A stretch of DNA of 64,000 bases from Ligula intestinalis (taxonomy: Eukaryota > Platyhelminthes > Cestoda > Diphyllobothriidea > Diphyllobothriidae): NCBI GenBank assembly GCA_036362985.1, contig JAYGXS010000009.1, forward strand, positions 8,505,135-8,569,134, given 5' to 3'. The notes under the pieces are model-generated. The model made no database searches, had not been told where the DNA came from, and saw nothing but the letters and a program-made list of their open reading frames with translations. The position numbers and the translations under genes were made by a program. Position 1 is the first letter of the stretch. Each line of letters starts with the position of its first letter. Below, one piece after another: positions 1-64,000 of the stretch.

Positions 1-280
1 CTGATTGCTGTTGATCTAACCAACGTTGTTTCCCTCTGTAAGGCTATAATTCTACTATCTTCATGTTCCATAGCTTGTAAAGCCGCATGTGAAGTTTCTG
101 TCTGCGCCAATAAGCCTTTAATGTTCAAAATCGATTAGTGGTCGGACACCGTAGCGCCGGTCCCTGATTGTTTATTTCCTCTACCGGAACAGCCACGGAG
201 TCGACTCTGATGATACTGTCAATGGCAAACGGCTAAGTATGTTTTTTTTGCGATCCCTTAGGTTTTATCGTCGTGTTTGG
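1..280. other. No recognised feature
   Basis: I see no coding exon, RNA gene or clear repeat boundary in this stretch. It abuts the decayed LINE tail that begins at 281 and may be its 3' untranslated region or unrelated flank. Confidence 0.3.
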
Positions 281-1000
281 TTACCCGTCATACGGGCATG
301 CACTCGTGGTTCTCGCCAAACGTGTCAGTAGATGCGTGTGCGTAGTAGCCCTTGTCCCCGCCGGAGTCTGAACTGGTTGTAGTTGGAAGACGGATAAAAG
401 CCGCGACCTCGACCGGCTTGAGCCAAAGGTCCACTGGGGTGAGTTGGGGGCCTGGCCGGGAACTGCAAGCGAAAAGAGGTCGGTAATCATGCGGGTGTAG
501 ACGGGTCGAGCCGGTTTGGGGTACTGAAGGAGAAGCCTTGAGTAATCACTGCGTAGTCGAGCCGAGGTACAGTAAATGACCCTCGGGAGTTGTTGTTCCG
601 AGGCCGCAATTGGAGGTGAATAGCCACCCACAAGGACTGGGAGATGATAGTTGCTTATTTTTGCTTCGACAACGGCTCTCTGGTGAAGACGCTGGAAGCT
701 CGTCAAGATGGCAGAGCCATGCATGGGTAGATCCGAGAGACACGATACGACAGCTTCCTTGTGAAGAGCTCGAATAGATGGCCGAACGCTGCGGCCGGGT
801 TCAGGAGCATAGCAACGGTGGTGATTTGGATGGCCGAGTTGCGAACAGGTCCACCAGAACTGCTGGCCCAAGAGTGTGTTGTGGGAGGTGTGGGGGTCAT
901 AGTTGTATTTGTACTCAAATCGCTACAATCATCAGGCCAAACCCCAGGTTGGTCGTTAAAAGACAGAAGCCACCTGTGAGAGATTTATAGTGTACAGAAC
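281..1000 (-). pseudogene. Decayed LINE ORF2, region C-terminal to RT
   Basis: The minus-strand frame 281-871 contains a stretch of the form PPIAASEQQLPRV...RLRSDYSRLLLQY. It resembles the post-RT region of some RNase-H-less LINE polyproteins, where a conserved LPR...LxxLRS...Y pattern precedes a cysteine-rich tail. The tail itself has drifted to low-complexity sequence and I see no intact zinc-binding cluster. The fragment lies downstream, on the same strand, of the RT fragment at 1438-2015. The two are separated by an interspersed-repeat segment (about 1180-1410), so they are probably halves of one element. The host-gene alternative is unlikely because frames are short and broken. The family assignment is inference from pattern only. 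Confidence 0.4.
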
Positions 1001-1179
1001 TCCCTATTGCTGTCCCAGGCGGTAATGGCCACTGGTGGAGCCAAGGCTAGTGTTGACTGCGTCCGGCCAGACCTGAGAGAACTTGAGACGGTGGTGACAG
1101 GATTGCGGAGCAGCTTAAATTGTTATCCGATTGGTGTGTGTGTGTGTCATTAACCGACGAGTGTCGTGTCTGGTGACTT

Positions 1180-1415
1180 AGGCTCTGTCGGCTGAGGGTG
1201 TGGGAAAGGACACGTTCAAGTGGCGCTTGGGCAGCCGCACGTGCGTATGTCCGAGTGGAAGTAGGTCAAGTCTCTGCAGGTCAGCGCTTCTGAAAGCGCT
1301 GACTGAGATAGTTGCTGACTTTGAAGCAGCTGGCCTTGAACAAGGCCGCCGGGCAAAGCAATGTAGGGCGTCCGCTGCAACTCTCTCCCAGATAACAAAC
1401 AAAGTGAGGGGCGAC
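1180..1415 (+). repeat. Segment of palindrome-ended interspersed repeat (variant 2)
   Basis: This segment is closely similar to 16290-16450 and, in reverse, to 18060-18200. Shared landmarks are the phrase GCTTGGGCAGCCGC, the phrase AAGTAGGTCAAGTCTCTGC and a self-complementary GCGCT...AGCGC pair. The terminal palindrome seen in other copies is missing here, so the copy is truncated. It separates two fragments of a LINE open frame on the opposite strand, so it probably inserted into that LINE. Confidence 0.55.
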
Positions 1416-1437
1416 AGTGTGGTCAAACGATTTAAGG

Positions 1438-2015
1438 TCAGCGAGGCGGAACAGCCGTGTGCAAAGACGGATGACGTTGGGGGCCGCAAGCATTGAAGAA
1501 CGAAGAGGAGGGTGGGGGACAGGCATTGTGGCCGTCCGCCAAAGAGGCTACCGGCAGGACAGAAGCCTCTGCATGCAGATGATCGATAGGCGACATTTTA
1601 TAGCCACCTGTGATTGTGCTGAAGGCAACGTTCTGAGCTGACTGAAGGCGGTGGCTGAATGTGGTCGCCAATGTCTCTTTCGTGCAGCCCAAGGATGTGC
1701 CCGCTAGAGCCTTGGTGCAGCGACTCACCTTGTCTGCGACCTCCGTGGCATGGTCCGCGAACGTGAAGAGCGGATCGAAAAAGACACCAAGGAGCTTGGG
1801 CTTACGGACGAGCCGTAAAGACGCACCGTTGACGGTGATGGTCGGGGGACGATTGGGCTCCTTGGGGTTCAGCGTGAAAACAGGGGCGGACGACTTGGCT
1901 GCTGAGATCGTCATACTGCGCTGAGTGAACTCCGAGAGGAGCTGCGCAGCCTGATAAATGTGCTGGTGCCTGCAGAAGAAGGTAACATCATCCGATGATC
2001 GCATCATGAAAAAAA
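1438..2015 (-). pseudogene. LINE reverse transcriptase fragment (palm to thumb)
   Basis: The frame begins within RT catalytic motif C, read as SSDDVTFF. The usual form is Y/F-A-D-D, so the first two positions have changed while both aspartates remain. It continues through a typical motif D/E and thumb: NRPPTITVNGASLRLV, then KLLGVFFDPLFTFADHA, then a connection region ending DHLHAEASVLPV. This order is characteristic of non-LTR retrotransposon RTs. Everything upstream of motif C is absent, so the copy is 5'-truncated near 2015, a common outcome of incomplete target-primed reverse transcription. Not functional. Confidence 0.7.
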
Positions 2016-2799
2016 GCTATCAGTAGTACTGGAGTATTTCTCCGGCTCACGAGTATTCAAATCAAAGGAACACGCTGCACAACTCAATGGAGAGAAGTGT
2101 AAGGATATTGGCCTGACCAAATGCTAGCAACATTGGAAACTTTCCTGAGGCGCCGTGCCTGCCAAATTTCCTTGTGTGTTCGCTTTGACAACATACACGC
2201 CATGACCTTAAAAGCTGCACCGAGGATACGGACGCACGTGCTTGCAAGCGCGTGCTTAAGTAGCCGCAGCTCCCCGAGGGCATACTGGTCGCATGACTTA
2301 TCCAAATCACTTATGAGCCACTGCCACCTCTCAGACAGCGGCGTTGCACACCGGAATGCGAGGACACCGTCAGTCCGCTCCAAATGCCGGGGCTTGTCCC
2401 CGAGGCGGGACAAAGAGCGCGCTGCAGATCAACCAGCGGCAACCATCACCCGAGACAACCACTCCGGGTTTTGTACACAATATACCCTCCTCCGCGTGGA
2501 TTTCACAGATTTATTATTCCTTGGGGATTTATAAGGGCGTACTTCGACAGTGACACACGTCAGATGCCACCGTTACAACACATTGTGCCACGTGGTCGAT
2601 GCGCTGAAACAGCATGAGGACTAAACCAGGACACGTCAGAGGTTGCTTGGAATGCGTCCCCATCACACATGCCACCCATGGAGGGGAAGTTGTTGTGTTG
2701 GCACATACAGGCTCACGCCGCGTCAACCACCTGGACTAGATCCCGCTTCTGATTTGCTTGATTCTGCTATTTCAGCCTCAGCCTGAACCCGCCACTCCA
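2016..2799. other. Unassigned; weak minus-strand frame only
   Basis: A minus-strand frame of 109 codons (2084-2413) is the only notable reading frame. It shows no motif I recognise. Positions 2470-2560 resemble interspersed-repeat sequence. It lies upstream, on the same strand, of the LINE RT at 1438-2015 and could be decayed upstream LINE sequence, but I cannot support that. Confidence 0.25.
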
Positions 2800-3186
2800 T
2801 ACTTGTTCACAGTGGGCTTGTAGTGACAAGCTCCACACGAAGTGCCTTTCTGAACGCCTGCCATGACTAACTCAAGTTGAAGTGCACTTTCGGAACGCTC
2901 GCTGCTTCAAGCCTCTGTAAAAGCTAATCACAGGCCTACTCACGCAGGACCTCATGTGACGACTGCCGAGCAGACCTCACTTCAGACGCCGTCCGCTGGC
3001 TTGCGGTTGCGCAGTCGTCTAGTAGTCAATTTCCTATTGCCTATTCTCCTATTCATTCTGTACAGAATATGCTCTTCCTACTACTCTGGCTTTCCTAAGA
3101 CTTCTCTCCTCTCCTGAGAAACCAGGCCTGGAATATCGCAGTCATTAGGGTCAAACCTCTTAGCCTCAACACACCCCGCGATGGGC
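2800..3186 (-). repeat. Palindrome-ended interspersed repeat, copy 1
   Basis: This copy ends at its palindrome, about 3138-3180, in diverged form (ATCGCAG ... CCGCGAT). At the other end it carries two near-tandem copies of a motif of the form GTGAC(T)A(A/G)CTC...GAAGTGC. Internally it shares with 10255-10606 the phrase CAGGACCTCATGTGACGACTG and the phrase GCTGGCTTGCGGT. It contains no open frame. This copy also preserves the uninterrupted form of the site occupied by an insertion in the copy at 17541. Confidence 0.7.
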
Positions 3187-4203
3187 TGACGGCGCGGTCT
3201 GAGCTATCCGTTCAATTGGTAACCTTCCAAGCCACGGCTTTTAGCGTACCGCGCGTCATTGAGCCGTAGAGCTCACTCTCTGTTTCTGGCCACTGTTCAG
3301 GCTGGTCAGCGGGGAATGAGCGCAGCTGGTGAGGTGACCTCTTCTGCGACTCCCATGTACACGACCTGGTCTCACAGTACGACCATAGATTTCGGCTATG
3401 TCCACCGTATGCTCCTCAACAGGATGGTGCAGGGACGGCGACTTTTAAGTGATAGTAGACTTGCGTAGCATCTAACACACTCTCTCTTCCCTCATGCACC
3501 TGAACCCGATATCCAGACAGGGCCAAGAAGACTGGAGGCGGGATCGGGCGCAGGTGGCTGGCGCGACGGATACCGTCCCTAGACGTACCTCCAACGCCTC
3601 TACCCACCCCCCTCCCCACCCCATTTTGGACTTTTGTTATCGGTGCGCAACTCGAACAACGCCTGCCACACCCCGAGCTGGCCACCGTGTTGGCCCAGCG
3701 AATGGCTGGGACTCAGCGGCTGACATTCAGCTTGAATTTTGAATTATCGATTGATTGACTGATTGACGGCCTCTGTGCATTCTCCCGTGTAGGCCGATCT
3801 ATAGCCTGCCTTGAGTGCGGCTATCGCTTGCAAGCTAACTGCTTGCTAAGACTGTTCGTTAGGCCGTCCTAGCATCCCCCTCTCAAATGCAATCTCAGTT
3901 ATCTCACACGAATTGGGATGAGCGACGCACATGCGTGCGAATGACCTAGGTCGTCTAAAGAAGACACCATAGCAGCCCTACCTTCCTACCAGCAGTTGGC
4001 CACTTCACATACGCGCACACACACTCAACAAGCCTGTCGAAAGCGTGGCAAAATGCGGGGCAGAGCAGACACACGCAAAAGACGGTTGTGACACGTATTT
4101 CAGTCGGCCAGATCACACAAACACACGCACACACACGTTTGGCTGACTGCGAGGTTTGAGTACAGTCGTCTGTCGAGTCCAGCGTACTCGGATCGCGCAC
4201 CTA
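3187..4203. other. Unassigned stretch with short CA-rich runs
   Basis: No convincing frame or family match. Short CA/GT-rich runs occur at about 4010-4135. Frames on both strands (for example 3416-3685 minus and 3494-3742 plus) overlap each other and look like chance openings. Confidence 0.3.
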
Positions 4204-4477
4204 TTTTGGCTAATTGTGAAAGGCAATCGATGATGCGATCCCACGCCAAAAACACGTCAAGCCAAACCGAGGTTCTGTGTACAGATCACGTCGGGGTCAC
4301 CACTTCCGGCTAATTGAGAAAGGCCATCGAGGATGTGATCCCATGCCAAAAACAGGTCAAGCCAAACCGAGGTTGTGTGTTCAGATCACGTCGGGGTCAC
4401 CACTTTTGGCTAATTGAGAAAGGCACTCGATGATGTGATCCCACGCCAAAAACACATCAAGCCAAACCGAGTTGGAT
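4204..4477. repeat. Tandem repeat, 100-bp unit, about 2.7 copies
   Basis: Three successive units begin with (T)TT(T/C)(T/C)GGCTAATTG at 4204, 4304 and 4404, an exact 100-bp period. Each contains GATCCCA(C/T)GCCAAAAACA and AAGCCAAACCGAG. The third unit is cut off near 4477. Units differ by a handful of substitutions, so this is a young minisatellite or a monomer array fragment. Confidence 0.9.
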
Positions 4478-4876
4478 ACTCTGAATATGCGAAAAGTGAC
4501 TTCGTACCCCGTCTAGTGAAGAAGACCAATAGGAGGAACTATGTCCGCTATTGGATCAACATGCAAACGAGATAAAGTGTAGCGAGAAGAGGTTGTACGC
4601 CAACTTAAACAAAAGGTTATAAATGCAAGTTATAGAAATGCGTACTGGCAGGAGTTAGTCCAAAAAGTTGTACACAAATGATAATATGGTAAAGTTGTAA
4701 ATGCCCAAAAATTTGGCAAAGGGTTACACACCTACAGAAGAAGCCGCGAATCATGCTTTTCCCCTACGTAAGTGCTATTGTTTGCAAACATGCGTTTTAT
4801 GGTGCTTGGCGAAATCATTTTGGTGCTGGTGAGGAGAAGAGCGATTGTGTGGCATATCCGACGGTATTCTTCTGCA
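4478..4876. other. A+T-richer unassigned stretch
   Basis: No open frame of note and no recognised repeat. It separates the 100-bp tandem array from the finger-bearing LINE tail on the minus strand and may include that element's 3' untranslated region. Confidence 0.25.
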
Positions 4877-5254
4877 GATTTTCATGAATGCGCATGTGGC
4901 CTACTAGGCTCATGTGGTGAGTGAACGTGCGTTGGCAGTGCAGACGACTGAAGCGGGTGTAGTATTTGGGTGCCCCCGCCCTTGGTTGACCAGCCTCAGT
5001 GCGACGGGTTCACAAGTGGTCACCCAGGCCGCTGTGCGATCGCAATGATAACAGGTTAGAATTGAGCCCCCATTGATGGTTTGGAGAGCGGCGATCGCGG
5101 AGATGGTGCGTGGCCGGACGTCAAACGTGGGAGTAGGGTGTGGCTCATCGTGCCTTCGCCCACCAAACTTTGCGTACGCGCTCTTGAAAGCCGCCCATCT
5201 CAAAGTAGAGCCACTGCCACTCGTCTTGGCGTTAGCCCCACGAGCTCGAGCCAA
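4877..5254 (-). pseudogene. LINE C-terminal tail with decayed C2H2-like fingers
   Basis: The minus strand reads RTISAIAALQTINGGSILTC, then YHCDRT. After a frame change it continues to a finger ending FTHHMSLVGHMRIHE near 4883-4930. The GH-x-RIH endings preceded by HC and CDRT cysteines are what remains of two C2H2-type fingers. This C-terminal double finger is, from established knowledge, typical of an abundant flatworm LINE ORF2. The first finger's helix is frameshifted and the second has lost part of its CxxC. No RT is attached, so this is a 3' fragment. Confidence 0.6.
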
Positions 5255-5379
5255 TCAGAGTGCGACATTTCCTGCTTGGCTGCAGGATATGTTCCTGAAT
5301 CCTGTAATCGGTGTGCACAGACACACACACACACGCATACAACAAAAACAACTCCTTGAGGAGACTGCTTGCAACACCT

Positions 5380-5900
5380 CTTTGTAGAGTGCTTTGTAAG
5401 CTCTTTCTTACAGTTTACACTGTTCCACCTTCTCAGTCTAAAGTGAGTTCTGACTTGGGGCAACCTTCTGTTGTCGACAACCACTCTGGTAACAAGAAAA
5501 ATGCTTCGTATGCTTTTTCGACGGCAGAACATTAGAACACGAATGGCCGTCAGAAAATGTTTTAAAAAACTGCAGGTCATTTTTACTGAAAAAGCTGCGT
5601 GTATTTATAGCACATCGTTCAGATTGGCTATATTCTGCCCAGTCCGCTTTAAGAAAGTTCTAGAAGAGCCGAGCCGCTTCTCTCAGTCATGGACCAACCA
5701 GATCTAAAGAGAGCTCTGTCACCACAGCCAATGAGGAATGCTGTCGGGCGCACTTTCATGGTACACAGTATGGGACACGTGTGCGCATGCTCTTCTATGA
5801 GACTGACTGGTCGGGGAAATGTGGACATCCCAAAACTGCCTCTGGTGCGGATTGACCTGTATCGGCTAATTCGTTCGGCGCACACGGCTTTTCCGGTGTA
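5380..5900 (+). repeat. Interspersed repeat G, copy 1
   Basis: This block is similar to 9440-9900. Shared landmarks are TTGGCTATATTCTGCCCAGT against CTGGCCATATTCTGTCCAAT, then AGAAAGTTCTAGAA, then ACCAACCAGATCT against ACCAATCAGGTCT, then CACAGCCAATG against GACAGCCAATA. Neither copy has a sustained reading frame, so this is probably a non-autonomous or UTR-derived repeat. Confidence 0.5.
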
Positions 5901-6082
5901 TTGAGTGCTGTTTGCTGCCTACATGTGCATAAACTGCAATTGACACCGTTTGTGTTGCTGCAATGCCGCCGATGGATTTGGATGTAGGGGTTGCTGTTGT
6001 TCTTGCAGGATCAATTGCAAGGTAAGTGCCTTTAGAACCACAACTTACGGATCTTCTTCAGATACCGGACTGTGGCAGAGAG

Positions 6083-6412
6083 TCATCGGACGGTTAGGTC
6101 GATCAACGCTCTCAGTCTGCAGTCGACACCAAACGCCTGAACTCTGGCGACCATCTCGGCTGGGCATTCCATCAGGTGTTCGTTGTTCGCTTCCCCCCAA
6201 CAGGCTGCACACGTGGAACCATCAGTCAGGTTGCTCCGCCTCCTGGTGTGATTCAGTTTTGGACAATGTCCGGTCCTAAATCTCACTAGGGTCATTCTAT
6301 CTAGTTGAGTCATTTTCTTTTCTTCATCCCGGTTGATGGGGACCATAAACGTTCTTCGGCCGCGTTCATGTGTCCTTTGTGGCCTGGGGGTCATTCGTCT
6401 GAGTGCTTTCAT
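6083..6412 (-). pseudogene. C-terminal Cys/His domain of RNase-H LINE
   Basis: The frame includes TLVRFRTGHCPKLNHTRRR, followed by CAACWGEANNEHLMECPA. That is a C-x2-C-x(n)-H-x(n)-C knuckle of the kind found at the C-terminus of many RNase-H LINE polyproteins. The frame ends with a stop at 6083, which is probably close to the natural end of ORF2. Confidence 0.7.
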
Positions 6413-6573
6413 CGTTGCCCCAAACGATGTCGGTATAACGTCTGGTTCAGCCCTGGCCGCTGATGCTTCAGCGTCTGCTTATTCGTTGCCGGGGATATCC
6501 ACGTGGCTGGGAATCCACGCAATTTCCACACTCCTTCCTGTTGTGGCTCTCTCCAGAACATTCATCACTTGTT

Positions 6574-6924
6574 TTACCAACGGTTCTTAAGATCCTCTCC
6601 TGTCCCGAAGCTCTGTATGGCATCTACAGCGGATTTACTGTCAGTAAGGATTCTAGCAGAACTCCAATCCTCGGGTGGGTGCTCTAGCCATTCCGCCGCC
6701 GTCAGTAAGGCTAACATCTCGGCATCAAAGGATGATCTGTAGCATGCGCCCCTTCTCCTGGACTTTACAATTGTTGAGTAGTTATCCCAACTTCCTTTCG
6801 TCACCACGACTAACGCTACTCCCTGTCTGCAGCCATCTATCGCCGACCCGTCGGTATAAATAGTCAGGGACGTTTCCGGTAGGGAGTTGAGCTCATCCTG
6901 CATTCGCTTCCGGTTTTCTACCAT
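6574..6924 (-). pseudogene. RNase H domain of LINE
   Basis: Three of the four acidic RNase H motifs are visible: IYTDGSAIDG (first Asp), SSFDAEMLALLTAAEWL (Glu) and ARILTDSKSAVDAIQS (second Asp). Spacing is typical of LINE RNase H (about 50 and 25 residues). The frame is open for 116 codons and ends at a stop before the fourth motif. In the element this activity would remove the RNA template after first-strand synthesis. Confidence 0.85.
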
Positions 6925-6945
6925 CTCTGCTTTGCTGCAGAGATC

Positions 6946-7368
6946 TTAAAAATTCCTTAGAATATTGATGTTGGGTCGTCGCCATGGGGCTAGCGTGTTA
7001 ATGGCGAAAAGCTCTCTAGGCATCTCCGAATCCTCTCCCAGAGTTTGGTGCAAGTATCTGCGCGCATTCTCCCTCCAGGTTGAGGTCCGCTTTAGCCGGG
7101 TTGGCTGCTGCTTTTCGGCCATCTGACTGCGGAGACTTTGTGCGGGAAGTATCAGGCTGTGTTCGTAGGCCCTGATGGCCTCGAACCTGCCCCTCTCCTC
7201 TATCGTCTGGATATCGGCCTCTAGTAGCACCATCCCCGTCGGACATGAGATTGGGAGGCTCGTGGTAATTCGAGCTGCTTTCAGGTTCAGGCGTTCCAAC
7301 CTGTCAAGTCGTGAGCGGCAGATCCACGGCATCCATGCTGCTGATCCTCTCTCAATCACCGGCCGCAC
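6946..7368 (-). pseudogene. RT thumb/connection region of RNase-H LINE
   Basis: A frame of 140 codons continues the RT. It opens with RPVIERGSAAWMPW, the LINE thumb pattern in which a conserved tyrosine or serine stretch precedes AxxW. It contains RLDRLERLNLKAARI and ends near PWRRPNINILRNF. It is immediately upstream, on the minus strand, of the RNase H block. Confidence 0.75.
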
Positions 7369-8040
7369 ACAGGCAGTGTAGACTTTTTTTATGTCCTCCG
7401 GATGCCATCCTCAGGTTGTTCCACCTAAGGCCCTCATCATATTAAGTCGCTTCTCCGCCTTTTCCAGGACGAAATCACTGTGTCCACTAAACGTTAGCCC
7501 TGAGTCATACACCACTCCAAGGAATTTCGCCGTCGGTCTTTGGATGATCCGCAATCCATCAACCTCGATTGCCCTGACTACTTTTCATCCACTCGCGGTC
7601 GTACTGAACACCACTAACTCCGTCTTCTGGACGTTTACTTGCATCTTCCACTTTTGGCTCCATTGGACCATCATTTCTGTCGCGGTCTGCGCTCGCTGTA
7701 TAGCCCTGTCGGAGATGGCATCTTGGTTCCATACCGCAGCATCTTCAGCGAAGAGGCTTATCTCTATGTCCTCTTCAATTTCATCCCCAAGGTTATTTAT
7801 AAAGAGGTCGAAAAGGAGGGGGAAGTTTCCTGCTCCTTGTGGGAGGCCCCTTGTAAGCCTTAACTCCCTACCGAGGTGTCCGTTGTATCACACATGCATT
7901 AGGTGGTTGTTCAGCCAGCTCTCGATTCAAATCTGTAGGCAATTTGGGACCTTAATTTTAGCCATTTTCAGAGCTAGACCGCTTCTCCACATGGTGTCGT
8001 AGGCTTTTTCGAAATCGATGAGGGCCAAAGCTGATCTGGA
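7369..8040 (-). pseudogene. Reverse transcriptase domain of RNase-H LINE
   Basis: This is the RT palm region, starting at motif A (DFEKAYDTMW). It passes through a region reading LTRGLPQGAGNFPLLFDLFI, the motif B equivalent, to motif C (LFAEDAAVW). It continues into QKTELVVFSTT and KFLGVVYDSGLTFSGHSDFV, the motif D/E and thumb entry. An in-frame stop falls near 7940 and another near 7600. The catalytic pair reads E-D instead of D-D, so polymerase activity is not expected even without the stops. Confidence 0.8.
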
Positions 8041-8678
8041 GATGTGGACATTCCAAACACCGCCTCTTCAAGTACATGTGGGGGTGAACCCAGGCGTCGA
8101 TGTTGAATAGCGTACTGCCTCTTTGCGATGTGTCGAAAGGAGTGATCGTCGACTAGAGAAGGTTCCCTCAAGTCAGCAGTCCGTAAGCTCAATCAGGTTG
8201 GATGGTGTACTGTAGGAATGGAGCTGACAAAAGGCTCTGCAGAATGCGTGTTCTGTGCCTCTGCGCACAGGTTACGGGATCTGGGGCCGTCCTCCAGCCA
8301 ATCAGGAAAAGGTGCACATATCGCTAGGCCAAGAGCAAAGCGGGTGGCTCGACAAGGAGCGAGAGGTGGGGAGTCGGGCGTGAAGATGGTTGTCGCGACC
8401 GCAATCTTGGCAGACGAAGGAACCATGAGTCAACGAAAGTGGCGCTGATACGAGGGCCGCCACAGCTGCATTAGTCGTCTCAGTCTAGCCAGGGAAGGCC
8501 GTTTGACAAGCAGAAACGGAGACAGGTATTCCAACGGGACGCTTTCTGTGAGAGACAGGTGATGAAATTGCGGAGCATTTCGCTGTCTTGTATTCGCACA
8601 TGGCTAAACCATTACACGCAGGTGAGACGTGTGTCAGAACTACAAACATTGGTCCTCCGGACTCATTACGATGGATTT
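8041..8678. other. Unassigned stretch
   Basis: The first about 40 bp (GATGTGGACATTCC and neighbours) resemble 5806-5850 on the other side of the RNase-H LINE. Beyond that I see no coding or repeat signature. Short opposing frames at 8193-8448 overlap on both strands and look like chance. Confidence 0.3.
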
Positions 8679-9100
8679 ATCGCAGGGAGTTAAGAAAGTT
8701 AAACCCTGGCAGCTGCGATCTTCAGACCATGGCTACTTAGTGGAGAACAGAGAAGTAGGAACAGTATATTGTGTACACAGAGGAACGGAGAATAGATGGA
8801 AAGCGATTTGACTTGGAGAACATACAACCGGCCAATAGAGCCAGTTGAGTCCAAGTGCTGGTTTGACAGCAGTCAGGCCAGTAGACAGAGATAAACTGTT
8901 CATTGGGTGTGTCGGCCTTGAAGGTTTTTGGCCAGGCAAATAGATTGCGTTTGGGAACGCGTGCAAACTTGCTATTCGTCACCTCGCTAAGGACCAGCTT
9001 TGCGCCATCTGTGATTGGCTGTTCACAGACATCGAAAACCGCATATGTGGGCCTTTGGGAAAGTGTACCTCGACGCCAGCTAGTGACAACAGATTCAAAA
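8679..9100 (+). repeat. Palindrome-ended interspersed repeat, copy 2
   Basis: The palindromic end is at 8679-8719 (ATCGCAG ... GTTAAG, TTAAACC ... CTGCGAT). It is followed by the family landmarks CTTCAGACCATGG, TGTGTACACAGAGGAACGG and GACAGCAGTCAGGCCAGTAG. Near the far end is the CCTCGACGCCAGCTAGTGAC motif. No open frame. It is closely related to the copies at 13793 and 15076. Confidence 0.8.
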
Positions 9101-9439
9101 TTGACTGACCATGGTTATGCGTGATAGCGAAGTGTGGTTGCAATTCAGAGAGGCTGGAATTGATTACACGCTGATGGCGGTAGGAGCAGTGGTGGTGATG
9201 TTTTGGAAGCCGGTGGGAATGTTCTACTTGGTGTTTCTAGTGGTGGTGACGGTTGTGGTGGGCTACTGGGAGGTGTAGTGGTTGTGTCTAAGTTTTACTG
9301 GGTCTTCAGATGTGCAATAAGACCTCTCCTTGTCTGGAATCTCCATTTACAGTGTAGACACGATGGTAGGGGTTATTTGTAGACGTCGCCGTTTCGCAAC
9401 TCTTGAACCTTGTGAGTCTCCCTTTGCGTTGGTTAGACA

Positions 9440-9900
9440 GGAGGAAAGGTGCTGATTGGCTGCAGGTTAGCAGAGTTCGGGCAAAGCAAATGAGTACGCG
9501 GAGACTGATACGCAGACTTGCCTGAAAGGAGAGTTTGTTGCAACTGTTAACTGGGCCATCTGGACGCCTTTTCGTTCCAACAGAGCCTTTCCAATAACTC
9601 TCTTTCCCTGACTAATGATTTGCGAACCTTCGTGTTTTCGAATCTCGGACTGGCCATATTCTGTCCAATCTTCTTCAGGAGAAAGTTCTAGAAAGCTTGA
9701 TTAACATCTCGCAGACATGAACCAATCAGGTCTGGCAGGCGCACTGTGGCGACAGCCAATAGCTGGAGGCTGTCAACAGCATGTTGCTATTGGACCGCCA
9801 ATATGCAAGGGAGGAACGTACGCACGTGCTTTCCAATAAAACTGGCTGAGTCACCATAGCAACGAAGATACTTCCAACATTTCACCGTAAGAAGGTCAGA
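9440..9900 (+). repeat. Interspersed repeat G, copy 2
   Basis: Partner of 5380-5900; see that entry for the shared landmarks. It retains the AGAAAGTTCTAGAAAG phrase and the ATGAACCAATCAGGTCTGGC phrase. Non-coding. The flanks 9101-9440 and 9900-10254 show no recognised feature. Confidence 0.5.
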
Positions 9901-10254
9901 ACTGCTTCTGCAAACAACTTTCTGTGCGCTCTTCGACCTCGGTCAAAGCTTGTACAACCTAATCCGTCTTCCCTTGCTTGTGACTTGGAAGCACTCGTGT
10001 TGTCAACCCTCACGCTCCTGTCAAACGTGTGAGGACGGTCAGCGCAAGCGCTAGAGATAGACTGCCATACAACAGATTTTAGCGTTCATACAATAAGGAT
10101 TTGCTCTGAAGGTAAAGGATCAGGACCTACTATTACCTATCCGTACACTTCAGGAATTCTTCGTTAATCCGAAGCGGTTCTCCCGAATTCCCGATTCTAG
10201 GACAGTTTCGTGTATTTGTACTGATTGATCATACTGCCCCCACAGGCCCTAGCT

Positions 10255-10606
10255 AAACGTCCAGGAATGCGCGTTAAGTGACCAGCTCCACATGAAGTGC
10301 ACTTGTGACCGTTGTTCGTGACTAGTTCAAGTCGAAGTGCCCTTTGGGAACGCTTGCTGCTTCCGGCATCTGCAGCAGCCAATCACTGGCCAACTCACAC
10401 AGGACCTCATGTGACGACTGCCAAGCAGACATCACTTCAGACGCTCGCCACTGGCTTGCGGTCGTGCGGTCGTCTGATAGTCAATTTCGTACTGTCCATC
10501 CTTCTACTCTGGCCTTCCTATGACTTCTCCCTTCTCTTAAGGAACCGGGCCTGAAAGATCGCAGCCGTTAAGGTTGGATCTTCTTAGGCCTAACATCCCG
10601 CGATAG
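10255..10606 (-). repeat. Palindrome-ended interspersed repeat, copy 3
   Basis: The palindrome at the right end (about 10558-10604) has diverged (GATCGCAG ... CCCGCGATAG). The body matches copy 1 (2800-3186), including ACCTCATGTGACGACTGCC. The left end holds two copies of the GTGACTAG/CAGCTC...GAAGTGC motif that caps this family. Confidence 0.7.
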
Positions 10607-10734
10607 TGTTTTGCCGGTATTCTGCTGTTGCTACCTGATGCAGCTATGAAGCGTTCAGCTCATCCCCTGTGTGATTTCTGAGAGATGGTAGCTTTTTTAT
10701 TTGTTCAGAAATTAGTGCCGAACTTGGAGTGTGT

Positions 10735-11200
10735 ATATCATAAGGGGTTTACTAAGTTAAACCCTAGCAACTGCGATCTCTAGACCATGGTTCCTTATGA
10801 GAGAAGAATTCGGTGGAAGCCAGAATAGTAGGAATATTTTATTCTGTATACAGAAGAACGGCGAATAAGCAGGAAGAAGTTTGACTACGGAGAGCACAAC
10901 CTTCTGCTGGAGCAGCGTGGTCCTAAGTGACTAGAGCTTCAGGAATCACCAGAATGCCAGCGCATGCTTTGTTACGGCAGCCAATCACGTGGCTAATGTC
11001 TAGACTGGCGGTCGTGGCGTGACCCTGAGATGGACGAAGGCTGGCGTGCACGCGCGGTCACGGTGAGGCGTCTGTCAACGACAGTTAGCGCCTGATCCCA
11101 GACGGCAGTGGGCGTGCAGGCCTTGCAGGCCAAAGGCGCCATGCGTCAGTGGCTGATGGTTGGTGCCAAGTGGCTGCTAGGGGCCACTACAGGTCATTAT
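10735..11200 (+). repeat. Palindrome-ended interspersed repeat, copy 4
   Basis: It begins with a diverged palindrome at about 10738-10782 and runs through ACCATGGTTCCTTA and TATTCTGTATACAGAAGAACG. From about 10930 to 11195 it matches the reverse complement of 12000-12250 (for example GCATGCTTTGTTACGGCAGC and CAGGCCTTGCAGGCCAAAGG), so copies 4 and 6 are one subfamily in opposite orientations. Confidence 0.7.
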
Positions 11201-11274
11201 ACTCAAGGGTCTCTGGACGGGGACCGAAATTTGGTGTAAATATTTGGGCTGAAGTCCACCAGCCACTGCTGGAT

Positions 11275-11640
11275 TATCGCATCAGTTAAGGCTACTAAAG
11301 TTAACCCTAATGGCTGTGATCTTCCAGGAGAGGGGAAAAGGCCAAAGTGATAGGAAGAGTATATTCTGAGCACAAGTCCTTCCGCTAGTTCTGCTTGGCC
11401 CGAAGTGATGTCCAGCGGCAGCCACAGCATTAAGGTCTGTGTCCAGACGGTTTGAGGCCACCCTACTTATGAGGCTGGTTTAGTAAAGCGGGCATCTCAT
11501 TGGACGGATTGAGGTCACGGGGGTGCGCACATTTGCGCCTGGTCCCAAAGACACGACGTCAGTGATGAGTTAGCATGCGGCGGACATTCATGTGCGGCTG
11601 ATTATGGGTTCCAAGTAGCACTGGCGTCGACTTCGGGATA
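11275..11640 (+). repeat. Palindrome-ended interspersed repeat, copy 5
   Basis: It starts with a degraded palindromic end (CAGTTAAGGCTACTAAAGTTAACCCT). It ends with CATGCGGCGGAC...GGGTTCCAAGTAGC, a weak version of the tail of copy 4. No open frame. Divergence suggests an older insertion than copies 2, 8 and 9. Confidence 0.5.
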
Positions 11641-11999
11641 TCCACCTGATATTCCCACTGATGAGCCGAGCTAATCGCATCTATACCATGTAGTGGAAGG
11701 ATGTGAGCGACTCACGTGTGTCGGCCACTGCGTTTCCAGTGTGGCCAATAATTATATAAGTTATATTGTGGTGTACAGATAGCAATGCTGCCTGGTTTCC
11801 TTGTCCGACATCCACTGTCTCTATGTGTCTTCGCAGGCGGCTGTTTCCGATTCACTGACCTGAAAACCCTTGACCGAACTCATCGCGCGCACACACGCGT
11901 CCAAACCAGCCGTGGCTGCCTCGGGACTATTGGAACACGCCAGCCCTCAGCCAACTCAGCAGGCGCCTCTACACACTATACTCCCTCAAGCCGTGCAAC

Positions 12000-12444
12000 C
12001 TATAGTGGCCCCTAGCAGCCACTTGGAACCCAGGATCATCCGCTGACGCATGGCGCCTTTGGCCTGCAAGGCCTGCGCGCCCACTGCCGCCTGGAGGTCA
12101 GGCGCTAACTGTCGTTGACGACGTGTGCACACTAGCCTCCGCCCATCTCAGGGTCGTGCCATGACCACTAGTCTAGGCATTAGCCGCGTGATTGGCTGTC
12201 GTAACAAAGCATGCACCGACATTCCGGTGATTCCCGAGGTTCCCATCACTCCAGAATTGATGCCCTCGCAGCCGTACTGCAGTCATCCGAGAGTCAAAAC
12301 TCTTTCAATATATTCTCCTATGCTTTTGTGCAGAATGCAGTTTTCCTAACACGGTCCTTCCCACCGTCTTCTCTCTTATCGCCTAAGGAACCATGGTCTG
12401 AAGATCGCAGATGCTAGGGTTTAAATTACTTAACTCCCTGCGAT
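12000..12444 (-). repeat. Palindrome-ended interspersed repeat, copy 6
   Basis: The palindrome is at 12404-12444 (ATCGCAG ... TTTAAATTACTTAA ... CTGCGAT). The remainder is the reverse complement of copy 4, so 10735-12444 as a whole is a large imperfect inverted arrangement with about 0.8 kb of other sequence in the middle. Non-coding. Confidence 0.7.
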
Positions 12445-13262
12445 AAACCCACCAATCGTACAGCACTTGAACTCGCTTCGCAATCAGGTGAAAGCAGCTA
12501 CCATCTCTCTGACACGCACACAGACATTCAGACACTTTTGGGCAAGACTGGACACAGTCAACACCAGCCCTGGATTTTCCAGCTGCCACTGCTGCCTAGG
12601 ACGTCAACCTAGGGTTCTGTGCACCATAAATCCCTCATTCCGGTAACTTCTGCCTTTTACCAATAACCTGGCATTCGATTTGATGATTGTAATGCTCCGA
12701 GAAAAAATACTTCTTAGACGCTACTATACTACTGACTGCTTATTGGCAGCTCGTGAATATTAAGCGCCGTTATCTCGCAGTGGTTGACGGGCTTTAGTGC
12801 CCAGCTTTTTACATCACATTTTGGTCTGCGCCTGCAGACCCTGGCATATATAATGATCTGCACAAAGTTCTAAATTAATTTCTGGTGAAATTTAAAAGCA
12901 ACACGTCTGCTCCTCCTCTCAGAATAGAACCTGACTCTGCTTACTCTACAGGCAAATGCTGCAGGCGTTATCCAGTATATTAACCATTTAAAATGACACA
13001 AATAGGCGGAAAAAAGGGAGAACGAACCTATCCGGTCCTGAATAGCCTGGCATAATTTTAACTGGACTAGGGAAACTTGCAGCGGTGCCACGGTTCCAAC
13101 GTTCTAGTCCTGGGCGTTTGTGCCAGCCTGCGCTGTGAAGGACCGCTTGAAATCGGATCACTTCGTTAAGCCGCACTCCCTGTATGCTGGGCAGATAGTT
13201 TTGTTGACAGCCATAGCAAGCCTGCAGCCGACGCCCCAACTTTGGCGTCTTTGTTCAAGGTT
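12445..13262. other. Unassigned; includes short repeat J
   Basis: No gene recognised. The stretch 12608-12740 (TGTGCACCATAAATCCCTC, then ATTCGATTTGATGATTGT, then TTCTTAGACGCTAC) is related to 14248-14330 and in part to 15605-15660. A short, unnamed repeat therefore recurs three times next to copies of the palindrome-ended family. Confidence 0.35.
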
Positions 13263-13264
13263 AG

Positions 13265-13600
13265 CTTATAGGAGTTAAGGCTATCACGATTAACCCTAAC
13301 AACTACAATTTTCCAGACCCTGGTTCCTTACGAGATAGGAAAAGACTTGGGAAGGCAGAGTAGACGGAACAGTGTATTTTTTACAGGAGGGATAAATGGA
13401 AGGTTGCCAATAGGTCTTGCAGGGCGTAGGACCACGAGACCCGTAGGACAGGGCGGCATCGCCAGCCGCGACGCACCTGAGTGGAATCCCAAGTCAGGTC
13501 TTAGCAAAAATCAGGCCAGAAGACAGGGACAGAGCGCGTTCATTGGCAAAGTCAGCCTGTGATTGGTTGCCTTGGCGCAAGGCTGACAAGGCGAGACTGG
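13265..13600 (+). repeat. Palindrome-ended interspersed repeat, copy 7
   Basis: A diverged palindrome end (AGTTAAGGCTATCACGATTAACCCT) is followed by CCAGACCCTGGTTCC, the family equivalent of CAGACCATGGTTAC. Later it reads ATCAGGCCAGAAGACAGGGACAG. A lower-identity, older copy. Confidence 0.5.
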
Positions 13601-13792
13601 ATGTGTTCGTAAGTGGCTCAGACCATTAAGCGAGAACGGGCAGGGGGTGCTGGGACTTAGCACCTGACCTAAAATATGATTCCACCAGCAATTCTACTAA
13701 AACGGCTGCCATCACTGCCTCACAAATTCTCTCTCAGGCCCGATGGGGCGCAGTCAACACTAGCCCTGCCTTCGTCAATGGCCACTGCTCTT

Positions 13793-14235
13793 ATCGCAGG
13801 GGGTTAAGTAAGTTAAACACAAACAACTGCGATCTTCAGACCATGGTTACTTAGTAGAGAAGAAGTCTTGGGAAGGCCAGAGAAGAAGGAACAGTATATT
13901 CTGTACACAGAGGACCGGAGAATAGGTGGAAAAAATCAGACTATGGAACACACGACCAGCCAGGAGAGCCAGTCGGGTTCAAGTACCACGTTGACAGCAG
14001 TCAGGCCAGTAGACAGAGAGAGAGCGTTCATTCGGCTGGATCGGCCTTGAAGATTTTTGGCCGGACAGATAGATTGCGTCGGGAACGCGGGCAAGCTTGC
14101 TATTCTTCGCCGTTCCAAAAGGCATATGTGCACGAACTGTGATTGTCTGATCCAGGCGTCGAGACTAGCGTCTGTGAGCCTTCAGGAAAGTTCACTTCGA
14201 CTCAAGCTCATCACAACACTCTCTGAGGCAGTAGC
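13793..14235 (+). repeat. Palindrome-ended interspersed repeat, copy 8
   Basis: The palindrome is at 13793-13833. All family landmarks are present: CTTCAGACCATGGTTACTTA, TATTCTGTACACAGAGGACC, GACAGCAGTCAGGCCAGTAG and TCGGCCTTGAAG. Near the far end is a caps motif, CACTTCGACTCAAGCTCATC. One of the best preserved copies, suitable as a reference for the family. Confidence 0.8.
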
Positions 14236-14389
14236 TGGGAGATCTGTGCACAATAAATCCCTCTCTCAGAGGTGCCTTCTGTCTTTTCCAAGAGCCCGGG
14301 ATTCGACCTAATGATTGTGCTTAGGTTTGCAAAAGTCAGAATTCCAGACTAAGAATCATAGATCATGTTTTTCTCACCGGAATGCGTTT

Positions 14390-15066
14390 TTTGGTTTGCT
14401 GACGTTTCGGACAGCTGGGTCGGCTGTACTTTGTTGAAGCTTCAACTGACTTTATCGATGAGCAATTTAAAGTTGTAACTGCAAGTGTTGGCCTTGAACT
14501 GATCGTTTTTTTTCGTTCACTGCTTGGCCCTCCATGTGGATTTTGGCACAACTTGACGGCAGTAAGTGTTGTGTTTCGTCCCTACGATAGAGGATGCTGG
14601 TATTCCTGCGCCCACTTCCGGTGGTTTCATCACAGGTCCGTCTTTGTTTGCAAATCCCAAGTTCGGTTTGACCTGGTCCTGTTCTTTACTCGCATAATGG
14701 CGTAGGACTTTGTAGGCCGCGAGGAGGTCCCGATGCCTGTTTACGGAGTTCTGATTACCATGCCTCAAGTGTCAATCTTTCCGCTTTTTGAGCTCCCCGG
14801 CCTACGATGGTCGCTCCTTGAATATCGAAGTTGTGGCCAGTCTCTGCGATATGTGCTGCAAGCTCTGAGTTATGGTTACTTTCCGGGCTGCCACTTTCTG
14901 TTCGTTTTGATGGGTCTGCAAGTTGCGCCCTGTTTCTCGCCCGTAATTACAGTCTCCATCGTTGTAGACCACTGCAGAGGTTTCAGAAGGGCGCAGTCTG
15001 TCTTTAGGTTGCATCACTCGGCGGCATATTATCGCCTGACGTCGATGGACCATGCCTACTCCAGCG
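14390..15066 (-). mobile_element. Decayed Penelope-like element remnant
   Basis: The minus strand gives RRVMQPKDRLRPSETSAVVY, followed by YGRETGRNLQT. This is the GIY-YIG endonuclease region of Penelope-like elements (typically ...VVYxIxC...YVGETGR...); the first cysteine-bearing part is garbled. Downstream (14517-14768 minus) the endonuclease's remaining region is frameshifted. At the 3' side (about 14398) is GACGTTTCGGACAGC, whose complement CGAAACGTCAGC matches the end of the hammerhead-like motif in the element at 25031. No RT domain survives. Confidence 0.65.
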
Positions 15067-15075
15067 GGTTGTAAT

Positions 15076-15530
15076 ATCGCAGGGGTTTCAGTTACTTAAA
15101 CCTTAGCAACTGCGATCTTCAGACCATGGTTACTTAGTAGAGAAGAAGTCTTGGGAAGGCTAGCATAGTAGGATTGGTATATTGTGTACACAGGGGAACG
15201 AAGAATAGATGGAAAGAAATTTCCCTTGGAGATCATACGACCAGCCCGGAGGCCGGGCGGGTCCAAATGCCAATTCGACAGCAATCAGGCCAGTAGACAG
15301 AGAGAGCGCGTTCATTAGCTGGGTCGGCCTTGAAGGTTTTTGTCTAGACAGATAGAGAGAAAGAGAGAGAGAGAGAAATTCACGCGTGCAGGCTTGCTAT
15401 TCGTCACCGGCCTAGAACACAGGTTTTGCGGCAACCATGATTGGCTGATCCAAGTTTCGAGACTAGCGTCTCTGAGCCTTCGGGAAAGTTCACTTCGACG
15501 CGAGCTAGTCACAACAGTACCAGTCGACAG
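15076..15530 (+). repeat. Palindrome-ended interspersed repeat, copy 9
   Basis: The palindrome is at 15076-15116. The body has the CTTCAGACCATGGTTACTTA phrase, GACAGCAATCAGGCCAGTAG, and an AGAG-rich microsatellite expansion at about 15352-15377 not seen in other copies. It ends at CACTTCGACGCGAGCTAGTC. It lies directly against the Penelope remnant at 14390-15066. Confidence 0.8.
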
Positions 15531-16068
15531 ACTGCTTCGGAGGTTACTTTTATGTAGCGAATGCCCCCCCCCGCCCGCCCAGACAGAGCAGAACAGAACA
15601 GCTAACCAACAAACTCATTCCGGTGAGTAAAACATGCTCTATGACTGCTTAGACGCTACAAGCCCGAATTACAAGACAGGGGGGACAATTTGGTGAGGTA
15701 ACTGTGCCCGCATTTGTAGGCAGTCTCATGGTTAGCGCGACTGGCGAGCGAACGTATTCTTGTATGATATTTTTCGGCCAAACGGTTGATTAGCGGCCGC
15801 TGTCTGCGCCCCCGACACTCACATACACACCCATCAGACGGTGTTCACATGTGCACTGAGGCAGGCGTGTACATGACCACGCTACTAGCCACGCTGTTTG
15901 CCGGAGAAGCCTTGCCTTATGAACAACAAAACAGCCGCTACAGCGCATGCACGTATTCGTCATGCACCTTCCAGCTGCCACCAACTTCTAGTCCACTGCA
16001 CCGCTTGTGTCCCCCAATTGTAAATTTCCGTCACTTTTAACTCGACCGAGGCGTGCATTAGAACGTCA
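15531..16068. other. Unassigned stretch
   Basis: Contains a C-rich run (about 15565-15580) and a fragment of short repeat J (15605-15660). No coding signal I can support. Confidence 0.3.
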
Positions 16069-16470
16069 ATCGCGGGGGATTAAGCAAGTTAAACCCTAGC
16101 AACTGCGATCTTCAGACCATGGTTACTTAGTAGAGAAGAAGTCAGTGACGGCCAGATTATAAGGAATAGTTTATTGCATCTACAGAGGAACGAAGAATAG
16201 ATGGAAAGAGTTTTGACCCCCGAGCACACGTCATTCCGCTGGAGCGCCGTGGTCCTAAGTCATGTCTGGTGGCAGAGGGTGGGGAAAAGGGACATGTTCT
16301 TAGTGATGCTTGGGCAGCCGCGAGTGTGTGTGTGTCCAAGTGGAAGTAGGTCAAGTCTCTGCAGGTCAGCGCGTCTGTAAGCGCTGACTGAGGTATTGGA
16401 CGACCTCGAGGCAGCTGGCCTTGAACAGTGTCGCTGGAAGAAGCAATTGAGGGCACGGCAAGCAGCGACC
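16069..16470 (+). repeat. Palindrome-ended interspersed repeat, copy 10 (variant 2)
   Basis: The palindrome at 16069-16109 is followed by the common 5' landmarks. After about 16220 the body switches to the variant-2 interior shared with 1180-1415 and 18055-18200: GCTTGGGCAGCCGCGAGTGT, then AAGTAGGTCAAGTCTCTGC, then CAGCGCGTCTGTAAGCGCTG. The same palindromic end joined to two different interiors suggests modular or recombinant subfamilies. Confidence 0.75.
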
Positions 16471-17540
16471 ACTGCACGTCCAGTAAACTACGGGTATCTG
16501 CCCCTTATACAGTTATTTCCACGCGAGCACTACATCTGAGGCTTGCTTTTAAACAGGTATAATGGCAGTGAACCTCTTAAAGGTCAGACGCATCTCTCGG
16601 TCCTGAACGATGGCCTGCACCGCGTCTTAGCTTGGTCGCTGACAAATGATCTTCCCCTGAATTTGTCATCCGAAGTTATTCGGGTGCGTTTTCTGATCAC
16701 GGCCCTCTCCCAGTCTTGAATCCTTCGATATTCTGCCCAACGAGGTTTCCTCTTTCCGGTACCTTACTGTTACTCGGACATCTAATCTTTCATTTTCACT
16801 TCATAATGGAACGCTCTTCATCAACAACTCGTAAACTCCTTTATCATAGTTGTCCTTTACGTTCATATCGCACTCCGAAAGCCCCGTTCTGGCGATTTAT
16901 AGATGTCGGCCTTCTTCCCCCCACATGCCTAACTGCTCTGTGGTTGTTTTTCTAGCTTTCCTTAAACAAGACTTGTTGATTTTTAAACTTACCCTTCTGA
17001 TGGTTTCTCTAGCTGCTGATGTTCCTTATGCTTTTTAGCTGTTATTATAATCTGACACTTTACAACGGCCAAGCAACTTACTACCTGCATTCTTGATGAA
17101 GTTTCCCATTCACTCCACTCTGAATTAATCACTGCGAAGTCGGAATATCAGCATTCTGTATTGCCACATCTAGCACATTGTTTCTCGTGTATCGGGACAG
17201 AAAACCTAAATTGATATTGGAACGGTCTCCATATTAGAGATTTATTTTCTGTAAACCTTTCAGATTCTTGCCTGTTTTGTCAATTTATCGTCTGGTCGTA
17301 GCGAATGGAAGCGTTTTTTGCTGACAATGTTGAATGCTATTAAAAAAGTAGAGCGCATTTCTCTCTCTAACTCTCACTCTAACAATTAATTTATTTATTG
17401 ACGCCCTATCATATACTGTTAGCTCCAACTGGCCATTAAATTTTGTTGGCCTTATACGGTACTTGTCCCTTATGTGATCATATGCCAAATTTAATAGGGC
17501 TAGCTAGTGTTTGATGCTCGGTAAGGCTAGAAGGGCCTGT
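16471..17540. other. Unassigned, pyrimidine-rich stretch
   Basis: The plus-strand frames at 16716-17038 lack recognisable motifs, and the composition (T/C-rich, ending A/T-rich near 17390) looks like decayed 3' untranslated sequence. I see no family match. Confidence 0.25.
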
Positions 17541-18040
17541 ATCGCAGGAGGGAAGCAAGTGAAACCCTGGTGACTGCGATCTCCAGGTCCACTTCCTTAG
17601 GGGAAGAGAAGTCATGAGAGACCAGAGTTTAGGAAGAGTATTTTTTGTGCAGAAGGAGGTGGAGAATAGGCACGAGAAAATTGACTGTCAAACCACCGCT
17701 CAACCGCAAGCCAGCGGACGGCGTCTGAAGTGATCTGTCTAAGGCAAAAACATCTAAGGCAAAAAGGTGGGAAGGGGGTGGGTAAACAAAGAGCCGGTGC
17801 TACCACGGCAGGGTTAGGTTCACCACATGCTCCAGTTGTTTACGTAGGTCAGGTTTAAACCGCCTTATGTATGCTGGAGGCAGCATACACGAGGCGGTTT
17901 AAACCTGACCTATGTAAACAACTGGAGCATGTGGTGAACCTAACCCTGCCGTGGTAGCACCGGCTCCTTGTCTGAAGTGATGTCTCCTCGGCAGTCGTCA
18001 CATGAGGTCTTGTGTGGCTGTGTAGTGGTTGCTGCCGGCC
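17541..18040 (+). repeat. Palindrome-ended interspersed repeat, copy 11, split by an insertion
   Basis: The palindrome is at 17541-17580. The body reads GCAAGCCAGCGGACGGCGTC up to TGAAGTGAT at 17734. It resumes at about 17982 with GTCTCCTCGGCAGTCGTCAC. The reverse complement of copy 1 (2940-3010) runs through this point without interruption, so the material at 17735-17969 is an insertion into this copy. Confidence 0.75.
17735..17969. mobile_element. 235-bp palindromic insertion with 12-bp target-site duplication
   Basis: The insertion is flanked by identical 12-bp direct repeats GTCTGAAGTGAT (17723-17734 and 17970-17981). Apart from about 50 bp at its left it consists of a palindrome at 17787-17970: two 90-nt arms, a 4-nt loop GAGG at 17877-17880, and about four mismatches. 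The right arm resembles the 3' part of the Penelope-like element at 18905 (compare 19797-19892: ACCTGACCTATGTAAAC and TGGAGCATGTGGT). It looks like two inverted copies of a Penelope terminal segment mobilised as a unit. The empty site is preserved in copy 1. Confidence 0.8.
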
Positions 18041-18054
18041 GACGCCCTCCATTA

Positions 18055-18443
18055 CTTCGTCCGGCGTCATTGTTCAAGGTCACCTGCCTCAAGGTCATAC
18101 AATACCTCAGTCAGCGCTTACAGACGCGCTGACCTGCAGAGACTTGACCTTCTTCCACTCGGATACACACACACACGTGCGTCTAGGTTCTCGCGGCTGC
18201 CCAAGCACCACTCGAATATGTCCTTTTTCCCCACCCTCGGCCGCCAGACATCACTTCGGATCATGCCGCTATAGCGGAAGGTCGTGCTCTCCGTAGTCAA
18301 CCTCCTTCCTTCTATTCTTCGTTCCTTTGCGTACTCAATATACTGTTCCTTCTATTCTGGCCTCCATTGACTTCTTGTCTACTAAGTAACCATGATCTGA
18401 AGATCGCAGTTGCAAGGGTTTAAATTACTTAACACGCTGCGAT
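18055..18443 (-). repeat. Palindrome-ended interspersed repeat, copy 12 (variant 2)
   Basis: The palindrome is at 18403-18443 (ATCGCAG ... TTTAAATTACTTAA ... CTGCGAT). The interior is the variant-2 type in reverse: CAGCGCTTACAGACGCGCTG, then GCAGAGACTTGACCTTCTTC. It lies head to tail against copy 11, giving opposed palindromic ends about 0.9 kb apart. Confidence 0.75.
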
Positions 18444-18469
18444 AGCTGTTCCAGAAGCCGAAAGCGGAA

Positions 18470-18904
18470 AACTTTCCGAAACTGCACTTCGACTTGAGCT
18501 AGTCACGACAGGCATTCACAAGTGCACTTCGTGTTGAGCTAGTCACTACAGACAGCGGTGACAGAGGATCCTGTGCGTTTATTGGTGAACAAGTCCAACT
18601 ATCGCCTTATTGGTGTGTGCGTGTGCCATTACCTGCGGGATGATGGGCATGTGGCGGGCCAGGTGCCGCGTCAGCCAAGGGACGGTGTGAGGCTTGGGCA
18701 GCCGCGAGCAGCTGGACGCACGTGGACGGTCAAATGTCTGCAGGTCAGCAAGTCTGAAACCGCGCTCGCCGCGAAGTCGCGTGTGACCTTGCAACAGTGG
18801 ACAGTGAACAAGGGCGCTGGACGCTGTCGGCCACAGATTCAACACCAGTGGTCGCACAACGACTGGGCTTGGCAAATAGTGACGTTTAAAGCATCTTTTC
18901 CCCG
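18470..18904 (+). repeat. Tandem cap motifs and remnant of palindrome-ended repeat
   Basis: At 18486-18548 the cap motif occurs twice (TGCACTTCGACTTGAGCTAG and TGCACTTCGTGTTGAGCTAG, each followed by TCAC). The following 350 bp contain GGTGTGTGCGTGTGCCATTA and CTTGGGCAGCCGCGAGCAG, which relate to the 1130-1250 sequence. This is a fragment with its palindrome missing. Confidence 0.5.
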
Positions 18905-19554
18905 GGTACAAATTTGAAGATGGCAAAAACAGCAGAATTTATTTGGATCCATTCATTTCGAGAGCGCCATTTATAAGAACAAAAAGTTTCCTCAAAATTG
19001 AACAAGATCACACTCTACAGACGACAGGCAGGTGATGTCTTCGCGATTGTCGACAATATCGAGGAAGCCGAAGAATCATTGTCTGCAATGAACAGTTTGC
19101 ATCCCAAGATTAAATTTACTATGGAACGGGAACCAGAAAACTAGCTTTCCTTCCTCGACGTTCACTTATCCAGACAGAAAGATGGATCCAGTACACAAAC
19201 AGTCTTCCAAAAGAATACTTGGAAATTTGTTATCTGAGTTTTGTTTCCATTCGATGGAAACGAAACTTGGTTTATATTCTTTTCCAGAAGATGAGAAAAA
19301 TCTGCTCTATGGACACATTGGATGCAGAATTGGCCTGTCTGAAAGATACTTTATCGAAGCGGGGATATCCAACTCAGTTTGCAGACAAACCTTCCGACAT
19401 AAAATGGCGGAACAGTCAGTTCAGAAAAGCATGTCTTCATATCCCTGCCCTTTACGGGTGACAATATTTAAATACCATCAAGAGACGCCTACTTAACGTC
19501 ATTTAAAGAATATACTATGCCGCTGAACTCATATATGGCAATCCAACTAAGCCA

Positions 19555-19665
19555 CTTACAACTGTGTGTATGAATTTAAATGCACTTGTGGATGCAAGTA
19601 CATAGGGCGAACGCAACGGTAATTGGCAGCCAGAGCCAAGGATCACTTGCCTAGTTGACTATTGA
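19555..19665 (+). pseudogene. GIY-YIG endonuclease core of Penelope-like element
   Basis: The frame carries CKYIGRTQR, the YIG half of the domain with the following arginine, preceded by the cysteine pair CTCGC characteristic of Penelope endonucleases. A stop follows TQR within the conserved block, so the domain is truncated. The enzyme would nick target DNA for priming. Confidence 0.65.
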
Positions 19666-20079
19666 AACACGAAAATATAACCCCTCGGTCTTCCATTACT
19701 GAACACTTGCTGGATACGGGACATTCTGTGGAATCTAAAACTTCTTTCCAAGTACTTGTTCGGGCATGAACAACTCGTACCTTGTTCTACCTGGAGGCAG
19801 CCTATATATGGTGGTCAAAACCTGACCTATGTAAACAGTTGGAGCATGTGGTTAATCTAATTTTGCCTTGGTAACATCCGGCTCCCTGATTATACATTTT
19901 TCCTCCTAAGTTGTTACCTCAGGTGTTTTTCCCTGTTATTTTTGCTGACCATAGCGTTTGAACTTCTCATGTTATTGATTAGCCACTTGGCCACTCCTTA
20001 TGATTTTGTGATTATATCGATTTTTCTGTACAAATTCATTGTGTATCTTCTCTTTGTGATTCACGTTAAGTAATGAGAG

Positions 20080-20135
20080 GCGGCAACTGAAGAGCTCTCT
20101 CGAAATGATATGGATCAAATAAATCACTTTTCTGC
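20080..20135 (+). ncRNA. Possible relic of a hammerhead ribozyme core
   Basis: Near the 3' end of the Penelope-like element the sequence reads ACTGAAGAGC, closely followed by TCTCGAAATG. A hammerhead needs CUGANGA and GAAA separated by helix II, and position 7 is tolerant. Here the intervening GCTCTCTC cannot form a good helix II. The related end at about 22070 has CTGATGA but lacks GAAA. Known biology (hammerheads in Penelope terminal repeats) makes a decayed ribozyme plausible, no more. Confidence 0.3.
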
Positions 20136-20164
20136 TATTGCCATATTTAAATTTCCGAAAATAT

Positions 20165-20312
20165 TTCCTTAGTCAACGCGTGGTCCGGCCTTGGAACTTG
20201 CTACCAAGCGAGACGGTTTCCGCTGACACAATTGCGGAATTTAAAAGAAGGCTCGATGTGATTTTATTTGACAAAAGGCGACTTTTACAACACCATTTCC
20301 TACTGCCAGCAC
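20165..20312 (+). pseudogene. 3' end of a LINE ORF2 (RT C-terminus)
   Basis: The frame reads SQRVVRPWNLLPSETVSADT, then IAEFKRRLD. This is the conserved LINE ending in which a W-N-x-LP motif is followed by a helix of the form F-K-R-x-L-D. It is a separate short fragment, not continuous with the E-family copy that starts about 150 bp downstream. Confidence 0.65.
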
Positions 20313-20558
20313 TGTGAACAACTTTTCTGGCTCTAGACCGTTTTCATTCTTTTCTGTGAAAATTCACTCGACATTCTGTCATGATATCATATGTGCTCCC
20401 CCCGACCGCACATTAACTGTTGTTTGCTTTACATTAATAGGGTCCTCAAGGGCATTGCTTGCCCGTAACCCTTTGTTTTATTTCAGTCATCCTGCCTCAC
20501 AATAAAAAAATCGATAATTGGGTGTGCCTATAATCCTTCGGGTAAATCAGGTAATGTA

Positions 20559-20879
20559 ATGCAGCTGTGTGAAATGTTTGAAAAAATTGCAGAGACTCAA
20601 TTCGATGTCAGAATAATTGTAGGTGATTTAAATCTGCCAGACATTGACTCGCATGCAAATACCTGTCCACCAAGATTTCAGAAATTGGTTGACACCATTT
20701 GCTTTTCAAACATGTCACAACTGGTCAGTTCAGTGACCAAAAATGACAACATATTAGATTTAATTTTTACAAATGATGGCCACCCTCTTTTTATGAATTT
20801 TCATCGTGATATTTTCACAAGTGACCACACCTTAATTCACTGTTGTTTTCCAGTCTCTCTTTCTAAAAGCCCGAGGTAA
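20559..20879 (+). pseudogene. APE-type endonuclease fragment, family E
   Basis: Visible motifs are VRIIVGDLNLPDIDSHA (the GDxN block), DNILDLIFTND and FTSDHTLIH (the SDH block). The tryptophan of the D-x-D-W pattern seen in the 62126 copy is a serine here (DIDSHA). The N-terminal catalytic E-T-W block is missing because of truncation. Confidence 0.8.
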
Positions 20880-21097
20880 AATGCAATAACCTTGACTTTT
20901 TTAACGTGAACCATGAATTAATAAATGATTTCGTAAGTACCCTAGATTGGCATAGCATATTTTCAACTGACGATCCCTACTTCTTCCAGGAGCTATTGCA
21001 AAACCTTACAGAAAATATTCAGGCTCTTATCGAACTTTAGATTTTTAAATTCAGCTTTTCTACTGTGCCACATTTCCTCCAAAATAGACTTTAGCAA

Positions 21098-21475
21098 TTG
21101 CGAAAACAACTTCGAGATACGTCTAATAGCTCTTTATCAGTTTACTTTAGAATAGCGCAAATATTTGAATTAGCGCTTAAAATAAGGCTTGCACGAGATA
21201 GGCGTAGAGAGGCCACAGAAAGTGATGCAAATTTTTCCAGATCTGTTGCTCAAGTCTTCCGTCTTCAGTCGTTGGCTAAGCTTCAGAAAGTCATTCCACC
21301 CTTACTCAATAGCACCAATCATTTTGTTACAGAGGATTTGTCGAAAGAAGCATTGCTAAATTCCTTTTTTGCCAAGTTCTTTACCATCGAAACTAGCCCC
21401 ATGCCTGTAATCCCTCTGATGTGTGATTCAAATCTCAGTACTCGTAATTTCTCACCCGCTTGTATTAAAAAATAA
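21098..21475 (+). pseudogene. EN-RT linker of LINE family E
   Basis: A 125-codon frame containing RIAQIFELALKIRLARDRRR, then EATESDANFSRSVAQVF. This is important as the uninterrupted reference for the site where family F joins family E at 63157: here EAT is followed by ESDANF, whereas there it is followed by foreign sequence. The frame ends at a stop before the RT. Confidence 0.8.
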
Positions 21476-21939
21476 GTCGTCTTAAAAATTCCCATTCGGT
21501 TGGAACTGATGGCATTCCAAACTCACTTATTAAACCATTAAAAGATTACCCACCTTTACTGAGTAAATTATTTTCAGTACTTCTTGAGAAATGCTATTTC
21601 CCGGACCACCAGAAAACTTTGATTATAATTCCCGTTTTCAAAGCTGGTTCCCGCTCGCATATTCACAATTAACGCGGTGCTCGTAAAACGCCCTCTCTGG
21701 CTAAACTCTTTAAAAGAGTAATTGCCAAAAAATTGCAGAATTTTGCATAAACAATAAAATTCTCAGATCTTCACAGCATGGCTTTTACCGGACCGATCTT
21801 GTGAAACATGCCACATGTCTTTTCTAAACCTACTTACTTCTCTTCGTAAAGATCATTTACCTGTGGTAGTTATCTATTTTGATCTTAGTACATAGTCCCC
21901 TGCCCCCCTTTAGCGCTTTTTTCCTCTGTTTTTCTTCCC

Positions 21940-22130
21940 ACGTTTTTTTTTAACTTGCTTACTTTACTAACTAGCCTTCGTGGTCATGCCCTATGACCTT
22001 ATTGCCCCTTCTGTACGAATTCAAATTGTATTTTCTCCTTCGTTACTCATATTATGCAATGAGATGTTGCAGCTGATGAACACTTCAATAATTGCTCCTG
22101 TTTTGCCATCTTCAAATACTGACGTCAACA
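21940..22130 (+). repeat. Penelope-like terminal fragment
   Basis: Related to 19965-20155: TCTGTACGAATTCAAATTGT against TCTGTACAAATTCATTGTGT, then ATGCAATGAGATGTTGCAGC against AAGTAATGAGAGGCGGCAAC, then CTGATGAAC and a TTGCCATCTTCAAAT ending. Only the terminal part is present. It adjoins the 3' truncation of the family E copy. Confidence 0.5.
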
Positions 22131-22239
22131 GTTGAAGCCAGTGGAGTGTCTGGGCCTAATGATCGCCAACTTGATGGTTCCAAAGACAGAGACAAGAGCT
22201 AGCCGCAGCAACTGATACTGAAACAGACTTAACGTGTAA

Positions 22240-22560
22240 CACTCGCAGCCACCGTTCTCACCAGGCAAGTGCCGGTCGAAGTGCATTTATAGTGACTAGC
22301 TCGTGTCGAAGTGAACTCCACTAGAATCTCACGACTGCGGTTCTCGAGGTCTGCGAACAGCCAATCACAGTTGCCGCATTGATGCCTTCTGCACGCGTGA
22401 ATGTTTTCTCTGCCCACTGGCCTGCCTGTTGTAAAACAGGCATTAAGGCCCGGCCGGCTCTCCTGATTGGTCGTGGTCTCCCAACTCAGACTTCTTCCAT
22501 CTATTCTCCGTTCCTCTGTGCACACAATATACTCTTCCTACTACTCCGGCCTCCACTGCT
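22240..22560 (-). repeat. Palindrome-ended interspersed repeat, copy 13 (palindrome lost)
   Basis: The reverse of the family body: AGTGACTAGCTCGTGTCGAA caps the left end. It is followed by CCAATCACAG, GCCCACTGGCCTGCCTG and ATTCTCCGTTCCTCTGTGC. The right end stops before the palindrome, near 22560, where unrelated sequence begins. Confidence 0.65.
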
Positions 22561-22950
22561 GGCACCCTCAGACCCAGTTCCGTGTGGGAAGACAAGAAGA
22601 GGGACGCAAGGTATACTCTGTACTGGAGCATAGGTGGGCAGAAGCTGTCAGCTGGACGTGTGTGCATACGAACCCGCGAAAGCGGCGTCCGCGGTGTGAG
22701 AACGTGGCAATCATCACAGCATCTCCAGCGAGGTCGTGTGTGTGGGTCATCCTCAGAGAGCGGACTGGCCACGTCGGAATGGCGGGGGGAGGGTGACAAA
22801 CACTGGTGCGTATGTGCTGGCAGCCGCGAGAGGTTAAGTATTGCATTTGGTGAGTTTGGTCCATTACATCCCCCCGAATTTTGCCCGGCTGCGGCTAATC
22901 GATGGAACGACGAATATGGAACGGCCTCATAAGCCGGAGTTCGATTCGCG
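22561..22950. other. Unassigned stretch
   Basis: Frames of up to 182 codons on the minus strand (22443-22991) run from the repeat across this stretch, but they overlap long plus-strand frames and show no domain. I treat them as chance openings in GC-rich repeat DNA. Confidence 0.35.
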
Positions 22951-23895
22951 CACGTACAGTAGTCACCAAAGATTTCGCAGCATGTCGACATATGCGAAAG
23001 ATTGATACTCTTTCCCTAATCGGCGTTGACTCAAGTCGTGATACTGATCAGCCTGTAGTCTATTCTGAAGTCATTTCAGTCATGATAGGATGCGGGCTTT
23101 TTAACGAGCTTCGTTCTGACCACTAGCAAGCTAGTAGTATGCCTATTGATCCTTTATTTTGACTGCCTTTATAAATTCAAATATATTTGATGGAAAACAT
23201 TCACTAAAAATATTTCTTGTACTAGTTTGATAGAAAATTTCGCCTTTTTATATTTTATACTGAAATAAAGGGTAGCTTTCGGTTTTAAAAAAAGTTGCTC
23301 AATTGCCGAATAATTTTCTAATTTTCAGGGTTTAAAAACTGCGCACTGTATACATCCTGTTTAGGGAACAGTAAGCTTTCGCCTACAGTCTGAGGAAGAA
23401 GTCCCAAAGTTGTCATAAACTATTGAAATAGATTTGGAACATATTTATGCAGTATGGGCAGCATTAATAAATTGACGGATATGCTATATTATGAATAAAC
23501 ACACGATTGTAAAAAAAACTCATAATTAGCAACTTTTTTAAAACCGAAAGCTACCCTTTATTGTAGTATAAAATTTAAAGAAGGCGTAATTTGTTATCGA
23601 ACAAGAAATCATTTTTTCGTGCATGTTTTCCATGAAATATATTAGAATTTATAAAAGCAGTCAAAATAAATTATAAAATGGCATACTACTTAAGTAGCCA
23701 GTTTTTATAATGGAAACATCTTGCTTGTGATCGGAACGAAGCTCGTTAAAAGGCCCGCATCCTATCATGACTGAAATGACTTCAGAATGGGTTACACGGT
23801 AATCAGGTTCACACCCTGAGTCAATGCCGATTAGCGAAAGAGTACCTATATTTCGCATATGTCTGCATGCTGCGTGATCTCCGGCGACTACTTTA
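22951..23895. mobile_element. Long inverted-repeat (foldback/MITE-like) element
   Basis: The left arm, about 22951-23310, and the right arm, about 23522-23895, are inverted copies of each other at roughly three-quarters identity. Paired landmarks are TCATGATAGGATGCGGGC and its complement, TAACGAGCTTCGTTC and its complement, and AAAGGGTAGCTTTCGGTTTT and its complement. A spacer of about 210 bp, A+T-rich, separates them. No transposase frame is present. The arms are asymmetric in composition: GC-richer outside, A+T-rich inside. The likely type is a non-autonomous DNA transposon or foldback element; superfamily unknown. Confidence 0.75.
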
Positions 23896-24940
23896 CGCCG
23901 TGCTTGTCACGCTTGTTGGCTGAACTGAAGACGAGAGGGAAACGGGGGAGCGATGACGACGACCGTGAGAGCGGAAGCTACGATAATTGCTGACTTATTT
24001 GCCGTCAGCGTGCACATCTCGTGATTATTTATGCGACCACCTACGCTGAATCAAAAACCCCACGTGCCAAGTCAAAAAGGGAGTACCTAGTCCTCCCCCA
24101 CCGCCCCCCCGCTCGATCAAAATATGTCAGTGCTGACAGGCAGAGGACAAGGTGCATGCTTAGACCTGATTCGATATCCCCAGTCATAACTGGCAGGACA
24201 AGGTGCCTGCTGTGTATGCCCACTCATAGTGTCACGATGCGCGCGACAACCGCTGGTTAAGGTCATGGACACGTGATCATTCTTTTCATTGTTCTGACTG
24301 GCCCGCCTTCATCCCTGGCCAGCCGGCTTGTAGCGACCTTGTACTCTAACAGATGCATGCCGGCATGTCTAGTTTTCGTGTGCGCCAGCACATGCGCGCC
24401 GGACCTGTCAAGTTCAGGACTTGTTTGGCCTCACTAACCAATCACTTCTCAAGGCGAGGCCAGTGCACAAACTACGGGGCAGTTGTTTAGGCTCAGTGAC
24501 TCCCGGAACCGACGATCTGCTGTTCAGTTGTAGTTGTCCGGACCCGGTGATCTACTTGCCGGACTGCGCCTCTGGACTCCGGCCCTCTCATGACTGGACT
24601 GCACTTGTCTGGGAGTCCCTTACCCATTACTCATATTCTTACTCATTCAAGACTACATAAAATTGTTTATAACAATCTGGCCTTTCACGCCTTATCCTGT
24701 CAACTAGCTTATTAATGTTGGGACACGTTCATCGTCTAGTATCCGGCCGGACAACATCGTATCTCACAGGTTCATCCCTCTCTTTGCTCTGACTGGCTAA
24801 CCTTCAGCCTCTGATGTTTAAATCTTTGTTAACAGGACTCATCACTTGGACTGTTCCCCGTCTTCAGTACATGTCCTGCCAACAGACAGCTCTCTGTTTT
24901 GCATAGTCCTGTCTTCAAACTGCCTTTCCGCTTCCAATAC
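23896..24940. other. Unassigned stretch
   Basis: No gene found. Two sub-blocks (about 24270-24330 and 24775-24830) share TCTGACTGGC(C/T)...CCTTCA...CC phrases, hinting at another old repeat. Short opposing frames at 24021-24260 are chance. Confidence 0.3.
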
Positions 24941-24944
24941 ATAA

Positions 24945-25020
24945 CAGGACCCATGGTAGAGCGTTGGACTACTTGACGCTCAAGGACCAAAAGATCTGGG
25001 TCAATACAAGCGAACATCCG
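24945..25020 (+). repeat. tRNA-like segment (SINE head?)
   Basis: ATGGTAGAGCGTTGGACTAC resembles a tRNA D-arm/A-box followed by an anticodon arm. GATCTGGGTCAATAC about 30 nt later resembles a degenerate B-box. There is no complete cloverleaf by eye. It sits right beside the terminal part of the Penelope-like element at 25031 and could be a tRNA-derived SINE or a chance resemblance. Confidence 0.3.
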
Positions 25021-25081
25021 TGTCCCAGGAAGCAATTGAGAAGCAGAAGAAGACTCGATCGCTGGGACAATATGTTTATTC

Positions 25082-25123
25082 GCCTGACGTTTCGATATCC
25101 GTCGCGGATTCGTCATCAGAGAC
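25082..25123 (-). ncRNA. Hammerhead-ribozyme-like motif in Penelope terminal repeat
   Basis: The minus strand reads GTCT-CTGATGA, then a hairpin ATCCG-CGA-CGGAT, then GAAACGTC and AGGC. CTGATGA and GAAA are the two conserved hammerhead core strings. GTCT can pair with AGGC as a 4-bp helix I, and GTC is a standard cleavage triplet. Helix III would be only ACGT with no loop, which could work in a dimer but not a monomer. The core-proximal end of helix II is imperfect. Penelope elements are known to carry hammerheads, and the same 42 nt recur at 49030-49071. Activity is untested. Confidence 0.6.
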
Positions 25124-25211
25124 ATGAGTAGCAGAAAGGTAAAGTATGCACAGACGTTTGCAGTATTTATAGGACACAGTCATTACTGCAAGCATACAGC
25201 GACAATTAACG

Positions 25212-25976
25212 TTAATTGCCTTCTTGTGCGTGGACTGCTTGTTGGACGGCACACGGGCTCTGACCTGTTGAACTTTCGTCACGGGCGGTGAGCTCGGGCA
25301 TGATGATTGCTCGGCCGTCTGGCTCCCCGGTGTTGGCGTACGATGAGGCGGTGGCCTGCCCATTCCTCAAGTGACGGCTTGCTTTGGCCACATTGAATCT
25401 CAGGATTGAATATGGATTGGGCAAATCGTTGCACTTGTTGATGGATTGGGGGCCCGTGAACCATGACTCAAGTAGTTCTCGGCTTACCCGATTGTCACCT
25501 CTTGCGAGAATTTCGGCCTCATCAAATTTGAAGGTGTGGCCGGGTCTCATCGAATGAGCCGCAACTTGAGAATTGGCATCATTTCGCCGTACTGCAGCCG
25601 CGTGTTTGGCAATTCGCGTCTTGAGAAGTCTGCCAGTTTCTCCGACATAGTTGCTTTGACCGCAACTGCACCAGATCCTGTAGACGACCCCAGATGTTTC
25701 TTGTCGTGGCAGTGGGTCTTTCGGCTTCATTATCTGACGCCTTATGGTTGCCTCCGGCCTGTGTGCGACTCCAACTCCAAGTGGTGCGAGAAGGCGGCCG
25801 ACTGCTTCCGATACGTTTTTGACATACGGGATCAATTGCCAAATCTTGGGGTCGGTGCGCTTTTGTTGGCCAGTTCGTTTGCGCAAGCACCGGTTGACAA
25901 AGTTGCGCGGGTAGCCATTTTCTCTGAACACCTGTCGGAGGTATTCTATCTCGCGATCGAGTCTTCTTCTTCGCAA
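25212..25976 (-). pseudogene. Penelope RT tail plus GIY-YIG endonuclease
   Basis: A 254-codon open frame. Residues 7-30 (DREIEYLRQVFRENGYPRNF) are the Penelope post-RT helical region. Residues about 95-125 read SGVVYRIWCSCGQSNYVGET, then GRLLKTRIAKH, the GIY-YIG core with its CxC pair and the arginine after YVGETG. Further on are a histidine (MRPGHTF), the glutamate-bearing DEAEIL and a C-terminal LESWF region, as expected of Penelope endonucleases. The domain looks intact, but no start codon or RT core precedes it, so it is a truncated copy whose first methionine is arbitrary. Confidence 0.85.
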
Positions 25977-26164
25977 GATCTGGGTCGTCTATACCTGAAG
26001 ATGGATAGGGCTTGCTGACTGACGACAGTTAAGATGCTCAAAATTGCTATTCCAGCCTTCCTTATTTTTGTCGGTACCCGCGACATAGCGCATTCTGTCT
26101 TCTGAGCCACGAGGCCTAGACACCCTGTACTGCCTACCACCTCCGGCACCACGCCATAGATGAG

Positions 26165-26575
26165 TATGTGGTGGTACTGTTGTGACTAACTTGCGTCGAG
26201 GTGAACTTTCCTAAAGACTCAGAGAGGCTAGTCTTGACGCACAGATGTCTTTTGGGCCGGCGACGAATAGCATGCCTGCACGCGTCCCGACACAATCTGT
26301 CTGACCAAAAACTTTCAAGGCCGTTCCAGCAAATGAACGCTCTCTCTCTCTCTCTGTCCACTGGTCTGACTGCAGTCCAACCAGCACTTGGACCCACCCG
26401 GCCTCCTGTCTGATCGTATGCTCTCCAAATCAAATCTCTTTCCATCTATTCTCCGTTTTTCTGTGTACACAATATACTGTTCCTAACACTCTGGCCTTCC
26501 CAAGACTCCTCTACTAGGTAACCACGGCGTGAAGATCGCAGTTGCTTGGGTTTAACTTACTAAACCCGCTGCAAT
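26165..26575 (-). repeat. Palindrome-ended interspersed repeat, copy 14
   Basis: The palindrome is at 26534-26575 (ATCGCAG ... GGGTTTAACTTACTAAACCC ... CTGCAAT). The reverse body carries CTCTCTGTCCACTGGTCTGA and the cap motif GTGACTAACTTGCGTCGAGG at the left. Well preserved, with a CTCT microsatellite at about 26338-26356 matching the AGAG expansion of copy 9. Confidence 0.8.
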
Positions 26576-26599
26576 AGTACTACAGTTCACCACCTCCTA

Positions 26600-27063
26600 A
26601 AGCGAGACGCCGCAGACAAGGCCTCATAGTAGCAATCTTGGTCGCTCAGTCGCGCTCAACCCAGCGCAATGGCCAATGTCCGCATACGATGCGCAACCTT
26701 TGCCCTTGCGCGACTGGAGCACACACACGCACTCCAAACTGGCCGGGCTAATCATCACTCTGAGGCTGACTCACACAAAGCCCACTTTGGGCCTTTGTGA
26801 CAATTCCGGCGCTGACGAACACTCCGGATTCCGCCGCGTCAGTGAGCGAACGCAGACAGCGTCGTTGGCCGCTGTGACGGCCTCACGCTCTCACGGTCGA
26901 ACACCATACCAGCCCGAGTGACAACCTCCTCCTAACTCTTCTGTACAGAACAAATTATTCCTAACAATCTGGCCTTCCCCTGGTTTTTCCCATCTCCTAA
27001 GTAACTGGGCCTAAAAGATCGCAGCCGTTAGGATTAACCTAATTAGCCTGAACACTATGTGAT
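26600..27063 (-). repeat. Palindrome-ended interspersed repeat, copy 15
   Basis: A diverged palindrome lies at about 27018-27063. The interior matches 27440-27893 rather than the other copies: GTCGCTCAGTCGCGCTC, CAATGGCC, GCTGACTCACACA and the phrase TCCGCGCTGACG-like block. This defines a third interior variant behind the same kind of palindromic end. Confidence 0.65.
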
Positions 27064-27229
27064 AAGAACACCTGGTGGCAGTTCTTAGCCCGCCTCTGGG
27101 ACAACCCAACGCTCAACGCCTTGCCTTTCGCGGCTGCTAACACGTGCGCAATTGTAGGCACCTGCAAAGCTAACTGACAAAAAGATCACTCTGTAGACGA
27201 TGAGATGACTGCCACGCACAAACACTTCG

Positions 27230-27412
27230 GACACAGGTCCACTCGCGGGTGGTTATTCACTCGTCCGACAGTCAACTCCCTCCAACCTATTCTCTACTAC
27301 TCCTGTACAGAATACGTCATTCCTCCTACTCGATGACTCGCTCCCTTTCTTCTTCTACGGAATCGGACATGAAGAGGGTTTTGCCTAGTAACCTAAGCCA
27401 CTGCGATAAGGG
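27230..27412 (-). repeat. Palindrome-ended interspersed repeat, copy 16 (short)
   Basis: Only the terminal about 180 bp is present: CTGTACAGAATACGTCATTCC, then a poorly conserved palindrome ending CACTGCGATA at 27411. It lies between copies 15 and 17, and all three share orientation. Confidence 0.5.
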
Positions 27413-27439
27413 GTAGTGGTCGCTGCTGCCCTACGCCCT

Positions 27440-27893
27440 CCTAACTCCTGACGACACAGACGTGGTCTCGTAGTGACAAACTTCGTCGCCCAGTCGCGCT
27501 CGACCCAGAGCAATGGCCCATGCCCACATGCGAGGCGCTACCTTTGTCCTGGGGCGCATACACGCACTCGAGACAGGTCTCGCCAATCAACATACTGAAG
27601 CTGACTCACACACAATCCTCGCTCTGAGGCCGCTGTGACAATTTCCGCGCTGACGGACACAGTGGATTCCGCACCCCAATGTGCGGATGTAGGCAGCATC
27701 ACTTGCCGCTGTGACGAACCCATGACCGCACGCCATACCAGACCGAGTGGCAACTCTCTCTCCTAACCCTTTAGTGCACAATACATTGTTCCTGCTACTC
27801 TGGCCTTCCCAAGACAACTCTCCCATCTCCTAAGGAACCGGGCCTGGAAGATCGCAGTCATAAGGGTTAAACTTTAATAGCCGTAACGCTCCT
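27440..27893 (-). repeat. Palindrome-ended interspersed repeat, copy 17
   Basis: Interior variant shared with copy 15 (see there). The palindrome at about 27853-27893 is diverged (ATCGCAG ... TCGATAA). With copies 14-16 it forms a run of four same-orientation copies in 1.7 kb. Confidence 0.65.
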
Positions 27894-30800
27894 CGATAAC
27901 GGCTTCTGATGGTGCAAGTAGACAGACCAAGGCTTGCCTTTGGATATTTTATTTGGAACTGCGTAAGTGCTTTCAATAACTACTTGGAACTCCGTGGCAA
28001 CCCATTGATAATATATGTTCGTTATAAAGACTGATGCCATCGAAGTGTGCATTTTCACGTCATTTGGTTACTTCGCATTATTATAAACAATCACCAGACT
28101 TTTCAATGAAATAACATTTCTCCTTGTCCCTCTTGACGCCTGTCAGTCGTAATTGCCTGCTAAAGCTGCCTTCTACGCAAGCAATACGCCAAAGCACGCA
28201 CCAAATGAGGTGACCACATTAGGACTTTGAGTGCGACAATTCCGGTAAATACGCGCCATCGCAGATGAGATTTGGTAGCTTAAGTCGATGAAACTCTGCC
28301 GTCAGTTTACTTCGAGGTCACAGGTGTGATCTGCGCTCAGAGACCTGACGGGAACCTTTGAGTGCAGGTCGAAAAGAATGCTGCTCCGAAACAAACAATA
28401 TTCTTTATCGCATCTTTCTCCCTCTCATACACACACAGCGAAATGTCCCGCAGGATAGCGCAAGTGTGATTTATTTTCAAGCAAACAGCAGGTGTACTTT
28501 TAACCAGTTGTATGGTATTCACACACAAAAGGGCCTTTCAGGTTCACGCTGGGGAGAGAATGGTGGGGACAAGCAGATTTGATGGATTGACAGCCTCAGC
28601 CGCCCGCGGTGTATCACGTGATGTGTGAAGTTGTGCTCTGCTCAGGAGTCAGTTCCCCTGACTCGGCACGTGAAGCCTAATAAGGATAACTGGCATACTT
28701 CTCCAAAACCAATGTGCAAGGCCTGGTCCCGCTTCAGAGGAAGGGGATCAGCCGGAGTGCAACACGTGTAGATGCCGAAGTCCATCTCTAGTCGCCTGAA
28801 CCTAGCCTTCCTGTTGGAAGGCAATTAGTGTAGTTTTTGTGGACTTATTCCGGACAACTGTCGTGCTCCTCGTGCATACTTGCACGTGTGCGCATAGGGG
28901 CCGTCTGGTTTCCAGCCAATCACATCTACCCCATCCGACCAATCAACTTTAAGACCGATTCAGATATGCCCAGGCCTCTGTGTGCAAAGAAAGAAGCTTC
29001 AGCCCACCCCTTCCCGAATTGTTTAAATTTGCGTTTATTTCTGTTAGCCCCCTCTCCAGAATCCTGTCTCGCACCCTGTCCTTCGGAACCACGTGACCTG
29101 CCGCTCGTTGCGTCCCGTTTCCTCGTATCAAGTTGCCGCTCCTGTGACTCTTGAAGCATTCTCCTTCTCATGTACAACACACAGTCACTACATATCATAC
29201 TTCAAGTTTTACGTTACATCAGTAACAATCTAGACGCAAACGCCTTTCTCATATTGTTTGTTTTCCTGTGCATTGGATGACCTTATTTGTCGTATTTTCG
29301 GACTCCCCCCGTTTTTAGCCGTCGTCCTGAATCGCAACCTGTTATCCACTGTCCTACCTTTCGCAAATAAAACTACTCATTACGCCCGCCCCCATGAAAA
29401 AACCTCATGTATGATTAACTAAGCCGCCTTTTGGACGAGATTACTGTAGTTTTTTTTCCCATACAGGAACCATCACCTCCCCTCCCGATGATTAAGTTGG
29501 GTAACCTACCGCGAACCCCTCTCGTCTGGCCCTTACAACTGTAATGCATTCCACTCGGGATGGGATTTATGCCCCCGTCCTGTCCTCAATCAGACTACAA
29601 GATTCTGTTAACTGGCGTCCTTCCATTGTGTATGATGACCTAGCCCGTAATTTAGATAAGATTGCTGTAGCTTCTTGCCCTCAGCAGCCAAAACCCTACT
29701 CCCAACGCTTAAGTTACAAAACGTACCTCCCCCCCCTCCCCTCTCACGTCCGACCGTTACACACATAACACATTCTGCGCCGTCATTCTGCACGCTGCCG
29801 GACATGTGCTCCTGTCCGGCTGCCAAATTATCCCAAGCTTTCTGTGCACGATACGATGTCCTGTAAACTGGCCCCCACCTCCTCTTTCCAGCCGGGACCG
29901 AGCTTGAAGGACGTATTGACTAGAATCTGCCCTATAAAGTAGAAATTATGCGCAACATGGTATAATCGAAGGCGGTTGAGGCTAAGGTCGAACTTACTAC
30001 AATCTACTTCTCGCCTAGGCCACAAATGCCTCGGATGACGGATGAACTGTGGCGTAGCTTGTAAGGTTTGAGCGTCGGTTCTGAATATGTCCATGTCGCA
30101 TGCTCCACAACTTGCGCAGCACTCTCTCATCTTCCACCTAGGCTCGGTGACCAGACATAAAAAGAACACTGGAGACAAGATCAGGCGCAGTAAGACCTTA
30201 AGGTCTTCCTGCGGCAGTTCGGTCTCATGGAGCACACATCTCTTGTTAAGAACAAGGCATTTCACTTCAAGCCTAAAGACCTGAGTTCTCCGCACGTTTG
30301 GCATACAATATTGGTGAAAGCCCCTCAGACGAGTTCGAACGTCAATAGATCGAGAACGAAAGGGCGTGAATTCGTAGGTTCAAATCATTGACTTACATGG
30401 ATTCACGACGGCAACCAAGCCACAAGTTACAGCCTCGGACTCTAATCTTCATAGGTAGCATTGCCAAACGGTGTCCTGCTATTGTTGGATTAAACGAGGT
30501 CTGGCCCAGTTATCACCCTAGCCTTAGAAACACAGATGGTTAAGTATCACTAACCTACGTTTTTGGGCGTCACTCAGGATGGGGAGGGGATTTGCCCAAT
30601 TCTAGACAAGTCTCCCACAGGCTAAGCGTAAATCTGATCTTAGCACATCTAGAGATTACTAGTGCAAAAATGGCCGGCCTAAATCACTAAAGAGATTTTA
30701 CTTAACAGTTATATTTGTCGGGCTTAGGAGCGCTCCCGACCACATACCTGAAACGGGTCAGTGCGGCGACGGCCGGCAAGGTTCATCTGCCTTAACCGCT

Positions 30801-32597
30801 GGCTGTTATGCGGTTGCCGCTGGGATCCAAGAAGTAAGGCCTATGGCAGAGGGGACAAGCGAGTTCCGTTAGCAGTCGGTGAGCGTTAATCGAAGAGTAT
30901 CTCTCTCAGAATTAGATGGTTCTGTGGCGAACCAGAACTTCGTTAGAACCGACATGTGCCCCATTGCATCAGATGACAGCGGAATTAAAACAGGATATCC
31001 AATAATCGTCGGGCTTTTCAAATTTTGCGACCTATGGATAGGATCATGTCCAGCTCTTCGGAAGAAACTTGCGCTAATAGATCACAAGACGGGTTAGAAA
31101 GCGCGCTCGTACCCATGTGCACTCAAACATGAATTACAACACCGCTGCAGAAATGTTCACACGTTAACTTTAATGTAGAGGTGCGAATGCTATCAGTCCA
31201 CAGGTTTAATAAGCATAACTTACCGCCGTAGGCATGCTGGTTAGCCGAAAACGCAGGCGGATGAACGGGTGTGGTGTCTAGTCAGCCGCATTTTATAGTT
31301 TTCGCAAGGTACGAATCAAGTTGCGGTTCCCCTTCAGACTGCGACCTTCTGCTTCTGTGTGACCTGTTACCACTCGGGCTCCGACGCACACAATTCTGCA
31401 CCTAGATATGGCTAGATATTGGACGAGAAGGTGCGACTCGAGAATGGGCCAGGAAGAAAGGGATTTGGCATCGGACTTCACACTCCGCTGATTTCTATTT
31501 TTCCTATTGCCAGCATCACTGCTGGAAAATCGAGTGCGAGGGACCGGGTCTCCAACCCTCCGCTAACCTAGCATTGTTTTTTTCTGAAGACGCTAACGTG
31601 ACCGCCTGCTCATAGAGGCAGGCTAACTGAACATCGCTTATATGGCTTGGCGGTAAGGTTCCGTCTGCAAAAAAAGCAATTCACAAAAGCACGAGCAGTG
31701 ACCGCCAAAATTGGCACATTCCGAGGCAATACAAAAAACCTACTTTTTGAGGTACATCTACGAGTCCATCTAATAAGAACTTGCGCGTTCACATAACCGG
31801 GAAACCATACGTGAACTGTCTAGAAGCAAGTACAGCGAGATAGGACTCTAAACGCTCAAAATTCCCTCATCCAGCCTTTGATATCGACGTCCGACTGGTG
31901 ATAAATCACCCCGCTCTTGCAGTCTTTGCAAACCAGAATCACCGATGCATATTCACTATGGCCCATCAGGTGAAGCTATCTTTCACTGTTGCATTTATAG
32001 GTTTTCATGGGATATAACCTTTAAGATGTATATTAACCTGAGCGACATTCAAGACAGACATATTGTAAGCCGTCCATTCGGGTGTGATTTGAACAGAGAT
32101 GGTCGTCCGGCTCTACAAGACCGGTCGCATAAGACGGGCGTTCCCGGAGCCTGATACTTATTAAAAGAGCATGTAACAGTTACACTCGTCAAGTAGCAAT
32201 GCGCATGTGACCTGGCGAAATAAGCACGAATTAACTTTAAACACTTAGTCGGGAACGACAGTAAAATAATAGCCGAGCTTATTACAGAATTATGCATTCT
32301 CGCCGGGTTCTACCGTTTAAAATAACCAGCACGGTGAGCGTGTTGAGGCCACCAGTAGAAGAACATTTACTAAATAACTCACTCACTCAAAAAGCGAATA
32401 ATGTGCAATTTTCCATTATCACAAAACTGGCCAATGACAAGATTTGGCAGCTATGCTATACATGGTTATCTCAGGATTGTGGCATTGTGCAATGTTAAGA
32501 AATGCTCGACAACACAATATCTGAGAATTCCGGAGGACTTTCACTGCGAGTAAGCTGCCAAGTTGTCGGAACGATGGATGAGTAGGTTTTAATGAGT
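27894..32597. other. Low-repeat region without a recognised gene
   Basis: About 4.7 kb in which I find no supportable gene. The longest frame is 158 codons on the minus strand (29828-30304); it has a few cysteines but no domain pattern I recognise. Frames at 28642-28824 and 31293-31481 (minus) have the look of frames that recur in flatworm repeat DNA, but I cannot confirm this. The right end is the region downstream of BTF3. Confidence 0.35.
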
Positions 32598-32602
32598 TTA
32601 TT
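32597..32602 (-). promoter_or_regulatory. Candidate polyadenylation signal overlapping the BTF3 stop
   Basis: AATAAA on the minus strand begins inside the last sense codon (GAA-TAA-A), so the stop codon TAA is part of the hexamer. If used, the 3' untranslated region would be only some 10-30 nt. No other AATAAA was noticed just downstream, but I did not scan exhaustively. Confidence 0.45.
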
Positions 32603-33573
32603 CCAAACGACTTTTCTCATCGAAGTCTCCAACTAAGTCGGGTACATCATCATCGTCATCGTTTTGGGCCGCATCGTTTTCCTTTCCATCAGCACCGGCT
32701 GCTTCTAGAGATATAAATAATAGCGTTTTTAATTAACTGCATGACAGTAAGAACTAGTTAACGCACTCGGGAGGATTTATGTCGAACACTCATGAATACG
32801 TTGACTAATAGCATGCATAAAGCGTAGGCGTTAGCGGTAATACAAATCGCAGAACGATTTAGACAACTGATAACGTCAGCACAGACGCTCCCAGCCCTTG
32901 ACATAACAATAGACATGTCACTTGGAAAATCTTTTCATGTCAGCTTTGCTAAAGCGTGGCATTGCATGTTTTGACGAGCTCGGATTCTGCTTGAGCATCT
33001 ATGCCTGCATTAGTTATAGCTAAAGAAACTCGTCTGTATTAAAGGTGGGTGGTCGGCGGCTAGCTCACCAATGCTTAACATACAAAACAGCTAGAAAGTA
33101 GATCTGTATGATCAGCACGGACAATTTAGGCTCTTACCATTCATCTTCGAAAGACGCATCTTTGCGGTCTCCAACTGATTGATAACGCTCGGGAACAATT
33201 CAGACAAAGCTAAAACGTATGCTTTAAAAGTTGGAAAATACTTTTTGTCTCAGCTTGACCGGAGACGGCAAATATATTGGCCTGGACAGAGGCTTGAACC
33301 TTGGGGTTCTTGAAGTGAATCATAGTCCCATCCGATTTGTACATGTTGACCTGTACAGTTAGGAATATAACGCGATATTACCTCTTCTATGGTGGGAATC
33401 GAGCTAAGATTAAGCTTCTTTAGGGAAGACTGCAGCTTCTTGTCGTCGGCGGCCGCGTTCTTGTGTACGACCTTCTTCTTCCTGCGAGCTGTACCTTTGC
33501 CGCCTATCCGGACTTGTTCTCCCAAGGTCTTCAGTTTAGCCAACCTTTCGAGTCGTTCTTGTTCGGCATTCAT
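32598..33573 (-). CDS. BTF3: Transcription factor BTF3 / NAC subunit beta, four exons
   Basis: The beta subunit of the nascent polypeptide-associated complex, a cytosolic ribosome-bound heterodimer with NAC-alpha that screens nascent chains. Joined exons: 33382-33573, 33242-33350, 33138-33209 and 32598-32704, with introns of 31, 32 and 433 bp, all GT-AG. Product 159 residues, the usual length. Exon 1 has the ribosome-binding stretch [17 protein letters not shown] and [12 protein letters not shown]. Exon 2 gives the NAC domain ([20 protein letters not shown]). Exon 3 has [12 protein letters not shown]. Exon 4 ends with the acidic [15 protein letters not shown] chose the methionine at 33573 because family members start with a short MN-type leader; an in-frame ATG 14 codons upstream is the alternative. 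This is the only confident host gene. Confidence 0.95.
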
Positions 33574-33896
33574 GGTAACGATTTCGAGGGAATTATAATT
33601 AACGTAAAAGTCCACAGAAATCGCCTCTCACAAAAGCATGAAGACAACCGTGACCATCAAACTGGAAACTGTGATTGAGTTAAACAAACGCTCATGGCCC
33701 AAACACGCATTTCAGGTTTCAGTAATGGCAGAATACTCTTATTGTCAACATCATAATTACCCCGTTAAAGTTTTTGTGATAAACATATATTTTCTAGGTC
33801 ATAGCATTATATGCAGTGTGCTACAATGGAAAAAGTAATGTAAAAAACTTGCACTCCATGCTAACCATGACACCCTTCTCAAAATATTTGATTTAT

Positions 33897-34065
33897 TTAG
33901 TTCCGTCTCATTATTTTTTGTAAGGTGGATTTTAAAAGCCAGGGACTTTTCTAAATAACTTCGCGTACCATAACCAATTCGACTTACAGGCACTTGTTGT
34001 CCGTTGTAAGCAAACTTTTGGCCTGCCAATTCTCCTATTAAACGTCTGTAATCGAATCTTTTCAT
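33897..34065 (-). CDS. Candidate short two-exon gene or gene 3' end
   Basis: Exon 33988-34065 starts MKRFDYRRLIGELAGQKFAY and ends at a strong donor GTAAGT. A 37-bp intron (33951-33987) ends TTATTTAG. Exon 33897-33950 reads KSPWLLKSTLQKIMRRN, then a stop. AATAAA overlaps the stop (33892-33897), as in BTF3. The joined product would be 43 residues and I do not recognise it. It may be the end of a longer gene with unseen upstream exons. The unspliced alternative is an 87-codon continuation to 33799. Tiny introns match the style of BTF3 324 bp downstream. Confidence 0.3.
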
Positions 34066-34177
34066 TGTCGCTGAACACTGTCTATGATGTGTTGTTCTAT
34101 GCAACGCTATCTTCTTATCCAAACAGACAGTTGTTCAGTGATAAAAAACAAACAATCCTGCGTTGCGAATTTAGCGT

Positions 34178-34452
34178 TCAATTTCCGACCCTGCGTAATT
34201 TAGAGGTCATTGTATATTCGGTCTGCTGGAAGCTCATACAGTCTGCTGGCACTACGAAATGATTGTGACCTATAACTTCGTTAACCATTTCAAATTTGAC
34301 AAAGCTCTTTCACGAGTTATACAAAAGTAACCAATCCCTTGATCTCTTATTTGATAGCGATTCAGTGGGATATTCCATGTAGAGGGTCGTTTGAGAGTCA
34401 GATTCGAATACATTTCTCCCACTTGTGTGATGCAACGAGTGCCAAAATCCAT
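34178..34452 (-). CDS. Candidate short two-exon gene, function unknown
   Basis: Exon 34314-34452 reads MDFGTRCITQVGEMYSNLTL, and so on for 46 codons. A 44-bp GT-AG intron (34270-34313) follows. Exon 34178-34269 continues HNHFVVPADCMSFQQTEYTM to a stop. The joined product is 76 residues with no signal peptide or membrane segment and no family I recognise. Support is only the clean frame across a short intron and the position in the low-repeat region on the BTF3 strand. A chance frame cannot be excluded. Confidence 0.3.
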
Positions 34453-34732
34453 GAGAGCGATTCGAAAAAAATGGGGCCTTGGAGGTTTATACAGTCATAA
34501 TGACTGCAATGGTTGATATTTTACATCAAATAGCCTCCTCAATAGCTGTCCTATCTTACTGTATCGAAAAAATCATATTATCCAAACTCTTAACTTTTTA
34601 GAAGTACTTTTTTCTCCTACATTTTATTTTTATAAAGTGGAGGTTCGCTGAACTCAGCCCCCGCTTTCATATTAGGAGTTTTCTTTTCACGGCTTCCTCT
34701 TCAGTTCGCCATCTTTTTCAAAGTATTAACAT

Positions 34733-35910
34733 TTGTGTCAAATGAGCTTTTTCTGCCTTCAATAAGGACCTTTTTACCAAAGTCTTTAGAACCTTCAATC
34801 GGTCTCAACTGCAGTCCACTATCCAAGCTTGGAGACCCTGGGCGGCTAAAGACATATACATCATCGACAAATTCCAGAGGCGTGAAACTACACTTGTCAT
34901 TGGACAGGGCTCGCAACCTTTTGAAACACGGCTGTCATATCTAGACCCCTTCTTCTTGCGCTAAAGACAGCTTCTTTGGGACCTGATACTGTCATTCCGC
35001 ATATTACGCGTTCAGGACTGTTGTCTTATATCAGACGACTTCTTCCCATTAGCAACAACAACGAAATTGAGAGGTAATCCTCTCAGCTTACGTGTGACTG
35101 AGGTCAGGTTGGACACTCGGACATACTTCTTCTCCGATAGGGTGCTTGAAGTTTGCAATGTTCTTCCTGTCGATGTCGTTATGTCGGAATCCCTTGACGT
35201 TTTAAAGCGAAATTTGGAACGATATGGCAGTGCGCGCTACATATGAACTGACTGTCGCCGACCATTTACAATTATGATCATACAAGTTGTGTTTACGTAG
35301 GATTTTTATATGCTTTTTCACATCACTGGGTTCTCCTACCGCTAAATATGAACTGACCGCCACCACCGACCATTTACAATTATAATACTACTAGCTAGAT
35401 TTAAGTAGCACTTGTATATGCTCTTTTTCACTAGACTAGGTTCTTCCATTCGAAGGTCTCTGCGGTCTTCCCTTTTTGGCTATCTGCAATCCGTGATGAC
35501 CCCGTCAGCGATCGTATCAGCCGAACCTGGCGGCCAAAATGCTCACTTTTGTTTCGAACCGCAGTGGACTGTCGACAATCTGAGAAGGTATTTCTGTTTT
35601 TTCCAACCTGTTGATGGACTCTGCAGTCAGTAAGGAAATATCAGACCGCATCTTCCGCACTCTGTGATAATCCCGGTGAACTTTGCAATGCCCCTCCTTC
35701 CGTCCCGTAAGAGTAACCGTTTTTCTCCTAAAAAAATCCCAGAGTTTTTCCCCTTCCTGCTCAAAAATTTATGTACCGCTTCATGGCTCAGGACAATTGG
35801 CGTCGCCAACAAACTGAAATATCCTTTTTTGTTACCATGACACATGTACAAGAAAGAAACTCAAAGGCAATCTATCTACATATCCCCTTAATATACTGAT
35901 ACTGATAGTC
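34733..35910 (+). mobile_element. LINE family B, 3' fragment
   Basis: Collinear with 44725-45815. Shared strings include CTATCCAAGCTTGGAGACCC, then GGGCTCGCA(G/A)CCTT(A/T)TGAAACACGGCTGTC. The 3' ends also match, with TACATATCCC and tandem ATACTG units. The coding part (RT C-terminus) is broken into several frames. It is 5'-truncated at about 34733 within the RT thumb. Confidence 0.85.
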
Positions 35911-36253
35911 CGTTGAGGAACTCTTCTCCAAATTGGGCATATCGCTGGAAATATTGACTCGGCCTACCTAGTCTACTTGTCCCAATCAGTCCCGTCAGGG
36001 CTCTGAGGAGTATCCGCGGACAGGCTAAGTCGTTATATTGATATAATGCCGTGCGTAATTACTAGAAGACTATAATTATCTGAGGAAAGGCCACCTTATC
36101 ATTTTATATCTTGCTTTTTTCAACCCAAATTAGTACCAGTTGGCAACTACACTATCTCGGTGTATGATTGTTAGAAGACTTTATTAATATAATTAAGGCC
36201 ACCATATCGTTTGTATTTTTCTTACGCCAATATAGTTCCCGGTAGTAACTATT
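35911..36253. other. A+T-rich unassigned stretch
   Basis: Two loosely repeated blocks (about 36050-36120 and 36150-36235) share GAAGACT...TAAT...AAGGCCACC. There is no coding potential. It separates the 3' ends of a plus-strand B fragment and the minus-strand A element. Confidence 0.3.
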
Positions 36254-36573
36254 AAGTCACTTAAGTCACTTTAAGTCACTTTATTAAGGGAAGAAGGCTT
36301 TCGCCCTTGAGCTCCCTATTCATAACCAAAATCGCATAATAGGTCCACCGTAACAATAGTACACAATACAAATGTACAAATGTAGGCTTAACATCAGCGA
36401 TAAGTGTGAGCCAGTTGCAAAGTGCTGCTACTGACACTTTGTTCATTATATCTGCCACAGTTTCTCAGCAAATGAGAATCAAGTTTGTGTTTACAAATGT
36501 CAGCAGTATCTGAGAGGACCACATCTTTCGGGAGTCTGTTCCACGCTCCAATGACCCTCTGAGAGAAGGCGTT

Positions 36574-38602
36574 TCATCGAACGCCAATGCGGGCCGGTTT
36601 CCTCTGAAGTTTAAAAGGAAGACCTCGCACATGGTCAGTCCGAGCCAATTCGAAGAAATCATCAAGTTCTAGGGCGCAGTCTTGGCCTCTAAAAATACGG
36701 TAGGTTTGTATGAGGTCCCCGCGGAGTTGCCTATAATTGAGAGGGCAAAGATCAAGTTCGGTCAGTCTATCTTCATAAGGCAGATGATTAAGATTCTTGA
36801 CCATCTTCGTAGCGCTCGCCTGCACTCGTTCCAGGTGCAAGTAATCCTTCTTGAACCACGGACGCCAGGCCTGGGCAGCATACTCCAAGTGGGACCGAAC
36901 AAACGCTCCGTAGGTTTTCCTGAAGAGCTCCTCGTCAATGTTGACGAATTCCCGCCTAATCGCAAACAGCACCTGTGTCGCGCGTTTAGCTGCCTTTTCA
37001 CACTGAGTAGATGGTTTTAGTGAGGAATTTATTAGAACACCGAGATCCTTTTGTTCGTTCACATTTGAAAGCGGGTGCCCATCGAGGAGGTATTGGAAGG
37101 AATCGTTCTCCTGATCAGTCCTTCTAGTACGGAGTCTTAGAACCTCACACTTACTAATGTTGAAGTTTAAAAGCCAACGAGCAGGCCAGCAGCTAAGTCA
37201 ATTAAGATTCTCTTGAAGCGCTTTCCTATCGGCGTCAGACCTGATGGCTCTCCAGAGTTGGACGTCATCAGCAAACATGATAGCGCAACAACCCAGGTCG
37301 TCGACACAGTCGTTGATATATATAAGGAAGAGCAGTGGCCCTAAGACAGAGCCTCGGGGGCGCCACTCAGAACAGATGTAGGGTTTGACTTTGAGTCACC
37401 GATGCACACAGTTTGCGATCGCCCTCTGAGAAAATCTGTGATCCATGCCAGCAGGTTTCTTCTTATGCCAATTTCTGACAATTTATACATTAGACGCTTA
37501 TGTGGGACGCCTTCGAATGCCTTTTTGAAGTCCGTATAGATGATGTTTACCTTATCATCTTCATCTAGTGCGCGAGTCCACTGCTCAGTGGAGAGTAGAA
37601 GGCTGAAACGGCAAGAATGGTTCTTTCTGAAGCCGTGTTGAAGCCCTGACAGTAGATTGTTCTCCTCCAAGAACTCCATTGTCGTCTTCTTAATTATCGT
37701 TTCCATCACCTTACAGCAAATGCAAGTTAGGCTGACGGGCGGGTGATTGTTAACCTTCGTTCGGGTTCCGCCCTTGTATATCGGGTAAATATTTGCCATT
37801 TTCCATTCAGATGGCAGTTTTCCCAGTTCAAATGAAGAACGAAAGATATGTGCTAGGGGCTCCGAGAGTTCATTTGCCAATTCTTTCAAGAACTTGGCTG
37901 GTACATTGTCTGGATTGGATGACTTTGCTTCTTTGAGGCTCTGCAGCTCCCTCTCAACTACAGATGTTGGGAATAGTAGAGAATGAAGTGCTGGACCGGC
38001 GTTTACAGCAGCACTGTTGGCATTATCAAAATGAAGCTCGGTTACCCTAGTGAATACCGAGGCAAAGAACCGGCTACAGAACTCGGCTTTCTCGTCATTC
38101 TCAACGACTTCTCCGCCATCATCATTCTTAAGTACTGCGACAGGATTCTTGTTTTTTAATCTACTGTTAATATAGCGGAATAGAATTTTGGGCTTTTCTT
38201 CGGCCTGTTGGAGGATTCTTGATTCATAGTTTTTCCTGGCCTGACAAATTGATTTTTTACTGCATTTCTTTGGCGTCCGAATTCCTCGAGGTGTACTGGC
38301 GACTCATTTTTCCTGAATAACTTCCATTTCCTATTCTTCTTCTTCTTCAGTTGCCTGTTAAGGTCTCTCTTCAACCAGACCGGACGACTAGTCGTCTTGT
38401 GTACCTTGACCGGACAAAAGCGCTTAAGCAGATCTAATGCAACCCTCTTGAGTGATCTCCAATCCTCCTCCGGATCCCCTTGAGTAGGCAGTCCCAATTC
38501 ACGGTCGATAGTGCATTCTTCATTGAATTGAAATCTGCCTTCCATATGTTTGGCTGGTCCTCCGTTTTCCTCAGCCGTTGAGTATGGAGTGAGTAATCCC
38601 AC
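36574..38602 (-). pseudogene. LINE A linker and reverse transcriptase
   Basis: The linker frame (38156-38602) ends near PKFYSAILTVD. The RT includes LPSEWKMANIYPIYKGG, then IIYTDFKKAFEGVPHKRL (motif A), GSVLGPLLFLIYINDC (motif B) and CAIMFADDVQLW (motif C, about 37256-37290). The C-terminal frame (36574-37062) has KDLGVLINSSLKPSTQCEKA and LEYAAQAWRPWFKKDYLHLE. A single-base frameshift lies at about 37355, between motifs A and B. Catalytic residues are preserved, so the copy is fairly young. Confidence 0.85.
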
Positions 38603-39357
38603 ATTAGCGTCGTATGATCACTCTTACCGAGTGGAGCATTTGAATGAACTTCATCTATGTAGGACGAATCCTTCGTGAAAATGAGATCCAAACAAGTAGC
38701 CCGCTGGTTTTCTCGAAATCTCGTTATGCCCTTAACGTTCTGAACTAGAGACAGGTCAAGCGTGAGATCCATTAATTTGGAACTAAAGGAAGTTGACGCC
38801 GCCTCAACTGTCAGTTTGTTCCATTCAATTGCAGGGGCGTTGAAGTCACCAACGATGAGAACCTCCTGGTGGCTAGCAGCTTCTTTCTCCAGACCAAGGA
38901 GTGAGTCGTCGGCTCCGCTTAGAATGTTTGGTGGCCGGTAAACGGCCAGGAATTCAAGGTTCTGTGAATTCGCCTTCTTGATCTTTAACCAGACGGACTC
39001 ATACTCCAGGGCTAGAGTGTGTTCTCTTTCTACAACAGAGATTTCAGTTCTGACATACACGACAACCCCACCTCCTTGTCGGTTTTGGCGGTCTTTGCGG
39101 AAAAGCTGGTATGCTGGAATCAAAATCTCCGAATCCGCGATTTCTGCTTTTAGCCATGTTTCCGTTATGGCAACTAAATCAGGTTTCCGCTCCGAAAGTA
39201 CTGCCTTGAGTTCATCAATTTTTGAGGGAAGACTTTGGGCATAAGTGTAAAGAAAGCTCAATTTAGACTTATTCACCACTTTATGCAGGCGGTTGCCTCT
39301 TGCGTGAGATTGCATGCAGGGAGCTGTCGGTGCTGGTCGAGACGGACTGTTTTCCAT
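38434..39357 (-). pseudogene. LINE A APE-type endonuclease
   Basis: A 307-codon frame. It reads LYTYAQSLPSKIDEL (N-block; the usual asparagine is Tyr-Ala here), VAITETWLKAEIADSE (catalytic Glu), GGGVVVYVR, LAVYRPP, LIVGDFNAPAIEW (catalytic Asp/Asn), TCLDLIFTKD and GKSDHTTLMW (catalytic Asp/His). All catalytic residues I can place remain. The frame shifts at about 38590 where it should enter the linker. Confidence 0.85.
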
Positions 39358-39389
39358 CCCGACTAGGCTGTTAGTGTTATCGGCTTTCT

Positions 39390-39665
39390 TCAGAGGAGTG
39401 ACCTCGGGACATGGACGATCTCCCCGTTCAGAATTCGAAGATTGCTCTCGCCGAGTTCACATCTGCTGTGGAGTTCTACTTTTAGCAATCTCCATTTCTC
39501 CCGCTCCGCGGGGGAAAAATCCTGCTGAAAAAAAACCGCCGGGTGTGAATTTCTAAGCATTCGTTTCCTGCTTAACAATAGCTGGACCTCAGCCTCACTC
39601 TTCAGAACAACCTTCAACGGTCTTGGTTGGCGTTGTTCATCTTTTGAGTCTGTTATACGGCCCAT
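39390..39665 (-). pseudogene. LINE A ORF1, RRM-like C-terminal part
   Basis: The 91-residue frame includes RPLKVVLKSEAEVQLLLSRK, then PAVFFQQDFSPAEREKWRLL and SNLRILNGEIV. This is the RRM-like C-terminal half commonly found in CR1-like ORF1 proteins, which bind element RNA. The N-terminal part is not recognisable upstream of 39665, so ORF1 is truncated there. Confidence 0.65.
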
Positions 39666-39867
39666 TCGGAATGCCTTTAGAACTTCGAATTTCTCCTTAC
39701 CCTTTAGGAGAAATTTCGGATATTCTTTAAATAACTACACTATCTCAGTTGCTGCTACGTCTAGTCCGACCAACGCCGGAATAGCTTATAAGTATAACCT
39801 TTGAGCTTAAAGTTATAGCATGCAGAACTTAGAAGTCCATGACCAAACTGCGGGTGGAAAAAAGCCC

Positions 39868-39942
39868 TTTGTGGAGCCGGCGTTGATCCCCCAACCTTCG
39901 ATTTAGGAGACGAGCGTTTTCGCCGCTCGGCCACTGCAACCC
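39868..39942 (-). repeat. tRNA-like segment (Leu/Ser type A-box)
   Basis: The minus strand starts GGGTTGCAG, followed by TGGCCGAGCGG (39923-39933), an excellent A-box of the Leu/Ser tRNA type. A B-box equivalent about 45 nt on is poor (GGGGATCAACGCC). I cannot close the acceptor stem convincingly. Most likely a tRNA-derived SINE head or a tRNA pseudogene lying between elements A and B, and not a functional tRNA. Confidence 0.35.
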
Positions 39943-40064
39943 AGCTCTGCGAGTCACAGAAAGTTAAGTGCATTGACTGGGTTAACAACGAACTCCACGA
40001 CCAAACTGTCCGGTGTGACAAACAGTGCAACATAAGAGACAAGGGTATAAACCCTACGGCCACC

Positions 40065-41552
40065 ATGACCACCTCACAGAATTCACATAAAGGTAAGAAC
40101 AGTGACACGGATGACACGCATTGCCCGACGGCATGCGAACATTGCACACATTGCCCGAAAATATCAAAGTTGGAGTCACGTATAGATTTAGTAGGGGATG
40201 TTAGCCCATGGTTTCTCAAGCATGGTACATTAAAGCTGCTAGAAGAAACCAGTGGAAATCAGCAGCTAGACTCTGCCTTGACGGAAGTCGCTACCAGGCA
40301 CCAGCCAATCGGTCCAAGCGCGACTAAAACTGAAGAGAAGCAAACACAAACAAGCCCTAATCTAACGTCCTAAGAAAGTTCAGGTTCTAGGATCATCAAA
40401 ACGGCCAGAAGAAGAGGGAAGCGTCTACCTGACCAACCAGTCTCACCCTCTTCACAGGTCAAAACTAGTGAAATCGCATGAAAGGGGATCGGAGAAGAGC
40501 TGGGAGAAGAAAAAGAGACAGCATTTGCACCGAGCCAACTGCGGTTCGATGCACACAAAGCGATGAAATCGAAGGAAGCCGCCTTAAAACAAAAGAGGGA
40601 GCCCATACTTACAGTGATGATCACAGATGATCAATCAGCCACCGCTGAGGCGAGTTTAAACAATTTTGCCGTAGACAACAAAACCACGATTTGTTCGTCC
40701 CGTAAAGTTCAAGCTGTCGTGGAGACAGATACGAAGGAGCCCACACTTACAGTGCAGGCCCAAACAATTGATCAATCAGCCACCGCTGAGGCGAGTTTAA
40801 ACAATCTCGCGTAGACAACAAAAACATGATTGATTCGCCACGTAAAGTACAGGCTGCCGTAAGCAAAGACACGAAGGAAAACACGAAAGCGTTGCACCAG
40901 GAAGTGACTGACGGCATGGAGGGGAGGCATAAAGTCACCGATAGGGGCAAAAGTTTCGTAACACAAGGTCTAATGGAATCCACTACCAGTACTACTATTA
41001 ACCAGAAAGTGGATGACAGTGTCACAGGCCCGAGCCCGAACCCCACAGTTGAAAACGAGGTCAGTACATCAACCAGAGACTCCGGTCGCACACAAGATGG
41101 TCATAATAGCAGCACAAAAGCTATTAACGAGCAAGCAAGTGACAGTGTCGTAGGCACGAAAAATGGCATTAAGAGAGAAGCCAGAATCATAATACAGGGA
41201 TTGACGGAATCGACCGCAGCCACTCCCATAGACCGGCATTCCGCAGATGTCCAGCTCTTCCATACACTTATGAACAAAATGCTGGGACCCAATGTACCAT
41301 TAGAGTGGGGAAAGGACTTCCGCCTTGGCAAACGGCCAGAGAGCCCAACTGGAACGGCACGCCCCAGACCTTTTGAAAGTGGGCATGACAAGAAGCCAAG
41401 ACGCCAAGCTCATTCTATCTAGGCGTTTTAAAATAAAAAACTCTGACCCGGGAGTTTTTTTTAACGAGAGTTCTCTGCTGCAGAACGGAACAAACGTCGT
41501 CAACTTGTTTCCGAAAAGAGGGAGCGGATCAGCAAGGACGAACAAAACTTAG
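40065..41552 (+). pseudogene. LINE B ORF1
   Basis: The starting frame (102 codons) holds a Cys/His-rich stretch CPTACEHCTHCPKISKLESR that could bind zinc. The middle frames contain an imperfect internal duplication: ITDDQSATAEASLNN and IDQSATAEASLNN, each followed by a (S)PRKVQA phrase, at about 40615-40700 and 40760-40855. The last frame (41325-41552) gives DAKLILSRRFKIKNSDPGVF, the RRM-like C-terminal region. Stops and shifts separate the frames. Confidence 0.6.
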
Positions 41553-41849
41553 TAATTTATAACAACCCAGTAATCCAACACCCATTGGTCTCACCTTGGA
41601 TAGGTCCGTTTCAGATAACCACACAGTCGGCTCAGTAGGAAGAGGATTGAGCCCAATCGAAAAACATACAGAGGCAGAACGAAGGGGAACAAAATTTGGT
41701 TATTAACAACAACCAAGTGATCCAGCGTCCACTGTTCTCCCCCAGAAAAGATCTTCCCCGGATGACCGCACAGTCAACCCGGTAAGGGGCGGGAAGAGCC
41801 TGACTGTAACCAATTCTCGAGCAAACAGAAAGTTAACTTTCATGTACAC

Positions 41850-42917
41850 AAATGCACAGAGTATGCTTTCAAAGCTAGACGAAAATTCATGCCTTTGAAT
41901 TATCACCAGATATAGTTTCAATAACGGAAACTTGGCTGTCTGAACAGGTAGCCGACGGCGAGGTATCCATGCCTGGCTATCAACTGTTCAGAAAAGACAG
42001 AGAAGGTCGTCAAGGCAGTGGCGTTGCAAAATACGTGAAAAATGGACTCACGGTTTTAGAAAAAACGGATAAACTGGCGTGTACTTCCGAGGCCATCTGG
42101 CTGTCCATTAAAGTACCAGGTGCACCCAACCGCGATGAACTGACACTCTACCGACCACCGAGAAGAGAGCCCGTATTGGATGCCTCCTTGCTAGAGGAGC
42201 TGGAAAAGTTTACTGCACGATCGGACATCCTGATTGTGGGGGACTTTAACGCACCTCACATAAACTTTGGTGTGGCCTGCACATATAGCTCCGATCTAAC
42301 CTTCGACAGCTGCCTTCTGAGCATGACTCTAAAGTTATTTCTCACGCAACACGTCAATTTTCCGACAAGGATGCGCGATGGCCAACAGTCAAACTGTCTG
42401 GACCTCGTTCTCACGAAGTCGCAGGACAGCATCGACGAAGTGTCATGTCTCCCACCACTAGGTAAAAGCGACCATGTTGTACTGCTATCGGAGTACTCGT
42501 TATTCTCAATACCGGAGCGACCCTCAACAGTCAGACGAAATATTTGGCGAGGTGATTTCGATCGACTGAAGACCGCACTCACGCGCACCGAGTGGAAACC
42601 TCGATTTTCTGGAGACATAACTGCGGCCTGGGAAGTGTTCCGTAACACACTTCACAGACTCATCGACAACCACTGTCCAATTTAGCGTAAAAAAGGTGAC
42701 CACTAGACCACGATGGCTTACGCAGGCCTTAAAAATAGAAGTGAACAAAAAGCGGAAGCTGTGGGAAAAAATGCAAGCAGACAAGACTCTTGCATCTGTC
42801 AGTGCCTACAAAACTCAGAGAAACCGGGTCAAGGGTCTTATTCTCAAAACAAGACGGGCTTTCGAAGCAGACTTGCTAAACCGGGCCACAGTGAACCCCA
42901 AACTGTTTTACAGTTAA
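41850..42917 (+). pseudogene. LINE B APE-type endonuclease and linker
   Basis: The reading passes TNAQSMLSKLDE, then (after a frame change near 41890) SITETWLSEQVADGE. A long frame from 41969 follows: YQLFRKDREGRQGSG, ILIVGDFNAPHINF, NCLDLVLTKSQDSIDEV and GKSDHVVLLSEYSL. The Glu of ETW, the Asp/Asn of GDFN and the SDH pair are intact. The linker (42696-42912) runs up to NPKLFYS, where the family A insertion cuts it. Confidence 0.85.
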
Positions 42918-43527
42918 GTCACTTTAAGTCACTTTATTAAGGGAAAACTGGCTTTCGCCCTTGAGCTCCCTATTCATAACCAAAATCGCATAATAGGTCC
43001 ACCGTAACAATAGTACATAATACAAATGTACAAATGTAGGCTTAACATCAGCGATAAGTGTGAGCCAGTTGCAAGGTGCTGCTACTGACACTTTGTTCAT
43101 TATATCTGCCACTGTTTCTCAGCAAATGAGAATCAAGTTTGTGTTAAAAAATGTCAACAGTATCTGAGAGGACCGCATCTTCCGGGAGTCCGTTCCACGC
43201 TCCAATGACCCTCTACGAGAAGGCGTTTCGTCGAACGTCGATAAGGGCCGGTTTCCTCTGTAGTTTAAAAGGATGACCTCGCAGATGGTCAGTCCGAGCC
43301 AATTCGAAGAAATCATCAAATTCTAGGGCGCAGTCTTGGCCTCTAACAATACGGTAGATTTGTATGAGGTCCCTGCGGAGTTGCCTATAATTGTGAGGGA
43401 AAAGATCAAGTTCGGTCAGTCTGTCTTCATAAGGCAGATGACCAAGATTCTTGACCATCTTCGTAGCCCTCGCCTGCACTCGTTCCACGTGCAGGTAATC
43501 CTTCTTGAACCATGGACGCCAGGACCT
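42914..43527 (-). mobile_element. Truncated LINE family A copy nested in family B
   Basis: Highly similar to 36254-36870, in the same minus orientation relative to the window. It has two AAGTCACTT-type units at its 3' end (42914-42935). It is 5'-truncated within the RT C-terminal region (SWRPWFKKDYLHVERV). Family B coding sequence stops at NPKLFYS on the left and resumes with LRQSTKIKYPI on the right, so the insertion is clean, with no obvious long target-site duplication. Confidence 0.9.
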
Positions 43528-43529
43528 CA

Positions 43530-45245
43530 GGCAGAGTACCAAAATCAAGTATCCGATAACCCTGCAGAGGACCGCTGAGAGACGAGACTTGATAGATGAT
43601 GAAGCGAAGGCTGATCATCTTTCGAAATTTTTCCGATCAGTCTTCACAAAGGAAATGGCATACGATCACCCCACCGACGACAGCGAAGCGGATACAATAG
43701 TTGAGACTGTCCAATTTCCCGAGGCTGTTGTTCTTAGGGAACTCTTAAGCTAAAAAGAATCTAAGTCACCAGGTCCCGACAACGTACCAGCCAAGATTTT
43801 GAAGGTGCTCGCCAATGAGTTGGCCAAACCACTCTCTATGCTCTTCCAAACCTCCTTCGAAACCGGATGCCTACCAGTAGATTGGAAATCCGCGAGGATT
43901 ACACCACTATGCAAAGGGGGAAGCCGGGTCTCAGCGAATAACTACAGACCGGTCAGCCTTCTGCAATCTGTTGCAAACGCATGGAAAAAATTATCAAGCA
44001 ACAACTTATGCAGTTCCTGGAACAAAACCATCTGCTATCGGATGCTCAGCATGGTTTTCGTAGAGGTAGGTCCTGCGTAACAAACTTGCTCTACTGTTTA
44101 GAACGGTGGACTGAGGCATTCGACCGTGGAAACTCAGTGCATGTCGTCTATATTGACTTCAAAAAGGCTTTCGATAGCGTACAGCACCACCGCCTCCTTT
44201 ATAAACTCAGCCGCATAAGAGTAAGGGGTAGGCTCCTTACATGGATAAAAAGCTTCCTAATCGATCGCTCGCAAACTGTCCACATCAGCGACAAACAGTA
44301 AGCCAAGGTTGAGGTTGAGAGTGGTGTTCCCCAAGGCTGCGTTCTCGGCCCTATCTTGTTTGTTATCTACATCAACGACTGTGTCCGGGAACTGGATTGC
44401 AGTATCGCCATTTTTGCCGATTATATAAAACTTTAGAGCGATATTCGAACTGCGGCTGACGAAGTGCACTTACACGAAAATTTAAATAGACTTCAAAAAT
44501 GGTCGATGGATTGGCTCTTACCGTTCAATGAGAGCAAGTGCAGCACCATTCGAATCGACAAATCCGATTCTTCAAATGGCATGGCTTACCGACTGAATGA
44601 CATAACATTGCAGGAAATGAACGCCAAGAAAGACTTGGGAGTCTGGATCACGCCCTCGCTTAACCCTCCCTGCATTACACAAAGGTAGCCAAGTCCGCCA
44701 TGTCGATCCTATACCTCGTCAAACGAGCTTTTTCTACCTTCAATGAAGGGTGCTTCACAAAAGTCTTCGGAACCTTCGTACGACCGCACCTAGAATCCGC
44801 TATCCAAGCTTGGAGACCCTGGGCCAGGAAAGATATCAACATCCTGGAAAAGTTACAACGGCGCGCAACCAAACTTGTTATGGGGCAGGGCTCGCAGCCT
44901 TATGAAACACGGCTGTCGAATCTCAACCTCTTCCCTTTGCGCTACAGGCAGCTTCGGGGGGACCTGATACTAGCATTCCGCGTATTACGTCTTCAAGACT
45001 GCTGTCTTATATCAGGGATTTTTTTCGAATTAGCAACGACCACGAATCTGAGGGGCCATCCGCTCAAATTAAAGGTGACAGGGGCCAGGCTGGATGCTCG
45101 GAAACACTTCTTTTCAAAAAGGGTGGTCGGAGCGTGGAATGCACTTCCTCAGGACGTCGTTATGTCGGAATCACTAGAGGGTTTTAAGCGAAAACTGGAT
45201 CGATATAGCAGTGCAGGATGGATGGTAACTGACAGTTTACAATAA
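43530..45245 (+). pseudogene. LINE B reverse transcriptase
   Basis: The frames give DDEAKADHLSKFFRSVFTKE, PGPDNVPAKILK, VDWKSARITPLCKGG and VVYIDFKKAFDSVQHHRLLY (motif A). These are followed by GVPQGCVLGPILFVIYINDC (motif B) and IAIFADYIKL (motif C, about 44405). Motif C is FADY in place of FADD, so the second catalytic aspartate is lost and a stop follows within four codons. The C-terminal frame 44700-45245 is open (KRAFSTFNEGCFTKVFGTFV and onward). Confidence 0.85.
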
Positions 45246-45815
45246 TAATACTACTTTCAATTTTTCAGAAGTATTTGTTTTTATATCCATTCACGTTTGC
45301 TATGTATAACGCCCTCCCACGCATAGCCTCATGCGAAGGTCTCCATGGTCTACCCTACTTGGCTATATGCGTACCGTGATTACCCCGCTAGCGATCTTAT
45401 CAGCTGGACCTGACTGCCTAACCATTCACCCTTGGTTCGACCCAAAGTGGACTGTCGACGCTCTGGACGGATGCCTCTGTTTTTCCAGTACCGTTGGCGG
45501 ACTCTGCAATCAGGAAGGAAGAATCAGGACGTGGCTTCCACACGGTGATGATCCTGGGAACCTTTGCAATCACCCCCAGTTGGAACCCCTTTTTTCCTCC
45601 TAAATCCCACGCATTACCCCCACAAGAGCGACAGATTTTCTCCTAAAAATCCCTGAGGAGTTTTTTCACTGTCTGCTCCTATTTTGACACAGGACAACTG
45701 GCCTCGCCAACAGTCTGAGAAACAGATTTTCTGCTACCACTGCACATCTGTACAAATAGGACACTCAAAGGAATTTTTCCTACATATCCCTCAATATAAT
45801 GATACTGATAATTGA

Positions 45816-46023
45816 ATATGCAGCCTACAACCAAAACAACTGAAACAGCCTGGAACAACCAATCGTGACAAGGATATCAAGCAGTGTTGAAGATCAGCAG
45901 TTATTCGGAACCTCCAAGGTCTACAAACGGCTGAGTCGTTCCTGAATATCCTGCATACTGTTTATGCATATTCGAAAATGCTTTTAAATAATTAGGCGTA
46001 TCGTTTACTCAATTGACTTCTAC
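45816..46023. other. Junction between LINE B and LINE C
   Basis: About 200 bp with no recognised family. Short complementary 9-mers (GAATATGCA near 45822, TGCATATTC near 45966) face each other but are too short to call a transposon. Confidence 0.3.
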
Positions 46024-46727
46024 TATAAGATAATTGCAGGAGGCTTAAACCGTCCAGAAATAAACTGGAAAGAACTATCAGCCCCATCCAGACATGATGA
46101 ATTATTATCATCAATTGTGTTTTATAACTGGACGCAAATAATAAACGAACCAACCAGAGGAAACAATATACTCAATGTTATACTCCCAATGATATCTGGC
46201 CCTTATATACGCACTACGACAGCTAAACCTCTGATAGTGATCATTAGACAATAAAAGCAGTGCTCCCTCTTAACATTAAAATAAGACCTGATCCTAGTTT
46301 CACTTCTATTAACCCCAAAAATCTTGACATTGAATCTATGAATAACTACATGAGGTCATTGGATTGGAGCTCTTTCCTCCTAACAGCATCCCCGCTAGAT
46401 GCCACCCTTAATTTAATTCGAGATACCTTAATTGACGAGAGATCCCCATGTAAGAAATCACTTATCCCAAAACTCCTTTCCAAACGGCTAAAAAAACTTG
46501 AAAAACAACTCTAAGACCCATGTTTTAGTTATCTATCTACGCTCAGACGCATTGCAGAGTTTCACGAGATGGCCCAGAACATTGAAACAAATAAGACAAT
46601 AGCAGCAGAACATCGGGCAATCGAGTCCCCAGAAGGGACAGCCCAAATCTTCCGGAAACAAATCAATAATCATCAAAAACAAGGTCCCCAAATCATGCTT
46701 GATGACCAAGGAATAATTATAATATGT
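46024..46727 (+). mobile_element. LINE family C copy 1, left part
   Basis: Nearly identical to 53353-53687 for its first 335 bp. It encodes the endonuclease C-terminal half, then the linker (46260-46514 and continuing frames) up to LDDQGIII. It stops at the 3' end of the inserted element D and continues at 50618. The endonuclease GDxN block reads AGGLNRPEIN, so the catalytic aspartate is gone. Confidence 0.85.
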
Positions 46728-46867
46728 TTCATGTTTCATCAGTAGAGGGTAGGGAACGGATCCGTGGGCACCCCTTTTTTGCAGTCACCGGACATGTGGG
46801 AATTTTCAGGCTAGACCGATCCCCCCGCCAAAGCAAGGGCACTCCCGTGAACGGTAAAAATCATGTT

Positions 46868-48300
46868 TTAATTAGGGCATCGTATTTCTTCTTGAATGCG
46901 GCAATTGTGTCGGCAGCAAAAACGTCGGGGGGGGGGGGGAGGGAGATTGCTCCATGCATTCACAGCGCGCCTTGAGAGTCGGTAGACGTGCGGGAGGCCA
47001 TCTGTCCGTTGTACCACCAGTTTGAAGCAGTGTCCTCGCGTGGGCATGTCAACGGCTAGTTTGAAGTACTCTGCGACATCCGGTATATCGCCGCAGGCGA
47101 TCACTTTGTACATCATGACCCCAGTCGTTGAACATATTCGATGTCAGTCATTTTGCTCTTCATACAAGGAAACCAAGCGGACGATCCATACTCCATGATC
47201 GGTCGAATAAACGTGACCATGAACTTACGGAATATCTGCATGGACCAGGACGTGAATGCTCTTTTGAACATCCAAAGTAGCTGTGCCCCTTGCGTCTTGC
47301 CAAAATTGATTGTTCTCGGGTCTTGAGGTCGTCCTGGATGATAACGCCTAAGTCTCGAGTACTCCGAACAGCGGCCAGTGTCATGGTTCCCATTGTATAG
47401 GGCGGGTGGTCCCAGTCTCTTCCACTTATAAAGTTCGATTAGGTCACGTTTACCGGTATCTTGATCTCTAATGACCACTTGTGGATCACATCGAGATCAT
47501 TTTGGAACGTCATTGTGTCTTAGGCGTTGCGTATGACACGCCATACCTTGAGGTCGTCCGCGAACAGAAGGCATGGGGATGCAAGTCTTGATGGGATATC
47601 CGCGACGTATATTGAAAACAGTCTGGGACCCAGCACGGACCCTTGTGGTACTCCAAGCCTCAAACACCGAGGAACACCCTTCGCCAACTCTGACCCGGCA
47701 TTGTCTACCGAATAAATACCCCTTGATCCATTTGATGACAGTTCTAGGTACCGGCGTGTTACTGAGTTTGTTAAGGAGAAGCACGTGATCGAATTATCAA
47801 TCGCCTTGCTAAGATCGATTAAGGCTGCATGAACCGGCAGTCATTTTTCTTTGGCTTCGCACCAGGCTTCACGTGCCACCATAAGCTTTGCGGTACACGA
47901 TTTGCCCTAAATAAAACTCTGTTGTTCTGTTGGTAGGATTGTGGCTGGCCCAATGTGAGCATCGATTTCGCGACAGATGAAGTTTTCGAGTACTTTCACA
48001 AACACCGAGGTCGGGCTGACTGGTCGATAATTCTGGGGAAGAAAACGGTCGCCAACCTTGTACCTCGGAGTTATTTTACTCTGTTTCCAGTCATCTGGTA
48101 CCGTTGCAGTATCAAGCGTGCAGCGAAACAGTGCTTGGATGCTTGGTGCGATTATAGAAGCTAGCTCGCTAATTACCCTCGGATTGAGATTGTCGAGTCC
48201 AGCAGCCTTAGTAGGTATCAACCTACTTAGTGCATTCTCCACATCTTCAATGGTGATTAGCATGCCGTTTTCAGTTTGGTCCTGGATCTTTAAATCCTCC
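46868..48300 (-). pseudogene. LINE D reverse transcriptase
   Basis: 47907-48263 includes KAAGLDNLNPRVISELASII, VPDDWKQSKITPRYKVGDRF and NYRPVSPTSVF. Motif A falls in a broken stretch near 47800-47840. Motif C reads LLFADDLKVW at about 47545-47575, with both aspartates present. 47113-47478 covers the thumb (ARPIMEYGSSAWFPCMKSK-like: FIRPIMEYGSSAWFP). The C-terminal frame is 46868-47116. At least four shifts or stops. Confidence 0.8.
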
Positions 48301-49018
48301 CTGTCGGGCGCTGGTGGAAAGTAAACAGTAGAGTATTGTTGAGCTAGAAGTTCAGCCGTACATAACTCATCTGTCTCGAGCTCACCATCTGTAGTGTGGA
48401 GACCCTAGATGCCTGGGCTTTCACGACGCTTTCGCTTCAGAAACGAGTAGAATCGATTCGGTTGAGTGTCAACGTTTTTCAGCAGATCTTTTTCGTATGC
48501 TACTTTTCTTGCCCTCATCATACGTTTGCATTCATCTCTGAGTGCTTTGTATTTTGTTTGTGCTTCGGTAGTTTTTAGGATCATGGATGCTTTGTAGGCA
48601 CGTTTTCTGTCCTTGAGCTTGCGTTTTGTCTCACCATCCATCCATGGGGACGACATGCTGCCCACCCACAGAGTGTAAGGGGGACAAAATCAGTACAGAG
48701 TCGCTCAATATTCCCACGAATCACCCTCCAGCGTTCTGTTACATCGGCTGAGCTATTCGGTTCCCAGGATAGATTCCTAGCGCTCTGTCTCATTTCATCG
48801 TATTCAGTCTTCCACCATTCCGGTTTGTAGCATCTACGCGTTGATGGCGATCCTATTATGTGGAGTGCTGCGAAGACAGTAGCATGATCACTGGTGCCTA
48901 GGGGTGCGGAGACCCGAGCATCAGATACTTTTGTGTGCCCATTTGTGAATATCAAGTCCAGACAGGAAGCCATACCCGAGTCGGCTATCCGCGTAGGCTG
49001 GGCAACATAATGTACATG

Positions 49019-49113
49019 TTGCTACTCATGTCTCTGATGACGAATCCGCGACGGATATCGAAACGTCAGGCAAATAAACATATTGTCCCAGCGATCGAGT
49101 CTTCTTCTTCTCA
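49019..49113 (+). mobile_element. Solo Penelope terminal fragment inside LINE D
   Basis: About 92 bp match the reverse complement of 25033-25131 almost exactly. They include the hammerhead-like 42 nt, the AATAAACATATTGTCCCAGC phrase and the CGATCGAGTCTTCTTCT end. It sits in the endonuclease frame of element D between the H of NETH and VHYVAQPTRI, oriented opposite to D. A short CAT repeat at both borders may be a target-site duplication. Confidence 0.85.
49030..49071 (+). ncRNA. Hammerhead-ribozyme-like motif, second copy
   Basis: Same 42 nt as 25082-25123: GTCT, CTGATGA, hairpin ATCCG-CGA-CGGAT, GAAACGTC, AGGC. Identity across copies at two loci in different sequence contexts shows that the motif belongs to the Penelope terminal unit and not to flanking DNA. 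For structural caveats see the entry at 25082. Confidence 0.55.
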
Positions 49114-49895
49114 ATGGGTTTCGTTTGTCATTTCCAACAACGCGTTCTCCGTTTCAGAGACAGGACCTTCGATGTTCAGGTGAGCCCAGTTGATATGTGG
49201 ACAATTGAAATCACCGAAAATACAGACCCACGACCTTTTGGCATACCTTTTGGCTGTAGTCAACCATTTTATACCGTCGGCTTGAGGACTTCGGTATATA
49301 ACACCTATGGTTGTGGTTGCACCAGTAGCAGCCTTGACCGACACCCAGAGTTGTTCAACCCGGTTGTCTTCCGTGCGTGTGCGTTCTAACAGTGTTACAA
49401 TGAGTCCATCGGTCGCATATAACAAGACACCTCCATGTATCCTATCGTTACGGTCGCAGCGGAACTCTCGGTACCTGGGCACATTGATCTCACTATCCGT
49501 TACGGATTCAAATAGCCAGGTCTCTGTCACCACAATAATCGCAGGGCGCTTTTGTGCGATAATTACATGTAATTCAGCCAGTTTCTTGAGCAGGCTTTGC
49601 GCATTTATCAGTAGAATGCCTATAACTCTATCAGAGCTTCCTGGGCCATTACTAGCAATGGTTTGAAGAGGAATCTCCTCTTCTGGACAACCCAAAAATT
49701 TATTATACGTAGGTCTTTCTCCTCAGCGGCACGACGTTCTTTGAGTTCATCGACGGCTCTACGTTGTTTTTTTCCTGTCCTCAGGGGACAGATCTGCCCG
49801 CATCGAGATATTTAAGCCTTCAAGTCTCCAACCACGGGTCAGCAGTGTTTTTGGGATGCGGTCAGACTTAAAAAAACGACCTTCAGTGGTGTAGG

Positions 49896-50579
49896 TCATC
49901 CGCTATCTGCCGATTTTTCACCTAGTCTATAAAGGCTTAAAATTGATACCTGTCCATCACTTGTGTCAATCATTTTAAGGGTGATTTTTGTTATTTCTTT
50001 AGAGTCGTTTTGCACAAATGTTTCTGCATTTACTCCGTCGGATTCGGGCACATTGAAGAAGAGAAGCGATTTATTTCTATCAGTTGGGTCGTTTGTTTCT
50101 TTTGACGCCTTAGATGCCGATGCAGAAACCTTCGACGTAGAAGCCTTCGGCACTTCGTGTAGCTCGGCCTTGTTTTTTGCGGGTATTGGCGTGGTCCACT
50201 CCACATTTTCATCGATTTCTGTAGTAAAAAGCACGAGCGATGGGTCTCCGTTTTCCAGATTTTCTATTGGCGGCTTCTCCCGTACCGCTATTATATCTGG
50301 CTTCGTCGCATCTGAAGTTATCACATCTTCTTCGAAGGTTTTGTTTTCGTCTGTTGTATCGGTGGGGGTGTCCGCAGCGTCTTCGCGAAGGATACTACTT
50401 TTGCACGCATTACAAAAGGGCACGAGCCCTTCTGAGTCGTAGTTTTTCAAGACTTCGTAGACTTCAAGGGCTATTTTTGCGCATTTTATGTGCAGCCATC
50501 TGTTACATAAAGCGCAGAGCACGGCCTTACTCTTGCCAGTGACATTACTGTGGCACGTGAGACACTTGGAATTTGTCAT
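49896..50579 (-). pseudogene. LINE D ORF1 with PHD finger
   Basis: It starts MTNSKCLTCHSNV. The PHD-type C4HC3 ligands are visible in order: C-x2-C, LCALC, WLHIKC and FCNAC, at residues about 5-57. A long acidic, threonine/serine-rich linker follows (residues 60-170), then RNKSLLFFNVPES, a typical ORF1 block leading to the RRM-like part. After 227 codons a shift disconnects it from the C-terminal region at 49700-49890 (ADLSPEDRKK). PHD fingers in CR1-like ORF1 proteins are established knowledge. I prefer the methionine at 50579 over one 19 codons upstream because the upstream part is hydrophobic and overlaps the junction. Confidence 0.8.
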
Positions 50580-50617
50580 GGTTCCAAATAAAACGATGCT
50601 AATAGTGATGATTTGTA

Positions 50618-51340
50618 TGATAATAAAAAATGACAACCAAATAGCAATTTTTTTAACGAGTATTTCTCAACCAACTATTCAGTCGAGGAAGAACCAATCC
50701 CCAAACCAACAGAAATGACGGTACTAGCATTACAAGAGATATTTTTTAACGAAGAAACTGTAGAGAAAGCTATCCGCCAACTGTCCAATTACACATCATA
50801 TGGAACGGATAGAATCCCTCCTTGCATACTGAGACATATGACATATGCCCCAATACTTCTGTCTAACTTTTTCTCGTTGCTGCAGTCAAATGGTACTTAT
50901 CCAGAAATATGGAAAAAATAATGTATCACCCCAATTCACAAAAACGGAAATCGGTCCAATGCCCAAAATTATTGTGGTGTTCACCGAACATCGGTTTTAG
51001 CAAAAATCTTAGAAAAAATAATTTATAACCAAATGTTAGACCATCTGACGAATGTAAATCTCATACCCCCCTCTCAACATGCCTTTTTACCTAAAAAGTC
51101 ATGTCAGTCCTGCCATCTCACTTTCTTGGAATTCGTCTCCAGAAATCGAGATGATGGGAACAAGGAAGCTACAATTTACTTCGATCTAAAAAAGCCTTTG
51201 ACAAAGTTCCCCATAAAAGACTGATCATGAAGCTAGTGAGTCACGGGATTCGGCCCCCCCTCCTTGATTTCTCCAAATCCTATCTTCAAAACCGATTCCA
51301 AGTAGTACAACTTCGAAATATAGTATCAGAACCTTGAACG
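50618..51340 (+). mobile_element. LINE family C copy 1, right part (RT N-terminal half)
   Basis: It resumes at IKNDNQIAIFLT. Then come frame 50715-50921 (EETVEKAIRQLSNYTSYGTD), LAKILEKIIYNQMLDHLTNV, SQHAFLPKKSCQSCHLTF and IYFDLKK (motif A start, shifted), then HGIRPPLLDF. It ends near 51340 at a short tandem CCTTGAACGA. The remaining RT is absent. Confidence 0.8.
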
Positions 51341-51656
51341 ACCTTGAACGCGGTTTGTTCAAATTCGAAGATAAGTGAAGCTTTATATAAATTGATTTAT
51401 ATAAGAGAAGAAACGACTCAAAGTCTTTGGTTTTCTTAAATAAAATATCAGTAAGTAACAGTTGACTATCTTAGCCAAAATCTGCTACCAAACTCCTTCG
51501 TTGCTTTGGTCAGATATTGTCCTCTGTTTCATAGAACGCTGTACAAATCATTTGTTTTGTACTTCTAGTATTTTATAGTTTATTTGTCAAAAACACATTA
51601 CTTCGACATATATTTAGCATTCAAAAATCCTTTGCAGGAAAATTTTATTAGAAACA
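51341..51656 (+). promoter_or_regulatory. 5' untranslated region of LINE family C copy 2 (presumed)
   Basis: About 300 bp of A+T-rich sequence between the end of the truncated C copy 1 and the ORF1 start codon. It has no frame and would be expected to hold an internal promoter, but I recognise no promoter element in it. Confidence 0.35.
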
Positions 51657-52955
51657 ATGACCGACGCGAAAGTTGTTGTGGATCAAATCGATCTGTCAGC
51701 CCTCTTAAATTTAACAAACTTTATTGAAAAGTATGAACCTGTATTTAAGATTCTTAATTCACTTCTGGACTCCAATTCATTTGAAAGCAACCTCACGAAT
51801 TTACCTCAGATTGAGTCTGTAGTGCATTTAGTATCAACAGAAGTTTCACATAGATCAAAACGTAGCTGTAATATAATCTTTCGCAACTTTCCTCAAATGA
51901 GTAATCCAATGGTAGCAATACAAAGCGTTTTTCAACAATGTGGGATAAGTATAGGCATAGTGTCTATCAAAAGACTAAATTCGCGAAGTAAAAACAAACC
52001 GATTTTGCTTACATGTTCTTCCCACGCCGAAGCTCAAATGCTACTACAAAACTCTGAAATAAATAGGAGTTTCCGGAGTTTTAAAGCATATATAGGCCCT
52101 GACTTGACCCCAATGCAGCGCAGACAAGTTTTTCACAAAGACAAAGGGCGTAAACAAAGTCAGCCGCATATAGTCGTAGAGGACGGAAACACTCCACAAA
52201 ATGCTACTTCAGAGGAACAATTAACGAGTTCCTCCTCATCTGGGAAGGAAAACGAAAACTATCAACGTAGCATCAGCTTAGATGACTTGAGAGTGACTTC
52301 TTCATATTATAATAATGACAAACCGAAAGCAAATAATAAACCTGCCGAAGCAATTAAGGGAAAGAATAAGGTCCAAACAAAAAGACCCCGAAATAGTACA
52401 ACCCCATTAGACATGACCAACACTTATCCTGAATCTAATCAAGATACATTGATAAATAACAACACACGTCTAAACATGTCCATAAATAGCAATACCAGTC
52501 CTAACTCAACGAACCAAAGTAGTAAACCAGTGTTAGATTATCTCCCCCGAACAACCCAGAATAGACCACCAGTCCCAAACAGAATTTCATATCAAAACGA
52601 ATATCCGTATTTAAATGCACACCCTAAAATGACACCTAACCCCTTCTCTCAACCCATGTATCCTAGCCCATACACAAGACGACCACCGCACACCCAACCC
52701 TTTCCATATAACACACACAATCAAATCCCACCTCGCACAACACCATACCCTCCGATAGTTACACAATGCCATCGAATTCCACCACTCTCATCACCAATTT
52801 TTCCCAATAATGCACAATTCGCCACAAATAGTCCAACACCACCATATTATCCACCAATCACACAATTTCCGCACATGAGCCCTCAACACAATCAACCAAG
52901 TAATAGGAATCCATTTTTTCACAACAGATTCCAGCTTTTGTATCCGAAACCATAA
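51657..52955 (+). CDS. LINE family C ORF1 protein, intact
   Basis: 432 residues from ATG to TAA without interruption. The N-terminal part is predicted helical (LLNLTNFIEKYEPVFKILNS). Residues 55-165 form the domain shared with the family E ORF1 (HLVSTEVSHRSKRSCNIIFR; then IKRLNSRSKNKPILLTCSS), probably the RNA-binding core of RRM-like type. The second half is low-complexity, rich in Asn/Ser and then Pro/Tyr/His (residues about 290-425). No zinc knuckle. The role by analogy is coating element RNA. The stop overlaps where ORF2 begins. Confidence 0.85.
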   Translation: MTDAKVVVDQIDLSALLNLTNFIEKYEPVFKILNSLLDSNSFESNLTNLPQIESVVHLVSTEVSHRSKRSCNIIFRNFPQMSNPMVAIQSVFQQCGISIGIVSIKRLNSRSKNKPILLTCSSHAEAQMLLQNSEINRSFRSFKAYIGPDLTPMQRRQVFHKDKGRKQSQPHIVVEDGNTPQNATSEEQLTSSSSSGKENENYQRSISLDDLRVTSSYYNNDKPKANNKPAEAIKGKNKVQTKRPRNSTTPLDMTNTYPESNQDTLINNNTRLNMSINSNTSPNSTNQSSKPVLDYLPRTTQNRPPVPNRISYQNEYPYLNAHPKMTPNPFSQPMYPSPYTRRPPHTQPFPYNTHNQIPPRTTPYPPIVTQCHRIPPLSSPIFPNNAQFATNSPTPPYYPPITQFPHMSPQHNQPSNRNPFFHNRFQLLYPKP

Positions 52956-53687
52956 GTGTTGCGCTTATTAATGCTAGATCGATAGTAAACAAAGTTCCAC
53001 GACTTAGGACTTTTATTGACACACACAATCCCGATATAGTCTTTTTAACAGAAACATGGGTAAACGAATCAACCTCCAATGCTTCACTTTTTATAGCAAA
53101 CTACACCTTCTATAGACAGGACCGTGCGAATAAACGAGGAGGAGGTTGTATGATCTACATTAGATCTACCATAGAACAGAGTGGCTTTGAGGTTCTTCAG
53201 GAGACGTTCAATGGCGAAGCATGCTTCGCTATAATAACATCCAAGACCCTTAAAAGCATTCTAATTGGATGTTTGTACACCCCTCCGGAATATAGTAATG
53301 ATGACACTGGTTTACAAATCTACTAGATATTCTATCGAATATCCAAACCGAATATAAGATAATTGCAGGAGAGTTAAACCGTCCAGAAATAAACTGGACA
53401 GAACTATCAGCCCCATCCAGACATGATGAATTATTATCATCAATTGTGTTTCATAACTGGACGAAAATAATAAGCAAACCAACCAGGGGAAACAATATAC
53501 TCGATGTTATTCTCACCAATGATATCTGGCCCTTATATACGCACTACGACAGCTTAACCTTTGATAGTGATCATAAGACAATAATAGCAGTGCTCCCTCT
53601 TAACATTAAAATAAGACCTGATCCTAGTTACACTTCTATAAACCCCAAAAATCTTGACATTGAATCTATGAATAACTACATGAGGTC
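52952..53687 (+). pseudogene. LINE family C ORF2, endonuclease part
   Basis: The frame reads ISVALINARSIVNKVPRLRT, FLTETWVNESTSNA and GGGCMIYIRS. It shifts at about 53315, then reads IAGELNRPEINWTELSAPSR, NILDVILTND and FDSDHKTII. The catalytic GDxN aspartate is Glu here. No ATG occurs between the last upstream stop (52904) and the domain. ATA at 52952 overlaps the ORF1 stop and may be a mutated ATG. Truncated by the assembly gap. Confidence 0.8.
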
Positions 53688-53787
53688 NNNNNNNNNNNNN
53701 NNNNNNNNNNNNNNNNNNNNNNNNNNNNNNNNNNNNNNNNNNNNNNNNNNNNNNNNNNNNNNNNNNNNNNNNNNNNNNNNNNNNNNN
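53688..53787. other. Assembly gap (100 N)
   Basis: Exactly 100 N, the conventional placeholder for a scaffold gap of unknown size. It falls between the endonuclease and RT of a LINE, a typical place for repeat-induced assembly breaks. Confidence 0.98.
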
Positions 53788-55136
53788 TTAGGCCAATAAA
53801 TACACTTCCCGCAGCATCGAAGATCTTGGAGACCTTAATCAAAGAAAAGATGATGCGTCACTTGACAGAGAACAACCTGCTCAGTACAGCTCAACATGGC
53901 TTTCTCGAGAAACGATCTTGTGACACCTGCCAGCTCTCTTTCTTTGATTATGTGCTGCAATCTAGAGACAGTGGTTTTGCCACTTATAGCGTCTATTTTG
54001 ATTTTACTAAGGCCTTTGATCGGGTCGATCATAACCTCCTCCTTCTGAAACTGGCCTCCTTCGGCATAGGTAGCAAGCCTCTGAACTTCATATCTTCCTA
54101 TTTGGATGCTCGCACACAACGAGTAAAAATTTCCAATGTTATCTCCAACCCCACGCATGTGAGGAGTGGAGTTATACAGGGTAGTGTACTGGGTCCGCTC
54201 CTATTTTGCCTTTTTGTCAACGACGTTTCAGATTGTTTTCAGTATGGCAGACCCTTCATGTACGCTGATGATTTAAAAGTCGCTTATCGATATAAACCGG
54301 CAGATCGCAACATCGTGCTCGAGCTGATAAAAAAGGATCTTCAGGCCTTCGCCCAGTGGTGTTGCACATGGCGCCTCACCCTTTCATGGCACAAATGTTC
54401 CGTTATGGTTGTTGGCGACGATCATCAACCGGAATTAAGCATTGACGGCCACGAACTAAATGTTCCAGCAGTTATCAAGGATTTGGGCATATCCTACTCT
54501 AATAGTCTCAATTTGTCAGAGCACTGTGCCCTGATAGTCTCGAAAGCACGCCGAACAACCGGATTTATCCTTAGAAATTTTAAGACTATCAATGTTAGAA
54601 CTAGCCTTTATAATATGTACGTGAGACCTAGTCTTGAATACTGCTCGCCTCTGTTCAGTCTTCTGCGCACTAGTGAACGGAAGAAAATAGAATCGGTGCA
54701 GCACTTCTTCACTAGAAGAGTTTTCACTACAGAACACCGTAACTTAACCTACCAACAAAGGTGCGAACTTATAAAGCTGGATCCCCTATGGCTTCGTCGA
54801 TTGCAGAAGGGTCTATTTTTACTGTTTAAACTTTTGAATGGTCAAACCTTTAATCCTCTTAGTACAATAAGGCAGCTTGAGCACTCTCGACGCGCCAGTC
54901 ATCGAGACGTATTTTTATTTCTTCCTATGGCACGCACAGTTAAGTACCGGCAATTCTTTTCAGTAAATGCCATATCAATCTGGAATAAGCTGCCCAAAAG
55001 TATTAAAACCCAGCAAAACTACCCTATGTTTAAGAGAGCTGTAACTAGTTTTCTACATTCAGGACAACTTTCCCGAATTTTGGGTGCTGACTCGGTGGAA
55101 TCTCTCTTTCACTCTGATGGCGTTCGTGGACTTTGA
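53788..55136 (+). CDS. LINE family C reverse transcriptase, intact from gap to stop
   Basis: Open from the gap edge (RPINTLPAASKILETLIKEK) through 436 codons after the first ATG at 53826. Motifs: QHGFLEKRSCDTCQL, SVYFDFTKAFDRVDHNLLLL (motif A), VIQGSVLGPLLFCLFVNDV (motif B), RPFMYADDLKVAY (motif C, YADD intact, about 54255), VIKDLGISYSNSLNLSEHC (motif E region), VRPSLEYCSPLF (thumb) and the ending FFSVNAISIWNKLPKSI. All catalytic aspartates are present. The 5' part is lost in the gap, so activity cannot be judged. Confidence 0.9.
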
Positions 55137-55421
55137 ACCCCGCCAGGCTTCACTGCTGAAGATAATGCGGCTGAAGCAGCAACCCGCAGTCTGCTAACCC
55201 TTCAGCCGATAGCTCGCAACTTTTGCCGACAACCATTGATGAAAGACTGAGAACACTGTGTTCTTGTGCCAACCCTCTCCGTCTGGAACTTATGTTTTTA
55301 TACGATATGAAACAGTTCTCCTGCTGATGAGTCAACTCAGCTTACAACTGTACATTTATTCCGTTTGTATCATACCTTTGAAGGCAGGTTTTTTTCACTT
55401 GAAACAAACTCCTAATCTCGC

Positions 55422-55465
55422 CCAGTATTGACGAAACAAAAAACCTGAAACAAAACCAATACTGG
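55422..55465 (+). ncRNA. Conserved 3' UTR hairpin of LINE family C
   Basis: CCAGTATTG at 55422-55430 pairs with CAATACTGG at 55457-55465 (9 bp, 26-nt loop rich in A and C). The family-related fragment at 56940-57090 has ACTATTG pairing with CAATAGT at the same relative place, including one compensatory pair change (G-C to C-G). LINE RTs often recognise a 3' hairpin, which is the inferred role. Confidence 0.5.
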
Positions 55466-55593
55466 CTGCAACATAAGGAGTTTGTTTTAGGTTTTTTCCG
55501 GTCTTCGAGGTGTTGGAAGGCGCCCAAGAGGTGCATTACCAACTCTTTACAATTGCCTGTAAACTGGCATAATAAACATATTATTATATAATA

Positions 55594-55700
55594 TATGTGA
55601 TCATATGGAATGCCCTACCCAATGATATTTGCAAAAGCCACGGTTTAGCCAAATTTAGAAGAAAGACCAAGCAGTTCTTCTCAAATGACACGATGCATAT
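55594..55700 (+). pseudogene. LINE ORF2 C-terminal fragment
   Basis: Reads IWNALPNDICKSHGLAKFRR, then KTKQFF, the canonical W-N-x-LP ending of CR1-like ORF2. It belongs to a separate short fragment that follows the family C element. Confidence 0.55.
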
Positions 55701-56939
55701 ATTTCGGAAAAAAAGGACACTTTGCTTACCAGTTCTTTGACGTCCAATTCGGACCAAAAGGGATCTAACGGTCCAGGAGAGTTCCCGCACATTTTGGAGA
55801 AAACTGGCCACTGCTGGAGGCTTTCCAGTCGACGATTTCCAACGATGATCAAATCAAAGCTTAAGAAAAATTGTGCCTTGCCTCCTTTTCCAATCATTAA
55901 AAATAAAAAAATAAAAACAAAGAACAATTTATCTATTCCAGTATTCTTCGCCTAACATTTCAATGTTTATAAAAATTTATGATGAAAGAAAATAATTTTC
56001 TCTTCAACTATACTAAAATATATATTTTTTCCTCTTATAAAATATCAAAGTATTAATGCTAATAATTTAAATCTCAATCTCACTTAGATATTCGACAAAC
56101 AAAAGGCCAAGTGTCTTCTGCCGATGCACTTGAATGACGATGGTGCTTCGCAGCTGCCTCGACCCACCTCAGACATCTGCAACGTCCCATCTAATCATCA
56201 AACTTCTGCCAATGGATAACGATTTTAATCTCCGTATCGAGCAGACCCATGTATATGGAAGATTGTAGCGGGCCGGGGATGTGGAGGTTGGCACACACCT
56301 AAAGAATGCGAGACCTGAAGATGGTTCTGTAGCGGAAACTCGGAATTGGATTGATAAGCATCAACCAAGCACACAAATATCAAGACCGGAGTAGATGGAA
56401 ACGTGAATATATGGAGAGGAATCTACTAGTAATAAAGAATACGTACAGAGTAAGAAAATAATATGGGAATATCGAACGGCGTTACACAGACACAAGTCCC
56501 ATCTGGAGTGGAGTGTGTTATCTTATGTCTGATTAGTTACCGGTGGGGAATACAGTGCTGTGGGCGACTGCAGGGGCGAGACGGGAGTGCTGAAATTGTG
56601 TGTGGAACTACGATACGATTGACGACGACGGCGGCGGGAAGGGGGTCAGTGGCTGTGAGGGAAAGGGCACCGGTTTCTTCACTGACACTCGATCACCGCA
56701 TCTCCATCCTGGGTCCGCGCCAAAAGTGACGACCTTGCTGTACTTAAACAATTATTCAGTTTCTTGGGTTGTTACAAGATGCGATGTCCTCAGCTGATTT
56801 TTTTTGCCTTCAAACTGACCGCGGCTAAGTATACCTCAGTTAAAGGACATGACAGTTTTTCCAGCCCCCAAGTATTATTATTATTATAAAACCGTAACAC
56901 GTTCAATGTATAGTTATTTTATTTCATTTTTTTCTAGAT
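55701..56939. other. Unassigned, partly A+T-rich stretch
   Basis: No supported gene. Opposing frames at 55655-55955 overlap each other, and those at 56463-56797 lack motifs. The first part may be LINE 3' untranslated sequence. Confidence 0.3.
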
Positions 56940-57090
56940 TTGTACCTACTATTGACCTAGCAAAAGACCAAAACAAATACAATAGTCACTGCGAAAGAAG
57001 GGGTTTGGGTTAGGTTTTTTCCTGCCTTCCGGGGTTTTTGACGGCGCCAAAGATGTGCTTTACAAATAGACCTTATTATTATTTGCCATA
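56940..57090 (+). mobile_element. LINE family C-type 3' untranslated fragment
   Basis: Related to 55400-55530: GGTTTGGGTTAGGTTTTTTC against AGTTTGTTTTAGGTTTTTTC, then GGCGCCAAAGATGTGC against GGCGCCCAAGAGGTGC. It contains the 7-bp hairpin ACTATTG/CAATAGT (56948-56954 with 56980-56986). Coding sequence is absent. Confidence 0.6.
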
Positions 57091-57284
57091 CTTCACATAC
57101 CATCGGGAGTTTTGGTTATTTTCATTATCAGTCAACATGCTACGCCACAGTCGCAGAGGCGAATATACATTTTTGAACTAATGCCAAAAGTTATGGGGCA
57201 AGGGTTACGCTCCCAAACGTTACTACAACCCGATACAGTGTCCATTTCGAGGCAGTTGCTCTCTGTCTGCTAAGCGGGCAAAAA

Positions 57285-57890
57285 GGTTAATTGTTTCACA
57301 AGACGTTGGGCACGAAGATGGGCAGTGTGAAGGTAGTTTTATCTTACTGCAGCGAGTTCTACATCTTGAGGCTGAAGTGAAAAATCTGAAGACATTAAAT
57401 CAACAGCCATCCAGGTCCCAAAAGCACAGGGAAAACTTCAGTAATAGAAAAAGAATAAGGTCCTTAAGCAGTTTAACGGAGACCCTACTGTCAGGCAGCA
57501 GATATCGGAAGCGGACTGCACCACTGGACACCATTATTGCTCTATGGAGTCCGAGAGTTTCGAAGAGCACCCTTTTAACTTACAGAAATGTTTGATTTTT
57601 CAGGATTTACCCACAACAAATGCTCTTTCTCCTGCTCATAGTTCCCAAGAGCCTATATTAGAATGTGTAGAACATAATCCAAAGCAAGAGGGCAATGGCA
57701 AACACCACAAAGGATGTACAAGGCCACAAACAATTCCTGTGAATCCTTCGGGACCTAAAAATGACAGTGCAGGGTTTCCCTGGACCACCGGAATTGTAAA
57801 GTTGTTCAAGGTCTATCTGAGTCCAATGCACTTACTCCGAACGAAAGGACTGACGCGGACGTTGAAAAGTTTCGGAAGCTACTTATGACG
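57285..57890 (+). pseudogene. Possible LINE ORF1 remnant
   Basis: Two overlapping frames (57377-57595, then 57544-57888) appear to be one coding region with a shift: KRAKRLIVSQDVGHEDGQCE, HLEAEVKNLKTLNQQPSRSQ, then ESFEEHPFNLQKCLIFQ. The last resembles the start of the middle domain of CR1-like ORF1 proteins (a W-G-x-P/ESF-E-x-P pattern). No zinc finger. Family not assigned. Confidence 0.35.
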
Positions 57891-58037
57891 TCTGCGGCAC
57901 AGTAGTATTGGCAAACTCGCGCCTAACTGAACTAGCCAATATGGTGCTGAGTAAAGTGACTACATTAACGCTCAGAGGCAATTGTCAAAGTTCAATGAAC
58001 CTCGGAATCAGGTGAATGATGTGTCCCCTGATGTTAT

Positions 58038-60440
58038 AATAAATAAATAAATAAATTGTATATTTAAGGACCAAGGGGCCCTTTCATTACAAACTTAGTG
58101 CTAGAGTGAAAATCAGAAAAAAATATTTCAGATTTACAACGAACTCTTATAGATTAGCTGGACAGTAAAAAAACCTCCTACATCGGCGGATGAGTTCACC
58201 AAGCCACCGATTTCCATAAAAAATGTAGGAGAAAAAACTGACTTAAGAGGTAGCATGGTAAAGTTAGATGGGATCCTATTGTTGAGGGTTCGGGACGCTT
58301 ATTTTCATGAGAAAAATAATATAGCGGTGAGTTAAGAAGGGGTTATCCGAAACAACAGGAGAAGGCAGTGAAATTCAAGGCAAAATCACCCAGATGTGAC
58401 CACCAGACTCCAGAGTCCACCGATAAGTTGGCGGTCAAACAATAACCTCGAAGGTCACCGTATCCTGGGAACAGCTTCAAATTCCAGGAGGACCCATTTC
58501 GAAATCTACAAATTGCGTGTTTAAAAAGGAAACAGACAGTAACGACTTTATTTTATCCAAATTTAAATGCTTACGTAACTTGCCTTTGAAAATCGATAAT
58601 GTAGCAGACAACCTAATTTCGGGTGGAAGATTGCTCCAAATAAAAGCATATTTGGAGGTAAAAATATGAGAACGGTTAGATGTGGAGCTATCGGGTGGTA
58701 AAATTATCATTGAAGAGTTGCGAGTGGCGTAATGTCGGTTTACCGGAGTGAGAGCGTTAATTTGTGGGAGATCAGGACTATTGTTAACAGGAAACAGAAA
58801 GCATATACCAGCTTCGAATCTTCCTATCAAAAGAAATTTAATGTCTGCTAACTGAGGTCTATCTGTATAAGAAATACTAGATCCAGAAAGAGAAAATATT
58901 TTGCGAGTGAAAACTCACTGAACCTTTTCAATCTTAATACGGTCATTCGTGTTCATAAGACCCAAAAGGGGACAGCAGTATTCTAGTATAGGGAGAACAA
59001 ACATGCGGTATAGTTTTAACTTTATTTCTGGAAGGAAAATATTATACGATATAAACCCACATATCTGTGCGGCCTTGGCAGAAATTCGATCTGCATGAGG
59101 CGATAATGCAAGCTTATTTGTGTAAGTTAGACCTAAATCCTTTAACGTAGATCGATCTATCAGTGGACTGTTGGGGAAGATAATGGGTCCAGGAAGCTTT
59201 GCGGGACCAAAACACACGAAAATACATTTGGAAGGAGAAAACTCCATCTGCCAAGTGGCACTCCAACTTGAGAGGGTACGCAAGTCTGCGTTAACTTGAT
59301 CAACGAAACTACTGACTGTGTCCTTAGAAAATGAGTAAATACACTTAAAGTCATCAGCATGAATGAAATTTTTTGGGTTATTTAGCACTGTTTAAATTTT
59401 ATTAATGTAAAGAATGAAAAGAGGGGACCTGAAACCGTGCCTTGAAAAACGCCACCCGGGATCGGCTGAGGCATCTAGTAGCTATTTTGCCTACTAAGAC
59501 CTTCTGGCTGCGGTTAGACAGGTAGGAAGCAATGAAATCAAGGAGAGGATGCCTGATACCAAGGGCTTCTAGTTTCACTAGAAGGCGCCTGTGCGGCATC
59601 TTGTCGAAAGCTTCACTAAGGTCAAAGTAAATCGCAATGACTGATTGCTGCTCAGTACGAAGTGACGTAACGAGGTTAAAAAATGCAAATTGACAGGTTT
59701 CGCATGACCTTCCAGGTAGAAATCCATGCTGTGGGCACTTAGTAGTTTATTTTCTACCCAAAAATCGAGAATTTGATTAACAATGATCTTTTCCAGAAGT
59801 TTGGCTAGGGCCGGGGTTTTATGAACACCTCGGTATTTATTTATGTCCGAATGAAATCCTGACTTTAAGACGGGAAGAATAATAGATGTCTTCCATGAGT
59901 CAGGAAAATAACCGTTAGGAAGGTAAGCTGAGAATGGATGACTTAGCGATCGGGGGAAGCTCAACACTCTCTTGATAAGCGAGTTTTGAGTACCGTCAGT
60001 TCCCGAGAAGTGCGAGTTTTTCAGACGGATAATGTGCTTAAGAATTACTTCTATGGAGAAATCAATGGTACTGATAGTATGGACTAAGAATGGCTGAAAT
60101 GACGGGACCAGTTCGAATTCCGTCGTAAGATCGTTTGCAAAGAATGCATTAAACAAATCAGGCTTGTCAGACTCATCTAGCCCAAATTTTTTATTTTCAT
60201 TCAGTAAAAGGGGGTTTTCGTGTCCTCGTTTAGCGGAGGACCGACGACGGAAAGCTGGGTAATAGATTTTGCAGAGTTTAATTCACGGAGTGCGCAAGAT
60301 TCCCTTTGTTTATCACGTGCAAGCCATATCTTAGAAGCTAATTCGAAAATCTCTGCGATTCTTAGGTGCACAGTTAGTGAACTAGTAAAATGATCGTTCA
60401 ACTGTCGTTGCAATTTCTTTAGTCTAGGCAATAGAAAGGG
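58038..60440 (-). mobile_element. LINE family E, truncated copy 2
   Basis: The minus-strand copy contains the EN-RT linker (60201-60431, RLKKLQRQLNDHFTSSLTVH), the RT (58915-60156) and a C-terminal region (58477-58830, ending FTSKYAFIWSNLPPEIR). The 3' end at 58038-58057 is a run of TAAA-type units. It is 5'-truncated in the linker, so no endonuclease. Several frameshifts. Confidence 0.85.
58477..60156 (-). pseudogene. LINE E reverse transcriptase
   Basis: Order: KNSHFSGTDGTQNSLIKRVL, DSWKTSIILPVLKSGFHSDI, KTPALAKLLEKIIVNQILDF, motif A region (RFTLTLVKLSTRCR, frame-shifted from FDLSEAFD), LLDFIASYLSNRSQKVLVG and motif C as NFIHADDFKCIY. The tyrosine of YADD is histidine, and both aspartates remain. 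The thumb reads LPILEYCCPLLGLMN. Shifts at about 59590 and 59395. Confidence 0.8.
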
Positions 60441-60459
60441 AGGAATGGTGGGGTGGATA

Positions 60460-63156
60460 CTGCAAAATCAAGGTCAAGGCGCGCAACTTATCTTTCAAAA
60501 TTGAGTGAAATAGATATTTTTATGAGATTTCATCGTTGCTTGCTGAAGTTACTAGCTTTATTGTTGTTATTTATATGTATATCTTACACTTTTGCAACTG
60601 CACATACCGGTAGTTGTCTTTTTACCGATAGGTCAAAATATACATTTTCATACTGTTTCACCGACATAGCCTCATTCTAGTTCCAATAGATTCACGTAAA
60701 AAGCAAGTAATCTATTGTGTAAATCCTGAATAATATCTAAAAATTTGGTTCTATATCAATTTCCAGCAAGAAATAGTTTGTATTACTCGATATATTATTA
60801 GAGATAATTTTCACCCTGCGTAGCCTCTTCGGTAATTCAAATTTTCTGTCGCAATTTTGTGCATAACTTTACTTAGAACATATCCTATCACTCACCTTTT
60901 ATTCAATATGATACCCAAGCCACAACTGAGACGTAAATTAACCCGGAATACCAATTCTCCTAACGATAAACCCATATTAAGCATGAAGAAACTTGATCTT
61001 GATGCTTTAGACAACTTTAGTAAGCTTTATAACCAATATGCTTGTCTGTTTACGGTCCTTGGTGCCATCTTTGATGGAAAGGTATCTACCCTCACTTCCC
61101 AGAAATGTGAGAAACTAGAACCTTTCGTCAATATGGTGTCTACTGAGACCCGTGATCGGCAAAAAAGGAATTTTAATTTTCTTTTGAAAAATGCATCAAA
61201 AGATAAACAACCTATAGATGTTGCTGTTCAGTTTCTTTACTCTTGTGGCTTTAATTTTAAAGTTGCAGAAGCTAAAAGAATCATCCCGAAGTAAAAACCC
61301 GCCGATTCTCGTAAACCTTTTTGCGGCGAGAGAAGTAGACCCTATATTCTCTCAGCATGAGCGGTCAGCCAACTATTTAAAGGAAAATAAACTTTACATA
61401 TGCAGGGATAAAACGCCAATAGAGCGTCGCGTTTCACCCAAAGTAGCAACTGAGAACACTGGCTCCGGTGCAACAAAACCAAAAGTTGTCTCTGAGGCCG
61501 GCCCTCCCGCTCAGGTAAGCCCACATCCCTCTGGATCAATGTCAGTTTCCCCTGATACTTCTCCCATTCACCTTACTCGTGATTCGAGTGAGATTTTAGC
61601 CTCGTCAAGTCGTTCTCCTTCTAAGCCAACCACGTCTGTGATAGCCTTAAATTCCGATAAACCTACGAACGCCCCTAGTAAATCTACGTCAGTTTTCAAA
61701 TTCGGCAATAGGATTACCGATAATAACTCAGTATCTAACAAAGACCCAACCGCTCAAGCTAGCGCTTTTCCTATCCCCAAACCTCATCAACATCCCCCAA
61801 TAATTCAGCCAGCTTATAAAATTAACCGTTTTTCAAAACCAGTCATGCAATTTTTGAAGGCAAATTTTCCGTCAAATTTTGATATAATGCCTCAAAATCC
61901 TATATTTATGCCCCCTCCTGGTTTTTTATGCCACACTAGCCGCTCTTTCTATGGAGCCTCCTCTAATATGCCTTTCTACAATATGCACCGTTCATTTGAT
62001 AATAATTACTTGACAAACTGTAGACCAGGGCCAGTTTGCTTTCCGCCTTTTGCTTCTCCCATGCCGTTTCCCTTTCCGCCACCAAGTTTTCCTTTTTTAT
62101 AAATGCTGATGAGCGTTAACTGAATATGAAGGATACGCTCAGTATAATCTTACTCAATGCGAGATCAGTTGTTAATAAGATGACAGAACTTAAAACAATA
62201 GCATTTGAGCTTGATCCAGATGTGCTCTGTGTCACTGAATCTTGGACACACTCTCTTATTTCTGACTCGACACTCGCCATAGATTATTATAGTTTGTACA
62301 GACAAGACCGCATTGAAAAGCGTGGCGGTGGTTGCCTTCTTTATATTAAATCATCCTTTGTACATTACCCGTATCACCTGAGCGTTTCGTCATTTTTTGG
62401 AAATTTTTGTCTTATTTCAGTCATCCTGCCACACAATAAAAAAGCGATAATTGGGTGTGTCTTCAATCCTCCCTGTAACTCAAGTAATGTAATGCAGCTG
62501 TGTGAAATGTTTGAAAAAATTGCAGAGACTCAATTCGATGTCAGAATAATTGTAGGTGATTTAAATCTGCCAGACATTGACTGGCATGCAAATACCTGTC
62601 CACCAAGATTTCAGAAATTGGTTGACACCATTTGCTTTTCAAACATGTCACAACTGGTCAGTTCAGTGACCAGAAATGGCAACATATTAGATTTAATTTT
62701 TACAAATGATGTCCATACTCTATTTGTGAATTTTCATCGTGATATTTTCACAAGTGACCATGCCTTAATTCACTGTTGTTTTCCAGTCTCTCTTTCTAAA
62801 AAGCCCGATGTAAAATGCAATAACCTCGACTTTGGTAACGTGAATCATGCATTAGTAAATGATTTCGTAAGTACCCTAGATTGGCATAGCATATTTTCAA
62901 CTAACGATCCCTACTTCTTCCATGAACTATTGCAAAACCTTGCAGAAAATATTCAGGCTCTTACCCCACTTAAGATTTTTAAGTCAAATTCAGCTTCGTC
63001 TACTGTGCCACATTTTCTCCAAAATAGACTTAAGAAATTACAAAAACAACTTAAGGATACGTCCAATAGCTCTTTATCAGTTCACTTAAGAATAGTGCAA
63101 GTATTTGAATTAGCGCTTAAAATAAGGCTTGCACGAGATAGGCGTAGAGAGGCCAC
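60460..63156 (+). mobile_element. LINE family E, copy 3 (5' part through EN-RT linker)
   Basis: It includes a presumed 5' region (60460-60907), ORF1 (60908-62102, one frameshift) and ORF2 from 62126 through the endonuclease and linker to EAT at 63156. At that point the sequence departs from the other family E copies (compare 21215-21240) and becomes family F. The family E RT must lie beyond the window or be lost. Confidence 0.85.
60908..62102 (+). pseudogene. LINE E ORF1, single frameshift
   Basis: It starts MIPKPQLRRKLTRNTNSPND. Residues about 75-130 (VNMVSTETRDRQKRNFNFLL; then CGFNFKVAEAKRI) align with the family C ORF1 core. Near 61280 the frame shifts, and the continuation reads SRSKNPPILVNLFAAREVD, again matching family C (SRSKNKPILLTC). 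The C-terminal half is Ser/Thr-rich, then Pro/Phe-rich, ending PFPFPPPSFPFL. One indel is all that separates it from an open ORF1. Confidence 0.8.
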
Positions 63157-64000
63157 AGCACAGGCGAAACTCTTGCTAGAGCGCAAACCATCCTTACGGA
63201 GTCTGCATTTGCAAGTTTTTTTTTCAGCCGGATCACGAGTTGAAAGAGCGGAGAAAGATGAGACAGCTAATAATAGAGCTGGAAAAACGGAGATCCAATG
63301 GCGAGACAAATCTCAAAATAAGAGAGGGAAAAATAGTTCAGGTCAAAAGGACATCGCTCTGGTCAAAGCCGGTAACAGTGACGGCCTAGCTGTCTCGCCA
63401 CCGAAACCTCAGACATGCCCTCTTAAATTGGTCGTTTTAAATGCCAGATCACTGATTAATAAAACGCCTCTGCTCCAGACTATGGTTTTCGTCAACCGCC
63501 CAGACATTGTTATGGTAACTGAGACATGGGCATCGGCCTCTGTAGCTGACTCAGAACTCTCTGTTCTAGGCTATTCAGGCGTTCGGAACGATCGAAACAA
63601 TGGCCGTGGCGGAGGAAGCTGCATCTATATTAAGCAGCCACTTGCATTTCTCCCGTTGGACTATCCACAATTCACAGCGGTGGAGGAGAGCTGCTGGCTA
63701 CGAGTTGTTCTAAAAAACAAATGCTCCTTACTTGTTGGCTGTGTTTATCGCCCACCTAATGCCAATGCAGACTACGATCTTTGTCTCTCGCAGGCATTTC
63801 ATGCCGTAGCTGACTTGAATCTTAAGTATTGCTTGATTGCAAGCGATTTTAACCTTCCTGACGTGCAATGGTTTCCACCATCCGGTCCTTCAAAGTTTGA
63901 GAACTTACTTGAGGCAATAGATATCGGCATGTGGGATCAGGTAGTCGATTTTACCACTCGAGGAGCAAACATACTCGACCTAATTTTTTGTAGGGGATGC
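62126..64000 (+). CDS. Fused ORF2 frame with two APE-type endonuclease domains (partial)
   Basis: One uninterrupted frame of 625 codons from ATG to the window edge. Residues 1-230 are a family E endonuclease: IILLNARSVVNKMTELKT, CVTESWTHSLISDS, IIVGDLNLPDIDWHA and FTSDHALIH. Residues 230-343 are the E linker, ending ARDRRREAT. From residue 344 the frame continues in family F: an RRM-like ORF1 piece (AQAKLLLERKPSLRSLHLQV), a basic stretch, then a second endonuclease (VVLNARSLINKTPLLQ, MVTETWASASVADSE, CLIASDFNLPDVQW, NILDLIF). GDFN is SDFN in the second domain. The frame has no stop within the window. Whether it is expressed is unknown. Confidence 0.85.
   Translation, partial: MKDTLSIILLNARSVVNKMTELKTIAFELDPDVLCVTESWTHSLISDSTLAIDYYSLYRQDRIEKRGGGCLLYIKSSFVHYPYHLSVSSFFGNFCLISVILPHNKKAIIGCVFNPPCNSSNVMQLCEMFEKIAETQFDVRIIVGDLNLPDIDWHANTCPPRFQKLVDTICFSNMSQLVSSVTRNGNILDLIFTNDVHTLFVNFHRDIFTSDHALIHCCFPVSLSKKPDVKCNNLDFGNVNHALVNDFVSTLDWHSIFSTNDPYFFHELLQNLAENIQALTPLKIFKSNSASSTVPHFLQNRLKKLQKQLKDTSNSSLSVHLRIVQVFELALKIRLARDRRREATAQAKLLLERKPSLRSLHLQVFFSAGSRVERAEKDETANNRAGKTEIQWRDKSQNKRGKNSSGQKDIALVKAGNSDGLAVSPPKPQTCPLKLVVLNARSLINKTPLLQTMVFVNRPDIVMVTETWASASVADSELSVLGYSGVRNDRNNGRGGGSCIYIKQPLAFLPLDYPQFTAVEESCWLRVVLKNKCSLLVGCVYRPPNANADYDLCLSQAFHAVADLNLKYCLIASDFNLPDVQWFPPSGPSKFENLLEAIDIGMWDQVVDFTTRGANILDLIFCRGC
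63157..64000 (+). mobile_element. LINE family F, 5' portion, inserted in family E
   Basis: It starts abruptly inside an ORF1 C-terminal region (KLLLERKPSLRSLHLQVFF, akin to LLLSRKRMLRNSHPAVFF of family A). It passes through a lysine/arginine-rich spacer and enters an APE-type endonuclease that is cut by the window edge. Because the start is within ORF1, the copy is 5'-truncated. It has the same orientation as the E element it joins. Confidence 0.75.

Follow-up and report, generated by a model that had tools for sequence, protein, structure and literature searches.

Two LINE endonucleases share one open frame in Ligula intestinalis, probably through a nested insertion

The window, by which we mean the whole 64,000-nucleotide stretch of Ligula intestinalis DNA analysed here, ends within an open reading frame in which the endonuclease of one LINE family (E) is followed in phase by part of the endonuclease of another (F). 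We propose, with a probability of roughly 0.86, that the arrangement is an ordinary nested insertion, with a 5'-truncated F LINE lying within an E LINE. The double-endonuclease frame is probably accidental, and this one-off fusion most likely represents commonplace genomic debris, not some novel enzyme type.

Results

Organization of the fused frame

From its ATG at 62126 to 64000 the frame spans 1875 bases with zero stops, confirming the 625 codons that a first-pass annotation had assigned to it; in the ORF listing the stop-free stretch, measured stop to stop, runs from 62120 to 64000 and is not yet closed at the window end. It reads through a complete E endonuclease and linker, the tail of an F ORF1 and a partial F endonuclease (Table 1), and the single open frame supports the in-phase joining of the two parts. 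Two Pfam endonuclease models each match two stretches of the frame, both of the Exo_endo_phos type. The first stretch contains NARS, TESW, RGGG, GDLN, LDLIF and SDH, in keeping with the complete family E endonuclease that had been annotated. The second contains NARS, TETW, RGGG, YRPP, SDFN and LDLIF; its SDH lies past the window end, so that the second endonuclease, although recognized by Pfam and by its motifs from NARS to LDLIF, is visible only in part. We take these motifs of the two endonucleases (NARS, TESW or TETW, RGGG, GDLN, YRPP, SDFN, LDLIF and SDH) to be catalytic. AlphaFold models have a mean pLDDT of 90.6 for the E endonuclease and 79.5 for the F part, whose initial 63 residues fall below 50.

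The piece preceding the F endonuclease had been read as truncated ORF1, and the fetched F copies uphold this, as the endonuclease frame runs back through ORF1 in them. ORF1, endonuclease and reverse transcriptase (RT) occupy one frame in the F copies L010-L012, and likewise in L014 from within ORF1; a non-ORF1 identity for the piece was rejected on this common phase. Used as a homologue query, the piece drew 84 candidates, none with an E value <= 1, and the PDB sequence and Rfam searches each gave zero matches. The F frame holds one to four stops per copy, one of them at an identical place in L010 and L011. At L012:3844-6123 the ORF1, endonuclease and RT of family F appear to share a single frame, which would make F a candidate single-ORF LINE; 760 aa of this frame are stop-free in L012, and the stops in the copies seen are scattered.

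Table 1. Features of the fused frame and of related E and F copies in the window
Feature	Position	Strand	Basis
5' part of a family E LINE (5' end apparently present), broken off at 63157-63160	60464..63160	+	Alignment with L016 and L017
E ORF1, divided between two frames (60908-61294, 61218-62102)	60908..62102	+	Frames; comparison with L016
E ORF2 start: complete endonuclease (motifs through SDH at 62753) and linker	62126..63157	+	ORF, Pfam, motifs, pLDDT 90.6
E/F join, 4-nt overlap AGCA common to both parents	63157..63160	+	Four E and five F copies compared
F ORF1 tail (F 5'-truncated), in phase with F endonuclease	63158..63424	+	F copies L010-L012, L014
F endonuclease, ended by the window before SDH	63425..64000	+	Pfam, motifs, identity to F copies
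Second E copy, 5'-truncated and decayed, extending past the position of the join to include E linker and RT	20472..21890	+	Sequence matches
Second F piece, from RT to the 3' end	53788..55587	+	97.6% identity to F copy L012; RVT_1 match

The parent families

The E sequence from 60468 to 63160 is 94.4% identical to L016 and 93.2% identical to L017. Because these matches reach 60468, and the mutual resemblance of L016 and L017 starts 4 bases further upstream, the E copy probably has its 5' end. Its divided ORF1 corresponds to a single frame of 422 aa in L016. The E half of the fused frame is 92% identical to the copy at 20472-21218, which in turn shares about 90% identity with two further E copies. 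The F copies match the F part of the frame at 97.0-98.6% over 844 bases in four of five cases, the fifth being aligned over 504 bases.

That both families are LINEs with endonuclease and RT is seen in the Pfam matches of the endonucleases and, for F, in an RVT_1 match within 53788-55587; the RT of family E is a putative assignment from sequence resemblance. In a tree of 61 endonucleases, built on the endonuclease domain alone, E pairs with P0001 of Sparganum proliferum (support 99/95), and the element at 52940 in the window joins this pair next (96/90). The partner of F is P0004 of Trichobilharzia regenti, with a support of 90/85 that is under the strict mark; a larger group (100/99) takes in E, F and the relatives of both. 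Judged by these domain sequences, E and F are separate families. We rejected duplication of one endonuclease within a single element because E and F have different single-endonuclease partners in the tree.

The join and its copies

Around the join the four E copies L015-L018 read CACAGCATTAAG, the five F copies L010-L014 read CTGAAGCACAGG, and the fused copy reads CACAGCACAGG. As all three carry AGCA, these four bases may derive from either parent. The E copies run on downstream of the join, and the sequence upstream of it continues in all five F copies compared, so that F lacks its 5' end here. The assembly search (644 Mb, 2377 contigs) agrees, in that E matches stop at 63160 or close to it and those to F start at 63157, among the 40 scored of 2502 candidates. 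The join had earlier been placed at codon level by the E copy at 21215; that copy, which begins at 20472, is a few bases shorter at the join, and better copies give the AGCA overlap.

There is no sign that the fusion has spread in the genome. A match spanning from E into F was found only at the window's own place in the search just described, and a 100-base query across the join matched end to end at the window alone (40 scored of 2070 candidates). The 29-nt junction pattern, searched through the assembly at <=3 mismatches and thus blind to copies within N or diverged by more than 3 mismatches, gave one match, the window itself with 0 mismatches; its backward control gave 0. Repeated identical junctions, for which the first-pass annotation had suggested a search, were therefore not seen with either query. 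In collections of genome contigs and viral contigs the pattern matched 0 and 0 times, although neither is expected to hold such hosts and either may omit records close to the window's genome. Tandem endonuclease domains occurred in 0 of 123 homologues, among which a protein with both endonucleases and an RT would be missed because candidate length was restricted to about 343-1092 aa.

Relative age of the two parts

The first-pass annotation had left an insertion and an E/F chimera side by side, and private substitutions bear on the choice. The copies compared were picked as strong matches near the join from the scored candidates above; limits on length and on identity (88%) left 16 of 21 E upstream copies, 24 of 26 copies of E ORF2 and 25 of 26 copies of F. 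The E loci L002, L003, L004, L005 and L008 had already been set aside because each duplicated the place of another locus. In E, 54 of the 2676 columns hold a private substitution, against 6 of 840 in F (Fisher p = 0.009), which gives loads of 2.0% and 0.7%. E ORF2 taken separately has 16/1028 (24 copies), which against F (25 copies) gives p = 0.13; the 5' half of E adds 38/1648 (16 copies). When each set holds 14 copies, the two parts of E show rates of 2.4% and 1.9%, compared with 0.85% in F. In an earlier count with six F copies, the E load (16/1028) showed no clear difference from that of F (11/839).

By this measure the host E appears older than the insert F. The higher private load of E therefore favours a later insertion of F over a single chimeric event, although the greater diversity of family E means that part of its private differences could be older than the insertion. 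The chimera would have arisen by template switching, with reverse transcription starting on F RNA, jumping at AGCA and proceeding along E RNA to its 5' end before one insertion. The apparently complete 5' end of E fits such a course, as does the short overlap, which would also suit a jump, and the count with six F copies is compatible with it. Chimeras of this kind are described from Magnaporthe grisea LINEs, where, in the account of PMC2104539, copies of two transcripts meet at a precise point and include the 3' part of a LINE, as they would here. One event predicts equal private loads, however, and the unequal loads found here speak against it, subject to the same diversity of E. We regard a template-switch chimera as unlikely.

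Sequence beyond the window

Past 64000 the sequence is given as N over 4586 bases. The 3414 bases that follow match repeats in the flanks of fetched loci and gave zero matches to the E or F parts of the nine loci compared; the resumption of E, which a chimera would not require, is thus unseen.

The join lies 844 bases ahead of this long N run and within two high-copy repeats, a setting in which E and F reads from different places could have been merged by the assembler. The parents have just 4 bases in common at the join, which would be too few for an ordinary overlap error, and we consider an artefact of this kind very unlikely.

Selection on the fused frame

The fused frame carries 22 private changes, 5 synonymous and 17 non-synonymous (p = 0.64 against the expectation without selection); the probability that as many random changes introduce no stop is 0.47. 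Between the E sequence here and the copy at 20472, differences are spread evenly over the codon positions (20, 14 and 17), with 13 synonymous and 38 not. From these patterns the changes in the fused frame look neutral, and together with the 0.47 odds this makes the open frame explicable without selection. Of the potential double-nuclease ORF that had been suggested, the open frame is borne out, and we found nothing favouring a working protein.

We give only slight credence to a template-switch recombinant whose frame would start in the E endonuclease, cross the ORF1 tail and endonuclease of F and continue into the RT of F; such a recombinant would be a newborn two-endonuclease LINE that has not yet spread. 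A functional two-endonuclease protein, under selection or used by a new element, is scarcely credible: the frame is open, its visible endonuclease motifs are kept, both endonucleases are confidently predicted by the models save for the F ORF1 tail, and the F frame extends into RT in other copies, but the single junction match in the assembly, the neutral-looking substitutions and the lack of tandem domains among homologues in the length range covered all stand against it.

Other elements

The region 51618-55587 opens with an E-group element whose ORF1 has 445 aa and whose endonuclease, coming after it, is spread over two frames. Beyond a 100-N gap (53688-53787) lie the RT and 3' part of an F copy in the same direction, 97.6% identical to L012; a second E-group/F join may lie inside that gap. 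A minus-strand LINE with RT homology, at 58480-60446 and about 64-66% identical to E, ends near the 5' start of the E copy. The minus strand also holds an open frame of 258 aa at 25212-25988, which may represent the end of a Penelope-like element that bears a GIY-YIG endonuclease. P0003, a LINE protein with endonuclease and RT on an 8.5-kb contig filed as Streptococcus dysgalactiae, is probably contaminating animal DNA.

Discussion

We propose that a family E LINE, 5' end included, inserted at this place and that target-primed reverse transcription later put an F LINE, in the same orientation, into its ORF2. The F cDNA would have ended early, within F ORF1, and been joined to E DNA at the 4-nt overlap; with the frames aligned by a 1-in-3 accident, the E endonuclease would then read into the F ORF1 tail and endonuclease. 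We infer that E resumes past F, as we do the order of events and the joining mechanism. In target-primed reverse transcription of LINEs, early stops yield 5'-truncated copies, at whose 5' junctions microhomology is frequent, as PMC4245944 describes them. The present case resembles such a nested, 5'-truncated insertion in having a same-direction insert without its 5' end, a 4-nt overlap at the 5' junction and unequal substitution loads; it differs in the matching frames alone, and the insert is read here only to 64000.

Nested LINEs are to be expected because LINEs are dense both in the window, where LINE coding homology covers 20,702 of 64,000 bases, and in Sparganum proliferum, in whose assembly LINEs are put at 31.6% and CR1 at 10.1% (figures given in PMC8166898). 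Since the E and F halves each inherited a coding frame, chance is needed for the phase match alone, and the earlier warning that the fusion might be accidental is supported. With one insertion in two in the same direction and one in three in matching phase, a special cause is unnecessary.

The original paper on Dualen elements is reportedly that of Kojima and Fujiwara 2005. Dualen/RandI LINEs resemble the present frame in holding two endonucleases in one LINE frame, but, as characterized in PMC4640811, Dualen pairs one apurinic-like with one restriction-like endonuclease, whereas both endonucleases here are Exo_endo_phos. A Dualen-like family would also be expected to show several copies of its arrangement, whereas the assembly holds one junction match at <=3 mismatches.

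If it worked, the fusion would be a LINE caught while gaining a domain. As we read it, it indicates that extended open fusion frames arise accidentally in LINE-dense genomes and may be called as proteins by gene finders. Joins defined from copies, an assembly-wide count of the junction and a comparison of private substitutions together offer a simple test for similar claims.
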